A stretch of 39,368 bases of DNA from Actinomycetes bacterium (GTDB lineage: Bacteria; Actinomycetota; Acidimicrobiia; Acidimicrobiales; GCA-2861595), in assembly GCA_023264975.1 (NCBI GenBank), contig JAHFUS010000039.1, positions 1 to 39,368 of the forward strand. Reading direction: 5' to 3'. Positions within the stretch are counted from its first letter, which is position 1. The number at the start of each line of letters is the position of its first letter. A program made the translations under genes and the position numbers. Under the pieces are notes generated by a model. The model searched no databases. It was not told where the DNA came from and was given only the letters and a program-made list of their open reading frames with translations. Positions 1 to 39,368 of the stretch are shown one piece after another.

Positions 1-1
1 G

Positions 2-75
2 TGGGCGTAACAGGACTCGAACCTGTGACCTCAGCCGTGTGAAGGCTGCGCTCTAACCAACTGAGCCATACGCCC
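2..75 (-). tRNA. tRNA-Val (anticodon CAC)
   Basis: Read on the minus strand this gives a complete cloverleaf. The 7-bp acceptor stem is GGGCGTA paired with TACGCCC, with discriminator base A. The anticodon stem CAGCC/GGCTG encloses the loop TTCACAC, so the anticodon is CAC, decoding the valine codon GUG. The T arm is ACAGG/CCTGT around TTCGAAC. Position 1 would supply the first C of a 3' CCA, but the window ends there, so whether CCA is encoded cannot be seen. Confidence 0.96.
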
Positions 76-97
76 GGGGGTCGTCATGGTAGCCCCG

Positions 98-763
98 TCA
101 GGCGGCCGGCTCCGGGGCAGTTCCGGAAGGGCGCTCCCGCCACGGCACGCTCGACAGCAGGCCGGCGGGACGGCGGGCCGGCTGGGCGACGATGCGAGCG
201 CCGGCCAGGTCCATGCCGAGGTGGCGGCCGGCGAGCCACGACTGGTCGTCGTCGGCGCCCAACTCGATCCGGCACCAGGCAAGGCGGACCCGGGCCCGCA
301 GACGCCGGGCCAGCACCACGGCGCCGCTCGGCCGCCAAGCCACCGACCGTACGGGCACGAAGGGGGCGAGCACCGATGGGCCGAAGGCCCTGGCGGTGAA
401 CACGAGCCCCCGCTCCTCCCAGGCCACCGCCCGGCCGCCGTCCGAGCCCGGGTCCCGGGACCAAACCAGGTTGCCGAGCTCGGCAGGGAGTCCCCAACTG
501 CGCCGGCATTCGACCAGCGCGTCGGACGACGTCACCACCATCGCCACCGTGCACAGCCCGGGCCGCAGGCCGAGCCGGGCGGGCACCGCCACCGACAGCT
601 CCGAGTAGGGCCCGACCGGCGTGTCGTCGTAGCGCATGACCACCACCGCCGCCGGACCGGGAAGCGCCACCAGGCCGGGCGGCAGCGTGACTGGGCGGTC
701 GGGGCGACCGGCCACCCGCGCCAGCATCCCTTCGCCGTGCAGCAGCCAGGGCGGGTCGGCCAC
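98..763 (-). CDS. Acetoacetate decarboxylase-like protein
   Basis: A protein of about 221 residues resembling the acetoacetate decarboxylase (ADC) superfamily. Family-like features are an N-terminal PPWLLHGEG, a YDDTPVGPYSEL segment, which is the usual ADC-fold 'vGpY.El' signature, and a WGLPAELG stretch where true ADCs carry the catalytic lysine. No lysine is present there, so a Schiff-base decarboxylase mechanism is unlikely and the substrate is unknown. I chose the GTG at 763 because homology starts at once (VADPPWLL). An in-frame ATG at 844 would overlap the divergent glycosyltransferase and adds a low-complexity leader. The gene is divergent from the GT4 gene with a 64-bp gap, and its 3' end faces the tRNA. 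Confidence 0.75.
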   Translation of the reverse strand: MADPPWLLHGEGMLARVAGRPDRPVTLPPGLVALPGPAAVVVMRYDDTPVGPYSELSVAVPARLGLRPGLCTVAMVVTSSDALVECRRSWGLPAELGNLVWSRDPGSDGGRAVAWEERGLVFTARAFGPSVLAPFVPVRSVAWRPSGAVVLARRLRARVRLAWCRIELGADDDQSWLAGRHLGMDLAGARIVAQPARRPAGLLSSVPWRERPSGTAPEPAA

Positions 764-827
764 GGCCGACACCGTAGGCGGCGACGCCGAACTGTCGCCC
801 CCAGGGCACCGATGGTTGACTGGCGGG

Positions 828-1847
828 ATGCGGATCGCCGTCATCGCACCTCCATGGACCCCGGTACCGCCCACGCTGTATGGCGGTATCGAGCTCGTCG
901 TGGACCGCCTGGCCGTCGGTTTCCAGAAGGCGGGCCACGAGGTTCTTCTTTTCACTACCGGCGACTCCACCTGCCCGGTCCCCCGGGCGTGGGCACTCCA
1001 GGAGGCCGAGCACCAGCGCATCGGCATGGTGGTTCCCGAGCTGCGCCACATCATGGCCGCCTACGAGGCGGTGCAGGACTACGACATCGTCCACGACCAC
1101 ACGGTGATGGGCCCCGTCTACGCCCAGCGCTTTCCGGACCTCCCGGTGGTCACCACCGTCCACGGCCCGTTCAACGACGAGCTCACCGACGTCTACGGGC
1201 GCATGGCCGCCGACGGCGTGCCGCTCATCGCCATCTCGCACGCCCAGAGCAGACCGGTGCCGCAGATCCCCATCGCTCGGGTCATCCACCACGGGCTCGA
1301 CACTGACGACTTCCCGGTCGGCGAGGGCAAGGGCGACTACTACCTGTTCCTCGGCCGCATGTCGACCGACAAGGGCGCCCATCGGGCCACCGAGATCTGT
1401 TACAGGGCCGGCGTGCCGCTGCTCATGGCGGCCAAGATGCGCGAGCCGTGGGAGCACGAGTACTTCGACGCCAACGTGCGCCCGTACCTCAACGACAGCA
1501 TCCGCTACCTGGGCGAGGTGGCCCACGAGGAGAAGCTCGACCTGCTCGCCAACGCCAAAGGCCTCATCTTCCCGATCCGGTGGAACGAGCCGTTCGGAAT
1601 GGTGATGATCGAGGCCATGGCGTGCGGCACGCCCGTGCTGGCCTTCCCCGAGGGCGCCGCCCCCGAAGTGGTGCAGGACGGCAAGACCGGCTTCCTGTGC
1701 GCGGACGAGACGGAGATGATCGACGCCATCGGCCGTATCGACCAGATCGACCGGGCCGACTGCCGGGCGTCCGTCGAGGGGTACTTCTCGGCTGAGCGCA
1801 TGGTGAACGAGCACATCGCGCTCTTCACGAAGATTCTGTCGGAGTAA
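828..1847 (+). CDS. GT4-family glycosyltransferase
   Basis: A 339-residue GT-B fold glycosyltransferase. The N-terminus MRIAVIAPPWTPVPPTLYGG is the typical GT4 acceptor-domain strand with its glycine-rich loop. DIVHDHT and VVTTVHGPF are core N-domain motifs, and YYLFLGRMSTDKG opens the nucleotide-sugar domain. NEPFGMVMIEAMACGTPV contains the EX7E retaining-transferase motif that binds the sugar nucleotide. GT4 enzymes transfer hexoses from NDP-sugars with retention of configuration; acceptor and sugar cannot be read from sequence. The ATG at 828 is chosen because the Rossmann strand begins immediately; the longer open frame upstream has no family similarity. The protein is expected to be cytoplasmic or peripheral to the membrane. 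Confidence 0.93.
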   Translation: MRIAVIAPPWTPVPPTLYGGIELVVDRLAVGFQKAGHEVLLFTTGDSTCPVPRAWALQEAEHQRIGMVVPELRHIMAAYEAVQDYDIVHDHTVMGPVYAQRFPDLPVVTTVHGPFNDELTDVYGRMAADGVPLIAISHAQSRPVPQIPIARVIHHGLDTDDFPVGEGKGDYYLFLGRMSTDKGAHRATEICYRAGVPLLMAAKMREPWEHEYFDANVRPYLNDSIRYLGEVAHEEKLDLLANAKGLIFPIRWNEPFGMVMIEAMACGTPVLAFPEGAAPEVVQDGKTGFLCADETEMIDAIGRIDQIDRADCRASVEGYFSAERMVNEHIALFTKILSE

Positions 1848-1896
1848 TCGCCGCAGTCTGTTTCGGCGCCCCCGGGCGACGGGTACATCCAACGGC

Positions 1897-2064
1897 ATGC
1901 CGAACTTCGATGACATCAAGGGCAGGGCCAAGGAAGCAGCCGGAGACCTGACCGACGACGACGACCTCAAGCGTGAGGGCAAGGTCGACCAGGCCACCGG
2001 TACGGTCAAGGACAAGGTCGGCGACGCAGCCGACAAGGTGAAGGACGTGCTCAACCGCGACTGA
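1897..2064 (+). CDS. CsbD-like stress protein
   Basis: A 55-residue hydrophilic protein, MPNFDDIKGRAKEAAGDLTD and onward, with the repeated KGRAKEAAG / KVDQATGTVKDKVGDAADKVKD pattern of the CsbD family. These are small general-stress proteins, sigma-B controlled in Bacillus and widespread in Actinobacteria, whose biochemical role is unresolved. The length matches the family (55-70 aa). A strong GC-rich hairpin follows 20 nt after the stop, so this is probably a monocistronic transcript or the last gene after the glycosyltransferase, which ends 49 nt upstream. Confidence 0.93.
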   Translation: MPNFDDIKGRAKEAAGDLTDDDDLKREGKVDQATGTVKDKVGDAADKVKDVLNRD

Positions 2065-2083
2065 CGCGGATGGCAACGACCGG

Positions 2084-2110
2084 GAAGGCCGCCCTCCCGG
2101 GGCGGCCTTC
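2084..2110. terminator. Hairpin terminator after the CsbD-like gene
   Basis: A perfect 11-bp stem (GAAGGCCGCCC paired with GGGCGGCCTTC) with a 5-nt loop lies between the convergent CsbD-like and MscS genes. There is no T tract, so it is a GC-rich hairpin of the kind common in high-GC Actinobacteria. It could act in both directions. Confidence 0.6.
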
Positions 2111-2197
2111 GCCGCGCCCGGGGCCGGGTGACGCCTTTGCGACGGCACCAGGGTTCGGATTGCGGGACCTCTGCCGTCTCCAGTGGCGCCCGCTACG

Positions 2198-3223
2198 TCA
2201 GCCGGGAGGAACCGACGGCGGCGGGTCCGCGGCGGGGGCATCCCTGTCGACGACGCTGCCGGATGGGCCGGGCGCCGCCGGCGGAGGCGGCGGGGTTCCC
2301 GAGTCGAGTGCCCCGGCCGTCACCAGCACCGTCTGCATGGTGTGGCCCGGGCCCCGCACCCCGTCGCGCCGCAGGCGGTCGGTTATCCGGCCCCGCAGTT
2401 CCCTCGCCACCGCGTACTGCTGGCGGGGCGCCGTCTTCACGACGAGGCGGATGGTGAGCCCGTCAGGGCCCATGGCCTGCACCCCCCACACCTCGGGCGG
2501 CTCGAGGACGGCCTCCTCCCAGGCGGGGTCCCCGGCGAACTCGCGGGCGACGTCGGCGATGGAGGACGTGACTGCGGCGAGGTCGGAGTCGTAGGCCACC
2601 TGGACGTCGATCAGGGCGCGGGACCATTCCATCGAGGTGTTGCCCACCCGTTTGATCTCGCCGTTGGGGACGAACCATACGGTGCCGTCGGTGGCCCGTA
2701 GGCGGGTGACCCGCAGCGAGATGTCCTCGACGGTGCCGGTGGCGTCGCCCAGGTTGATCACGTCGCCCACGCCGTACTGGTCCTCCAACAGGATGAAGAA
2801 CCCCGAGAGGAAGTCCTTCACCAGGCTCTGGGCGCCGAAACCGATGGCGATCCCTGCGATGCCGGCCCCGGCCAGCAGGGGCGCCAGGTCGACGCCCACC
2901 TCGCCCAGGACGACGAGCAGCACCACGATCCACACCATCGCCCGCACCATGCCGCCGAGCACCTTGGCGACGGTGGACACGCGCTGCTCCGACCGGGCCG
3001 ACCCCATGCGCACGGGCGAGCGGTCGCTGAGCGTGCGCACGAATCGGCGTACCACCCGGGCGCCGAGGCGGGCCACCACCATGCCACCGACGAGCAGCAG
3101 GACGATCTTGAGCGGGCGGACCAGGAGGAACTCCCATGTGCTGGCGCCGAAGTCGCCCATCCCCCACTTGACGAGCAGGTCGTAGACGTACCCGTGGTCA
3201 GCCACGGCCGCAGCCTCGCGCAC
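2198..3223 (-). CDS. MscS-family small-conductance mechanosensitive channel
   Basis: A 341-residue membrane protein with the MscS core. There are hydrophobic segments near residues 31-55 and 95-115. The pore helix reads LLAGAGIAGIAIGFGAQSL followed by VKDFLSGFFILLEDQYGVGD, the MscS TM3-to-beta-domain signature, and FVPNGEIKRVGN is the conserved beta-domain motif. A cytoplasmic alpha/beta domain follows, then a proline-rich tail (TPPPPPAAPGPSG and onward) that is not family-conserved. The channel releases solutes on osmotic downshift. The start is a GTG at 3223; a second GTG 18 nt downstream is also possible. It is divergent from the small operon starting at 3288. Confidence 0.92.
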   Translation of the reverse strand: MREAAAVADHGYVYDLLVKWGMGDFGASTWEFLLVRPLKIVLLLVGGMVVARLGARVVRRFVRTLSDRSPVRMGSARSEQRVSTVAKVLGGMVRAMVWIVVLLVVLGEVGVDLAPLLAGAGIAGIAIGFGAQSLVKDFLSGFFILLEDQYGVGDVINLGDATGTVEDISLRVTRLRATDGTVWFVPNGEIKRVGNTSMEWSRALIDVQVAYDSDLAAVTSSIADVAREFAGDPAWEEAVLEPPEVWGVQAMGPDGLTIRLVVKTAPRQQYAVARELRGRITDRLRRDGVRGPGHTMQTVLVTAGALDSGTPPPPPAAPGPSGSVVDRDAPAADPPPSVPPG

Positions 3224-3287
3224 CGGCCGGCTCGGGGTCGCAGTGGTCGGCGCCGGTCATCGGGGTTGCCGGGGTACCCTCGGCACC

Positions 3288-3545
3288 GTGCCCCTGGGCC
3301 GCCTCCCCCATCCCTGTCTCGGACCGTGGCGCCGGCGCACCGCGTCCGGCGCCGTGCTCGGTGCCGTCGCCCTCGGACTGCGCAACGCAGTCGACGAGCG
3401 GGGCGCCGAGGAGGCCGTGGTGGCCGACGCCCCGGGCGACCAACCGGAGCCCCACGCCCCGCTCGACCTGCATTTCGACCCCAGGGGACCGGAGGACACC
3501 TGGCTCGTCGTGCGGCCGTGGCTGCTCGGCGGGCGGCGGGCGTGA
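3288..3545 (+). CDS. Small hypothetical protein
   Basis: An 85-residue protein I do not recognise. It has a basic N-terminus, a short moderately hydrophobic stretch (SGAVLGAVALGLRNAVDE), an acidic middle and the tail TWLVVRPWLLGGRRA. The GTG at 3288 is used; an in-frame GTG at 3243 would extend it. Its stop overlaps the next gene's GTG by 4 nt (GTGA), which supports genuine translation. It heads a five-ORF chain ending in an ECF sigma/anti-sigma pair. Confidence 0.5.
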   Translation: MPLGRLPHPCLGPWRRRTASGAVLGAVALGLRNAVDERGAEEAVVADAPGDQPEPHAPLDLHFDPRGPEDTWLVVRPWLLGGRRA

Positions 3546-4039
3546 CGCGCCTCAGCGACAGGGAGCATCGCTACGCCTCCTACGGCGTGGCCTGGGCAGT
3601 GCTGTGGTCCGTCGTCGTGTGGGCGCCGTCGTTCGACGAGCGGGCGGCGGTCGCCCTTTGCGGGATCGGCCTCGCCATGGCCTTCCTCCTGGCCATCGCG
3701 GTTAAGCGGCGCCAGCGCCTCTTCACCGGCCTGGCGTGCATACTCCTCGCCTTCGGGCCGTGGGGGATGGCCTGGGTGATCGGCCTGCCGTTCCTCCTGC
3801 TGGCTGCCTGGCTGGCGCTCAAGTCGAACCGCCTCGGGCCGGTCACGGAGCCGGAGCTCGACGAGAACGGCGGGATGGTCGAACACCCCGTCGTCGCGGC
3901 CCGGGTGCGGCCGGCCCGGACGTCGCGCCGGCGCCGGCATGCCGCCGAAGGCGACGGTCCGGCGCCGGACGGCTCCGGAGCACCCCGCACCCCACCACCC
4001 CGGAGCAAGCGCTACACCCCGCCGCAGGGCCCCCGATGA
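3542..4039 (+). CDS. Hypothetical small membrane protein
   Basis: A 165-residue predicted integral membrane protein of unknown function. Three or four hydrophobic segments are visible: YGVAWAVLWSVVVWAP (about 12-28), AAVALCGIGLAMAFLLAIAV (about 34-53), and LFTGLACILLAFGPWGMAW running into VIGLPFLLLAAWLAL (about 60-93). The C-terminal half is a charged, proline- and arginine-rich cytoplasmic tail (RPARTSRRRRHAAEGDGP, PPRSKRYTPPQGPR). The tail resembles those of small actinobacterial membrane proteins of unknown role. The GTG start overlaps the upstream stop by 4 nt, and its own TGA overlaps the next ATG by 4 nt. Confidence 0.65.
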   Translation: MTRLSDREHRYASYGVAWAVLWSVVVWAPSFDERAAVALCGIGLAMAFLLAIAVKRRQRLFTGLACILLAFGPWGMAWVIGLPFLLLAAWLALKSNRLGPVTEPELDENGGMVEHPVVAARVRPARTSRRRRHAAEGDGPAPDGSGAPRTPPPRSKRYTPPQGPR

Positions 4040-4182
4040 CGTCGAACCGGCCCATGGGCCCGCCCGAACGCGCCGGCGTCGCCCAAATCGTCCCCTTCGC
4101 GTGCGCCCCCGCAGGTCAGACGACCAGAAGAGTCGAATATTCCGAGGTTCGCACGCGTCTCTCTAGGGCAAAGGTCGAATGA
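4036..4182 (+). CDS. Possible 48-aa bridging ORF upstream of the ECF sigma gene
   Basis: A 48-codon frame starting MTSNRPMGPPERAGVAQ, joined by ATGA overlaps to the membrane protein upstream and to the sigma factor downstream. I recognise no domain. The second half uses codons that are rare in this genome (AGA AGA, TAT, TCT, AGG). So it could be a real small protein, a leader whose translation is coupled to sigma synthesis, or simply intergenic DNA carrying the AAAGG ribosome-binding site of the sigma gene. The double overlap is the only positive evidence. Confidence 0.35.
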   Translation: MTSNRPMGPPERAGVAQIVPFACAPAGQTTRRVEYSEVRTRLSRAKVE

Positions 4183-4661
4183 CCTCGTTCGAGGACTTCC
4201 ACCGATCGAAGGCCAAGCATGCCCTCCACTATGCGCGCGCGATCCTTGGCGCGGACTCCGCTGAGGACGTCTGCCAAGAGGCTTGGTTCAAAGCCTGGCG
4301 CGCCTGGGGTTCCGCCGATCCCGCCAAGCTGGACACATGGCTCCTGGCCATCGTCCGCAACTGCTGCTTCGAACGGCTCCGCTCCAACCGGCCCGTCGCC
4401 GTCCTCGCCGAGGACGACGCCTCGCCCGTCCCCCCGCCCGACGAGGTCGTCGTCGCTGCCATGGAGATGGCAGCCGCATGGGTCCTCCTCCAGCGTCTCT
4501 CCCCACCCCTTCGTGAGGCCCTCTGGCTGCGTGAGGTCATGGACCTCTCGTACGCCGAGATCGCCGAGGTCCAGCACGTGCCGCAGGGCACGGTGATGTC
4601 GCGCCTGTACGCAGCCCGCCGCAAGGCGAGCCGGCTGCTCGCATCGAGGCGTTTGACGTGA
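4179..4661 (+). CDS. ECF-type RNA polymerase sigma factor
   Basis: A 160-residue sigma-70 factor with only regions 2 and 4. Region 2 spans about 10-70 (YARAILGADSAEDVCQEAWF, then LDTWLLAIVRNCCFERLRS). Region 4 spans about 103-155: LSPPLREALWLREVMDLSYA, followed by the helix-turn-helix EIAEVQHVPQGTVMSRLYAA. It would direct RNA polymerase to a small regulon. AAAGG lies upstream of the ATG. Its stop overlaps the start of the downstream anti-sigma fusion by 4 nt, the usual coupling for ECF/anti-sigma pairs, so it is almost certainly held inactive by that protein. Confidence 0.93.
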   Translation: MTSFEDFHRSKAKHALHYARAILGADSAEDVCQEAWFKAWRAWGSADPAKLDTWLLAIVRNCCFERLRSNRPVAVLAEDDASPVPPPDEVVVAAMEMAAAWVLLQRLSPPLREALWLREVMDLSYAEIAEVQHVPQGTVMSRLYAARRKASRLLASRRLT

Positions 4662-6085
4662 TGTTCCGCGCCCACCCAGGCAAGCTGGCGTTGGGGGCGT
4701 GGTTCGACGGCGAAGGACCAGATCGCGTCGGCGCCCATGTCCTGCGCTGCTCCCGCTGCCAGCGCCACGTGTCCGAGCTGTCCCGCCTCCGGTCATGGCT
4801 GCGCACCCAGCCGTTCGTCGCCATGGGCGAGGACAATCGGGTCCGCGAGGCGGCACCACCGGCGCACGGCAAGAAGCCGATCGTCGTCCTCGCCGCTCTG
4901 CTCGCGGCGTTCCTGGTCGTGGCCGACAAGGCCGACGTGCCGCGCCAGCTCACCGCTTCGGCCCCGAGGGCCACGACCACGACGGCCGCCGCCGCGGCTG
5001 CCGCCGGCGCCGAGGAGCCGCCGACCACCGTCGCCGCCGAGGCGCCCGCCGCCGAGCCCGAAGCGGCTCCGGCGGCCGACCACGCGCCCCGCCTCCAGCC
5101 GTCCACGTCCGACGCCGGCACGGTGTCCCAGCAGGCACTGGCCCGGGCCCGTCAACCCAGTGCCACCCAGCCGCTGCGCCTGGGCGTGATCGTGCCCACC
5201 CGCGGCACCTCGGCCGCCGAGGGCACCGAGGTGGCCGAGGTCGTTCGACAGCGGGTCGCCGCAGCCAACGCGGCCGGTGGCGTCGCGGGCGTACCCGTGG
5301 AGCTCGGGGTGGCCGCCGCCGAGGACGCCGCCGCTGTCGCCGCGCTTGTCAGCCGGGCCACCGTCCTGGTCGGCGGGTTCGGCGCCGAGGCCCCCCAGGG
5401 CATCCCGTGGCTGCTCCCAGCCGACCCGGCCATCGCCGGCGACAGCGTCATCCCGGCAGAGTCGCCCGCCCGATCGGCCGGCATCCAGCTCGCCTCCCTC
5501 CTGCGCAAGCAGGGACTCACCGGCACCATCGGAGTGATCGTCGGACCCGGGCCCGACGCCGCCCTGGCCGGCGGCCTGGCCGCGAAGGCCAGCACGACCA
5601 CGGTCAACGCCCAGGAGTCGGGCAACTGCGACCGGGAGGTCGCCACGCTGGCCCGCTCGGGGGTCGTCGCCCTGGCCATCGCCGGCAGTCCCGATCTCGC
5701 CGCCAAGTGCATGCGGGCCGCATTCCGTGCCCTCTGGCGCCCCATCTTCGGCACCGTGCTCGCCCCCTCGGCGGCGTACGCCGGCCTCCAGTCCATGCCC
5801 GAGGCCATCGGCGCCCGCACCGTGCTGGGCCTGCCGTGGCCCACGTCGGCCGCCCCCGGCGCGGCCCGCTTCCGGTCCACCACCGAATCGCTGTCGTACC
5901 GGGCGCTCGTGTCCTACGCCGCCACCGAGCTGGCGATCGATGTGGCCCGCCGCCAGGGCGGGGTGTCGCTTGAGTCGGTCGAGGCGGGCATCTGGCGCAA
6001 CGACCTCATCGACCTCACCGGCCTCACAAGCCGGGCCAACACCCTCGTGGTGGCCTTCCTCGGGACGTGGTTGATCGCCGGCTAG
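4658..6085 (+). CDS. Predicted ligand-sensing transmembrane anti-sigma factor (zinc finger + periplasmic-binding domain)
   Basis: A 475-residue protein in three parts. Residues 1-60 are a short anti-sigma zinc-finger-like domain with H27-x3-C31-x2-C34 (HVLRCSRC), plus H6 as a possible further ligand. Residues 75-89 (IVVLAALLAAFLVVA) form one short membrane segment. A low-complexity Ala/Thr/Pro linker (about 95-168) leads to residues about 170-475, which resemble type I periplasmic binding proteins of the Leu/Ile/Val receptor family: LRLGVIVPTRGTSAAEGTEV, then NAAGGVAGVPVEL, close to the family's NaaGGvnGrpi signature. Inference: ligand binding outside controls release of the ECF sigma factor inside. 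Start GTG 4658 or ATG 4661. Its stop overlaps the convergent TetR stop. Confidence 0.8.
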   Translation: MMFRAHPGKLALGAWFDGEGPDRVGAHVLRCSRCQRHVSELSRLRSWLRTQPFVAMGEDNRVREAAPPAHGKKPIVVLAALLAAFLVVADKADVPRQLTASAPRATTTTAAAAAAAGAEEPPTTVAAEAPAAEPEAAPAADHAPRLQPSTSDAGTVSQQALARARQPSATQPLRLGVIVPTRGTSAAEGTEVAEVVRQRVAAANAAGGVAGVPVELGVAAAEDAAAVAALVSRATVLVGGFGAEAPQGIPWLLPADPAIAGDSVIPAESPARSAGIQLASLLRKQGLTGTIGVIVGPGPDAALAGGLAAKASTTTVNAQESGNCDREVATLARSGVVALAIAGSPDLAAKCMRAAFRALWRPIFGTVLAPSAAYAGLQSMPEAIGARTVLGLPWPTSAAPGAARFRSTTESLSYRALVSYAATELAIDVARRQGGVSLESVEAGIWRNDLIDLTGLTSRANTLVVAFLGTWLIAG

Positions 6086-6717
6086 AAGGGGGCTCGCCGA
6101 GGAAGCTCCGCTTCCGAGTGCGAAACGAGGGCCGAGCGGAGGAACAGGAGCAGCTGGTTGCGGCGTCGGACGAGGTCCCGGGCGGTTGGTTGAAAGCCCA
6201 GGGCGAGGAGCACCTCGACCTCCGTCGCCATCCCCAGCACGGCCGAGTAGGCGGCGAGGAGCACCATGCGGGGGTCCTGGGCCCGCATGTGGCCGGCCTC
6301 CATCTCGCACCGCAGGAACCCGGTGGCACGGCCCATGAGGGGCTCGATGGCGGCCAGCAGGCGGGTGGCCGCAGGGGGGCCGAGGCGGCTGGCCTCCCGC
6401 ACCACGCCCAGCAGCTCGGGCCGGCGTACCGAGACCCGGAAGATCGACTTCACGATCGCCTCGACCCGGTCCCAGCCCTGGCCGGCGCCCGACAGGGCCC
6501 GCTCCAGCGTGGCCTCGAGCTCGCCCGCAGTGCGGTCGATCACCGCCTCCAGCAGAGCGTCCTTGGACGGGTACCAGTAGAGGATGGTCTGCTTGCGCAG
6601 GCCCAGCCCCTTGGCCAGGGCGTCGAGCGAGGTGGCCTCGTAGCCCCTGGTGCCGAACGACTCGACGGCGGCGAGGAGCACCCGCTCCCCCGTCGTCGCC
6701 GTCGTGAGCGTGGCCAT
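6082..6717 (-). CDS. TetR/AcrR-family transcriptional repressor
   Basis: A 211-residue TetR protein. The N-terminal helix-turn-helix (residues about 5-55) reads ERVLLAAVESFGTRGYEATS, then LDALAKGLGLRKQTILYWYP, with the typical 'G..tsl..iA...G.....lY.yF' pattern. The rest is a helical ligand-binding domain. The ATG at 6717 is chosen because the DNA-binding domain begins right after it; an upstream GTG at 6756 would place the start inside the operator. It is divergent from the acyl-reductase/HAD gene, with an 18-nt perfect palindrome between them. That is the standard layout for a repressor controlling itself and the divergent operon, probably in response to an acyl-CoA or lipid intermediate (inference). 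Confidence 0.92.
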   Translation of the reverse strand: MATLTTATTGERVLLAAVESFGTRGYEATSLDALAKGLGLRKQTILYWYPSKDALLEAVIDRTAGELEATLERALSGAGQGWDRVEAIVKSIFRVSVRRPELLGVVREASRLGPPAATRLLAAIEPLMGRATGFLRCEMEAGHMRAQDPRMVLLAAYSAVLGMATEVEVLLALGFQPTARDLVRRRNQLLLFLRSALVSHSEAELPRRAPF

Positions 6718-6747
6718 CCAGCATGGTAGATCTGGCGTGGTGGCCTC

Positions 6748-6765
6748 GTCTACCAAGTGGTAGAC
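6748..6765. promoter_or_regulatory. Palindromic operator, probable TetR binding site
   Basis: GTCTACCAAGTGGTAGAC is a perfect 8-bp inverted repeat with a 2-bp centre. It lies in the 57-bp gap between the divergent TetR and acyl-reductase genes and ends 9 nt before the ATG at 6775, just ahead of an AGGGG ribosome-binding site. A further half-site, ATGGTAGA, lies at 6723-6730. Size and symmetry fit a TetR dimer site. Confidence 0.75.
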
Positions 6766-6774
6766 AGGGGCCCG

Positions 6775-9177
6775 ATGATCACCAGCGCACTGGAGGGCAA
6801 GCGCATAGGCGTCACCGGGGCCACCGGCTTTCTGGGTACCGCCCTAGTTGAGCGCCTGCTGCGGGTCGTGCCCGGCTGCGAGGTCGTGGTGGTGGTGCGG
6901 GCGGGCAGGCGCACGCCCGCCGCCCAGCGCGTTAAGCGGGAGATCCTGCGCAACGACTGCTTCGACCGCCTGCGCCAGCAGTGGGGCACGGGCTTCGACG
7001 CCGAGATGGACCGCCGCCTCAAGACGGTCGCAGGCGATGTGTCGACCGAGGGCCTCGGCCTCGACGACGAGGACCGGGCCCTGTTCCGCTCGTGCGACAT
7101 CGTCGTGCACTCAGCCGCCTCGGTGAGCTTCGACTCGCCCCTCGACGCCGCCGTCGAGGTCAACCTGCTGGGCGGTAGCCGCGTGGCCGAGGTGCTGGGC
7201 GACGACCGTGCGCCCGGTGACCCGGTCCCCTACCTGGTGGCCGTGTCCACCGCCTACGTGGCGGGCACCCGCCGGGGCGAGTCCCCCGAGGCCCTGCTGC
7301 CCGACACACCGTTCGCCATCGACCTCGACTGGCAGGCCGAGGTTCACGCCGCCCGCCAGGCCCGCTCCGACGCCGAGGCCGAGAGCCGCCGGCCGGAACG
7401 GTTGACCCTGTTCGCCAAGGCGGCCCGCAGCGAGCTCGGAGCGGCCGGCGCCCCCCTGCTTGCCGACAAGCTGGAGAAGCTGCGCACCGAGTGGGTCCGC
7501 GAGCGCATGGTGCAGGCGGGCAAGTCCCGGGCCCACTCCCTCGGCTGGCCCGACGCCTACGCCTACACCAAGGCCCTGGGCGAGCGGGCCCTCCTGGCCA
7601 ACCGGGGCGACGTGCCCGTGTCCTTCGTACGCCCGTCGATCATCGAGTCCGCCCTGGCCGAGCCGAAGCCGGGCTGGATCCGCGGCTTCCGCATGGCCGA
7701 GCCCGTGATCATCAGCTACGGCCGGGGGCTGCTCAAGCAGTTCCCCGGCATCCCCGAGGGCGTGGTCGACGTGATCCCCGTCGACATGGTGGTGGCCGCC
7801 ATCATCGCCGTGGCCGCCCGTGGCCCACTTCCGGAAGGGCCCGACGTGGTGCAGGTGGCTTCGGGTCAACGAAACCCGCTGCGGTACAGGCGGCTGGTGA
7901 AGCTGGTGCAGACGTGGTTCGAGGAGCACCCGCTCTACGACACCGACGGACAGCCCATCGTCGTGCCGGAGTGGTCGTTCCCCGGCCGGGGCCGGGTGCA
8001 GCGCCAGCTCCAGCGGGCCACCACCGCCCTGTCCACCGCCGAGAAGGTCATCACCACCCTCCCCATCCGGGGCAAAAAGGCGCAGCTGTCGTCCCGCATC
8101 GAGGAGAAGCGCGAGCTCGCCGAACGGGCCCTCGGCTACGTGGAGCTGTACGGCGCCTACGCCGAGACCGAGGCCGTTTTCAAGATCGACCGCCTCCTCG
8201 CCCTGTTCGGGTCGCTCGACGACGCCGACAAGGCCACCTTCGCCTTCGACCCGATCGCCATCGACTGGGCCTACTTCGTGCAGGAGGTGCACCTCCCGTC
8301 GATCGTGGCCCAGGCGCGGGTCCGCACCACGCCGGGCAAGCGCAAGACAGCGTCGCGCTCCGACCGGGGCCGCAAGGCGGTGCTGTCCCCCGACCGCCAC
8401 ATCGCCGCCTTCGACCTGGAGAACACGCTCATCGCCTCCAACGTCGTGGAGAGCTACTCGTGGCTGGCCACCCGCCACCTCCCGGCCGACGAGCGGGTCC
8501 GCTTCGTGCTGCGCACCCTCCGGGAGGCGCCTACCCTCCTCGCCCTCGACCGCCGCGACCGCGGCGACTTCCTGCGCCACTTCTACCGCCGCTACGAGGG
8601 CGCCTCCCGCCAGCAGGTGGGCGACGACGCCTGGAACATGTTCTCCGACCTCATCCTGCGCAAGGCCTTCCCGGCCGGCATCCGCAGGGTGCGCGAGCAC
8701 CGCGCCCTCGGCCACCGCACGCTGCTCATCACCGGCGCACTCGACTTCGCCATCGAGCCCCTGCGCCCCCTGTTCGACGACATCGTGTGCGCCAAGCTGG
8801 GCACCGATTCCGACGGGCGGCTGACCGGCGAGCTGCTGACCGGCCCCCCCACCGGCGAGGCCCGCGCCCTGGTGATGGCCCGCTACGCCGAGGCCGAGGG
8901 GCTGTCGCTCACCGAGTCGGTGGCCTACGCCGACTCCGCGTCCGACCTGCCGATGCTGGAGGCGGTGGGCCATCCGGTCGCCGTCAACCCCGAAGCAAAG
9001 CTGGCCACCATCGCCCGCAAGCGGGGCTGGCACGTCGAGCAGTGGTCCAAGGCGCCCGGCGCCCCCCGCCCCCTGCTCCCCATCGGCCCCCTCCTCCACG
9101 TCCCCCGGGGCCGGTCCCGAGTAAATAACCACCGGAATCCGGTGGCTATTTCCTCGAAAGGTGGGGAGACAGGGTGA
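6775..9177 (+). CDS. Fatty acyl-CoA reductase-like SDR fused to a HAD-IB phosphatase-like domain
   Basis: An 800-residue two-domain protein. The N-terminal half resembles the 'male sterility'/fatty acyl-CoA reductase family (NAD_binding_4): GATGFLG cofactor loop at residues 15-21, VSTAYVAG, and catalytic YxxxK at Y262-K266 (YAYTK). Such enzymes reduce acyl thioesters to aldehydes or alcohols with NAD(P)H. From about residue 540 there is a HAD-IB domain: motif I is FDLENTL (nucleophile D547, but Glu at 549 where phosphatases have Asp), motif II is LLITGA, and motif IV is YADSASDLPML. In mycobacteria HAD-IB domains are found fused to PlsC, and a PlsC gene ends this cluster. ATG 6775 follows AGGGG. 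The last ~20 residues are encoded by a palindromic repeat. Confidence 0.85.
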   Translation: MITSALEGKRIGVTGATGFLGTALVERLLRVVPGCEVVVVVRAGRRTPAAQRVKREILRNDCFDRLRQQWGTGFDAEMDRRLKTVAGDVSTEGLGLDDEDRALFRSCDIVVHSAASVSFDSPLDAAVEVNLLGGSRVAEVLGDDRAPGDPVPYLVAVSTAYVAGTRRGESPEALLPDTPFAIDLDWQAEVHAARQARSDAEAESRRPERLTLFAKAARSELGAAGAPLLADKLEKLRTEWVRERMVQAGKSRAHSLGWPDAYAYTKALGERALLANRGDVPVSFVRPSIIESALAEPKPGWIRGFRMAEPVIISYGRGLLKQFPGIPEGVVDVIPVDMVVAAIIAVAARGPLPEGPDVVQVASGQRNPLRYRRLVKLVQTWFEEHPLYDTDGQPIVVPEWSFPGRGRVQRQLQRATTALSTAEKVITTLPIRGKKAQLSSRIEEKRELAERALGYVELYGAYAETEAVFKIDRLLALFGSLDDADKATFAFDPIAIDWAYFVQEVHLPSIVAQARVRTTPGKRKTASRSDRGRKAVLSPDRHIAAFDLENTLIASNVVESYSWLATRHLPADERVRFVLRTLREAPTLLALDRRDRGDFLRHFYRRYEGASRQQVGDDAWNMFSDLILRKAFPAGIRRVREHRALGHRTLLITGALDFAIEPLRPLFDDIVCAKLGTDSDGRLTGELLTGPPTGEARALVMARYAEAEGLSLTESVAYADSASDLPMLEAVGHPVAVNPEAKLATIARKRGWHVEQWSKAPGAPRPLLPIGPLLHVPRGRSRVNNHRNPVAISSKGGETG
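9118..9156. repeat. 39-nt palindromic repeat, variant core
   Basis: Third, divergent member of the 39-nt hairpin family seen at 11976 and 17578. It has the same length, the same left end (TCCCGAGTAAATA) and nearly the same right end (TATTTCCTCGAAAG), but a different core in which both arms have changed together (ACCACCGG with CCGGTGG, loop AAT). Two of 18 pairs do not match on this strand. It lies within the last codons of the acyl-reductase/HAD gene, just before the dehydrogenase start. Confidence 0.8.
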
Positions 9178-10334
9178 AGGCGCTCGTATACGAGCGGTCG
9201 ATCCCGAAGTTCGCGGCGGCGCGGGTGGCCAGCGCCCTCGGTGGCGCCGGCAGCCGGGTGGGGCCGCTGCACCTGACCGACGTGGACGAGCCCGCCCTGC
9301 CCGGCCCCGGGTGGCACCGGGTGCGACCGCGCCTGGCCGGCATCTGCGGATCGGACCTGGCCACGGTGGACGCCAAAAGCAGCCGGTGGTTCGAGGGCGT
9401 GGTGAGCTTCCCGTTCGTGCCCGGCCACGAGGTGGTGGGCGACCTCGACGACGGCACCCGCGTCGTCCTCGAACCGGTGCTGGCATGCGCGGCGCGGGGC
9501 ATCGACCCACCGTGCGACGCCTGTGCGGCCGGCGACAACGGCAACTGCGAGCGCATCTCGTTCGGGTGCCTGGAACCCGGGCTACAGACCGGCTACTGCG
9601 CCGACACGGGCGGCGGCTGGTCGCACGCCCTGGTGGCCCACGACAGCCAGCTGCACACGGTGCCCGACGCCATGAGCGATGAGGCGGCGGTCATGGTCGA
9701 ACCTGCAGCCTGTGCCACCCACGCCGTCCAGTCATCGGCCATCCCCGAGGGGGCGGTGGTGGCCGTGCTGGGCGCCGGCACCCTCGGCCTGTGCTCCATC
9801 GCCGCCCTGCGCCGGCTGGCCCTGCCGGGCACGGTGATCGCCGGCGCCAAGCACGACGTGCAGCGGCGGCTGGCCGCCGACCTGGGGGCCGACGTGGTGG
9901 TGGCGCCGGGCGAGATGGCGCGGGCCGTACGCCGCCAGACCCGCTCGCTGTCGGTCGACGGCCGCCTCACCGGCGGGGCCGACGTGGTGGTGGACTGCGT
10001 CGGGTCGGCCGACTCGCTGGAGCAGGCACTGGCCGTCGTCCGCCCCAAGGGCACCATCGTGCTGGTCGGCATGCCCGGCAGCGTGCGGGTCGACCTCACG
10101 CCGCTGTGGCAGCGGGAGATCCGCCTGGTGGGCTCCTACGCCTACCGTCACACCACCTTCGCCACCGCCTTCGAGCTGGTGGCCGAGTCCCGCCTCGAAC
10201 GCCTGGTGTCCGCCCTGTACCCGCTGGAGCGCTGGCGGGAGGCCCTCGACCACGCCGCCGCGTCCGGCCGGCGTGGGGCCGTCAAGATCGCCTTCGACCT
10301 CCGGTCGACCAAGAAGAGGTCAGCGAAGCCATGA
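9174..10334 (+). CDS. Zinc-dependent medium-chain alcohol dehydrogenase
   Basis: A 386-residue MDR-family dehydrogenase. Catalytic zinc ligands are visible in GICGSDL (Cys) and GHEVVG (His, Glu), with EPAAC further on. The structural-zinc cysteines lie in ACAARGIDPPCDACAAGDNG plus the following Cys (C-x2-C-x7-C). The Rossmann loop VLGAGTLGLCS binds NAD(P). It oxidises an alcohol or reduces an aldehyde; the substrate is unknown, but context suggests a product or precursor of the upstream acyl reductase or of the LarA-like enzyme. The GTG start overlaps the upstream TGA (GTGA), and its own stop overlaps a 13-codon bridging frame. Confidence 0.92.
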   Translation: MKALVYERSIPKFAAARVASALGGAGSRVGPLHLTDVDEPALPGPGWHRVRPRLAGICGSDLATVDAKSSRWFEGVVSFPFVPGHEVVGDLDDGTRVVLEPVLACAARGIDPPCDACAAGDNGNCERISFGCLEPGLQTGYCADTGGGWSHALVAHDSQLHTVPDAMSDEAAVMVEPAACATHAVQSSAIPEGAVVAVLGAGTLGLCSIAALRRLALPGTVIAGAKHDVQRRLAADLGADVVVAPGEMARAVRRQTRSLSVDGRLTGGADVVVDCVGSADSLEQALAVVRPKGTIVLVGMPGSVRVDLTPLWQREIRLVGSYAYRHTTFATAFELVAESRLERLVSALYPLERWREALDHAAASGRRGAVKIAFDLRSTKKRSAKP

Positions 10335-10372
10335 CATTGCGTGAGCGAAACGAACGAATGAGGTCGAAATAA
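10331..10372 (+). other. 13-codon micro-ORF or spacer between dehydrogenase and LarA-like gene
   Basis: An open frame MTLRERNERMRSK starts in the dehydrogenase stop (ATGA) and ends in the LarA-like start (TAATG). The DNA is unlike its surroundings in composition and uses rare codons. Part of it (AGG near 10361) can serve as ribosome-binding site for the ATG at 10372. It is more likely a coupling spacer than a functional peptide. Confidence 0.3.
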
Positions 10373-11958
10373 TGCCCCGCCCCGGCTTCGTGCTCGACGT
10401 CGACCGCTCCACCCCACCCACCCTTTTCTGGCACGGCGAGCAATTCCGTACGGAGCGCCTGCCCACGGGCAGCCGCATCATCTACCCGCCCGAGCCGCTG
10501 GCCGCGTTGGAGGACATCGACGGCGCCATCCGCCACGCCCTGCTCAACCCACTGGGCGACAGCCAGCCCCTGCCGTCGCTGCTGACGTCGGGCATGAAAC
10601 TCACCATCTGCTTCGACGACATCTCGCTGCCCCTGCCCCCGATGCAGCGGCCCGACATCCGCCAGCGGGTGATCGAGGCGGTGCTCGACATGGCCGCCGA
10701 CGCCGGCGTGGACGACGTGGTGCTCATCGCCGCCCTTGCTCTCCACCGGCGCATGACCGAGCCCGAACTGCGCCACGCCCTGGGCGACCGGGTGTACGAC
10801 TCGTTCGCCCCGTCGGGCCGCCTCACCCAGCTCGACGCCGAAGACCCCGAGCAGATGCTGCACCTGGGTACCACCGACCAGGGCGAGGACGTGGAGATCT
10901 CCAAGCGGGCCGCCACCAGCGACCTGATCGTGTACGTGAACATCAACCTGGTGGCAATGGACGGCGGCCACAAGAGCGTGGCCACGGGCCTCGCCTCCTA
11001 CCGCTCGCTCAAGCACCACCACAACGTGCGCACGCTCCAGCACAGCCGCTCGCTCATGGACCAGAAGCGCTCCGAGCTGCACACGAGCAACTGGCGCATG
11101 GGCCGCCACATCGCCGCCCAGGGGATCAAGATCTTCCAGATCGAGACCACCATGAACACCAATACCTTCCCCGACCAGTTCTCCTTCCTCATGAAGCGCG
11201 AGTGGGAGTGGACGGCCAGGGACCGCATGTCGTACATGGCCGTCAGCCGGTCGCTCGACCGCACGCCGTCCCGTCTCCGCACCACCATCTTCCAGGGCAT
11301 CAAGTCGCCCCACCAGATGACGTCCGTGCAGGCGGGCGAGGTGGAGGCAGTGCACGAGGTCACCACCGCCAACGTCCACCGCCAGCAGCTGGTGGAGGTC
11401 GAGGGCCAGACCGACATCCTCACCATGGGGCTGCCCTACATCTGCCCCTACAACGTGAATTCGGTGATGAACCCGATCCTGGTGGCGTGCCTCGGCCTCG
11501 GGTACTTCTTCAACCTCTACCGCAACAAGCCGCTCGTGCGGGAGGGTGGCGTGCTGATCATGCACCACCCCACGCCCCGTGCCTTCCACCCCGTGCACCA
11601 CCCGAGCTACATCGACTTCTTCGACCAGGTGCTGGCCCAGACCACCGACCCGCTGGAGATCGAGGCCAAGTTCGAGACGAGCTTCGCCACCGACCCCTGG
11701 TACATTCACCTGTACCGAACGAGCCACGCCTACCACGGTGTCCACCCGTTCTACATGTGGTACTGGTGCGCCCACGCCCTGCAGCACCTGGGCATGGTGA
11801 TCATCGTGGGCGGCGACCCCAAGTCGGTGCGCCGCCTCGGCTTCAAGCCGGCGTCCACCCTGTCGGATGCGTTGGAGATGGCGAGTGACGTCGTCGGCCC
11901 CTCCCCGACGCTCACCCACCTCCACGCCCCGCCCCTGCTCATAGCGGACGTGAAATGA
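10372..11958 (+). CDS. LarA-like (nickel-pincer lactate racemase family) protein
   Basis: A 528-residue protein with the LarA/DUF2088 fold. The N-domain has LTICFDDISLPLPP and IAALALHRRMTEPEL, matching LarA's 'D.tRp.P' and 'alG.HR.mt..El' motifs. MDGGHKSVATGLASYRSLKH matches the segment that holds the cofactor lysine and metal-binding histidine. H125, K201 and H217 have the same spacing (76 and 16) as LarA H108, K184 and H200 of Lactobacillus. The position matching the second catalytic base H174 is Ile191 (neighbours Asn), so two-base racemisation may not operate. The protein is about 100 residues longer than LarA, mostly C-terminal. No larB, larC or larE lies in this window. The substrate is unknown; cluster context suggests a hydroxy-acid or hydroxy-lipid intermediate. 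Confidence 0.8.
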   Translation: MPRPGFVLDVDRSTPPTLFWHGEQFRTERLPTGSRIIYPPEPLAALEDIDGAIRHALLNPLGDSQPLPSLLTSGMKLTICFDDISLPLPPMQRPDIRQRVIEAVLDMAADAGVDDVVLIAALALHRRMTEPELRHALGDRVYDSFAPSGRLTQLDAEDPEQMLHLGTTDQGEDVEISKRAATSDLIVYVNINLVAMDGGHKSVATGLASYRSLKHHHNVRTLQHSRSLMDQKRSELHTSNWRMGRHIAAQGIKIFQIETTMNTNTFPDQFSFLMKREWEWTARDRMSYMAVSRSLDRTPSRLRTTIFQGIKSPHQMTSVQAGEVEAVHEVTTANVHRQQLVEVEGQTDILTMGLPYICPYNVNSVMNPILVACLGLGYFFNLYRNKPLVREGGVLIMHHPTPRAFHPVHHPSYIDFFDQVLAQTTDPLEIEAKFETSFATDPWYIHLYRTSHAYHGVHPFYMWYWCAHALQHLGMVIIVGGDPKSVRRLGFKPASTLSDALEMASDVVGPSPTLTHLHAPPLLIADVK

Positions 11959-11975
11959 CGCCCGCCCCCCGCTTT

Positions 11976-12014
11976 CGAGTAAATAGGGTGTCAAAACGAC
12001 ACCCTATTTACTCG
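11976..12014. repeat. 39-nt palindromic repeat, copy A
   Basis: A perfect 17-bp inverted repeat: CGAGTAAATAGGGTGTC, loop AAAAC, then the exact reverse complement. It lies between the LarA-like stop and the PlsC start. The 39 nt are identical to those at 17578-17616, and the flanks of the two copies match when one is inverted. It is AT-richer than the surroundings and not followed by a T tract. Confidence 0.9.
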
Positions 12015-12022
12015 GGAATGCA

Positions 12023-12931
12023 GTGAGGCTGCGGCCGCGGGCCCGGTTCCCGCTGGGCGCGCCGACGTGGCCGACGGGAGTGCCCCGCCCGCCGGTGGTG
12101 CGCGACACGGGGGTCAACTACGACACGGCGTGGGCGCGGAAGTACCCGGCGCGGCTGGCCCGGGCGCTGTGGCTCGACGGAGTGACGCGGCCGCTGATCA
12201 AGGGGCTGGCGGCACCGGACATCGACGGACTGGACCGCCTCGACGCCCTGCCGGCGCCGGTGATCTTCGCCGCCAACCACTCGAGCCACGTCGACACCCC
12301 ACTCGTGTTGACCTCGCTGCCGGAGCGGTTCCGGCACCGCACGGCGGTGGCGGCCGGCGCCGACTACTTCTTCGACAAGCGGTGGAAGGGCGGGCTGTGG
12401 GCCCTGTCCATCAACGCCATCCCCATCGAACGCACCCGGGTGAGCCCGCAGTCCACCAAGTTGGCGGTGTCGCTCATCCAGGACGGCTGGAGCCTCGTGA
12501 TCTTCCCCGAGGGCGGCCGCAGCCCGGACGGGTGGGGCCAGAGCCACCGGGCGGGCGCCGCCTACCTCGCCGTGCGAACGGGGGCGCCGGTGGTGCCCGT
12601 CCACCTGCACGGCACCCGCCGCATCCTCAAGAAGGGAGGCAAGGGCGTGCGCCCGTCCCACACCGAGGTGACCTTCGGGCGCCCGCTGCGAGCGGCGGAG
12701 GGCGAGAGCGCGGCCGACCTGGCCGTGCGCATCGAGCGGTCCATCGCCGTCCTGGCCGACGAGCGCTCCGAAGGCTTCTGGGACGCACGCCGCAACGCCG
12801 CCGCCGGCGCCACGCCCGCCCTCACCGGCCCCGGGCCCACCGGCTGGCGCCGGGCCTGGGCCCTTGAGGAGAACCGCCGACGGCAGGGCACGTCCAAGCC
12901 CTGGCCCCCCAGGAGCGCAGCGAGGGACTGA
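12023..12931 (+). CDS. PlsC-like 1-acyl-glycerol-3-phosphate acyltransferase family protein
   Basis: A 302-residue acyltransferase of the LPLAT family. Motif I is NHSSHVDT (HX4D catalytic pair, around residues 91-97). PIERTR is motif II and FPEGGRSPDG is motif III, which binds the phosphate or acceptor; VPVHLHGTRR matches motif IV. It transfers an acyl group from acyl-CoA or acyl-ACP to a glycerophosphate-type or other lipid acceptor at the membrane. The N-terminal ~70 residues and the charged tail lie outside the conserved domain. The GTG at 12023 follows hairpin copy A at 8 nt, and no clear Shine-Dalgarno is seen. As last gene of the cluster it suggests a lipid end-product. Confidence 0.88.
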   Translation: MRLRPRARFPLGAPTWPTGVPRPPVVRDTGVNYDTAWARKYPARLARALWLDGVTRPLIKGLAAPDIDGLDRLDALPAPVIFAANHSSHVDTPLVLTSLPERFRHRTAVAAGADYFFDKRWKGGLWALSINAIPIERTRVSPQSTKLAVSLIQDGWSLVIFPEGGRSPDGWGQSHRAGAAYLAVRTGAPVVPVHLHGTRRILKKGGKGVRPSHTEVTFGRPLRAAEGESAADLAVRIERSIAVLADERSEGFWDARRNAAAGATPALTGPGPTGWRRAWALEENRRRQGTSKPWPPRSAARD

Positions 12932-13126
12932 CGCACCGGGGAGCCGGCCCCCGGACCCGGCAGGCCGGCGACCCCGCAGTCGGGGGCGGTACACTGCCCG
13001 CACTGCAGGACCCGGGGCGGTGCCATCGACGGTGCCTTCTCCCCAGAACACCTTCAACGGAGAAGGCCCGGCCGATCCACCCCGAGTCGCCCCGAGCGGC
13101 GGCTCCCGGAACCCAGAGGTTTGCCC
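12932..13126 (+). promoter_or_regulatory. Leader of gltB with putative -10 element and stem-loop
   Basis: A 195-nt gap ahead of glutamate synthase. TACACT at 12990-12995 resembles a -10 box, with no good -35. Downstream, GCCTTCTCC (13034-13042) and GGAGAAGGC (13059-13067) form a perfect 9-bp stem with a 16-nt loop, about 60 nt before the ATG. AGAGG precedes the start at a usable distance. It could be an attenuation or RNA-control element for nitrogen assimilation, but I cannot match it to a known riboswitch class. Confidence 0.4.
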
Positions 13127-16100
13127 ATGCGCCCCGAACGCGATGCCTGTGGCATCGGCTTCACCGCCGACATGCACGGACGGTCTTCCCGGGCCATCGT
13201 CGAGGCCGCGTTGTCGGGCCTGGCCTGCGTGATCCACCGCGGCGCGGTCGCCGCCGACCTCCGCACATCGGACGGGTCCGGCCTGCTCGTGCCCATCCCG
13301 CCCGCCATCTTCGGCGATGGCCACGGGCTCGCCGTGCTGTTCGTGCGGGGCGACGATCCCCGTGCCGCCGTCCAGGCGGCGGCCGACGCCGAGAGCATCG
13401 ACGTCGTCGACTGGCGCACCCCGCCCACCGACCCCGACCAGCTCGGTCCCGTAGCGCGGAGCAGCCAGCCGGTCATGCTGCAGGCCGTCCTCTCGTTCCG
13501 GTCCACCACCACGAACGGCACGAACGGCAACGCCGGGCGCAACCGGGAGGCAGCCGCCTACCGCATGCGCCGGCGCATCGAGGCCACCACCACCGGCACG
13601 TACGTGGCGAGCTGCTCGTTCCGCACCGTGGCCTACAAGGGCCTGGTGGCGGCCGACCTGCTGGGCCGCTTCTACCTCGACCTGGCCGACCCCGCCTTCG
13701 AGGCGCCGTTCGCCGTGTTCCACCAGCGGTTCTCCACCAACACGCTGCCCACGTGGGAGCGGGCCCAGCCCTTCCGGAGCCTGTGCCACAACGGCGAGAT
13801 CAACGCCATCGCCGGCAACGTCAACCGCATGCGGGCCCGCAGCGTGCTCGGCACCGAGGCCGCCGGCCTGGGCCCCGAGGAGCTGTTCCGCCCCGTCCTA
13901 AGCCCCGACGACTCCGACTCGGGCCAGCTCGACTCGGCCGTGGAGCTGCTGGTGCGGGGCGGGCGTGACATCCGCCACGCCATGTCCATGCTCGTGCCCG
14001 AGGCATGGGAGGGCGCTCGCGACCTCGACCCCGAGGTGCGCGGCTTCTTCCGCTACCACGCAAGCCTGGTGGAGCCGTGGGACGGCCCCGCCGGCCTCAT
14101 CTTCACCGACGGCCTCGGCGTCGGCGCCGCCCTCGACCGCAACGGCCTGCGCCCGCTGCGTTACGCCATCTGCGACGACGGGCTGGTGGTGTGCTGCTCC
14201 GAGGCGGGCGCCGTCGACCTGTCCGGCCACGAGCGGGTGCGCCGCGGCCGCCTGGGGCCCGGGCAGATGCTGTTCGTGGACCCCAGCCGGGGCGTGCTGC
14301 TCGACCGCGAGTGCAAGGAGCGCCTGGCCGCCGGCGCCCCGTACGCCCGGTGGGCGAGCGACGGCCTGCGCAAGGTGGACCTGGGCCGCCCGGTGGCCGA
14401 GCCGCCGGAGGCGGCCGAGCTCACGCTTCGCCACCTGGCCCACGGCTACACCACCGAAGAGCTGCGCATGGTGCTCAAGCCCATGGCCACCGAGGCCAAG
14501 GAGCCCACCTTCTCCATGGGCGACGACTCGCCCCTGCCCCACCTGGCCGGCCGCCCGCGGCCCATCCACCACTACCTGCGCCAGCGCTTCGCCCAGGTCA
14601 CCAACCCGCCCATCGACCACCTGCGTGAGCGGCTGGTGATGAGCCTGCGCACCCTGCTGGGCGCCCGCCGCCCGCTGCTCACCGAGCAGGCCGGCGCCGC
14701 CCGCCTGCTGGAGCTCGACTCGTTCTTCCTCTACCCGTCCACCGTCGACAAGCTGGCCGCTCCCGACCAGGCCGACTTCGCCTCGGCCCGCCTCGACGCC
14801 ACCTTCGCCGTGGCCGCCGGCCCGGCCGGCCTGCGCCAAGGCGTGGAGGACATCTGCGGCCAGGCCACCGAGCTCATCAAGGCCGGCACCGAACTGCTCA
14901 TCATCGACAACGGCGCGGTGACGGCCTCGCGGGCGCCGCTCCCGAGCCTCATGGTGACCGGCGCACTCCACCAGCGTCTCATCGTCTCGGGCCTGCGCTC
15001 CGCCGCCAGCCTGGTCGTGGTGGCCGACGACGCCCGCGACGTCCACTACCTGGCCACCCTGCTGGGGTACGGGGCCGACGCCATCTGCCCCCGCCTGGCC
15101 CTGCTCACCGTGGCGGCCGAGGCGGACACGTCCGAGGAGAGCGACCTGCACAGCTCCGAGGCCCAGGAGCGCTTCCACGCCGCCTCCGAGGACGGCGTGC
15201 TGAAGATCATGTCCAAGATGGGCATCTGCACCGTCGACTCCTACCGGGGCGCCCAGATCTTCGAGACGGTGGGCCTCGGCCCCGACGTGGTGGACGTGTG
15301 CTTCACCGGTACGCCGTCCACATGCGGCGGCATCGGCTGGGACGCTTTGGGTGCCGACGTGCTCTCGCTCCATGCGGCAACGCCGTGGCCTCCGGACGGC
15401 GGCTCGGCCCGCCTGCCCAACCCGGGCTACTACCGCAGCCTGAAGAAGGGCGGCGAATACCACGTGCACAACGCCGACGTGGTCACAGCGCTCAACAACA
15501 TGAACGCCGCCCACCTCCTCCAGAAGGCCCTGAAGGCCGAGCGGGACGACCTGTACGAGCAATTCACCGCCCTCGTCCACGACCGCCCCGTCACCGAACT
15601 GCGGGACCTGCTCGAGCTGGTACCGAGCGTGAACCCGGTGCCGTTGGAGGAGGTCGAGCCGGCCACCGCCATTGCCACCCGGTTCTCCACCGGGGCCATG
15701 TCGCACGGGTCGCTGTCGGCCGAGGCCCACGAGACGCTGGCCGAGGCCATGAACCTCATCGGCGGCCGCTCCAACTGCGGCGAGGGCGGCGAGGCCCAGT
15801 TCCGCTTCCGCACGCGGGGCCAGGCCAAGGGCGACAAGAACTCCAAGATCAAGCAGATCGCGTCCGGGCGCTTCGGCGTCACCCCCGAGTACTGCGCCTA
15901 CGCCGACGAGCTACAGATCAAGATCGCCCAGGGCTCCAAGCCGGGCGAGGGCGGCCAGCTGCCGGGCCACAAGGTGAGCGAGGAGATCGCCAACCTCCGC
16001 CACACGCAGCCCGGCGTCACCCTCATCTCGCCCCCGCCCCACCACGACATCTACTCCATCGAGGACCTGGCCCAGCTCATCTTCGACCTGAAGCAGGTGA

Positions 16101-17554
16101 ACCGCTACGCCGACGTGTCGGTGAAGCTGGTGGCGGGCGACGGCGTCGGCACCATCGCGGCGGGCGTGGTGAAGGCCCTGGCCGACGTGGTGCACATCTC
16201 GGGCGCCAACGGCGGCACGGGCGCCTCGCCCCTGTCGTCCATCAAGCACGCCGGCATGCCGTGGGAGCTCGGGCTGGCCGACACCCAGGCCGCCCTCATC
16301 GAGAACGGCCTGCGCGACCGGGCCCGCCTGCGGGTCGACGGCGGGTTCATGACCGGCCGCGACGTGATGATGGCGGCCCTGCTCGGCGCCGACGAGTTCT
16401 CGTTCGGCACCGCGGCCATGATCGCCGAGGGCTGCATCATGCTGCGGGCCTGCCACCGCGACACCTGCTCCACCGGCATCGCCACCCAGCGCCCCAACCT
16501 GCGGGCCAAGTTCGCCGGCACCCCCGAGGGCGTGGCCGCCTACTTCATGTTCGTGGCCGACGAGGTCCGCCGCCTGCTGGCCGGTCTCGGCTTCCGCACC
16601 CTCGAGGACGCCATCGGCCGGGTGGAGTACCTGCGCCAGCGCCGCTCAGGCGACGAGCGGGCCGACACCATCGACCTCACCCCCCTCATCACCGCCCCCG
16701 CCGACCGCTCGGCCCCCCGCCGGTTCGTCGCCGGGGTGCCACTCCAGCGGCCCCGCTCGGTGCTGGGCGACCAACTCGAGGCCGACGCCTTCCGGGCCAT
16801 CTGGGACGCCGATGAGATCGACCTCACCTACGAGATCACCAACCGCGACCGCACCGTGGGCGCCGCCCTGGGTGGGGCCATCGCGCTCGAATGGGGAGGG
16901 CGGCCCCCGAGCGGCACCGCCCTCGTCCACCTCACCGGTTCGGCCGGCCAGAGCCTGGGCGCCTTCCTCACCGCCGGCATCGAGATCGACCTCGCGGGCG
17001 AGGCCAACGACTACGTGGGCAAGGCCATGGGTGGCGGCCGCATCGTCATCCGCCCGCCGGCCAACGACGCCGGCGAGCCGGTGCTGGCCGGCAACACCTG
17101 CCTCTACGGCGCCACCGGCGGCGACGTCTTCATCGCCGGCTCGGCGGGAGAGCGCTTCGGCGTGCGCAACTCCGGCGCCAACGCGGTGGTCGAGGGCGTG
17201 GGCGACCACGCCTGCGAGTACATGACCGGCGGCACCGTGGTGATCCTCGGCCCCGTGGGGTACAACGTCGGCGCCGGCATGACCGGCGGCGAGGCCTTCA
17301 TCTGGGACCCGGGCGCCCGCCTCACCACCCGGCTCAACTCGGCGCTGGTGACCGCCGCCCGGCCCGACGCCGAGGAGGTCGAAGAGCTGCGCTGGCTGGT
17401 GGAGCGCCACTTCGAGCTCACCGGCTCGCCCCGCGCCGAGGCCCTGCTGAAGGACTGGCACACCACCCTCGAGCAGATGTGGCACGTCGCCCCCGTCGGC
17501 CGGGTCCCCCGCATGGAGGCCCAGGGCGAGGGCCGAGTGGGGACGAGCGCATGA
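13127..17554 (+). CDS. gltB: Glutamate synthase large subunit
   Basis: A 1475-residue glutamate synthase alpha subunit, the expected full length. MRPERDACGIGF places the Ntn-amidotransferase nucleophile at Cys8, exposed after removal of a short propeptide. FHQRFSTNTLPTW and LCHNGEINAIAGN are glutaminase-domain motifs. The FMN/synthase domain (about 790-1180) has GGRSNCGEGGE, and the 3Fe-4S ligands lie in ACHRDTCSTGIATQRP. A C-terminal GXGXG beta-helix spans about 1250-1430. It transfers the amide nitrogen of glutamine to 2-oxoglutarate. ATG 13127 is preferred over TTG 13121 because AGAGG precedes it. No gltD follows; the next gene is aconitase, so the small subunit must be encoded elsewhere. 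Confidence 0.97.
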   Translation: MRPERDACGIGFTADMHGRSSRAIVEAALSGLACVIHRGAVAADLRTSDGSGLLVPIPPAIFGDGHGLAVLFVRGDDPRAAVQAAADAESIDVVDWRTPPTDPDQLGPVARSSQPVMLQAVLSFRSTTTNGTNGNAGRNREAAAYRMRRRIEATTTGTYVASCSFRTVAYKGLVAADLLGRFYLDLADPAFEAPFAVFHQRFSTNTLPTWERAQPFRSLCHNGEINAIAGNVNRMRARSVLGTEAAGLGPEELFRPVLSPDDSDSGQLDSAVELLVRGGRDIRHAMSMLVPEAWEGARDLDPEVRGFFRYHASLVEPWDGPAGLIFTDGLGVGAALDRNGLRPLRYAICDDGLVVCCSEAGAVDLSGHERVRRGRLGPGQMLFVDPSRGVLLDRECKERLAAGAPYARWASDGLRKVDLGRPVAEPPEAAELTLRHLAHGYTTEELRMVLKPMATEAKEPTFSMGDDSPLPHLAGRPRPIHHYLRQRFAQVTNPPIDHLRERLVMSLRTLLGARRPLLTEQAGAARLLELDSFFLYPSTVDKLAAPDQADFASARLDATFAVAAGPAGLRQGVEDICGQATELIKAGTELLIIDNGAVTASRAPLPSLMVTGALHQRLIVSGLRSAASLVVVADDARDVHYLATLLGYGADAICPRLALLTVAAEADTSEESDLHSSEAQERFHAASEDGVLKIMSKMGICTVDSYRGAQIFETVGLGPDVVDVCFTGTPSTCGGIGWDALGADVLSLHAATPWPPDGGSARLPNPGYYRSLKKGGEYHVHNADVVTALNNMNAAHLLQKALKAERDDLYEQFTALVHDRPVTELRDLLELVPSVNPVPLEEVEPATAIATRFSTGAMSHGSLSAEAHETLAEAMNLIGGRSNCGEGGEAQFRFRTRGQAKGDKNSKIKQIASGRFGVTPEYCAYADELQIKIAQGSKPGEGGQLPGHKVSEEIANLRHTQPGVTLISPPPHHDIYSIEDLAQLIFDLKQVNRYADVSVKLVAGDGVGTIAAGVVKALADVVHISGANGGTGASPLSSIKHAGMPWELGLADTQAALIENGLRDRARLRVDGGFMTGRDVMMAALLGADEFSFGTAAMIAEGCIMLRACHRDTCSTGIATQRPNLRAKFAGTPEGVAAYFMFVADEVRRLLAGLGFRTLEDAIGRVEYLRQRRSGDERADTIDLTPLITAPADRSAPRRFVAGVPLQRPRSVLGDQLEADAFRAIWDADEIDLTYEITNRDRTVGAALGGAIALEWGGRPPSGTALVHLTGSAGQSLGAFLTAGIEIDLAGEANDYVGKAMGGGRIVIRPPANDAGEPVLAGNTCLYGATGGDVFIAGSAGERFGVRNSGANAVVEGVGDHACEYMTGGTVVILGPVGYNVGAGMTGGEAFIWDPGARLTTRLNSALVTAARPDAEEVEELRWLVERHFELTGSPRAEALLKDWHTTLEQMWHVAPVGRVPRMEAQGEGRVGTSA

Positions 17555-17577
17555 CCGCCGCCCGAATCCATCATTCC

Positions 17578-17616
17578 CGAGTAAATAGGGTGTCAAAACG
17601 ACACCCTATTTACTCG
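17578..17616. repeat. 39-nt palindromic repeat, copy B
   Basis: Identical over 39 nt to the hairpin at 11976-12014 (CGAGTAAATAGGGTGTC, loop AAAAC, reverse complement). The outer flanks are swapped: ATTCCCGAG is on the left and CTCGAAAGCGGG on the right, the reverse of copy A. It fills the gap between the gltB stop and the aconitase GTG. Confidence 0.9.
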
Positions 17617-17630
17617 AAAGCGGGCGCTTT

Positions 17631-19886
17631 GTGATCGGGCCGGGGACGCCGGTCGAGCTGGTCGACGGGGTGTACGCGCGGCTGGCTGAGCGGGTGGGGG
17701 CGGCGCGTGAGGCGGTGGGCCGGCCTCTGACGCTGGCCGAGAAGATCCTGTTCAACCACCGCCTCGACCCGGCCGCGCCGGTACCCGTGCGGGGGCGCAC
17801 CGAGTCGGAGCTGTGCCCTGACCGGGTGGCCATGCAGGACGCCACCGCCCAGATGGCGCTGCTCCAGTTCGTGACCGCCGGCCTCCCGTCGGTGCACGTG
17901 CCCACCACCGTCCATTGCGACCATCTGATCCAGGCCCGCGTCGACGGGCCCACCGACCTGCTTGCCGCCGAGCACCTCAACGCCGAGGTCTACGACTTCC
18001 TGCGCACGGCGTCGGCCAAGTTCGGCATCGGCTTCTGGCGGCCCGGCTCGGGCATCATCCACCAGGTCGTGCTGGAGCAGTACGCCTTCCCGGGCGGGAT
18101 GATGATCGGCACCGACTCGCACACGCCCAACGCCGGCGGGCTCGCCATGGTGGCCATCGGGGTCGGTGGCGCTGACGCGGTCGACGTGATGGTGGGCATG
18201 CCGTTCGGGCTGCGGTGGCCCAAGCTGGTCGGTGTCCACCTCACCGGCAACCTGAGCGGGTGGACGTCGCCCAAGGACGTCATCTTGAAGGTGGCCGACA
18301 TCCTCACCGTGCGGGGCGGCACCGGCGCCATCGTCGAGTACTTCGGCCCCGGGGCGGAGTCCATCAGCGCCACCGGCAAGGCCACCATCTGCAACATGGG
18401 CGCCGAGATCGGCGCCACCACCTCGCTGTTCGCCTTCGACGAGCATGTGGCCGCCTACCTGCGGGCCACCGGCCGGGAGGAGATCGCCGACCGGGCCGCC
18501 GCCCACGAGGAGCACCTGCGGGCCGACCGCGAGGTGGCCGGCGACCCTGGCCCCTTCTTCGACCGGGTGGTGGAGATCGACCTCGACACCCTCGAACCCC
18601 ACCTCAACGGTCCCCACACGCCGGACCTGGCCCACCCCGTCTCCCGCATCGGCGCCGACGCGGTGGCCGCCGGCTGGCCGCTCGAGATCAGCTCCTCGCT
18701 CATCGGCTCGTGCACCAACTCGTCCTACGAGGACATCACCCGAGCCGCCCACGTTGCCCGCCAGGCCACGGCCAGGGGGCTGAGGGTGAAGACCCCGCTC
18801 CTGGTGACGCCCGGCTCCGAGCGGGTGCGGGCCACCATCGAACGCGACGGCCTGCTGGCCGACCTGGAGGCGGTGGGCGGCACGGTGCTGGCCAACGCCT
18901 GTGGGCCCTGCATCGGCCAGTGGAAGCGCGACGACGTGGTCGAGGGCCAGGTCAACGTGATCGTCAACTCGTACAACCGCAACTTCCCGAAACGCAACGA
19001 CGGCATGGCCTCCACGCTGGCGTTCGTGACGTCGCCGGAGACGGTGATGGCCTACGCGCTGGCCGGCACGCTCGACTTCAACCCCCTCACCGACTCGATC
19101 GACGGCGTGAAGCTCGAGCCGCCGGTGGGTGACCGGCTGCCCGAGAAGGGCTTCGAGCCGGGCGACGACGGCTTCGTGGCCCCTCCGGCCGACACCACAA
19201 CGGTCGAGGTCGTGGTGCGGCCTGACAGCGATCGGCTGCAACTGCTCGAGCCGTTCCCGGCGTGGGACGGCCTCGACTTTGTCAACCTACCCGTCCTGCT
19301 CAAGGCCAAGGGCAAGTGCACCACCGACCACATCTCGGCCGCCGGCCCGTGGCTGCGCTACCGGGGCCACCTCGACAACATCAGCCGCAACCTGTTCCTC
19401 GGGGCCGTCAACGCCTTCACGGGCGGGGCCGGCACCGGGCGGTGCCCCGTGCACGCCAAGAGCGAGCCGTTCCCCGACGCCGCCCGCCACTGCAAGGAAG
19501 CGGGCGTGTCGTGGATCGCCATCGGCGACGATAACTACGGCGAAGGCTCGTCGCGCGAGCACGCCGCCATGGAGCCCCGGTTCCTCGGCGCCAAGGCGAT
19601 CCTCGTGCGCTCGTTCGCCCGCATCCACGAGACCAACCTCAAGAAGCAGGGCGTCCTCCCCCTCACCTTCGCCGACCCCGCCACCTACGACCTCGTCGAG
19701 GAGACGGACACCATCTCCGTGCTCGGCCTCGCCACGCTGGAGCCCGACAGGCCGGTGCAGTGCCGAATCACCAAGGCCGGAAGCTCGACGGTGCACTTCG
19801 AGGCGCTGCACACCATGTCCCCCGAGCACATCGACTGGTTCCGCTCCGGCGGCGCCCTCAGCCTCATCCGCTCCCGCGCCCGCTGA
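17631..19886 (+). CDS. Aconitate hydratase, mitochondrial type
   Basis: A 751-residue aconitase catalysing citrate/isocitrate interconversion in the TCA cycle. The 4Fe-4S ligands are in SCTNSSYED and ANACGPCIGQW. TDSHTPNAGG is a conserved active-site segment, GKCTTDHISAAGPW opens the swivel domain, and DDNYGEGSSREHAAMEPR carries the substrate-binding serine and arginine. The length and the GHLDNISRN / KKQGVLPLTF motifs fit the ~750-residue mitochondrial-type group rather than the ~890-residue AcnA common in Actinobacteria. The GTG at 17631 follows hairpin copy B by 14 nt. A CCCCCG/CGGGGG hairpin follows the stop. Confidence 0.95.
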   Translation: MIGPGTPVELVDGVYARLAERVGAAREAVGRPLTLAEKILFNHRLDPAAPVPVRGRTESELCPDRVAMQDATAQMALLQFVTAGLPSVHVPTTVHCDHLIQARVDGPTDLLAAEHLNAEVYDFLRTASAKFGIGFWRPGSGIIHQVVLEQYAFPGGMMIGTDSHTPNAGGLAMVAIGVGGADAVDVMVGMPFGLRWPKLVGVHLTGNLSGWTSPKDVILKVADILTVRGGTGAIVEYFGPGAESISATGKATICNMGAEIGATTSLFAFDEHVAAYLRATGREEIADRAAAHEEHLRADREVAGDPGPFFDRVVEIDLDTLEPHLNGPHTPDLAHPVSRIGADAVAAGWPLEISSSLIGSCTNSSYEDITRAAHVARQATARGLRVKTPLLVTPGSERVRATIERDGLLADLEAVGGTVLANACGPCIGQWKRDDVVEGQVNVIVNSYNRNFPKRNDGMASTLAFVTSPETVMAYALAGTLDFNPLTDSIDGVKLEPPVGDRLPEKGFEPGDDGFVAPPADTTTVEVVVRPDSDRLQLLEPFPAWDGLDFVNLPVLLKAKGKCTTDHISAAGPWLRYRGHLDNISRNLFLGAVNAFTGGAGTGRCPVHAKSEPFPDAARHCKEAGVSWIAIGDDNYGEGSSREHAAMEPRFLGAKAILVRSFARIHETNLKKQGVLPLTFADPATYDLVEETDTISVLGLATLEPDRPVQCRITKAGSSTVHFEALHTMSPEHIDWFRSGGALSLIRSRAR

Positions 19887-19941
19887 CGCCAGGACGTAAC
19901 CCTCCAGCGTCATACCTCATACCGTCCCACTCTCGCCTCTT

Positions 19942-19959
19942 CCCCCGCCCGAACGGGGG
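19942..19959 (+). terminator. GC hairpin after aconitase
   Basis: CCCCCG and CGGGGG form a 6-bp stem with a 6-nt loop, 56 nt after the aconitase stop. It is short and lacks a T tract, so it is a moderate candidate. Confidence 0.4.
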
Positions 19960-19990
19960 GCCGAGGGTGGTGATCGTGAGAAATCAAGTC

Positions 19991-20018
19991 TTGTATTCGG
20001 ACTTCGGTTTGCCATACT
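19991..20018 (+). promoter_or_regulatory. Putative sigma-70 promoter of the repeat-protein gene
   Basis: TTGTAT (19991-19996) and CATACT (20013-20018) are separated by 16 nt in a notably AT-richer stretch of an otherwise GC-rich intergenic region. This fits a housekeeping-type promoter with a transcription start near 20026, ahead of the ATG at 20049. Confidence 0.5.
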
Positions 20019-20048
20019 TCCGCCGAACGATCCTGCCGGCGGACTGAG

Positions 20049-21533
20049 ATGGGCACCGGGGGGGTGCGGCACTCGGTACGTCACGCGTACCCAATGCCTC
20101 GTCGAACCCTCGCGCGCCGCTCGCTCCTCGCCGCCCTTCTGGCCGTCCTCCTGGGCGCCGGAGCGATCCCGGCCCTCGACCGGGTGCAAGGCGACGTGGT
20201 CTCGGCCGCCGCCGAGGAGGGCGAAGCGCCCCTGCGCCCGGGGCCGGCCTACTGGATGGCCGGCACGGATGGTGGCGTGTTCGCCTACGGGCGGGCCGCC
20301 TTCGCCGGCAGCACCAGTGGCGCCTCCCTGCGAAGCACGGTGGCCGGCATCGCCAACACCCCGACCGGACAGGGCTACTGGCTGGCGGCCAAAGACGGCG
20401 GGGTGTTCGCCTTCGGCGACGCACCGTTCCTGGGCGGCGTCGCCGACCTCCCCCTGAACAACCCCGTCGTCGACATCACCGCCACACCGTCCGGCCGGGG
20501 TTACTGGCTGGCCGGCGCCGACGGTGGTGTGTTCGCCTTCGGTGACGCGGCGTGGCTGGGCGGCATCGCCGGCGCGTCGCTCAACTCCCCCGTCACCGCC
20601 GTCGTGGCCACGCCCTCGGGCAAGGGCTACTGGCTGGCCGCCCGCGACGGCGGCGTGTTCGCCTTCGGTGACGCGGCGTGGCTGGGCGGCGCAGTCGACA
20701 TCGAGCTCACCAGGCCGGTGGTCGACATGGCGCCCACGCCGTCCGGCGACGGGTACTGGCTGGTGGCCGGCGACGGCGGGGTGTTCGCCTTCGGCGACGC
20801 CGGGTTCTCCGGGTCCGCCCTCGGGATGGCGGCCAGCGGGTCGGTGGTGGGCATCGCCGCCACCCCCAGGGGCCGCGGCTACTGGTTGGCCTCCCGCGAC
20901 GGCGGGGTGTTCGCCTTCGGCGACGCCGGCTTCTACGGGTCGACGGCCGACAACCACCTGGGCCACTCCATCGTGGGCATCGCCTCCGGGGTCGGGTCAG
21001 CGGTCCCCGAAGCGGGCGCCGGCCGCCTCATGAGCACGTTCGGATGGGACATCTCGTGGCCCCAGTGCGACAAGCCGCTTCCCGGTGGTCGCCACGGCTA
21101 CGCCGTCATCGGCGTCACCGACGGCCACCTCTGGGACATAAACCCGTGCCTGGCCGCCCAGCACCGCTGGTCGACGCGGGGCGGCGCCCTGGGCGGTCTC
21201 TACGTCAACGTCAACTGGCCGTCGGTGGCGCTCGAGCCGGGCGTCGCCGCTCAGATGGCCGACCGGTGCGCTATCGACGACAAGGCCTGCCAGATGTACC
21301 AGTGGGGCTATCGAGGCGTCCTACACGCCGTCGGGCAGGCGACGGCGCAGCACGTGTCGGCGCCCCTGTGGTGGCTCGACGTCGAGACGGCCAACCGGTG
21401 GTCGGGTGACAAGGCCCTGAACACCCGCGTCGTCCAGGGCGCGATCGACGCCCTGGAGGAGCGGGAGATCAAGGTCGGGATCTACTCCACCTGGTACCAG
21501 TGGGGCGTCATCGTGGGCGACTTCGCCCCGGGT
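20049..21533 (+). CDS. Secreted GYWLA/DGGVFAFGD repeat protein with truncated lysozyme-like domain
   Basis: An N-terminal signal (RRTLARRSLLAALLAVLLGA, with a possible twin-arginine RRSLL) is followed by six 42-residue repeats (about residues 69-315) of the form WLAx.DGGVFAFGDAxFxGG. This is a family frequent in Acidimicrobiia exoproteins and probably a beta-propeller. Next comes a glycoside-hydrolase-25-like/DUF1906-type domain (STFGWDISWPQCDKPLPGG, then WWLDVETANRW). Coding similarity stops at GDFAPG (residue 495, nt 21533). The frame stays open to 22133 only by running antisense through the YceI gene, with no family resemblance. The missing final ~60-70 residues suggest a frameshift or deletion. 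ATG 20049 has GGCGGA upstream; ATG 20094 is an alternative. Confidence 0.7.
20253..21008 (+). repeat. Six in-frame 126-nt tandem repeats
   Basis: The tryptophan codon opening each unit recurs every 126 nt (20253, 20379, and so on to 20883), giving six 42-residue units. The best conserved DNA codes for DGGVFAFGDA. Units diverge between these cores, so this is an old protein repeat rather than a recent satellite. The last unit is incomplete, blending into the following domain near 20990. Confidence 0.85.
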
Positions 21534-21674
21534 CTACGCCGCCCCCCGTCCCCCAGCTGCCGCCCCTCCCCGAGCCGGTGCTGCGGGCGGCGGGCGCACG
21601 GCGCCCCATCTGAGGAGGGCGCGAAGCGGGGGCCACTCACCCGCGGGCGGCCGCCCCCGATCGGTGCAGTCGGA

Positions 21675-22232
21675 CTAGGCCGACGGGAGCGTGAGCTCGA
21701 TGGCGAGGTCGACGCCGTCCTTGATCTTGAGGGCGCCCAGCTTGGAGTAGGGCTTCACGCCGAAGTCGGAGTGGTTGAGGGCCGTCCTGCCCGAGAGCTT
21801 GACGTCGCCGCCGGTGTCATGGACGCTCACATCGAGGGTCACGGGGCTGGTCTGGCCGCTGATCGTGAGGTTGCCGGTGAGCTTCAGGTTGGGGGCGGCG
21901 CCCGAGACGCCGGTGGACTTGAAGGTGATCGCCGGGTGCTTCGACGTATTGAGCGTCTTGTCGGAGTTGGAGGCGATGTCGCCGCGGTCCTTGTCGCTGA
22001 GCGCCTTCACGCCACCGGTGGCCTGCAGGATCTCCAGCGACCGGGGGTCGACACTGACCTCGACGGAGGTGGCTGCGGGGTTGGCGGCGTCGATGTTCAC
22101 CGTGCCGTTCCACTTGGTGGCCTCGAGCACTAGGTCGTGGCCCATCTTGGCGCCCATTCCTCCGACATAGGTGTTGACAGTCAACTTCCCGTTCTCGGGA
22201 CCGATGCTATGGCTACCGCTCTTGATGGTCAT
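21675..22232 (-). CDS. YceI-family lipid-binding protein
   Basis: A 185-residue protein with the YceI lipocalin-like fold: the N-terminal strand GSHSIGPENGKLTVNTYVGG, then VEVSVDPRSLEI, FKSTGVSG, GNLTISGQTSPVTLDVS and the C-terminal SDFGVKPYSKLGALKIKDGV. YceI proteins bind isoprenoid or polyprenoid chains in a beta-barrel. No signal peptide is seen from the ATG at 22232, so this one is probably cytoplasmic. I chose that ATG because the family's first strand follows; an upstream start at 22319 adds unrelated residues. It is convergent with the truncated repeat protein, with no clear terminator between them. Confidence 0.9.
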   Translation of the reverse strand: MTIKSGSHSIGPENGKLTVNTYVGGMGAKMGHDLVLEATKWNGTVNIDAANPAATSVEVSVDPRSLEILQATGGVKALSDKDRGDIASNSDKTLNTSKHPAITFKSTGVSGAAPNLKLTGNLTISGQTSPVTLDVSVHDTGGDVKLSGRTALNHSDFGVKPYSKLGALKIKDGVDLAIELTLPSA

Positions 22233-22624
22233 GGCGGGTGATCCTACCGAAAGTGCCCGCCGCGGATCGAGTCGGGCGGGATGCCAGGCGTCACACACGC
22301 CGTCATCGAGCGTGCCCATGAGCGAGCAGGGCCGTCAAAACCGCCTTCGGGGGACCGCCGGTCGCCTCTCCGGTTGCTGCAAACCCAGCGAATCTGGCGA
22401 ACCTGAGTACTTCCCTGCGATCCGGCTGGCACTCCGGGGCTGTGGCTGGGATGCTGGAGATCCGAGTCGCCGGGCTCGGCAACTTGGCTTGGCCAGGGAG
22501 CAACTTGGCCTGACCAGGGAACAGACAAGCACCCTGGCGTGTTGCAACCTCCTCGGCCACCTGGCCGTGCAGGGAACTCGACCGAGCCGGCCGAGCGTTG
22601 AGAGCATCGACGAGAGACGAACCT
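22233..22624 (+). promoter_or_regulatory. 392-nt non-coding leader upstream of the sigma factor
   Basis: No convincing gene lies here. The right half holds a 21-nt tandem duplication (22480-22521) whose CCAGGG can pair with a downstream CCCTGG, and a GCAAC that can pair with GTTGC further on. Because the left pairing element is duplicated, two alternative hairpins are possible. The left half must hold the YceI promoter. I could not match a known riboswitch. A GAGAG ribosome-binding site precedes the sigma ATG. Confidence 0.45.
22480..22521 (+). repeat. 21-nt tandem repeat in the sigma-factor leader
   Basis: CAACTTGGCTTGGCCAGGGAG is followed directly by a copy differing at a few positions (CAACTTGGCCTGACCAGGGAA in pieces: CAACTTGGCC, TGACCAGGGA, A). 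The two copies abut exactly at 22500/22501, giving a duplicated 5' arm for the possible hairpin described for the leader. Confidence 0.75.
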
Positions 22625-23560
22625 ATGGCATCCCGCGAAGACCACGATTCCAGCGAAGACCTCCTTCACGTCTACCTGAACGAGATCGGCAGCCACGAGC
22701 TGCTGACCAAGGCCGACGAGCAACGCCTCGGCACGGCCATCGAGGCCGGGCGGGCAGCAGCCACCGAGCTGGCGGCCGCCGCGCCGCTCACCGCCCATCG
22801 CAAGCGCGAGCTGCGCAAGGCGGTGGCGGGTGGCCAGCGCGCGACCGAGCGGTTCATCCAGGCCAACCTGCGCCTCGTGGTGTCCATCGCCAAGCGCTAC
22901 CAGTCCTCGGGCCTGCCCCTCCTCGACCTGATCCAGGAGGGCAACTTCGGCCTGATCCACGCGGTGGAGAAGTTCGACCACAAGAAGGGCTTCAAGTTCT
23001 CCACCTACGCCACGTGGTGGATCCGCCAGGCCATCCAGCGGGGTGTGGCCAACACGGCCCGCACCATCCGCCTGCCCGTCCACGCCGGCGACACCATGGC
23101 GCGCGTCCTCAAGACGCAGACCCGCCTGCAGATGGAGCTGGCCCGCACCCCCACCATCGACGAGGTGGCGACCGAGTTGGGCGTGAGCCCGGCCAAGGTG
23201 ATCGAGGCGCTGCGCTTCCCGAGTGAGCTCCGTTCGCTGTTCGAGCCCCTGGGCGAGGACCGCGACGCCGAGTTGTGCGACGTGGTGCGCGATCCCGACG
23301 CCGCCTCGCCTGCCGACGAGGTCCTGGCCAGCGTCATGCCGGCCGAGATCAACCGGCTGCTGTCGATTCTCGACGAGCGCGAGCGCGAGATCCTGCGCCT
23401 GCGCTTCGGCTTCGACCGCAGCGGGCCGCAGAGCCTGGGTGAGGTGGCCGAGCGGCTGAACCTGAGCCGGGAGCGCATCCGCCAGATCGAGTCGCGGGCC
23501 ATGTCGAAGCTCCGCCACCCCTCGGTCGACACCGGGGCCCGCGAGCTGCTGACCGGCTGA
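22625..23560 (+). CDS. Primary-like (group 2) sigma-70 factor
   Basis: A 311-residue sigma factor with regions 1.2 ([20 protein letters not shown]), 2 ([54 protein letters not shown]), 3 ([19 protein letters not shown]) and 4 ([13 protein letters not shown]-like [16 protein letters not shown], then [20 protein letters not shown]). The RpoD box and the -10 and -35 recognition helices are complete, but the long N-terminal region 1.1 of the main sigma is absent. It is therefore probably an HrdB-related alternative of group 2 rather than the essential factor. ATG 22625 follows GAGAG. A strong hairpin terminator follows the stop. Confidence 0.93.
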
Positions 23561-23610
23561 CGCCGGTGTCGCCTCGGAACCGGAGGTTCCTTCGGCGAGC
23601 TTTTATGGTG

Positions 23611-23641
23611 CAAGGGTCGCCGGCAGAGCCGGCGACCCTTG
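23611..23641. terminator. Terminator hairpin between sigma factor and protease genes
   Basis: A perfect 14-bp stem (CAAGGGTCGCCGGC with its reverse complement) around a 3-nt AGA loop lies between two convergent genes. The following sequence is mildly T-rich (CTCGTTCTTCC). It probably acts in both directions. Confidence 0.8.
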
Positions 23642-23716
23642 CTCGTTCTTCCTTGTGCGCCAGCCGGGTGGGCCGCCTTCGGCGGCGGCGGCGGCCGGCG
23701 CCGTTGGCCCTCGGCC

Positions 23717-24604
23717 TCAGGCCCCGAAGGCGACGCTGACCTGCATTTCCTCGGTGCCACGCACCACGGTGAGGGGCAGGGCGCCGTCGGCGCCCACGGC
23801 GTCGAGGGCGGCCCACAGGTCGTCGAGGTCGGCCAGCTCCCGGTCACCAGATGCCACCAGCAGGTCGCCTTCCTGGAGGCCGGCGCCGGCGGCCGGGCTG
23901 CCGTCGGCGACCTGGCGCACGAGTAGTCCGTCCCGCTCGGGCAGGCCCACGGCCCGGCGGAGGTGGCGGGCGGCACGGGGTGGGGCCAGGGCGACACCGA
24001 GGTGGCGGCGCACGGGCCCCTCGCCCCGGGTGAGGGCGTCGATGCGGGCCTCCAGGTCGTCGCCGGCGGGCAGGGCCAGGTAGAACCCGTCACCCAACCG
24101 GTTGGTGTTGAGGCCCACCAGGCGGCCGGCGCCGTCCACGATGGGGCTGCCGGACGAGCCCCTGGGCAGGGGCGCCGTATGTTCGATGGTGTCGGTGATG
24201 CGCCGGCCCCGGGGGCCCCGGAAGGCCTGGCCGACAGACGACACCAGCCCGAACGACACCCGCACGCCACCGGCACCGCCGGCCGTCACGGCGAAGACGA
24301 CGGCGCCCGTGCGGGGCGCCTCGGTGGCCCGCTCGATCGGCGTCACGCCGGCCGTGCCGACCGTGAGCACGGCCAGGTCGCCGTCGACATCGACGCCGGC
24401 GGCCCTGCCGACCTCGCTGCGCCCGTCGGCGAAGGTGACCGTGGCCTCCGCCCCCCGCAGGTTGTGGGCGTTGGTGACCACCACGCCGTCGCGCACCACC
24501 ACACCGGCTCCCCGCCCGCCGCCCCGTCCAATGCGCACGACCGCCGGCCCCACCCCGTCGACCACGCCTGCGGCCGCCGTCTCCAGGTCTTCCAGGACAC
24601 CCAT
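23717..24604 (-). CDS. Intracellular trypsin-like/HtrA-type serine protease with PDZ domain
   Basis: A 295-residue protease with the triad visible as VVTNAHNL (His), DVDGDLAVL (Asp) and PRGSSGSPIV (Ser). A C-terminal PDZ domain follows (about 200-295: GLLVRQVADGSPAAGAGLQE, GDLLVASGDREL). There is no signal peptide or membrane helix from the ATG at 24604, unlike most DegP/HtrA proteins, so it should act in the cytoplasm. The oxyanion segment reads GSSGSP rather than the usual GNSGGP. AGGAG lies at good spacing before the ATG. It is divergent from an HxlR regulator, with repeat elements in the shared 96-bp gap. Confidence 0.88.
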   Translation of the reverse strand: MGVLEDLETAAAGVVDGVGPAVVRIGRGGGRGAGVVVRDGVVVTNAHNLRGAEATVTFADGRSEVGRAAGVDVDGDLAVLTVGTAGVTPIERATEAPRTGAVVFAVTAGGAGGVRVSFGLVSSVGQAFRGPRGRRITDTIEHTAPLPRGSSGSPIVDGAGRLVGLNTNRLGDGFYLALPAGDDLEARIDALTRGEGPVRRHLGVALAPPRAARHLRRAVGLPERDGLLVRQVADGSPAAGAGLQEGDLLVASGDRELADLDDLWAALDAVGADGALPLTVVRGTEEMQVSVAFGA

Positions 24605-24621
24605 GTGCTCGCTCCTCGCTT

Positions 24622-24646
24622 GTGACTTGCACTTTACTAGTGACTT
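24622..24646. promoter_or_regulatory. Candidate HxlR operator in the divergent promoter region
   Basis: GTGACTT occurs twice (24622-24628 and 24640-24646) as a direct repeat with an 18-nt period. Between and overlapping them is the inverted element CACTTTACTAGTG (24630-24642, CACT/AGTG arms). This AT-rich island sits between the divergent protease and HxlR genes and resembles in layout the short dyads bound by HxlR/YodB-type regulators. Confidence 0.45.
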
Positions 24647-24700
24647 CTTTGGTACCGTACACCCGTGCGGTGGGTTGTGGGAACGACGAGGATTGCGGTC

Positions 24701-25144
24701 GTGCCCGATCCCGCGTCCGCTGCCGGCCAGGATTCGGCCCTGGAGCGGGCGGTGGCGAGGGTGGGCGACCGGTGGACGCTGCTGGTCGTGTCCGCGCTGC
24801 TCGACGGCCCGATGCGGTTCGGTGAGCTGGCTGCTGCGCTCGGCTCCATCGCCCCCAACGTGTTGAGCCAGCGGCTCAAGCACCTCGAGCGCGAGGGCGT
24901 GGTGGTGGCCGAGGCGTACACGGCCCGCCCGCCCCGCTTCGCCTACCGGCTCACCGCCAGCGGACAGGAACTGGCCGGCGCCCTGCGCCTGCTGGCCCAG
25001 TGGGGCGCGGCGGGCGACGGCACGGACGGTGTGCGCCACCCGGCCTGCGGCACGCCCATGGAGCCCCGCTGGTGGTGCCCCACGTGCGCGGTCGCCGTCC
25101 ACGGCGGCACCGGCGCCGGGGGCGACGGCCTCACCTACGCCTGA
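24701..25144 (+). CDS. HxlR-family transcriptional regulator with C-terminal cysteine pairs
   Basis: A winged-helix regulator of 147 residues from the GTG at 24701. The HxlR signature is GDRWTLLVVSALLDGPMRFG, ELAAALGSIAPNVLSQRLKH, LEREGVV. The C-terminus adds HPACGTPMEPRWWCPTCAVA, three cysteines plus a histidine arranged like a small zinc ribbon, which is unusual for the family and may sense redox state or metal. GAGG lies about 10 nt upstream. An in-frame GTG at 24665 would add 12 residues and could serve a leaderless transcript. It is divergent from the intracellular protease, its likely target (inference from layout). Confidence 0.88.
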   Translation: MPDPASAAGQDSALERAVARVGDRWTLLVVSALLDGPMRFGELAAALGSIAPNVLSQRLKHLEREGVVVAEAYTARPPRFAYRLTASGQELAGALRLLAQWGAAGDGTDGVRHPACGTPMEPRWWCPTCAVAVHGGTGAGGDGLTYA

Positions 25145-25154
25145 GGCGCTCTTC

Positions 25155-25172
25155 CCGGCACCGGCACCGGCA
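25155..25172. repeat. Short hexamer tandem repeat
   Basis: Three exact copies of CCGGCA followed by a degenerate fourth, in the 48-nt gap between the convergent HxlR and DUF4184 genes. Probably slippage-derived. Confidence 0.5.
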
Positions 25173-25192
25173 CCAGCGCCGACGCCGGCGGT

Positions 25193-25966
25193 TCAGGGCG
25201 TCTCGGGTCGGGTGTCGGGCCCGCCCTGGCCGGCCTGGGTGAGGCCATACGCGGTGACCGCCACGGCGGCGCCGGCCATGGCGCCGAGCACACCGGCCAC
25301 GGCCAGGAGCCTGATGCCGGACGAGGCGCCGGCGCTGAGCCGGGCCACGTTGGCGAGGGCGCCGAGCACGGTGGCGGCGGCGATGGCGGCGAGGCCGCCG
25401 ATCCGGCGCCCGGCCGGAGGGCGCCCGACCTCCACCCGGGGCTGGCGCCTGGCCCACACGACCGTCATCGCGGCCAGCACGGCCACCCCGATCACCCCGC
25501 ACCCGTACTGCAGCCACACGTGGAGGCGGTGCCCGAGCACCTGTTGGCGGAGCAGGCCGACGGCCTCCACGGCCCAGCCGTCAGGGTGGGTGAAACCGTC
25601 CCACACCAGGTGGGTGACGGCACCGACCAGCACGGCCGCCACCGTGATGGAGGCGCTACGCCATGTCGTCGGCCCCAGATCCCGGCACATCGCCCGTCCG
25701 AGGTGGGCCCACCGGTGCGGCAGCAGGCCGGCCAGCGGGCGCTTGACCAGGCCGTTCCACACGGCCAGCACGGCGATCGACGCCGGCAGGCAGAACAGCA
25801 CCACGCCGAGCGGCCGGTGCCCGAAGTCGCGGTTGGTGTCGAGGAAGGCGACGTAGGCGAAGTCGGGGGACATGGCCCCGGCCGCCAGCGCCATGGTGGC
25901 CAGCCGCCCCCCGGACAGCTTCGACAGAGGCGGCGCGATCACAGCATGGGCAACCGTGAACGGCAC
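25193..25966 (-). CDS. DUF4184-family membrane protein
   Basis: A 257-residue polytopic membrane protein. It begins VPFTVAHAVIAPPLSKL, the family's conserved start, followed by MALAAGAMSPDFAYVAFLDT and, in the middle, VGAVTHLVWDGFTHPDGWAV. The conserved Asp and His residues give DUF4184 a resemblance to membrane-bound metal-dependent hydrolases, but no activity is established. About six hydrophobic segments are visible. GTG 25966 is chosen because homology starts there. It is convergent with the HxlR gene and divergent from the CDF transporter. Confidence 0.85.
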   Translation of the reverse strand: MPFTVAHAVIAPPLSKLSGGRLATMALAAGAMSPDFAYVAFLDTNRDFGHRPLGVVLFCLPASIAVLAVWNGLVKRPLAGLLPHRWAHLGRAMCRDLGPTTWRSASITVAAVLVGAVTHLVWDGFTHPDGWAVEAVGLLRQQVLGHRLHVWLQYGCGVIGVAVLAAMTVVWARRQPRVEVGRPPAGRRIGGLAAIAAATVLGALANVARLSAGASSGIRLLAVAGVLGAMAGAAVAVTAYGLTQAGQGGPDTRPETP

Positions 25967-26056
25967 CCGACCAGGGTACCGAGAGCGACCGTGCCGGGGC
26001 GGTCGCCGGGCGGTCGCGGCCCGTTCCGGGTTCGGTGAGCCGTAGGCTCCGCCGCC

Positions 26057-26977
26057 ATGCAGGAGGGGAGCAAGAAGGCCATCGTTGCCGCCTTCTTCGC
26101 CAACCTCGGCATCGCGGTGGCCAAGTTCGTGGGCTTCTTCTTCACCGGGGCGGCGTCGATGCTGGCCGAGGCCGTGCATTCGGTGGCCGACTCCACCAAC
26201 CAGGGACTCCTCCTCCTCGGCGGGAAGCGGGCCAAGCGCCCGGCGACGGAGGAGCACCCGTTCGGCTATGGCCGCGAACGCTACTTCTGGGCCTTCGTCG
26301 TGGCCCTCGTGATCTTCAGTCTCGGCTCGCTGTTCGCCCTGTTCGAGGGCGAGGAGAAGCTGCGCCACCCCCACGAGCTGGAGTCGGCCGGCTGGGCGGT
26401 GGCAATCCTGGTCGTGGCCATCGCCTTCGAGGGCTTGTCCCTGCGCACGGCGGTGCACGAGAGCCGGGCGGCGAAGGGCAGCCGGTCGTGGTGGACGTTC
26501 GTCCGCCGCTCCAAGAGCCCCGAGCTCCCGGTGGTGCTGCTGGAGGACACCGGCGCCCTCCTCGGCCTGGTCTTCGCGCTGACCGGCATCGGCATCGCCG
26601 AGCTCACCGGCAACCCCCGCTGGGACGCGGTGGGCAGCATCGCCATCGGCCTCCTGCTCGGCGCCATCGCCATCGTCCTCGTCATCGAGATGAAGAGCCT
26701 GCTCATCGGGGAATCGGCGTCGCCCGCCGAGGTTGAGCGCATCTGCGGCGCCCTCACCGAGGACGGGCGCGTGGAGCGGGTCGTCCACATGCGCACCGAG
26801 CACCTCGGCCCCGACGAGCTGCTGGTGGCGGCCAAGATCCTCGTCGCCGCCGACCGCAGCCTCGGCGAGGTGGCCGACCTCATCGACGAGGCCGAGGCTC
26901 GCGTCCGGGCGGTGGTGCCCTCGGCCCGGGTGATCTATCTCGAGCCGGACATCGATCGCTCCCCCGCCGGCTCGTAG
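26057..26977 (+). CDS. Cation diffusion facilitator (CDF) family metal transporter
   Basis: A 306-residue CDF transporter expected to export Zn(II), Fe(II), Mn(II) or a similar ion by proton exchange. TM2 contains HSVAD (HxxxD), and the equivalent site in TM5 reads LLEDTGALLG (ExTGA instead of HxxxD). Six hydrophobic segments are followed by a cytoplasmic regulatory domain (about 220-300: EVERICGALTEDGRVERVVH and so on). GYGRERYFWAF after TM2 is characteristic of the Mn/Fe-like and EmfA-like CDF groups. AGGAGG overlaps the start region. A very long hairpin lies immediately after the stop. Confidence 0.92.
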   Translation: MQEGSKKAIVAAFFANLGIAVAKFVGFFFTGAASMLAEAVHSVADSTNQGLLLLGGKRAKRPATEEHPFGYGRERYFWAFVVALVIFSLGSLFALFEGEEKLRHPHELESAGWAVAILVVAIAFEGLSLRTAVHESRAAKGSRSWWTFVRRSKSPELPVVLLEDTGALLGLVFALTGIGIAELTGNPRWDAVGSIAIGLLLGAIAIVLVIEMKSLLIGESASPAEVERICGALTEDGRVERVVHMRTEHLGPDELLVAAKILVAADRSLGEVADLIDEAEARVRAVVPSARVIYLEPDIDRSPAGS

Positions 26978-26979
26978 GT

Positions 26980-27052
26980 CCGACTCCGACCGTTCTGGTA
27001 CCGGAAATCGACCGCCACCGGTCGATTTCCGGTACCAGAAGGTCGGAGTCGG
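26980..27052. terminator. Long bidirectional hairpin between CDF and BTAD genes
   Basis: A 73-nt near-perfect palindrome: 34 paired positions with a single bulged G at 26992 or adjacent, and a 4-nt loop (27015-27018). It begins 3 nt after one stop and ends 4 nt before the other, so it fills the whole convergent gap. The inner arm reads GGTACCGGAAATCGACCG. It probably serves as a two-way terminator but is much longer than needed for that. Confidence 0.75.
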
Positions 27053-27056
27053 CGTG

Positions 27057-30000
27057 TCAGTCGGAGGAGGCCAGGCGGACGGCTTCGGAGAGGGGCATGG
27101 CCCGGCCCTCGTCCCAGGCCGCGTCCGCCTCGTCGCCCAGGGCGGACCGGGCGGCGGCCAGGTCGGCGTCTCGGCCCGGCTTCTCGGCCGGCGGGAGAGG
27201 GGCGCCCAGCTCGTCGCGCACGGCCTGGGCGGCGCCGAGCAGCACCATGGCCTGGCGGAACGACGCCTGGGCGACGGCCGTGCGGGCCAGGCCCTCCAGC
27301 CACTCGGCCATGGCCCGCTTGGCGCCCATGCCGCTGGCCAGGGTGAGGGCCCGGACATCGAGGGACGAGGCGCCGGCGTGGTCGCCCCCGGCCCGGGCCA
27401 CCTTGGCCAGGCGCAGGAGGCACAACGCCATCCAGTACTTGTCGCCCAACTCGTCGGCCAGGGCCAGGCTCTCCGTGAGGAGGGACGACGCCTCGGGCAG
27501 GTCTCCCTCGGCCAGGGCCAGGTAGCCGAGGTTGGCCAGCGAGTTGGCGATGCCCGGGCGGTCGCCCAGCTCGCGTTGGAGGCCGAGGCTCTGCCCGTAG
27601 AGCTCCCGCGCCGAGGCGTGGTCGCCCTGCTGGAAGGCCAGGTAGGCCAGGTTGCCGGTGACCATGGCGATGCCGTGCGGGTCGCCCATGCGCCGGCGCA
27701 CCTCCAGGCTCTCCTCGGCAAAGGCCCGCGCCTCGGTGAAGTCGGCCTGGTTGTGGGCGACCGTTCCGAGGTTGGTGAGGGCGGCGGCCACAACGTTGTC
27801 GTCGGCCAGGGCCCAGCCGATGGCCAGCACCTGCTCGTACAGCGGGCGGGCGGCGGCGAAGTCGCCCTGGAGGACGGCCAGGTTGCCGAGGCCGTGGACA
27901 GCCGCCGCCACGGCCCGCTCGTCGCCCGCCTCGCGGGCTAGGCGCAGGCTCTCGATGTGCAGTGTGCGCGCCGGCTCGTAGTCGCCCTGGCGCTGGGCCA
28001 GGATGGCGGCCGAAGCGAGGGCCCGCGAGCGCACCTCGGGCGGAGCGGTGGAGCCGGCCTCGAGCAGAGACTCCAGCCAGCCCCGGCCCTCGCTGAGATA
28101 GCCGCGGACCTCCCAGAACCGCTCCAGCGACGCGGCCATGGCCAGGGCGATGGCGGCCTCGTCGGACCCGGGGGTGGCGCCGCCCCAGGTGAGGGCGGCC
28201 CGCAGATCGTCGAGCGCCACCTCGAGCACCCCCAACCACGTGGCCTGGTCAGGGCCCCGCAGGGCCAGGTCGGCCCGGGCCGCCAGCGCCGCCGCCCACG
28301 CCAGGTGGGCGTTGCGCCGCATCGCCTCCGCCGCCGGGTCCTCGGACAGGCGCTCCAGGCCGTAGCGCCGCATCGTCTCCAGCAGGCGGTAGCGGGTTGG
28401 GCCCACTCCGTGTTCGGCCATCACCAGGGACTTGTCGACCAGGCCGGACAGGAGCACCAGCACCTCGTCGCGCCTGACGCCGTCGCCCGAGACCACGTCC
28501 TCCGCCGCGTCGAGCGGGAAGGCGGCGGCGAACACCGACAGGCGGGCGAACAGTGTGGCCTCGCCCGGCGCCAGTGCGTCATAGGTCCAGTCCACCGCCG
28601 CCCGCAGCGTCTGGTGGCGCTCGGGCGAGCTGCGGCTGCCGCCGGCCAGGAGCCGGAACCGGTCGTCGAGGCGCCCGGCCAGCTCCTCCACAGAGAGCAT
28701 GGCCATCCGGCCGGCAGCCAGCTCGAGGGCCAGCGGGATGCCGTCCAAACGGCGCACCAGCGCGGCGAGGGCGGGCGCGTCCGCGTCGGCGAGCTCGAGG
28801 CCGGGCCGGGTGGACGCGGCCCGGTCCAGGAACAGCCGGACCGCCTCGTACTCCCGCAGCCCGGCCAGGGTGAGGGCGGTGCCTGCGGCCGTGGCCGGGT
28901 CGGGGATCGATAGCGTGGGGACCCGCCACACCGTCTCGCCTGCAACCTTCAAGGGCTCCCGGGTTGTGGCGAGGATGCGCAGGTCGGCGCAGGCCCGCAA
29001 CAGGGCGCCGGCCACGTGGGCCGAGGCGTCGAGCACGTGCTCGCAGTTGTCGAGCACGAGGAGGACGGGCCGTGAGCACAGGTAGGACGTGACCGTCTCC
29101 AGGGGGCTGCTGCCGGCCTGCTCACTCAGGCCGAGGGCCGACAGGACCTGCTGTGGCACCAGGCCCCCGTCCGACAACGGGCCGAGCTCCACCAGCGTCA
29201 CCGCCCCCGGGTCGGCCGCCGCCTCGTCGGCCGCGATGCGCAGGGCCAGCCGGGTCTTGCCCATGCCTCCGGTGCCGGTGATGCTCAGCATGCGGGTGGC
29301 TGACAGCAGCCCCTTCACCTCGGCGATGGCGTCCGCCCGGCCGACGAAGCTGGTGAGCGGCACCGGCAGGGGCGGGGCGGGCGGGAGCGGGGCGGCCTCG
29401 CTCGCCGGCGGCGCCACCGGCTCCTCGCCCAGGACGGCGACGTAGGCGGCCTGAAGCGGCGGTGACGGGTCCATGCCGAACTCCTCCACCAGCAGCCGGC
29501 GGGCCCGTTCGTAGGCCCGCAACGCCTCGGCCCGGTTGCCGGCGCCGGCGTGGGCGGTCAGAACGCGCAGGTGAGCAGACTCCCGGAACGGTTCGAGTCC
29601 CACCGCCTCGTCGGCCAGCGTGACCGCCGCCGTCCAGTCGCCCTCGGCGGCGGCGGCGTCGCTCGCCACCTCCAGGGCCAGCAGGCGCAGGTGGGCCAGC
29701 TCGGCCTGCCGGCGCTCCACCCACGGGCCCGTCACCCCGGGCAGCAGCAGGCGCGACGCCGTGGCCGCCGCCGCCACCGCCGCCTGGCGGACGGGCCCGG
29801 CTGTCCCCGCCGGCAGCGGCCGACCCCCGCTGGCCGCCGCAAGTGTGGCGCGCGCCCGCTCGACGGCGGCGGCCGCCGCTTCCACGTCGACCACCGTGCC
29901 GGCCGGCAGGTGCAGTTGGTACGAGCCGGCGTCGGTGGTGAGCGCCTCCGTCGGCCTCAGGCCGGCCTCGGCCAGCACGGCCCGCACCTTGGAGACCACG

Positions 30001-30203
30001 ACCCGCACGGAGGTCTCCCACGACCTGGGCAGGTCCTCGCCCCACAGCACGTCGGCCAGCTGGTCGCGTGACACCGGGCGGTGCCGCTCGGTGACGAGGT
30101 AGGCGAGGGCCAGGCGGCCGAGGGACCCCAGCCGGCCGGCGTCGACGGGCCGGCCGTCAGCCACGACCTCCACCCGGCCCGCCAGCGCGATCCGGAGGGC
30201 CAT
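27057..30203 (-). CDS. BTAD/NB-ARC/TPR multidomain transcriptional regulator
   Basis: A 1048-residue SARP-type large regulator. Residues about 1-95 form an OmpR-like winged helix (SRDQLADVLWGEDLPRSWET, SVRVVVSKVRAVL). Residues about 100-255 form the BTAD domain (AHLRLLALEVASDAAAAEGD, AYERARRLLVEEFGMDPSP). A STAND/NB-ARC ATPase follows (about 285-560), with Walker A GTGGMGKTRLAL, Walker B VLLVLDNCEHV and the ARC motif LDGIPLALELAA. The C-terminal ~450 residues are tandem TPR repeats (ALTNLGTVAHNQADFTEARA and others). Such proteins activate secondary-metabolite or differentiation genes on sensing an unknown ligand. It is preceded by a DUF3048 gene on the same strand, 70 nt upstream. Confidence 0.93.
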   Translation of the reverse strand: MALRIALAGRVEVVADGRPVDAGRLGSLGRLALAYLVTERHRPVSRDQLADVLWGEDLPRSWETSVRVVVSKVRAVLAEAGLRPTEALTTDAGSYQLHLPAGTVVDVEAAAAAVERARATLAAASGGRPLPAGTAGPVRQAAVAAAATASRLLLPGVTGPWVERRQAELAHLRLLALEVASDAAAAEGDWTAAVTLADEAVGLEPFRESAHLRVLTAHAGAGNRAEALRAYERARRLLVEEFGMDPSPPLQAAYVAVLGEEPVAPPASEAAPLPPAPPLPVPLTSFVGRADAIAEVKGLLSATRMLSITGTGGMGKTRLALRIAADEAAADPGAVTLVELGPLSDGGLVPQQVLSALGLSEQAGSSPLETVTSYLCSRPVLLVLDNCEHVLDASAHVAGALLRACADLRILATTREPLKVAGETVWRVPTLSIPDPATAAGTALTLAGLREYEAVRLFLDRAASTRPGLELADADAPALAALVRRLDGIPLALELAAGRMAMLSVEELAGRLDDRFRLLAGGSRSSPERHQTLRAAVDWTYDALAPGEATLFARLSVFAAAFPLDAAEDVVSGDGVRRDEVLVLLSGLVDKSLVMAEHGVGPTRYRLLETMRRYGLERLSEDPAAEAMRRNAHLAWAAALAARADLALRGPDQATWLGVLEVALDDLRAALTWGGATPGSDEAAIALAMAASLERFWEVRGYLSEGRGWLESLLEAGSTAPPEVRSRALASAAILAQRQGDYEPARTLHIESLRLAREAGDERAVAAAVHGLGNLAVLQGDFAAARPLYEQVLAIGWALADDNVVAAALTNLGTVAHNQADFTEARAFAEESLEVRRRMGDPHGIAMVTGNLAYLAFQQGDHASARELYGQSLGLQRELGDRPGIANSLANLGYLALAEGDLPEASSLLTESLALADELGDKYWMALCLLRLAKVARAGGDHAGASSLDVRALTLASGMGAKRAMAEWLEGLARTAVAQASFRQAMVLLGAAQAVRDELGAPLPPAEKPGRDADLAAARSALGDEADAAWDEGRAMPLSEAVRLASSD

Positions 30204-30273
30204 CGCGGCAAAGGTAGCGGCCGCCCCGTTCGGGCCGGCGGCCGCGGCCGATGGCGGCCCGAGATCGCTCCCG

Positions 30274-31314
30274 CTACTTGCTCTGCGCCGCCCCCGGCGG
30301 TGCGAGCTCCACCCACGTGACGCCGGGCGTGAGCCCCACAGGCTTGCCCGCCGCGTCGGTGTACGCGGTGACCGCCGCGGCCGTCGGCTTGGACCACTTG
30401 CCCTTGGTGATCTTGCCGTCGGTGAAGATCCAGGCGTCGCCGGTGCCGATCAGCTGCGCCTCGTCCACCACCGCGCCCGACCGGTCGCGCTGGCCGGTGT
30501 CCTTGTAGGTGACGAACTGCACCACGACGTTCTTCGGCGCCGCCTGCACGCCGGCCTCGTCGTTGAAGGGCGTGCCGTCCTGGCTGCGCTTCCACGTCCC
30601 CGACCCGGCGTCCCACGCGTAGTCCACCTTGGTGGCCCGACCGCCGAACTGGTATTCGACATGAAGTCCCGCGGCGGCGTCGCCCGCTCCCGCCACGCCG
30701 GCGCCGCGGTAGGTGAACAGCGCCGGCGGCGCCTTGGCATCGGGAGCGGCGCGCGCGAACAGCGCTGAGGTCTTCGAGTACAGGTTGTACGTCTGCGGCT
30801 TGCCGGACCGGCGGTTGTAGTCGCCCGCCGCCTTGTTGGGGCTCAGGTTGACGAGCGGCGCGGCGTCGATCAGGGCCTGGAATGCCGCGTTGGTACCGGC
30901 ATAGGCGAACAGTGGCCTGTTCAGCGGCGCCACCAGGGCGATGTCGGTGGACCGGGCGGAGCGCACGGGACCTACCGGATCGGAGTCGTTGGTCTGGAAG
31001 ATCGTGAACAACCGGGTGATGTGGCCCTCGACCTTCTCGACGATCACCACGTCGGCCTGGTTGATCCCCGACTGCGGGCGTCCCTTTGGCGCGTTGTCGA
31101 TCTTCACCACCAGCGCCGGGCGGGCCCGGCGGGCCGCGTCGGGCTGCGGCAGGCCGGTGAGGGGTGCTAGGTCGCCCGTCGCCGGAGGGGGGCTGGTCGC
31201 CGGCACTTTGGTGGTGGGGGTGGTGGTGGCAGCCTTCTTGTCGCCGCCCCCGCCGCACGCCGCCAGGACGACGCATGCAGTGAGGAGGGGAAGAGCGAGA
31301 CGTCTCGATCGCAT
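30274..31314 (-). CDS. DUF3048 lipoprotein (YerB-like), copy 1
   Basis: A 346-residue predicted lipoprotein. The signal MRSRRLALPLLTACVVLAAC ends in a lipobox (LAAC) with the lipidated cysteine near residue 20. A Gly/Thr/Pro linker follows, then DUF3048: PLTGLPQPD, VVKIDNAPKGRPQSGINQAD, EGHITRLFTIFQTNDSDPVG, VRSARSTD and a C-terminal half with GKWSKPTAAAVTAYTDAAGK. DUF3048 proteins (Bacillus YerB) are surface lipoproteins of unknown function. A paralogue is transcribed divergently 61 nt away. The ATG at 31314 starts the signal peptide directly. Confidence 0.9.
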   Translation of the reverse strand: MRSRRLALPLLTACVVLAACGGGGDKKAATTTPTTKVPATSPPPATGDLAPLTGLPQPDAARRARPALVVKIDNAPKGRPQSGINQADVVIVEKVEGHITRLFTIFQTNDSDPVGPVRSARSTDIALVAPLNRPLFAYAGTNAAFQALIDAAPLVNLSPNKAAGDYNRRSGKPQTYNLYSKTSALFARAAPDAKAPPALFTYRGAGVAGAGDAAAGLHVEYQFGGRATKVDYAWDAGSGTWKRSQDGTPFNDEAGVQAAPKNVVVQFVTYKDTGQRDRSGAVVDEAQLIGTGDAWIFTDGKITKGKWSKPTAAAVTAYTDAAGKPVGLTPGVTWVELAPPGAAQSK

Positions 31315-31375
31315 GGCCTCATCCTCGCATCTCCGCGCTCCCTCACCAGCACATGGCCCCGCCGTACCATGCGAG

Positions 31376-32431
31376 ATGCACCAGTTCTTACGGCGTCCCC
31401 GTCCGCGTCTGCTCTCCCTTTTGGCCACCGGCGCCCTGCTGGCCGGCGCCTGCGGCGGAGGTGGGGGCGGCAAGAACGGCGACAACGCCGCCAAGGCGGG
31501 CGATGACGCCACCACGACCACCACGGCTGCGCCGATGCCTGCGCCGATCACCGGCCTGGTGCTGACCGACGGTTCGGTGGCTACCCGTCCCGCCGTCTCC
31601 GTCAAGGTCGACAACACCCCGAAGGGCCGTCCCCAGAGCGGCATCGACAAGGCCGACCTGCTCATCGAGGAGAAGGTGGAGGGCGGTTTCACCAGGTTCA
31701 TCGCCGTGTTCCACTCGGAGGACGCCGACCTGGTGGGCCCGGTGAGGTCCGTGCGCTCCACCGACCCCGGCCTGGTCGGGACCTTCGGCGGCGTCTTCGC
31801 CTTTGCCGGCGGCATCCCCGCCTTCGAGAAGCTGGCCCGCGCCCAACCGGTCACCGTGGTGAGCGAGAGCGTCTCGGGCGAGGGATTCCAGACCCCCGCC
31901 GGAAAGAAGCGCCCGTACGCCACCTACACCGCCACGGCCAAGCTGCGGTCCCTGGCCAAGGACCGCACCCAGCCGCCGCCCAAGCTGTTCGAGTTCCTGC
32001 CCGCCGGGGGCACGTTCGCCGCCGCCGGCGCCACGCCCGCCGTCAGCGCCGCCGTCGGCTACGGCGCCACCAGCTTCACGGTGGACTACGACGCCGCCAC
32101 CAGCACCTGGAAGCGCTCGTCGGACGGCAAGCCCCACCTGGTCGCAGGCGGCGCCCAACTCGCCTTCGCCAACGTGATCATCCAGCGCACGTCGTACAAG
32201 GCCACCGGCTTCCGCGACCCGGCAGGTTCGGCCGTCGACGAGGCCACGGTGATCGGCGAGGGCGACGCCATCGTGCTGTCACAGGGCAAGCAGGCGGCGA
32301 TCAGGTGGAAGAAGACATCCGCCACCACGCCCACCACCTACACCGACGGCGCCGGCGCGCCGGTGCAGCTCCTGGCGGGCAGGACGCTCATCGCCCTGCC
32401 GCCGGCGGCCAATCCCATCACGGTCAAGTAG
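31376..32431 (+). CDS. DUF3048 lipoprotein (YerB-like), copy 2
   Basis: A 351-residue paralogue of the divergent neighbour. The signal is RPRLLSLLATGALLAGACGG with lipobox LAGAC. It shares PITGL, VKVDNTPKGRPQSGIDKAD, KVEGGFTRFIAVFHSEDAD, LVGPVRSVRSTDPGLV, STWKRSSDGKPH and KKTSATTPTTYTDGAGAP with copy 1, at moderate identity, so the duplication is old. ATG 31376 follows a short divergent promoter gap. An extended upstream frame runs antisense through copy 1 and is not real. A GC-rich convergent gap of 62 nt separates it from the ECF gene. Confidence 0.9.
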   Translation: MHQFLRRPRPRLLSLLATGALLAGACGGGGGGKNGDNAAKAGDDATTTTTAAPMPAPITGLVLTDGSVATRPAVSVKVDNTPKGRPQSGIDKADLLIEEKVEGGFTRFIAVFHSEDADLVGPVRSVRSTDPGLVGTFGGVFAFAGGIPAFEKLARAQPVTVVSESVSGEGFQTPAGKKRPYATYTATAKLRSLAKDRTQPPPKLFEFLPAGGTFAAAGATPAVSAAVGYGATSFTVDYDAATSTWKRSSDGKPHLVAGGAQLAFANVIIQRTSYKATGFRDPAGSAVDEATVIGEGDAIVLSQGKQAAIRWKKTSATTPTTYTDGAGAPVQLLAGRTLIALPPAANPITVK

Positions 32432-32440
32432 GGCGTCGGC

Positions 32441-32489
32441 GCCCGCCCTGCGTACGTCCCAGCCCGTCGGGCGGGACCCGCGGGCGGGC
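32441..32489. terminator. Possible GC-rich terminator between convergent genes
   Basis: GCCCGCCC (32441-32448) can pair with GGGCGGGC (32482-32489), and the interior has further C/G-rich self-complementarity (AGCCCGTCGGGCGGG). It lies in the gap between the convergent DUF3048 and ECF genes. The pairing is simple-sequence-like, so confidence is low. Confidence 0.35.
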
Positions 32490-32493
32490 ATCG

Positions 32494-33393
32494 TCAGCCG
32501 CCTGAGTCCGCCGGCCGCACCAGCTTGGCCACGTCGATGGAGGCCGGCGGCACCGCCCTGCGCAGGACGGTGCCGATGTCGCGCAGCTCGCCGACCCGGT
32601 GCCCGCACGTCTCGCAACCGGCCAGGTGGGCCTCAACCTTGGCCAGGTCACGGGGCGACAGCCCGCCGTCCACGTAGGCACCCAGCTGGTCGACCGTCGC
32701 ACGGCACCGCCGCTCGGCGCCTGGGGCAACGTGGGCCTGGAGGTAGCGCTGGCGCAGGCGGGCCCGGGCCCGGACGGCCCGCTGCGCACAGGCGTTGGGC
32801 GTGACGCCGAGGAGGGCGGCCGCCTCCCGCATGGGCAGGCCCTCCACCTCGGTGAGGTAGAGGACGGCCCGCAGATGGGTGGCCAGGCCGGAGAAGGCCC
32901 GGGCGACCAGGGCGGCGTTCTCCACCGCCACCACCCGCTCGGACGGGCGGGCGTCGGTGGACGGCGCCTCGGTGTCGTGCATGTCGTCGTCGGGCACGGT
33001 GCGCGCCGCCAGGCGGACCTGGTCGATGGCGGCCCGGCGGGCGGCGGTGACGACGTAGGCCTCGAACCCGGCCCCTTCGGGGAAACGGCCCCCCCGAACG
33101 ACGTGGAACACCTTGGCGAAGGCGTCCGACACGGCGTCGGCCGTGTCGTGGGCGTTGGATGCCACCGACCGGGCAGCCGCCCGGGCCTTGTCCAGGTGCC
33201 GGCCGTACAGCTCGGCGAAGGCGGCCTGCTCCCCGTCGGCGGCCGCCGCTACCAGCTCGGCGTCGGTTCGCGGATCGCGACGACCGCCGCCGCTCGCACG
33301 CTGTCCGTCTCCCACATTCGAGCTCAACCGACCGTCTCCAGGCACCCACGGCGGGCGTGGACCAGTGCCATCGTCGTGGACCCTTCCTAACAT
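32494..33393 (-). CDS. ECF sigma factor with C-terminal zinc-finger anti-sigma-like domain
   Basis: A 299-residue protein. Sigma region 2 spans about 43-120 (DAELVAAAADGEQAAFAELY, then FEAYVVTAARRAAIDQVRLA). Region 4 spans about 160-222 (LATHLRAVLYLTEVEGLPMR, EAAALLGVTPNACAQRAVRA). The C-terminus (about 229-290) is a zf-HC2 domain: C, then GAYVDGGLSPRDLAKVEAHL and AGCETC, giving H-x3-C-x2-C. A sigma factor and the type of domain normally found in its inhibitor are thus on one chain, suggesting self-inhibition or redox/metal gating in cis. ATG 33393 has GAAGGG upstream and lies 21 nt after the stop of the secreted protease on the same strand, so the two are likely co-transcribed. Confidence 0.88.
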   Translation of the reverse strand: MLGRVHDDGTGPRPPWVPGDGRLSSNVGDGQRASGGGRRDPRTDAELVAAAADGEQAAFAELYGRHLDKARAAARSVASNAHDTADAVSDAFAKVFHVVRGGRFPEGAGFEAYVVTAARRAAIDQVRLAARTVPDDDMHDTEAPSTDARPSERVVAVENAALVARAFSGLATHLRAVLYLTEVEGLPMREAAALLGVTPNACAQRAVRARARLRQRYLQAHVAPGAERRCRATVDQLGAYVDGGLSPRDLAKVEAHLAGCETCGHRVGELRDIGTVLRRAVPPASIDVAKLVRPADSGG

Positions 33394-33414
33394 GTCTGGC
33401 CCTTCGGTGGGCCG

Positions 33415-34845
33415 CTACGCGAACTGGACCTCGAACACGTACTGGGTGGCGGTGCCGTCAGCCGAATACACGGTGAGGCGGTGGGTGCCCGACGTCTTCG
33501 CCGAGAAGCGGTCGCGGGCGTCGGCACCGAACAGGCCGAGGCCCGAGTCGTCGACGGAGGTGGCGTCGTCAACGGTCTGGCCTGGCTCGCGCACCTCGAA
33601 GCCGACGTCGCCGGTGGCGGAGCCGGCGAAGATCTCGATCTGGTCGCCCGCCGCGAGGTCGATCAGGTACGTGTCGCCGTTTTCCTCCAAGGGGTCGATG
33701 ATCCCCGTGACCCGCTCACCGATCTCCAGCGGCTCGTTGTCGTCCACGTCGTCGTAGCGGCCCAGGGACACGTTCGACGTGTACGTCATGTGGGCGCCCT
33801 CGGGCACGCGGGTCCCCACCGCGATGACGACGAACGTCTGGGCCGGGACCTCGAACTCGAACACGCCGGGGGCGACGGGAACATCGGCGCCGTCCGCGTC
33901 GTCGAATTCCTCGCCGGCCGCGTCGATGGCTTCCTGGTTCGCGAAGTAGACCTCCCCCCCGTCGAGGTCGGCGGCGTACACCGCCGGCAGGGTCTCGGGC
34001 GGCAGTTCGAGGCGCACGTTCTTCGACGATCTCCCGGTGTGGAGGGTGAGCATCTGGGCGGCCTCGGTATCGGCCAAGTCGAACGACCCGGTCTTGGAGC
34101 CCCTTCGGGGGAACGGCACGTACGGCGGGGTGTCGCCATCGCGGATGTGGCGGATCGCCCGGCGGGTGTCGCGGCCGGACAGGGCAAGGGCGAATTCCTC
34201 GGCGAAGCTGAAACCGGAGACGCCAACCACATGGCCGCCGTCGTCCACCAGCGCGCCGCCGCTCTGGCCGCCACCGATGGCGGCGTCGGTCTGGAGGAAG
34301 GTGAGCCCGTACCCTGTGGCCTTGCGGGTGCGGGAGAGGATGCCCCGCGAGATGGTTGCCTGGGGCTCGTCGTCGATCTCGCCGGGGTAGCCGACCAGGT
34401 AGACGTCGTCGCCCCGCTGGATGCGGTCGTAGTCGGCGATGGCAAGAGGCGTGCGCTCGGTGTCGACCGGCCCCACCAGGGCGAGGTCGGCCGAGAAGTC
34501 GACGCCGAGCACCGGGACGTCGCGGTGGTGCTCCGTCTCGCCGAATACCAGGTCCACGGCGCCGAACGGGTCCACCACGTGGGCGTTGGTGACCACGTAC
34601 CGCCCGTCCACCAGGATGCCGCTGCCGGTGCCGAGGGGTGACTCCACGAAGGCGAGCGACGGCGACACGCAGTCGAGAATGGCCCTGGCCCTGGTCCCGG
34701 CCGGCGAACCGGCCGCGCAGCCGGCGGACGCGCCGCCCCCCGCGGTGACCGCGCCGCCGTCGTCGGACGCCGCCGCGATCACGGCGATCAGCGCCGACGA
34801 CACCATGACGGCGGCCGCCGCCACCAGGACAGTCGAGCGACGCAT
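33415..34845 (-). CDS. Secreted trypsin-like serine protease with C-terminal beta domain
   Basis: A 476-residue exported protease. A signal or membrane anchor lies at about 6-26 (VLVAAAAVMVSSALIAVIAA). The protease domain spans about 70-235, with His in VVTNAHVVDP, Asp in VDFSADLALVG and Ser in AIGGGQSGGALVD; the oxyanion segment reads GQSGGA. The C-terminal region (about 265-476) looks like beta-sandwich modules: the last part (GDTYLIDLAAGDQIEIFAGS, then SGTHRLTVYSADGTATQYVF) resembles the bacterial pre-peptidase C-terminal (PPC) type. It probably works in cell-envelope quality control or nutrient processing. It leads the ECF/zinc-finger sigma gene, suggesting an envelope-stress link (inference). 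Confidence 0.88.
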   Translation of the reverse strand: MRRSTVLVAAAAVMVSSALIAVIAAASDDGGAVTAGGGASAGCAAGSPAGTRARAILDCVSPSLAFVESPLGTGSGILVDGRYVVTNAHVVDPFGAVDLVFGETEHHRDVPVLGVDFSADLALVGPVDTERTPLAIADYDRIQRGDDVYLVGYPGEIDDEPQATISRGILSRTRKATGYGLTFLQTDAAIGGGQSGGALVDDGGHVVGVSGFSFAEEFALALSGRDTRRAIRHIRDGDTPPYVPFPRRGSKTGSFDLADTEAAQMLTLHTGRSSKNVRLELPPETLPAVYAADLDGGEVYFANQEAIDAAGEEFDDADGADVPVAPGVFEFEVPAQTFVVIAVGTRVPEGAHMTYTSNVSLGRYDDVDDNEPLEIGERVTGIIDPLEENGDTYLIDLAAGDQIEIFAGSATGDVGFEVREPGQTVDDATSVDDSGLGLFGADARDRFSAKTSGTHRLTVYSADGTATQYVFEVQFA

Positions 34846-35040
34846 GGGCGCGACGCTAACGTGCCCGGCGCTGCCGGGGACCGGGTCAAGGCCAGTCGAG
34901 GTTGAGCGACTTGGAGGCCGCGCAGAGCTACACCACCTGGCCGACCCGGCCGGCTCTGGTGGTCATAGGGCGCCGAGGTAGCCGACGGCCGGGCGGTGTT
35001 CCGCCGCTCGGTCCGGTCGACGACCCGTGGGGGCATGCAG

Positions 35041-36021
35041 ATGGCGGAGAATGGACCGGTGACCGTCCCGAGCAGCGACACTCCGCCTGTCACGCCGACT
35101 GCGACAGTGGCCAAGGCGCTGGTGGACAACGTGTCCGCCGTCGTCCTTGGCAAGCGGTCCGAGGTGGTGCTGGTAGTGGCCGGCCTCCTGGCCGGCGGGC
35201 ACGTGCTGTTGGAGGACGTGCCTGGCGTGGGCAAGACCCTCCTGGCCCGCAGCCTGGCCAGGTCGCTCGGCGGTACGGTCGCCCGCGTCCAGGGCACCGC
35301 CGACCTGATGCCGTCCGACATCACCGGTGTCCACGTGTACGACCCGGGCGGGCGGTCATGGGACTTCCACCCCGGCCCCGTGTTCAACAACGTCGTGTTG
35401 CTCGACGAGATCAACCGGGCCACGCCCCGGTCCCAGTCGGCCCTGCTCGAGGCCATGTCGGAGGGGCAGGTCACCGTCGACGGCACCAGCCGCCCGCTCC
35501 CCCACCCGTTCTTCGTGATCGCCACCCAGAACCCCTACGGCGACGTGGGCACGTTCCCCCTGTCTGAAGGCCAGTGCGACCGCTTCGCCCTCATCGTGTC
35601 GCTCGGCCTCCCCGGGCGCGAGGCGGAGCGGGCCGTGCTCCGGGGCGACGGCGGCCCGGCCGCCCTGGACTCGTTGGAGCCGGTGGTCTCGGGCCCAGAC
35701 CTGGCCGCCGCCATGGCCGACGTCGACCGCACCCATGTCGACCCGGCGATCGGCGACTACGTGCTCGACATCGTCGACGCCACCCGCTCCCACCCCGACC
35801 TCGATCACGGGGCCAGCCCCCGGGCCGCCCGCACGTTCCTCCAGGTGGCCAAGGCCTTCGCCGTGCTGCACGGCCGGGACTTCGTGGCACCCGACGACGT
35901 GAAGGCGGTGGCGGTCCCCGTGCTGGCCCACCGGCTGGGCGTGCTCTCCCGCCGCGGCACGGCCGCCACCCGCACGCTGGTGCAGGACCTGCTGGACGGC
36001 ATCGCCGCTCCCGCCGTCTAG
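35041..36021 (+). CDS. MoxR-family AAA+ ATPase
   Basis: A 326-residue MoxR ATPase: Walker A EDVPGVGKTLLARS, Walker B NNVVLLDEINRATPRSQSAL, sensor VIATQNPYGDVGTFPLSEGQ, arginine-finger region and C-terminal lid (SPRAARTFLQVAKAFAVLHG). MoxR proteins act as chaperones that mature or insert metal cofactors into partner complexes, usually with DUF58 and VWA or transglutaminase partners, as here. GTGGGGG lies 7-8 nt before the ATG at 35041; ATG 35035 or the upstream 34996 start are less likely. The DUF58 start follows the stop by 4 nt. Confidence 0.93.
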   Translation: MAENGPVTVPSSDTPPVTPTATVAKALVDNVSAVVLGKRSEVVLVVAGLLAGGHVLLEDVPGVGKTLLARSLARSLGGTVARVQGTADLMPSDITGVHVYDPGGRSWDFHPGPVFNNVVLLDEINRATPRSQSALLEAMSEGQVTVDGTSRPLPHPFFVIATQNPYGDVGTFPLSEGQCDRFALIVSLGLPGREAERAVLRGDGGPAALDSLEPVVSGPDLAAAMADVDRTHVDPAIGDYVLDIVDATRSHPDLDHGASPRAARTFLQVAKAFAVLHGRDFVAPDDVKAVAVPVLAHRLGVLSRRGTAATRTLVQDLLDGIAAPAV

Positions 36022-36025
36022 TTGC

Positions 36026-37021
36026 GTGCCGCTCCTCGCTATTCCTCGGTCGGGCCGTCCGCGTCCGGCCGCGTCCGCCTCAAAGACCGAGCGCCGGCTC
36101 GCCATCACCTCCGGCACCGGCGTGGCGCTGATGGTGGTGGGCGTCGGCATCTTCGTCAGCGGTCCCCGTGGCCTCGGGATGGTGCTGTTCCTCGGTGTCG
36201 GCGCCGCTGTCGCCCTCGACGTGCTGGTGGCCGTCCAGGCCACCCGCCGGGTGGTGGTCGCCGGCCATGCCCACCCCTGTGACGTGGTCGTGGGCGACCG
36301 GTTCGCCGTCGAGGTGGACGTGCGGGGCCGGTCGCTGCCGGTGCTGCTCGACCTGCCGGGCGGGCCGGCGTCCAAGCTCGTGGTCCACCCGCCGGCGACC
36401 GGCTCGCTCGACGGCCACGCCGACCGGCGGGGGGTGACCCGCCAGATCCTGCTGCCCGTCAGGAGCACCGGCCTGTGCGGCCTCATCTCGTGCACCCGCA
36501 CCCACCGGGTCGCCCTCCCGAGGCCGCTGGAGACGGGACCGCGGCCGGTCCCGCCTGGGACGCCCTTCCCCGAGCTCGGGGGCGGCTGGGGGGAGGGGGC
36601 GGTTGCAGCCGCCGCCGACGGCGAACTGGTGCGGGGCCTGCGCGACTACCTGCCCGGCGACAGGTTTCGCCAGGTCCACTGGCGGGCCACCGCCCACACG
36701 GGTGCGCTGGTCGTGAAGGAGACGGAAGAGCCACAGGCCCCAGTCCTCCACCTGGTGCTCGACATGGGTGAGGGCGGCGAGACGGGCGAGGCGGCGGCCG
36801 GCCGCAGCGCCTGGTACGCCGGCGAGGCCCTCAGGCGGGGCTACCAGGTCACCCTCACCACCGTGGAGGACGGGCACCCGCTCACCGACGCCACGCCGTC
36901 GATGCTCCAGGTAAACCGGCGCCTGGCCCGCACAGGCCCGGGGACGCCGCCCCACCCCAAGGGCGTGGCCCGGGGCGTCCGGGTGCTGGTGGTCTCGGCC
37001 GAGGGGGACTCGTGGCCCTAG
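36026..37021 (+). CDS. DUF58 domain protein
   Basis: A 331-residue membrane protein. Two hydrophobic segments (ITSGTGVALMVVGVGIFVS and GMVLFLGVGAAVALDVLVAV, about 28-72) are followed by a beta-rich region, then the DUF58 signature GLRDYLPGDRFRQVHWRATA with HTGALVVKETEE. DUF58 proteins are the usual partner of MoxR ATPases; their exact function is unknown but the C-terminal part is VWA-like. The GTG at 36026 follows the moxR stop directly, and its 3' end overlaps the transglutaminase start by 10 nt, so the three genes are translated as one unit. Confidence 0.9.
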   Translation: MPLLAIPRSGRPRPAASASKTERRLAITSGTGVALMVVGVGIFVSGPRGLGMVLFLGVGAAVALDVLVAVQATRRVVVAGHAHPCDVVVGDRFAVEVDVRGRSLPVLLDLPGGPASKLVVHPPATGSLDGHADRRGVTRQILLPVRSTGLCGLISCTRTHRVALPRPLETGPRPVPPGTPFPELGGGWGEGAVAAAADGELVRGLRDYLPGDRFRQVHWRATAHTGALVVKETEEPQAPVLHLVLDMGEGGETGEAAAGRSAWYAGEALRRGYQVTLTTVEDGHPLTDATPSMLQVNRRLARTGPGTPPHPKGVARGVRVLVVSAEGDSWP

Positions 37022-39039
37022 TCGCTGCCATCTCCGCCGCCCTCGCCGCCTTGGGCGCCTTCGTGGCCACCGGCGGCCTGCGGCTCGGCTCGGTCGGCGT
37101 CGCGCCCGCGGCCTACGCCCTGGCTCTGCTGCCAGGCGTGGTTGCGGTGGCGCTCGGCCGCCGGGCGCCCGCCGTGCGGGCGTTCGCCCTCCCGCCCCAG
37201 GCGCTGCGGTGGTTGCGGTTCGGCGGGATCGGCGTGGCACTTCTCCTCGTGTCGGCCAAGCAGCTGCCCGAGGTCGTGGCCGGCGCCGTCACGACCGGCG
37301 CCGCCCTGGCCGCGGTCGCCCTGGCCTACTGGTGGCCCCGCCCCGCCTTCCTGCGCGCATCGGTGGGCCTTGCCGCGCTGGCCCTGCTGCGCCCCCAGGC
37401 CGATCCCCGCGAGAACGTCGCCGCCCTGGTCGTGGCTGTGATGGCGGCGGCCGTGGCACTGGTGGCATGCAACCGCCTCGACACCGCAACTTACCCGGTG
37501 CTCGGGGGCACGCGTCCCGCCGTCAGGCCGAGGCGGGTGGTGGCCGAAGCCGCGTTCGTCGCCGGGGCCCTGCTCCTCGGCGGCCTCCTGTCGTCGAGGT
37601 TGGAGCAGCGCCGGCCCGCTCCGTCGTCCCAGTCGAGCACCGGGGCGAACCCGGTCGACCAGCAGCCGGCGCCGCTCGCCTTCCAGGACGTCCTCGACCC
37701 CAACGAGGCGGGGCCGGGGCGGCGGGGCGGCGACCCCGACCAGGTCGTCCTGAAGGTGGATGCCGACCGGGCCGGCGTGCTGCGGGCCATCACCTTCGAC
37801 ATGTGGGACGGCCGGCGGTGGGGGCGGTCGGCGGCGCTCGGTGAGAGCCGGGTGTTCGACGACCGCGGCGGGGTGCCGGTGCGCGGGGACCGGTTCGGGA
37901 TCGCCACCGCCAGCTTCGTACGTCAGCGCATCACGGTCGAGGCGCCGTACGCCGGCGTCGCCGTGGCGACCCCGGAGGTCCTCTACTACGACCTTCCCGT
38001 CGCCGGTCAGGTGTTCCCCGACGGCGCGGTCGCCCTGCGGCCCGCCCTCGGCAAGGGTGCCGTCTACATCGCCCAGACCGCCTGGCGCGGGCCCGGAGGC
38101 GGCGAATTGCGCAGCTCGCCGGCCGGCCTCCCCCACGACGGCGTGCCCTCCGGCTCGCGTATCTTCGACCCGGGGGTGCTGGACACCCATGCGCTGTCGG
38201 CCGACCCCGGGCTCAGTGATCGCGCCCGGGCGCTGGCCGAACGGGTCACCGCCGGCGCTGCCGGTGACTACGACAAGGTCGCGGCTCTGACCGCCTACCT
38301 GGACGCCCACGTGGCGGTGGACGACGACGTGGCGCCGCTCCCGGCCGGCGCCGATGCCGTCGACAGCGTGCTGTTCGGCGGCCGCCCGTCGTCACCGGAG
38401 CGACTGGCGACCGCCCTGGCCCTGCTGACCAGGGCGGTCGGCCTGCCCGCCCGCCTGACCACCGGCTTCCTGCCCGGCCGGCGACCGTTCTTCGGCGGCG
38501 ACTTCGCGGTGCGAGCGGGCGACGCCCACGCCTGGGTGGAGGTGCCGTTCCTGGACCTGGGCTGGGAGCGCTTCGACCCCAGCGGGCGCATCGCCACCGC
38601 CGAGGCGCAGGACAGCCTGTGGGCCCGCCTCCAGCGGGCATGGGAACGCTTCTGGCCCCTGTTCGTGCTGGTCGTCGCGGCGGTCGGCGTGGTCGCAGTT
38701 CGCCGCCTGGTTGCGCGGCGTCGCCGCCTGGCCGCCACCCCGTGGGCGAGCCGCTACTTCACCCGCCTGGTGCGGGTCGGCGCCGAGCGGGGTCGTCCCC
38801 ACCGGCGGGCGGAGACGCCGGCCGAGTACACCACCGCCCTGGCCGGCGGCGTGCTGGCCGACGAACGACTGGTGGAGGTGGGCCGCGTCCTCACCGAGGC
38901 CGCGTGGTCGGGCAGGCAGCCGGCGGCCACCACCCGGGTGTGGGCCGAGCAGGTCCTCGATGAGGCCGCCCGGGCCAACCCCGCCTACCGGCGAACTCGC
39001 CGTCCCCCGGCCCGGACCGGCCCGGGCGCCGCGCCCTGA
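37012..39039 (+). CDS. TgpA-type membrane transglutaminase-like protein lacking the catalytic cysteine
   Basis: A 675-residue protein. There are several N-terminal TM segments (about 1-195), then an extracytoplasmic region. The transglutaminase core spans about 425-530: SPERLATALALLTRAVGLPA, then RLTTGF, DAHAWVEV with His, and WERFDPSGR with Asp. Another TM (FWPLFVLVVAAVGVVAV) and a cytoplasmic DUF4129-like tail (AETPAEYTTALAGG) follow. The cysteine expected before the helix (GxCxxFA) is Pro in SSPERLA; the only Cys in the protein is in TM region ACNRLD. It is therefore predicted to be non-catalytic, perhaps a structural or binding module. Start GTG 37012, overlapping DUF58. Confidence 0.88.
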   Translation: MALVAAISAALAALGAFVATGGLRLGSVGVAPAAYALALLPGVVAVALGRRAPAVRAFALPPQALRWLRFGGIGVALLLVSAKQLPEVVAGAVTTGAALAAVALAYWWPRPAFLRASVGLAALALLRPQADPRENVAALVVAVMAAAVALVACNRLDTATYPVLGGTRPAVRPRRVVAEAAFVAGALLLGGLLSSRLEQRRPAPSSQSSTGANPVDQQPAPLAFQDVLDPNEAGPGRRGGDPDQVVLKVDADRAGVLRAITFDMWDGRRWGRSAALGESRVFDDRGGVPVRGDRFGIATASFVRQRITVEAPYAGVAVATPEVLYYDLPVAGQVFPDGAVALRPALGKGAVYIAQTAWRGPGGGELRSSPAGLPHDGVPSGSRIFDPGVLDTHALSADPGLSDRARALAERVTAGAAGDYDKVAALTAYLDAHVAVDDDVAPLPAGADAVDSVLFGGRPSSPERLATALALLTRAVGLPARLTTGFLPGRRPFFGGDFAVRAGDAHAWVEVPFLDLGWERFDPSGRIATAEAQDSLWARLQRAWERFWPLFVLVVAAVGVVAVRRLVARRRRLAATPWASRYFTRLVRVGAERGRPHRRAETPAEYTTALAGGVLADERLVEVGRVLTEAAWSGRQPAATTRVWAEQVLDEAARANPAYRRTRRPPARTGPGAAP

Positions 39040-39226
39040 CCGCGCTGCCCAGCTCGGGCACTGGTCCGCCGACTGATACCGCCTCGGTCCCCTACAGCTG
39101 ACAGATCGTCGGGATGGGAACTCGGACGGAGCCGAGCGGGTCTTCCGGCCGCACCCGTCATGGCACCGGCCGCCCTGGCGCCGGCCCGCCGGCGCCGACC
39201 GCCGGCCGACCTGTGCGTACCCGCGA

Positions 39227-39256
39227 CGAAGGGGCAGCCCGGAGGCTGCCCCTTCG
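39227..39256. terminator. Bidirectional terminator hairpin
   Basis: A perfect 13-bp stem (CGAAGGGGCAGCC and its reverse complement) with a CGGA tetraloop lies between the convergent transglutaminase-like gene and the edge gene. The 187 nt before it (39040-39226) hold no gene that I can support, only a weak CTCGG/CCGAG hairpin around 39121. Confidence 0.8.
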
Positions 39257-39281
39257 CCCTACTGCCGGATGCGGTTGTCGG

Positions 39282-39368
39282 TTACCGACGAGCCTTGGCC
39301 GGAGCCTTGCTCTCACGACGGCCGGCCAGCACGAGGGCCGAGGCGCCGAGGGCGAGGACCAGACCGAC
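39282..39368 (-). CDS. C-terminal end of a membrane-anchored surface protein (partial)
   Basis: The last 28 codons of a gene that enters from the right edge: a hydrophobic helix VGLVLALGASALVLAGRR followed by a basic tail ESKAPAKARR and stop. A terminal membrane helix plus positively charged tail is the layout of sortase-sorted (LPXTG-type) or other C-terminally anchored surface proteins. The sorting motif itself, if any, lies outside the window. A strong hairpin follows the stop. Confidence 0.7.
   Translation of the reverse strand, partial: VGLVLALGASALVLAGRRESKAPAKARR

Follow-up and report, generated by a model that had tools for sequence, protein, structure and literature searches.

A candidate ECF anti-sigma factor with a type I solute-binding-protein ectodomain in an actinobacterial lineage

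Introduction

Class I (ASDI) zinc anti-sigma factors, e.g. RsiW and ChrR, possess an N-terminal H-x3-C-x2-C motif, are co-encoded with an ECF sigma factor and often carry a membrane helix followed by C-terminal domains of varied kinds (PMC7406223). Proteolysis is the most frequent route by which membrane-bound anti-sigma factors release their sigma factors (reviewed in PMC8103513), and ligand sensing by such proteins has precedents. RsiV, a transmembrane anti-sigma factor of sigma-V and receptor for lysozyme, directly binds its inducer with its ectodomain and undergoes degradation through regulated proteolysis (PMC4183432, PMC5014341). RsgI of Clostridium thermocellum is a membrane anti-sigma factor with extracellular substrate-sensing domains, which has SigI-type sigma factors and biomass-sensing modules and is cleaved by RseP within its membrane helix (PMC12203970). 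For most membrane anti-sigma factors the signals are hard to guess from the sensor domains.

Here, we describe an ECF sigma factor gene and its partner in a stretch of 39,368 nucleotides from an Actinomycetes bacterium, the whole of which is referred to as the window. The partner shares the N-terminal zinc motif and the co-encoded sigma factor with the RsiW/ChrR-type proteins; unlike in these, its C-terminal sensor is predicted to be a complete type I solute-binding protein, and the sequence similarity of the zinc domains is weak. RsiV differs in having a protein ligand and an ectodomain without the solute-binding fold, RsgI in its sigma factors, sensing modules and cleavage by RseP. The fold over the whole ectodomain is that of LivJ, LivK and other Peripla_BP_6 proteins but, unlike LivJ and LivK, it is fused to a membrane anti-sigma domain and shortened to approximately 300 residues. 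Direct inducer-binding anti-sigma factors being already known, the new element is the complete type I solute-binding ectodomain. The initial annotation had stated that no characterised example was known, and in agreement with this the literature searched yielded no described fusion of a solute-binding protein with an anti-sigma factor, the supplement of PMC7406223, which could still list one, lying outside this search. The fusion is real and unusual.

Results

Sigma factor, partner protein and zinc domain

The features of the locus are compiled in Table 1. Sigma70_r2 (residues 14-71, E 5e-13) and Sigma70_r4_2 (residues 102-149, E 5.5e-14) both match the sigma factor above the Pfam cut-offs and no region 3 match was obtained in the same search, so that the protein has the domain content of an ECF sigma factor, as initially annotated for this gene; the coordinates given there for the locus are exact. 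Its gene overlaps the partner gene by four bases (4658-4661). GTG 4658 and ATG 4661 are equally likely starts of the latter, ATG 4661 giving a TGATG overlap.

Table 1. Features of the sigma/anti-sigma locus in window coordinates
Feature	Position	Strand	Basis
Promoter-like element of the sigma gene, GAATATTC-N13-CGTC (putative -35 and -10)	4135..4159	+	Conserved before the sigma gene in 6/6 family genomes
ECF sigma factor, 160 aa, regions 2 and 4	4179..4661	+	Pfam Sigma70_r2 and Sigma70_r4_2, TIGR02937 sigma70-ECF; 96-49% identical orthologs adjoining orthologous anti-sigma genes
Predicted transmembrane anti-sigma factor with type I solute-binding-protein ectodomain, 475 aa from GTG 4658	4658..6085	+	Layout kept in three families
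Predicted anti-sigma domain, residues 1-55, zinc motif H27-x3-C31-x2-C34 (4736-4759), H6 possible fourth ligand	4658..4822	+	Residue invariance; PDB profile matches
Single transmembrane helix, residues 74-92, basic residues before it (N-terminus inside)	4877..4933	+	Hydropathy, model helix, alignment
Ala/Thr/Pro-rich linker, residues 93-171, predicted disordered	4934..5170	+	pLDDT ~30 for residues 84-169; 8-43% ortholog identity
Predicted type I solute-binding-protein domain, residues 172-475, two invariant cysteines	5171..6082	+	AF2 model, Foldseek, VIA, cysteine count

The HVLRCSRC zinc-finger motif named in the initial annotation is present as H27-C31-C34, and H6, H27, C31 and C34 are unchanged in all 12 related zinc domains aligned. 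Together with the modelled helices 9-16, 22-30 and 32-50 this gives an N-terminal helical domain with the H-x3-C-x2-C motif of class I zinc anti-sigma factors. The Pfam family zf-HC2 does not match the window protein and matches five of the 12 relatives marginally (best E 0.1). Searching the PDB with a profile of the 12 domains gave zinc anti-sigma or anti-sigma-like proteins as its six best matches, namely DdvA, RsiW, a CHAT-domain protein with a DdvA-like N-terminus, the Mycobacterium tuberculosis structure 3hug and ChrR twice, with weak E-values of 0.0055-0.55, suggesting a weak sequence resemblance to known anti-sigma factors. In all three families the sigma gene adjoins the anti-sigma gene at each of the complete loci examined, and this co-encoding together with the profile matches supports the anti-sigma assignment. 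As known for this class of proteins, the zinc domain would bind and inhibit the sigma factor.

Two genomes of the window's family, G002 and G003, additionally encode free-standing 68-residue paralogs of the zinc domain that lack both the membrane helix and the receptor (L008:1489-1692 and L009:1489-1692). A related sigma gene was not detected by tblastn in the 3-kb stretch around them, and they are possibly soluble second anti-sigma factors. In genome G047 (L024:887-2496), a related ECF sigma factor of 48% identity is accompanied by the same zinc domain attached to a Ser/Thr-rich ectodomain without the receptor fold; relatives thus appear to exchange the sensor behind a common zinc domain.

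The one membrane helix initially annotated was confirmed by hydropathy: residues 74-92 form the sole hydrophobic segment, with a mean Kyte-Doolittle value of 2.16 and every other window of the profile below 1.7. Judged by what is known of the family, the N-terminus would be cytoplasmic and the receptor located outside. Helix and receptor are separated by approximately 80 residues which, according to model and alignment, are disordered, poorly conserved and variable in length.

The ectodomain is predicted to adopt a complete type I solute-binding fold

The sequence NAAGGVAGVP, on which the initial reading of a Leu/Ile/Val-binding-type receptor had been based, corresponds to residues 204-213 of the anti-sigma protein. 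Peripla_BP_6 was matched in nine of nine family members (best E 8.7e-10), the window protein taken singly scoring 24.2 bits, below the Pfam cut-off of 31.7. Its presence in all nine argues for this signature being more than chance, and fold prediction settles the matter. An AlphaFold2 model of the ectodomain, built from the sequences of this family alone and unreliable in the last 24 residues, reached a pLDDT of 79.8 and a pTM of 0.71. Foldseek matched it to 3hut with an E-value of 6.2e-12 and a TM-score of 0.64, and VIA aligned 284 of 304 residues to the same structure (Z 21.2, rmsd 3.6) and gave Z 19.8 against the LivJ-type structure 2liv. The full-length model, in which the ectodomain is less well predicted, had found the right family with poor superposition (rmsd 11-16), which was resolved by using the ectodomain-only model for fold matching. 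The whole ectodomain is thus predicted to form both lobes of a complete type I solute-binding domain, bearing out the fold initially annotated. All nine ectodomains contain two equivalent cysteines (C324, 5627-5629; C351, 5708-5710), which would fit a disulfide in a domain located outside the cytoplasm.

The ligand pocket differs from that of LivJ. In LivJ, Ser79 and Thr102 are amino-acid contacts, and Tyr202 and Glu226 are the lobe 2 positions. The profile-profile alignment to LivJ/LivK is reliable in lobe 1 only, to which our statements on the pocket are confined. The column of Ser79 is Ala, Val or Thr in nine of nine ectodomains and the PAAT motif is missing in all, the loop region following the Ser79 position being shortened compared to LivJ; the Thr102 equivalent, in a column that depends on the alignment, is probably lost in all nine as well. 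In comparison, two of three ordinary solute-binding proteins taken from the same order retain Ser at the Ser79 position along with PAAT or PTAT. With the Ser79 equivalent lost and the PAAT loop absent, a ligand is probably not recognised in the manner in which LivJ recognises leucine, and a free branched-chain amino acid is probably not the ligand of the receptor, if it has one. Of the branched-chain amino-acid-type receptor initially annotated only the type of fold is retained, the specificity being unsupported.

Distribution and conservation

Within the window's family (f1), five genomes, the window's own included, encode full-length orthologs of 72-53% identity, while in a sixth the anti-sigma gene is split between contigs. 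Further full-length orthologs come from two other families, f45 (genomes G203 and G282), which belongs to the same order, and f151 (G806 and G818), which belongs to a different order within the class. The contigs of the relatives are titled as Acidimicrobiales or Actinobacteria MAGs, one as Acidobacteriota. A phylum-wide sample of 396 genomes contained no match to the fusion apart from the window's own genome, suggesting that it is rare outside its class, and viral contigs contained no relative.

Ortholog identity amounts to 50-78% for the ectodomain, comparable to the 42-93% for the zinc domain, and to 8-43% for the far less conserved linker, and dN/dS for ectodomain, zinc domain and linker against the nearest relative to 0.23, 0.11 and 0.49, respectively. 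Judged from the aligned genes, the ectodomain is under functional constraint (purifying selection). A chance read-through or an assembly artefact joining the two parts is refuted, and we regard it as virtually impossible, by a frame open without stops in nine independent assemblies of three families and by the purifying selection; no point in its favour was found.

A shared promoter-like motif points to a putative autoregulated regulon

ECF promoters typically carry CGTC as their -10 element, with a spacer of 16 bases between it and the -35 element. In six of six f1 genomes the motif GAATAWTC-N13-CGTC precedes the sigma gene with fixed spacing and near its start codon. These genomes hold eight exact copies, six at the sigma genes and two upstream of coiled-coil genes, and a reversed-pattern control gave no exact match in them. 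The two latter copies (G004 and G005) are located directly after the anti-sigma gene and 140-157 bases before a gene whose product spans the membrane once and is predicted to have a long coiled coil outside the cytoplasm. Allowing one mismatch adds three sites (one in G002, two in G003), all at most 160 bases from the starts of homologs of this gene. The window's genome yielded no coiled-coil target among its one-mismatch matches; its coiled-coil genes have two-mismatch sites, GAATTTTC-N13-TGTC and GAATAATT-N13-CATC, in comparable position, as have those of its congener G001. In both genomes the coiled-coil genes sit at contig ends; for the window's genome this suggests that repeats break the assembly.

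As the motif is common to the sigma gene and one distinctive gene family in six genomes, we predict an autoregulated regulon. We consider this sharing good evidence, the two-mismatch sites being weak by themselves, and the sigma factor probably governs a set of fibrous membrane coiled-coil proteins. No Pfam family matched these proteins above the cut-off, and in the PDB they mainly matched coiled coils or long helices. No such motif was recognised by eye before the f45 and f151 sigma genes, and since both motif and gene neighbourhood differ in these families, the predicted regulon is limited to f1.

One-pass membrane protein genes with long SIN/SID-repeat coiled coils are arranged in tandem at L059:7220-9803 and L060:837-3441. 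A HAD-type phosphatase gene of the window's genome (L097 near 3700-4500, contig G000:C86) carries a one-mismatch copy of the motif, on a contig starting with the remnant of a coiled-coil gene, and in G005 a similar HAD gene adjoins the coiled-coil cluster (L060:6922-7674).

Discussion

On the basis of the architecture, fold, conservation and recurrent motif computed here we propose a model of which three elements are postulated: the ligand, whether its binding or its loss is the signal, and release by proteolysis. The zinc-containing N-terminal domain would hold the co-translated ECF sigma factor inactive in the cytoplasm, while the two-lobed receptor domain outside the membrane would bind a soluble ligand. 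Ligand binding, or its loss, might alter the exposure of the linker to an extracytoplasmic protease, upon which a site-2-type protease would cut the membrane helix, resulting in release of the sigma factor. The free sigma factor would then activate its own operon via GAATAWTC-N13-CGTC and, through similar sites, the clustered genes that encode the membrane-anchored coiled-coil proteins outside the cytoplasm. We favour this reading as a whole, i.e. a ligand-sensing transmembrane anti-sigma module with proteolytic release and a coiled-coil regulon, with somewhat better than even confidence, its proteolytic step taken separately being about an even bet.

The initial annotation had envisaged a direct ligand-gated switch of transcription without proteolysis. 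The full receptor ectodomain of that proposal is borne out by the predicted fold; the proteolysis-free part is put in question by the linker and by genes of the M50/site-2 protease family. The latter are present in the window's genome as in all 14 control genomes, and since such proteases occur in nearly all bacteria they constitute weak evidence for proteolysis; a site-1 protease was not identified in our search. The variability and predicted disorder of the linker argue for its accessibility to a protease, and the length of this poorly conserved stretch between receptor and helix makes rigid transmission of a conformational change unlikely. Lobe closure, perhaps within a dimer, might nevertheless rearrange the helix so that the sigma factor is dropped reversibly. 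Class C GPCR ectodomains, which act by dimer rearrangement, have the same fold and are among the structural matches of the window ectodomain, the domain is two-lobed and complete, and its putative cleft residues are conserved. Weighed against the poor mechanical coupling expected of such a length-variable linker and the prevalence of proteolysis in membrane-bound anti-sigma factors (PMC8103513), we consider direct gating improbable, and slightly more so an anti-sigma factor gated reversibly within one protein and independently of any protease, kinase or further protein, which if true would be a transcriptional counterpart of class C receptor signalling.

The altered pocket, with Ser79 and probably Thr102 lost, could also mean that the ectodomain binds a protein or nothing. 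Its partner might then be, for instance, an ABC transporter, some protein of the envelope or the coiled-coil proteins, or it might act as a scaffold, instead of binding a small ligand. Loss of the canonical Ser79 contact with shortening of the following loop region would fit this, as would the f151 loci, in which the anti-sigma gene adjoins convergent genes for a Liv-type ABC transporter. However, both lobes are kept and conserved, W251, D256, E268, S371 and Y374, which possibly line the cleft, are invariant in seven full-length orthologs, and the transporter neighbourhood is not conserved in f1 or f45. The transporter neighbour gives a hint, within f151, of a tie to solute uptake, and we judge an ectodomain that binds a protein partner or serves as a scaffold to be as improbable as direct gating.

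If the ligand-sensing module holds, ECF systems would have recruited solute-binding proteins as sensors, like other receptor classes. The fold of the sensor lends itself to direct ligand screening, the predicted promoter and targets provide a ready reporter, and the module could serve as a natural chassis for biosensors.

In f151, the Liv-type ABC genes (L063:6615-10356) encode two ATPases fused to each other and likewise two fused permeases. In the window itself, the gene at 6757-9177 encodes a male-sterility-type fatty acyl-CoA reductase domain joined to a HAD phosphatase domain; it is adjoined by a divergent TetR regulator gene, and this neighbourhood is kept in G001-G003.

Follow-up and report, generated by a model that had tools for sequence, protein, structure and literature searches.

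A conserved actinobacterial gene cluster with a LarA homologue and its possible role in ether-lipid synthesis

Bacterial ether lipids blur the 'lipid divide'. The alkyl-DHAP synthase AGPS swaps the acyl group of acyl-DHAP for a fatty alcohol, and the glycerol ester reductase Ger/PlsA works in anaerobically grown hosts; we know of no enzyme dependent on the nickel-pincer nucleotide (NPN) that acts on lipids. In Myxococcus xanthus, the elb operon (ElbB, ElbD, ElbE) provides a FAR1-like reductase, a HAD phosphohydrolase, an AGPAT-type acyltransferase and an NAD(P) dehydrogenase (PMC9131029). LarA enzymes have alpha-hydroxy acids as their substrates (PMC7583248), and for the single-histidine LarA enzymes of Blautia wexlerae and Streptococcus plurextorum a context in carbohydrate metabolism has been suggested (PMC12611868). 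How, then, does a locus compare in which a LarA homologue sits between genes of apparent lipid metabolism? The window analysed here, i.e. the whole 39,368-nucleotide stretch of contig JAHFUS010000039.1 from an Actinomycetes bacterium of the Acidimicrobiales, holds the following features:

6082..6717, minus strand: divergent TetR-family regulator (PF00440, 9e-12), whose open reading frame reaches TTG 6756 (6082-6756)
6748..6765, no strand: predicted TetR operator palindrome GTCTACCA-AG-TGGTAGAC, 18 bases, found by script
6775..9177, plus strand: FAR-HAD, a fatty acyl reductase (FAR) fused to a HAD-IB phosphatase, whose open reading frame (6757-9177) opens with GTG 6757
9174..10334, plus strand: zinc-dependent MDR dehydrogenase, polyol-dehydrogenase-like (PF00107, 5e-22; PF08240)
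10372..11958, plus strand: NPN enzyme of the LarAH14/15/16 family with one catalytic histidine (NF052592, 893.5 bits)
11976..12014, no strand: dispersed palindrome in the LarA-PlsC gap, repeated elsewhere in the genome
12023..12931, plus strand: PlsC-type lysophospholipid acyltransferase (PF01553, 1.3e-17)

All five genes were thus confirmed where the original prediction had placed them; its description of stop/start overlaps holds for FAR-HAD and MDR, the sole overlapping junction (4 bases), and fails for the MDR-LarA and LarA-PlsC junctions, which are gaps of 37 and 64 bases. The second gap contains the dispersed palindrome, possibly a processing or termination site outside the pathway, further copies of which lie at 17578 and on two other contigs of the same genome.

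ATG 6717 is a likelier start of the TetR gene than TTG 6756, and the true start of FAR-HAD is likely ATG 6775; with these starts, the palindrome at 6748-6765 falls between the two genes' start codons. All 50 of the divergent TetR/FAR pairs retain its core, TACCANNTGGTA, almost unchanged; the window has a single copy of it, where chance would give 0.00. The pattern across loci is TACCA-NN-TGGTA, the sites listed in homologous loci sit at the FAR-HAD start, and the putative TetR-binding sequence is GTCTACCAAGTGGTAGAC. A divergent TetR homologue was present in 46 of 59 testable loci, and among the loci examined no copy of the operator lay near larBC or the AGPS-like gene described below. The clean palindromic operator and divergent TetR predicted at the outset are thereby borne out, and the conservation argues that the palindrome is a real operator of this regulator.

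The order FAR-HAD, MDR, LarA homologue, PlsC, with the divergent TetR, is conserved in Acidimicrobiia and in roughly twelve other families of Actinobacteria. It goes far beyond chance: in testable loci, FAR lies upstream of the LarA homologue in 63/63, MDR does so in 73/73, and PlsC follows downstream in 69/70; one cluster, that of genome G075, has no MDR gene. Among 148 genomes of the class Acidimicrobiia, the very same 25 carry FAR-HAD and LarAH14 (Fisher 7e-29, with kinship between genomes uncorrected). The neighbourhood of the four families, proposed earlier as a test of the cluster, holds in almost every related genome, and no characterised, unrelated function came to light for any close homologue; the initial label of an unassigned lipid-type cluster is supported by this set of four enzyme genes and TetR. 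LarAH14 relatives at 38-42% identity (loci L147-L150) have other neighbours, namely a CoA transferase, a glycyl-radical enzyme and a hydroxyacid dehydrogenase, so the lipid context is particular to LarAH14.

The catalytic motifs of the three enzymes surrounding the LarA homologue are intact. The FAR part (PF07993, 2.6e-56; NAD_binding_4, a Rossmann domain with a C-terminal Sterile-like part) and the HAD part (PF12710, 1.8e-24; TIGR01490, 101.5 bits vs a cut-off of 98.3) belong to a protein that matches the fatty acyl-CoA reductase of PDB 7eoz at 6.6e-62, is modelled with a pLDDT of 86, and has Y268/K272, D553, D726 and D730 invariant among 30 homologues. C58, H85, E86 and E176 of the MDR protein are conserved in 123 sequences; its nearest NCBIfam models, scyllo-inosose 3-dehydrogenase and L-idonate 5-dehydrogenase, are both far below cut-off. 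The NHxSHxD and PEGxR motifs of PlsC are conserved in 117 sequences.

The LarA homologue itself (model pLDDT of 94.7 for the LarA fold) belongs to LarAH14/15/16, scoring above the NF052592 cut-off of 740 bits and possessing the first catalytic histidine, the NPN lysine and the nickel histidine (H125, K201 and H217, kept in 133/133 sequences; the latter two were mapped onto K195 and H211 of 9q2u). The family is named hydroxyacid isomerase, a name behind which no measured activity was found, and the LarA literature examined describes no lipid context for it. Whereas classical LarA racemases/epimerases have two catalytic histidines, His108 and His174, here the second is replaced by N192 (132/133 sequences), and the position of Arg75, which in the classical enzyme binds the NPN phosphate and the substrate carboxylate, is L86 (Leu in 121, Ile in 11 and Cys in 1 of 133). 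A protein with neither the second histidine nor this arginine should not be an ordinary hydroxy-acid racemase, and that role was rejected. The nearest solved folds (9q3k, Z 41.3, rmsd 2.2 over 454 aligned residues; 9q3j, Z 38.0) are those of the Blautia and Streptococcus single-histidine enzymes (9q3j and 9q2u/9q3k), which likewise have Asn where the second histidine would be but are only 24-27% identical to the homologue here; in one single-histidine NPN structure among these folds the cofactor is covalently bound. A Frankia relative of group 14 was inactive in all seven hydroxy-acid reactions assayed (PMC7583248), which, with the missing residues, weakens the epimerisation of a hydroxy compound proposed originally. 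As to the cofactor, larB and larC are found in 23 of 25 cluster genomes vs 2 of the 123 others of the class, G075 and G087 having the cluster and lacking both genes, and the source genome encodes larC (C101:45683-46795), larB (C101:46816-47427) and larE (C58:11161-11919; above cut-off). This co-occurrence makes it very likely that the LarA homologue would use NPN.

Which lipid might such a cluster serve? On a Streptomyces plasmid, a FAR-HAD homologue, sharing no more than 37% identity and divergent from the AGPS genes, adjoins AGPS (PDB 2uuu, 1.6e-114), an acyltransferase and an SDR; when the LarA protein was searched against plasmids, no match emerged. In three Rubrobacter-like loci, from genomes that we take to be Rubrobacter, PlsY lies immediately upstream of the cluster. 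Sinninghe Damste et al. in 2023 reportedly noted a putative ether-lipid operon in five Rubrobacter species; by their account it codes for the synthesis of 1-O-alkyl glycerol phosphate and is similar to the operon of other aerobic bacteria. Perhaps its genes are those described here, in which case the Rubrobacter ether assignment is not new; neither the link to NPN nor the spread across taxa is known to figure in that report. In Rubrobacterales about 46% of core lipids are ethers (PMC10821996), and this literature would link the carriers to a product. The original choice of an ether, diol or hydroxy-lipid thus shifts towards the ether, which gains independent support from the AGPS neighbour and from PlsY. 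The cluster is probably a so far unrecognised route to ether-type membrane lipids; that it is an ether-lipid operon with an NPN-dependent step is a reading we consider evenly poised.

The product of this TetR-regulated operon would be an unusual glycerolipid, most likely a 1-O-alkyl (ether) phospholipid. The FAR domain would reduce acyl-CoA or acyl-ACP to the fatty alcohol that donates the ether chain, and 1-acyl-glycerol-3-phosphate would come from a glycerol-phosphate acyltransferase, PlsY, which Rubrobacter-like genomes have next to the cluster. LarAH14 with NPN might then abstract the C2 hydride of this intermediate, its single histidine acting as base; the transient 2-ketone would allow the fatty alcohol to displace the C1 acyl group, much as in the AGPS reaction on acyl-DHAP, and the same hydride would go back to the same face, so that no second histidine is needed. 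MDR may perform the ketone/alcohol step or feed it, PlsC would acylate sn-2, and the HAD domain might take the phosphate off a pathway intermediate. The hydride step in its details is the weaker part of the explanation, and we regard it as doubtful. The best reading is that LarAH14 replaces or supplements AGPS in an aerobic ether-lipid operon; only tentatively do we propose a route that needs neither AGPS nor Ger, with the NPN enzyme making the ether bond, or making it possible, through hidden redox at the C2 position of a lipid built on glycerol phosphate.

An unlikely alternative is a hydroxy- or diol-lipid operon, in which a 1,2-diol would arise by FAR-catalysed reduction of a long-chain 2-hydroxyacyl thioester, MDR and LarAH14 would determine where the hydroxyl sits or how it is configured, and PlsC would acylate it. 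The polyol dehydrogenases nearest to MDR and the alpha-hydroxy acid substrates of LarA enzymes (PMC7583248) fit such a scheme, and a long-chain substrate suits FAR and PlsC; against it stand the lack of the second histidine and of Arg75, the carboxylate binder of racemases, the inactivity of the Frankia relative in the seven reactions (PMC7583248), and PlsY adjoining the cluster in Rubrobacter-like genomes, which points to glycerol phosphate. It is quite unlikely that the role of LarAH14 and MDR is confined to modifying the polar portion or the backbone (e.g. converting a glycerate-like or keto intermediate) while an unrecognised enzyme elsewhere forms the ether. AGPS is absent from the cluster, and the source genome has only partial matches to clear AGPS; however, the best solved relatives of an AGPS-like flavoprotein in that genome are AGPS (9e-48, over the FAD domain only), and AGPS homologues exist in some cluster genomes (G110, G354 and G079), so LarAH14 need not replace AGPS. 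Yet a search for this AGPS-like protein at E 1e-40 did not find it in 7 of the 25 carriers, and many non-carriers have it, a distribution that does not follow the cluster and for which it was dropped as an obligatory partner, and six Rubrobacter-like genomes offer no AGPS candidate, with partial matches of 25-38% and none of full length. A pathway that makes or degrades fatty alcohols or wax esters, with the PlsC protein transferring the acyl group, is improbable: FAR, an alcohol dehydrogenase-like MDR and an acyltransferase would suffice for it, but it leaves no role for an NPN enzyme inseparable from FAR-HAD, and the acyltransferase is of PlsC type with lysophosphatidate-acyltransferase motifs, or PlsY, and not a wax synthase.

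The cluster bears on the route to ether lipids in aerobic Actinobacteria, Rubrobacter among them. If the ether-lipid reading with its NPN-dependent step is true, NPN would have its first role in lipid synthesis, extending a rare cofactor beyond hydroxy-acid isomerisation and the LarA fold to a non-racemase use; the LarAH14 group would gain a physiological context, and those of the abundant Actinobacteria of soil and freshwater that produce ether lipids could be recognised by a gene marker. Among the papers searched, none joined nickel-pincer and fatty acyl-CoA reductase, and of those listed by a broader search none touched on both LarA and ether lipids.

Among the known systems, Ger/PlsA would yield the same product class, but its DUF2229 domain was found in none of 15 cluster genomes (controls, 4/14 positive), four Rubrobacter-like genomes lack it, and it was rejected as the ether-forming enzyme. 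With the Myxococcus xanthus elb operon and the MXAN_1676-1674 AGPS operon of the same species, the cluster has FAR, HAD and AGPAT-type parts and a dehydrogenase in common. It differs in that its five proteins include no ACS, ACP, ElbD-type fusion (FAR-ACS-ACP-AGPAT) or AGPS, and in that FAR is fused to HAD, an MDR stands in place of the SDR, and an NPN enzyme is added.

The cluster lies in a 3.78 Mb genome (98% complete) that relatives in genome records so named place in Acidimicrobiales/Acidimicrobiia, and its genes are ordered as follows:

TetR regulator, divergent to the rest
FAR-HAD, a fusion of fatty acyl reductase and HAD-IB phosphatase
MDR, a polyol-type zinc dehydrogenase
LarA homologue (LarAH14)
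PlsC-type acyltransferase

The stop/start overlaps of the original prediction hold for the FAR-HAD/MDR junction (4 bases) and not for the next two, which have gaps of 37 bases (MDR-LarA homologue) and 64 bases (LarA homologue-PlsC). Upstream of the cluster, at 4179-6085 of the window, an ECF-type sigma factor overlaps by 4 bases with the next gene, whose protein weakly matches a periplasmic substrate-binding domain.

The proposed co-occurrence of the four families in this order across actinobacterial genomes is borne out by the gene neighbourhoods of 80 LarA-homologue relatives, counting only contigs long enough: FAR-HAD lies upstream of the LarA gene in 63/63 testable loci, MDR directly upstream in 73/73 and PlsC directly downstream in 69/70, and the divergent TetR of the window recurs in 46/59. 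The LarA subfamily exceeds its cut-off in 86 of the 396 genomes of the Actinomycetota sample, and in about a dozen additional families the loci keep this gene order, PlsC being the most variable member. Of the 148 genomes of the class, the identical 25 carry FAR-HAD and the LarA homologue, and none has just one of them (Fisher 7e-29, a value that ignores kinship); because both are missing from 12 members of the same order, they have been gained or lost as a unit. One carrier, G014, we take to be Acidimicrobium ferrooxidans DSM 10331. In two Rubrobacter-like loci a MOSC-domain gene separates MDR from the LarA homologue (L143 10516-12394; L145 8355-9047), accompanied in L143 by a protoglobin gene, and locus L157 of genome G075 lacks the MDR gene.

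The palindrome between TetR and FAR-HAD, originally read as a clean operator, is kept in 50/50 divergent loci examined with a nearly invariant core, TACCANNTGGTA; it occurs once in the window (0.00 expected) and, among the fetched loci, is located at the TetR/FAR-HAD promoter. TetR and this palindrome are a regulator and operator dedicated to the cluster. A different, dispersed palindrome, CGAGTAAATAGGGTGTC-loop-GACACCCTATTTACTCG, is found with a variant at:

window 9118-9156
window 11976-12014
window 17578-17616
locus L085 2315-2353
locus L170 626-664

The copy at 9118 falls within the 3' end of FAR-HAD and extends the protein by a tail that is not present in relatives and is predicted to be disordered.

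With 893 bits, the LarA homologue clears the cut-off (740) of NF052592 (LarAH14/15/16), a family for which we found no known substrate in the literature. A Frankia member of the LarAH14 group showed no activity in any of seven hydroxy-acid assays (PMC7583248), and the absence of the second catalytic histidine from groups 14 and 15 has been noted (PMC12611868). When residues were mapped onto the Streptococcus enzyme structure, catalytic His125, Lys201, which binds the nickel-pincer nucleotide (NPN), and the nickel ligand His217 proved invariant in an alignment of 133 sequences; the second histidine is replaced by Asn192, and Leu86 stands in place of the arginine that would bind cofactor phosphate and substrate carboxylate. 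The structure is predicted with confidence (pLDDT 94.7), and the solved folds nearest to it belong to the two single-histidine enzymes, with Z scores of 41 and 38. The cofactor-making genes larB and larC occur in 23 of the 25 genomes of the class with the LarA homologue versus 2 of the 123 without, and larC in 76/86 carriers of the phylum sample versus 172/310 others; the cluster's own genome has larB, larC and larE. The conserved cofactor residues, the lost histidine and arginine and the larB/larC co-occurrence together make NPN dependence very likely and classical racemisation unlikely. In two carriers of the class, G075 and G087, larB/larC were not detected; their LarA homologues keep all cofactor residues, and the assemblies may be incomplete.

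What might such an enzyme do in a lipid cluster? Glycerol ether lipids are indicated by three lines of evidence, each independent of the others, sharpening the originally unassigned lipid-type reading, which otherwise stands in part. First, a FAR-HAD homologue on a Streptomyces plasmid (37% identity, 94% coverage) is encoded divergently from an SDR, an acyltransferase and a clear alkyl-DHAP synthase flavoprotein (AGPS; 2uuu 1.6e-114 versus 5.6e-26 for glycolate oxidase). This compact ether-lipid gene set (L195 4101-11295) is unannotated in its record. Second, in the Rubrobacter-like family, one genome of which is presumably Rubrobacter xylanophilus DSM 9941, the cluster is without PlsC, and PlsY, a glycerol-3-phosphate acyltransferase, lies directly upstream of FAR-HAD in 3/3 loci; about 46% of the core lipids of Rubrobacterales are ethers, a figure cited in PMC10821996. 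Third, since the Ger/PlsA domain is absent from the 4 genomes of this family searched and full-length AGPS from the 6 searched, its known lipids need another route.

That the cluster is an operon for ether lipids and includes an NPN-dependent step seems to us an evenly balanced proposition. From the gene set, co-occurrence and residues observed, we infer these steps: FAR would supply a fatty alcohol, and PlsY or the general pathway 1-acyl-glycerol-3-phosphate; LarAH14 with NPN would take off the C2 hydride, the transient ketone would allow the acyl group at C1 to be exchanged for the alcohol, and LarAH14 would put the hydride back on the same face; MDR may perform the redox step or feed into it, and PlsC would finish the lipid. 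The central C2 hydride removal enabling exchange at C1 is a tentative proposal, itself rather unlikely. It would account for the single histidine being enough (the hydride goes back to the face it left), for the loss of the carboxylate-binding arginine, for a glycerol-phosphate acyltransferase being usually nearby and for AGPS being dispensable. Against the ether reading as proposed count the AGPS homologues present in a few cluster carriers and the AGPS-like flavoprotein of the cluster's own genome (G000:C14:10805-12367), which is of a kind common across Acidimicrobiia whether or not the cluster is present.

FAR, HAD and AGPAT parts are likewise joined in the Myxococcus elb operon, which makes ether lipids (PMC9131029). 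The present cluster would be an ether-lipid operon of the aerobic kind to which a nickel-cofactor enzyme, not expected there, has been added, possibly with a categorically new mechanism. Sinninghe Damste et al. 2023 reportedly described a putative 1-O-alkyl glycerol phosphate operon in five Rubrobacter species, which may be this cluster; in that case the ether lipids would already have been assigned, and the novelty would lie in the NPN enzyme, the taxonomic breadth and the regulator.

Follow-up and report, generated by a model that had tools for sequence, protein, structure and literature searches.

A nickel-pincer-type LarA homologue without the second catalytic base is linked to a conserved bacterial lipid operon

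This study suggests that a LarA homologue (here LarAH14), encoded in a 39,368-nucleotide stretch of DNA from an Acidimicrobiales genome (the window), is a single-base enzyme dependent on the nickel-pincer nucleotide (NPN) and would work not as a 2-hydroxyacid racemase but as a one-face hydride shuttle in an operon for glycerol-based, most likely ether-linked lipids, a reading to which we give about an even chance of being right. The narrower claim is the firmer one: LarAH14 is a single-base enzyme of the NPN type and is linked to a glycerolipid operon. To our knowledge, no reaction is known for single-histidine LarA enzymes. The family and the core idea of a hydride reaction other than racemisation are already in print, both in NCBIfam and in the available text of PMC7583248 and PMC12611868. 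The first of these papers raises the possibility of another hydride-mediated reaction for homologues without H174 and K298, and the second reports that LarAH groups 14 and 15 lack an H174 equivalent, that group 17 has an Asn, and that two single-histidine structures, LarA_Sp and LarA_Bw, have been solved. LarAH14 is therefore a member of an already named family and is not new in kind; what we add is its genomic context.

The reading frame of LarAH14 (Table 1) opens with ATG, carries the codon signature of a coding sequence (GC1/2/3 of 0.64/0.42/0.95) and is a real gene. Pfam Lar_N (PF09861) matches the protein with an E value of 3.8e-36 and 124.7 bits over 23.3, revealing a LarA-superfamily domain, and this is the sole Lar_N match in the 3.78-Mb genome. 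The NCBIfam model NF052592, named 'NPN-dependent hydroxyacid isomerase, LarAH14/15/16 family', matches from end to end with 893.5 bits against a cut-off of 740. This family, which takes in LarAH groups 14/15 of Desguin et al. 2020 (PMC7583248), has the loss of H174 in common with LarAH14, and nothing in the comparison excludes membership. NF052592 joins groups 14, 15 and 16, whereas the available text of PMC7583248 sets group 16 aside, among the LarAH groups with non-conserved catalytic and cofactor residues; LarAH14 differs from group 16 in that it has all of these but H174 and R75. Plasmid records yielded no relative of the protein.

The predicted structure of LarAH14 agrees with this assignment. 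An AlphaFold2 model built with 46 sequences reaches a pLDDT of 89.4 and a pTM of 0.89, with a low-confidence loop at residues 359-363. The nearest solved relatives are LarA_Sp and LarA_Bw (9q2u/9q3k and 9q3j; PMC12611868), both by sequence (E 2.4e-35) and by fold, with 9q3k first (Z 39.3, rmsd 2.4 over 453 residues) and 9q3j next (Z 36.0, rmsd 2.6, 430 residues). These two single-histidine structures rank above the two-base enzymes 9eia (Z 31.4, rmsd 3.5, 410 residues) and 5huq, the lactate racemase LarA (Z 29.6, rmsd 3.3, 410 residues). Matches to folds other than LarA (Z 5.3 and below) were dismissed as background. LarA_Sp and LarA_Bw, with 498 and 505 residues, are also near LarAH14 in length, and their first base, lysine and nickel ligand are in register with those of LarAH14. 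The excess of about 100 residues over LarA that the first-pass annotation had noted is borne out, since LarAH14 has 528 residues and the 5huq chain 433, a difference of about 95. An octamer of tail-to-tail dimers is a feature of the LarA_Sp and LarA_Bw subfamily.

Table 1. Genes and active-site codons of the LarAH14 locus, in positions of the window
Feature	Positions	Strand	Basis
TetR-family regulator, divergent from operon	6082..6756	-	Pfam TetR_N 9e-12
FAR-HAD: fatty acyl-CoA reductase-type SDR fused to HAD-IB phosphatase, 806 aa	6757..9177	+	Pfam NAD_binding_4 2.6e-56, HAD 1.8e-24, Sterile 1.8e-5; conserved Y268-K272, D553
Zinc-dependent alcohol/polyol dehydrogenase (Zn-ADH), 386 aa; 4-base overlap with FAR-HAD	9174..10334	+	Pfam ADH_zinc_N 5e-22, ADH_N 3.6e-10
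LarAH14/15/16-family nickel-pincer-type enzyme, 528 aa	10372..11958	+	Pfam Lar_N, NCBIfam NF052592, AlphaFold2 model
Asp83 codon, equivalent of LarA D72	10618..10620	+	HMMER alignments; D in 102/103
Leu86 codon, at position of LarA R75 (cofactor phosphate and substrate carboxylate)	10627..10629	+	HMMER alignments; L in 101/103
His125 codon, predicted first catalytic base (LarA H108)	10744..10746	+	HMMER alignments; 103/103
Asn190-Ile191-Asn192 codons, shortened loop in place of H174 loop	10939..10947	+	Alignments, conservation
Lys201 codon, predicted covalent cofactor lysine (LarA K184)	10972..10974	+	HMMER alignments; 103/103
His217 codon, predicted nickel ligand (LarA H200)	11020..11022	+	HMMER alignments; 103/103
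PlsC-type acyltransferase, 302 aa, start codon uncertain	12023..12931	+	Pfam Acyltransferase 1.3e-17

The link of LarAH14 to a conserved lipid operon is well supported. In the window, FAR-HAD, Zn-ADH, LarAH14 and PlsC follow one another in one direction with the TetR gene divergent, which confirms the lipid-like cluster that the gene had been said to sit in. Among the best 80 of 581 loci, Zn-ADH lies directly 5' of the LarA gene in 80/80, FAR-HAD is upstream in all 70 that have more than 2 kb of room, PlsC lies directly 3' in 69 of the 70 with more than 1.1 kb of room (the exception is L099), and the TetR gene is divergent in 39 of the 51 with room. The order FAR-HAD, Zn-ADH, LarAH14 also holds in 15/15 loci sampled outside the order, from other families, at 54-67% identity, and ten of these have PlsC 3' of LarAH14. 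Three of the fifteen, L161, L162 and L165, all from the family of Rubrobacter, carry PlsY upstream in place of PlsC, confirmed in L165 and L162 by Pfam PF02660 (1.1e-51 and 3.7e-49); L157 has no room for PlsC, and at L151 PlsC was not found within about 1.7 kb. At L161, three unrelated genes are called between Zn-ADH and LarAH14 (8523-11023). The complete operon was found in none of 21 sampled loci of homologues near 40% identity or lower (<~45%), where weak matches to single genes occur (FAR-HAD at 32% in L167; Zn-ADH at 28% and 27% in L176 and L177). Two reading frames were discarded, namely 6067-6729 (+), proposed as a conserved neighbour and in fact antisense to the TetR gene, and 12067-12867, which reads the PlsC gene in the wrong frame.

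The same association is seen across genomes. Of 38 genomes from this class, 21 have LarAH14 and 17 do not; full-length FAR-HAD is present in 21/21 of the former (in G211 it is divided between two contigs) and in 0/17 of the latter, which have short HAD or SDR pieces at most. The nucleophile of the HAD part, Asp553, is invariant in nine sequences. At residues 553-555, within the HAD motif DxDxT, the window and two aligned Acidimicrobiia sequences read D-L-E and two Rubrobacter-family sequences D-V-D. A FAR-type reductase, a HAD phosphohydrolase and an acyltransferase also occur together in the elb ether-lipid operon of Myxococcus xanthus (PMC9131029). That operon has acyl-CoA synthetase and ACP domains, which Pfam does not find in the four genes of the LarAH14 operon; conversely, LarA and Zn-ADH are part of the LarAH14 operon and are not described for elb in the available text of PMC9131029. 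The neighbours of LarA_Sp and LarA_Bw are glycolytic genes (PMC12611868), in contrast to the lipid genes around LarAH14.

For the active site we compared 103 distinct orthologues; they come from 110 loci, of which 80 are the best of 581 found by short peptide patterns outside residues 180-220. Residue equivalences were taken from HMMER alignments of LarAH14 to the solved LarA proteins. H125, K201 and H217 were said to reproduce the spacing of LarA H108, K184 and H200, and they do so exactly: the distances of 76 and 16 residues equal those in LarA, the three are in register both with LarA and with H115, K195 and H211 of LarA_Sp, and all three are invariant, as are N190 and H216. Judged from this alignment, K201 is the probable cofactor lysine, as had been supposed, and the gene encodes a nickel-pincer-type enzyme. 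The equivalents of H108, K184, H200 and D72 are thus common to LarAH14 and the lactate racemase; what LarAH14 lacks in comparison is H174 and R75, and it stands in another operon. The C-terminal domain, which in LarA holds the catalytic K298, did not align with LarA in HMMER.

The absence of the second base was likewise upheld, as no conserved histidine occupies the H174 position at any alignment offset in the 103 orthologues and more distant relatives. The first-pass annotation described Ile191, flanked by Asn190 and Asn192, as the residue in place of H174; the three residues are as described, but we reject Ile191 as the equivalent. The segment from the conserved D184 to K201 has 17 residues in LarAH14 and 21 in LarA and LarA_Sp, and counting back ten from K201 to Ile191 is unsafe because of these four missing residues. 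The profile alignment to 5huq prefers Asn192 opposite H174, with an ambiguous placement within N190-V194. In LarA_Sp and LarA_Bw the Asn lies in a 21-residue Asp-Lys segment; N192 falls opposite that of LarA_Sp in a single-sequence (phmmer) alignment and elsewhere in the profile alignment, the loop being four residues shorter. N192 is kept in 101/103 orthologues, while in distant relatives N190, within a YVN or YIN motif, is kept more often than N192. By these alignments Asn192 or Asn190 is more likely than Ile191 to replace H174. The model places a strand at 185-192 and a helix from 200. His200 was rejected as a displaced second base, being W in 21/103 orthologues. Long LarA relatives of about 28-43% identity (L168-L171 and L173-L177), at loci without the complete lipid operon, keep the YVN/YIN motif, H125, GGWK and the nickel-ligand histidine; L175 has GGWS, with the cofactor lysine replaced.

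A second loss accompanies that of H174. Position R75 of LarA, in register by HMMER, is Leu86 in LarAH14, where LarA_Sp and LarA_Bw have K76. In LarA_Ip the counterpart of R75 binds both the phosphate of the cofactor and the carboxylate of the substrate (PMC12611868), and the replacement of R75 argues against a 2-hydroxy-carboxylate substrate for LarAH14. With the second base and the carboxylate-binding arginine both missing, LarAH14 would not be a 2-hydroxyacid racemase. It is rather unlikely that LarAH14 is a one-directional 2-hydroxyacid racemase or epimerase, acting for example on a 2-hydroxy fatty acid, which would yield a 1,2-diol lipid after reduction by FAR-HAD, although one-directional racemisation has been proposed for single-histidine LarA enzymes (PMC12611868), the NCBIfam name is that of a hydroxyacid isomerase and an acyl reductase lies within the operon. 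Against this reading stand both the leucine in 101 of the 103 orthologues and the PlsY gene, for a glycerol-3-phosphate acyltransferase, that adjoins the operon in the three Rubrobacter-family loci and points to a glycerol backbone. We also consider it improbable that LarAH14 is a normal two-base isomerase whose second base is Asp197, Tyr360 or a C-terminal histidine such as His455 or His458; all four are invariant (103/103), but D197 is N in the tier near 40% identity, and we know of no published two-base LarA that uses their equivalents. What speaks for this second reading is that Y307 and H401 of LarA_Sp, which correspond to Y360 and H458, line the substrate site (PMC12611868). Pro359-Tyr360 (both 103/103) stands where the active site of LarA_Sp and LarA_Bw has His306-Tyr307, so that H306 becomes Pro359. 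The one family member that has been assayed, the LarAH14 of Frankia, was inactive in all seven isomerase tests (PMC7583248 Table 1), which counts against a normal two-base isomerase and agrees with the earlier suggestion that two-base racemisation is improbable; it fits the single-base proposal and is no proof of it.

An ether-lipid role of the LarAH14 operon is plausible, and the link comes from Rubrobacter only. The genome G110, source of L165, carries the operon, its LarA scores 857.6 bits against NF052592, and the first 6 kb of its 149,806-base contig are identical to a Rubrobacter radiotolerans plasmid. PF09989, which we take to be a proxy for PlsA/Ger, was absent from 11/11 genomes tested, of which seven belong to the family of G110, and the control, Thermotoga maritima, was positive. 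Neither was an AGPS-like best match found in G110, where both FAD-oxidase_C proteins best match glycolate oxidase or D-lactate dehydrogenase. Against an ether-lipid role, the window's own genome has a separate AGPS-like FAD protein (G000:C14:10841-11545, L199; best PDB match 2uuu, 1.4e-47). A putative operon for the synthesis of 1-O-alkyl-glycerol-phosphate is reportedly mentioned in the abstract of a paper on Rubrobacterales lipids; if this is the LarAH14 operon, the lipid link is already partly published. According to the title of that paper, cited in PMC11150832, Rubrobacterales have dominantly mixed ether/ester lipids. A lipid report for Acidimicrobiia was not found in the literature, and none of the papers listed joins 'nickel pincer' or 'lactate racemase' with ether lipid, fatty alcohol or phospholipid. 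FAR-type reductases make fatty alcohols, and the TetR neighbour is weakly similar to FasR, FadR and PsrA, both of which would suit an operon whose products are wax esters or free fatty alcohols rather than ether lipids of the membrane, with LarAH14 in a side role; we hold this to be quite improbable, as PlsC downstream and PlsY upstream in Rubrobacter are glycerophospholipid acyltransferases and the scanned genes of the window include no wax synthase.

The genes for making the cofactor accompany LarAH14. The first-pass annotation placed the gene far from larB, larC and larE, and a search elsewhere in the genome found larB and larC adjoining on contig C101 and larE on C58, all over cut-off. They do lie away from the window contig (C136), but separate contigs give no distance, and no meaning of such a distance is supported, since larB and larC track the gene across the class and in related genomes larE-larB-larC follow the operon directly 3' in three of 15 loci (L156, L160 and L164; in L156 each is over its NCBIfam cut-off). 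In the 38 genomes, LarB (E <= 4e-54) and LarC are each found in 19/21 with LarAH14 and 0/17 without, the best LarB matches in the latter being 6e-11 or weaker, or absent. The Fisher p values for co-occurrence of LarAH14 with FAR-HAD and with larB/larC, 3e-11 and 1e-8, overstate independence as the genomes are related. In the two exceptions of this search, G038 and G023, larB and larC were not found; their LarAH14 proteins (G038:C32, L132; G023:C34, L135) keep all cofactor residues and FAR-HAD is also present, and NPN salvage, assembly gaps or a cofactor-free role are possible readings. Although these two genomes speak for it, a LarA fold that serves as a scaffold or uses another cofactor is very improbable in view of the invariant K201, H217 and H125, the tracking of larB and larC with LarAH14 and the larE-larB-larC genes beside the operon in three loci.

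The residues, the family, the conservation of the operon and the co-occurrence with larB and larC are read directly from sequence, and from them we infer cofactor loading, substrate, ether product and stereochemical outcome as follows. In the single-base proposal, LarAH14 would hold NPN at Lys201, use His217 as nickel ligand and His125 as its sole acid/base, and take a hydride from a hydroxyl-bearing carbon and return it to the same face. Inversion at that carbon would call for a base on each face, whereas one base would do for retention. FAR-HAD would make a fatty aldehyde or alcohol, Zn-ADH would interconvert alcohol and carbonyl, LarAH14 would have the glycerol-phosphate or the alkyl portion as its target, and acylation would fall to PlsC, or to PlsY in Rubrobacter. 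The products would be glycerol-based membrane lipids with chains derived from fatty alcohols, most likely ether-linked.

As a long shot, we further speculate that LarAH14 is a hidden-redox enzyme, an alkylglycerol-phosphate synthase dependent on NPN. A hydride would pass from C2 of 1-acyl-glycerol-3-phosphate to the cofactor and the proton to His125, giving a ketone like acyl-dihydroxyacetone-phosphate; the ketone would activate C1, so that the acyl group could be exchanged for a fatty alcohol from FAR-HAD, and the hydride would then go back to the same face of C2. Such a retained configuration at C2 would need one base only and would explain the loss of H174, and R75 would have been lost because the substrate has no carboxylate. 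Replacement of the acyl group by a fatty alcohol is the step done by AGPS in animals. The animal ether-lipid pathway is described in PMC9131029.

The conserved lipid-making operon around LarAH14 suggests an unusual step in the building of bacterial membrane lipids. Its tie to an acyl-reductase and acyltransferase operon gives single-histidine LarA enzymes a concrete substrate class, in a culturable genus, Rubrobacter. If the one-face hydride shuttle is right, nickel-pincer cofactor chemistry would extend beyond the isomerisation of 2-hydroxyacids, and bacteria in which neither the PlsA/Ger proxy nor an AGPS-like best match was found would have a candidate ether-lipid enzyme. The hidden-redox reaction, if true, would provide these bacteria with a flavin-free, oxygen-independent route to ether lipids that uses an organometallic nickel cofactor.
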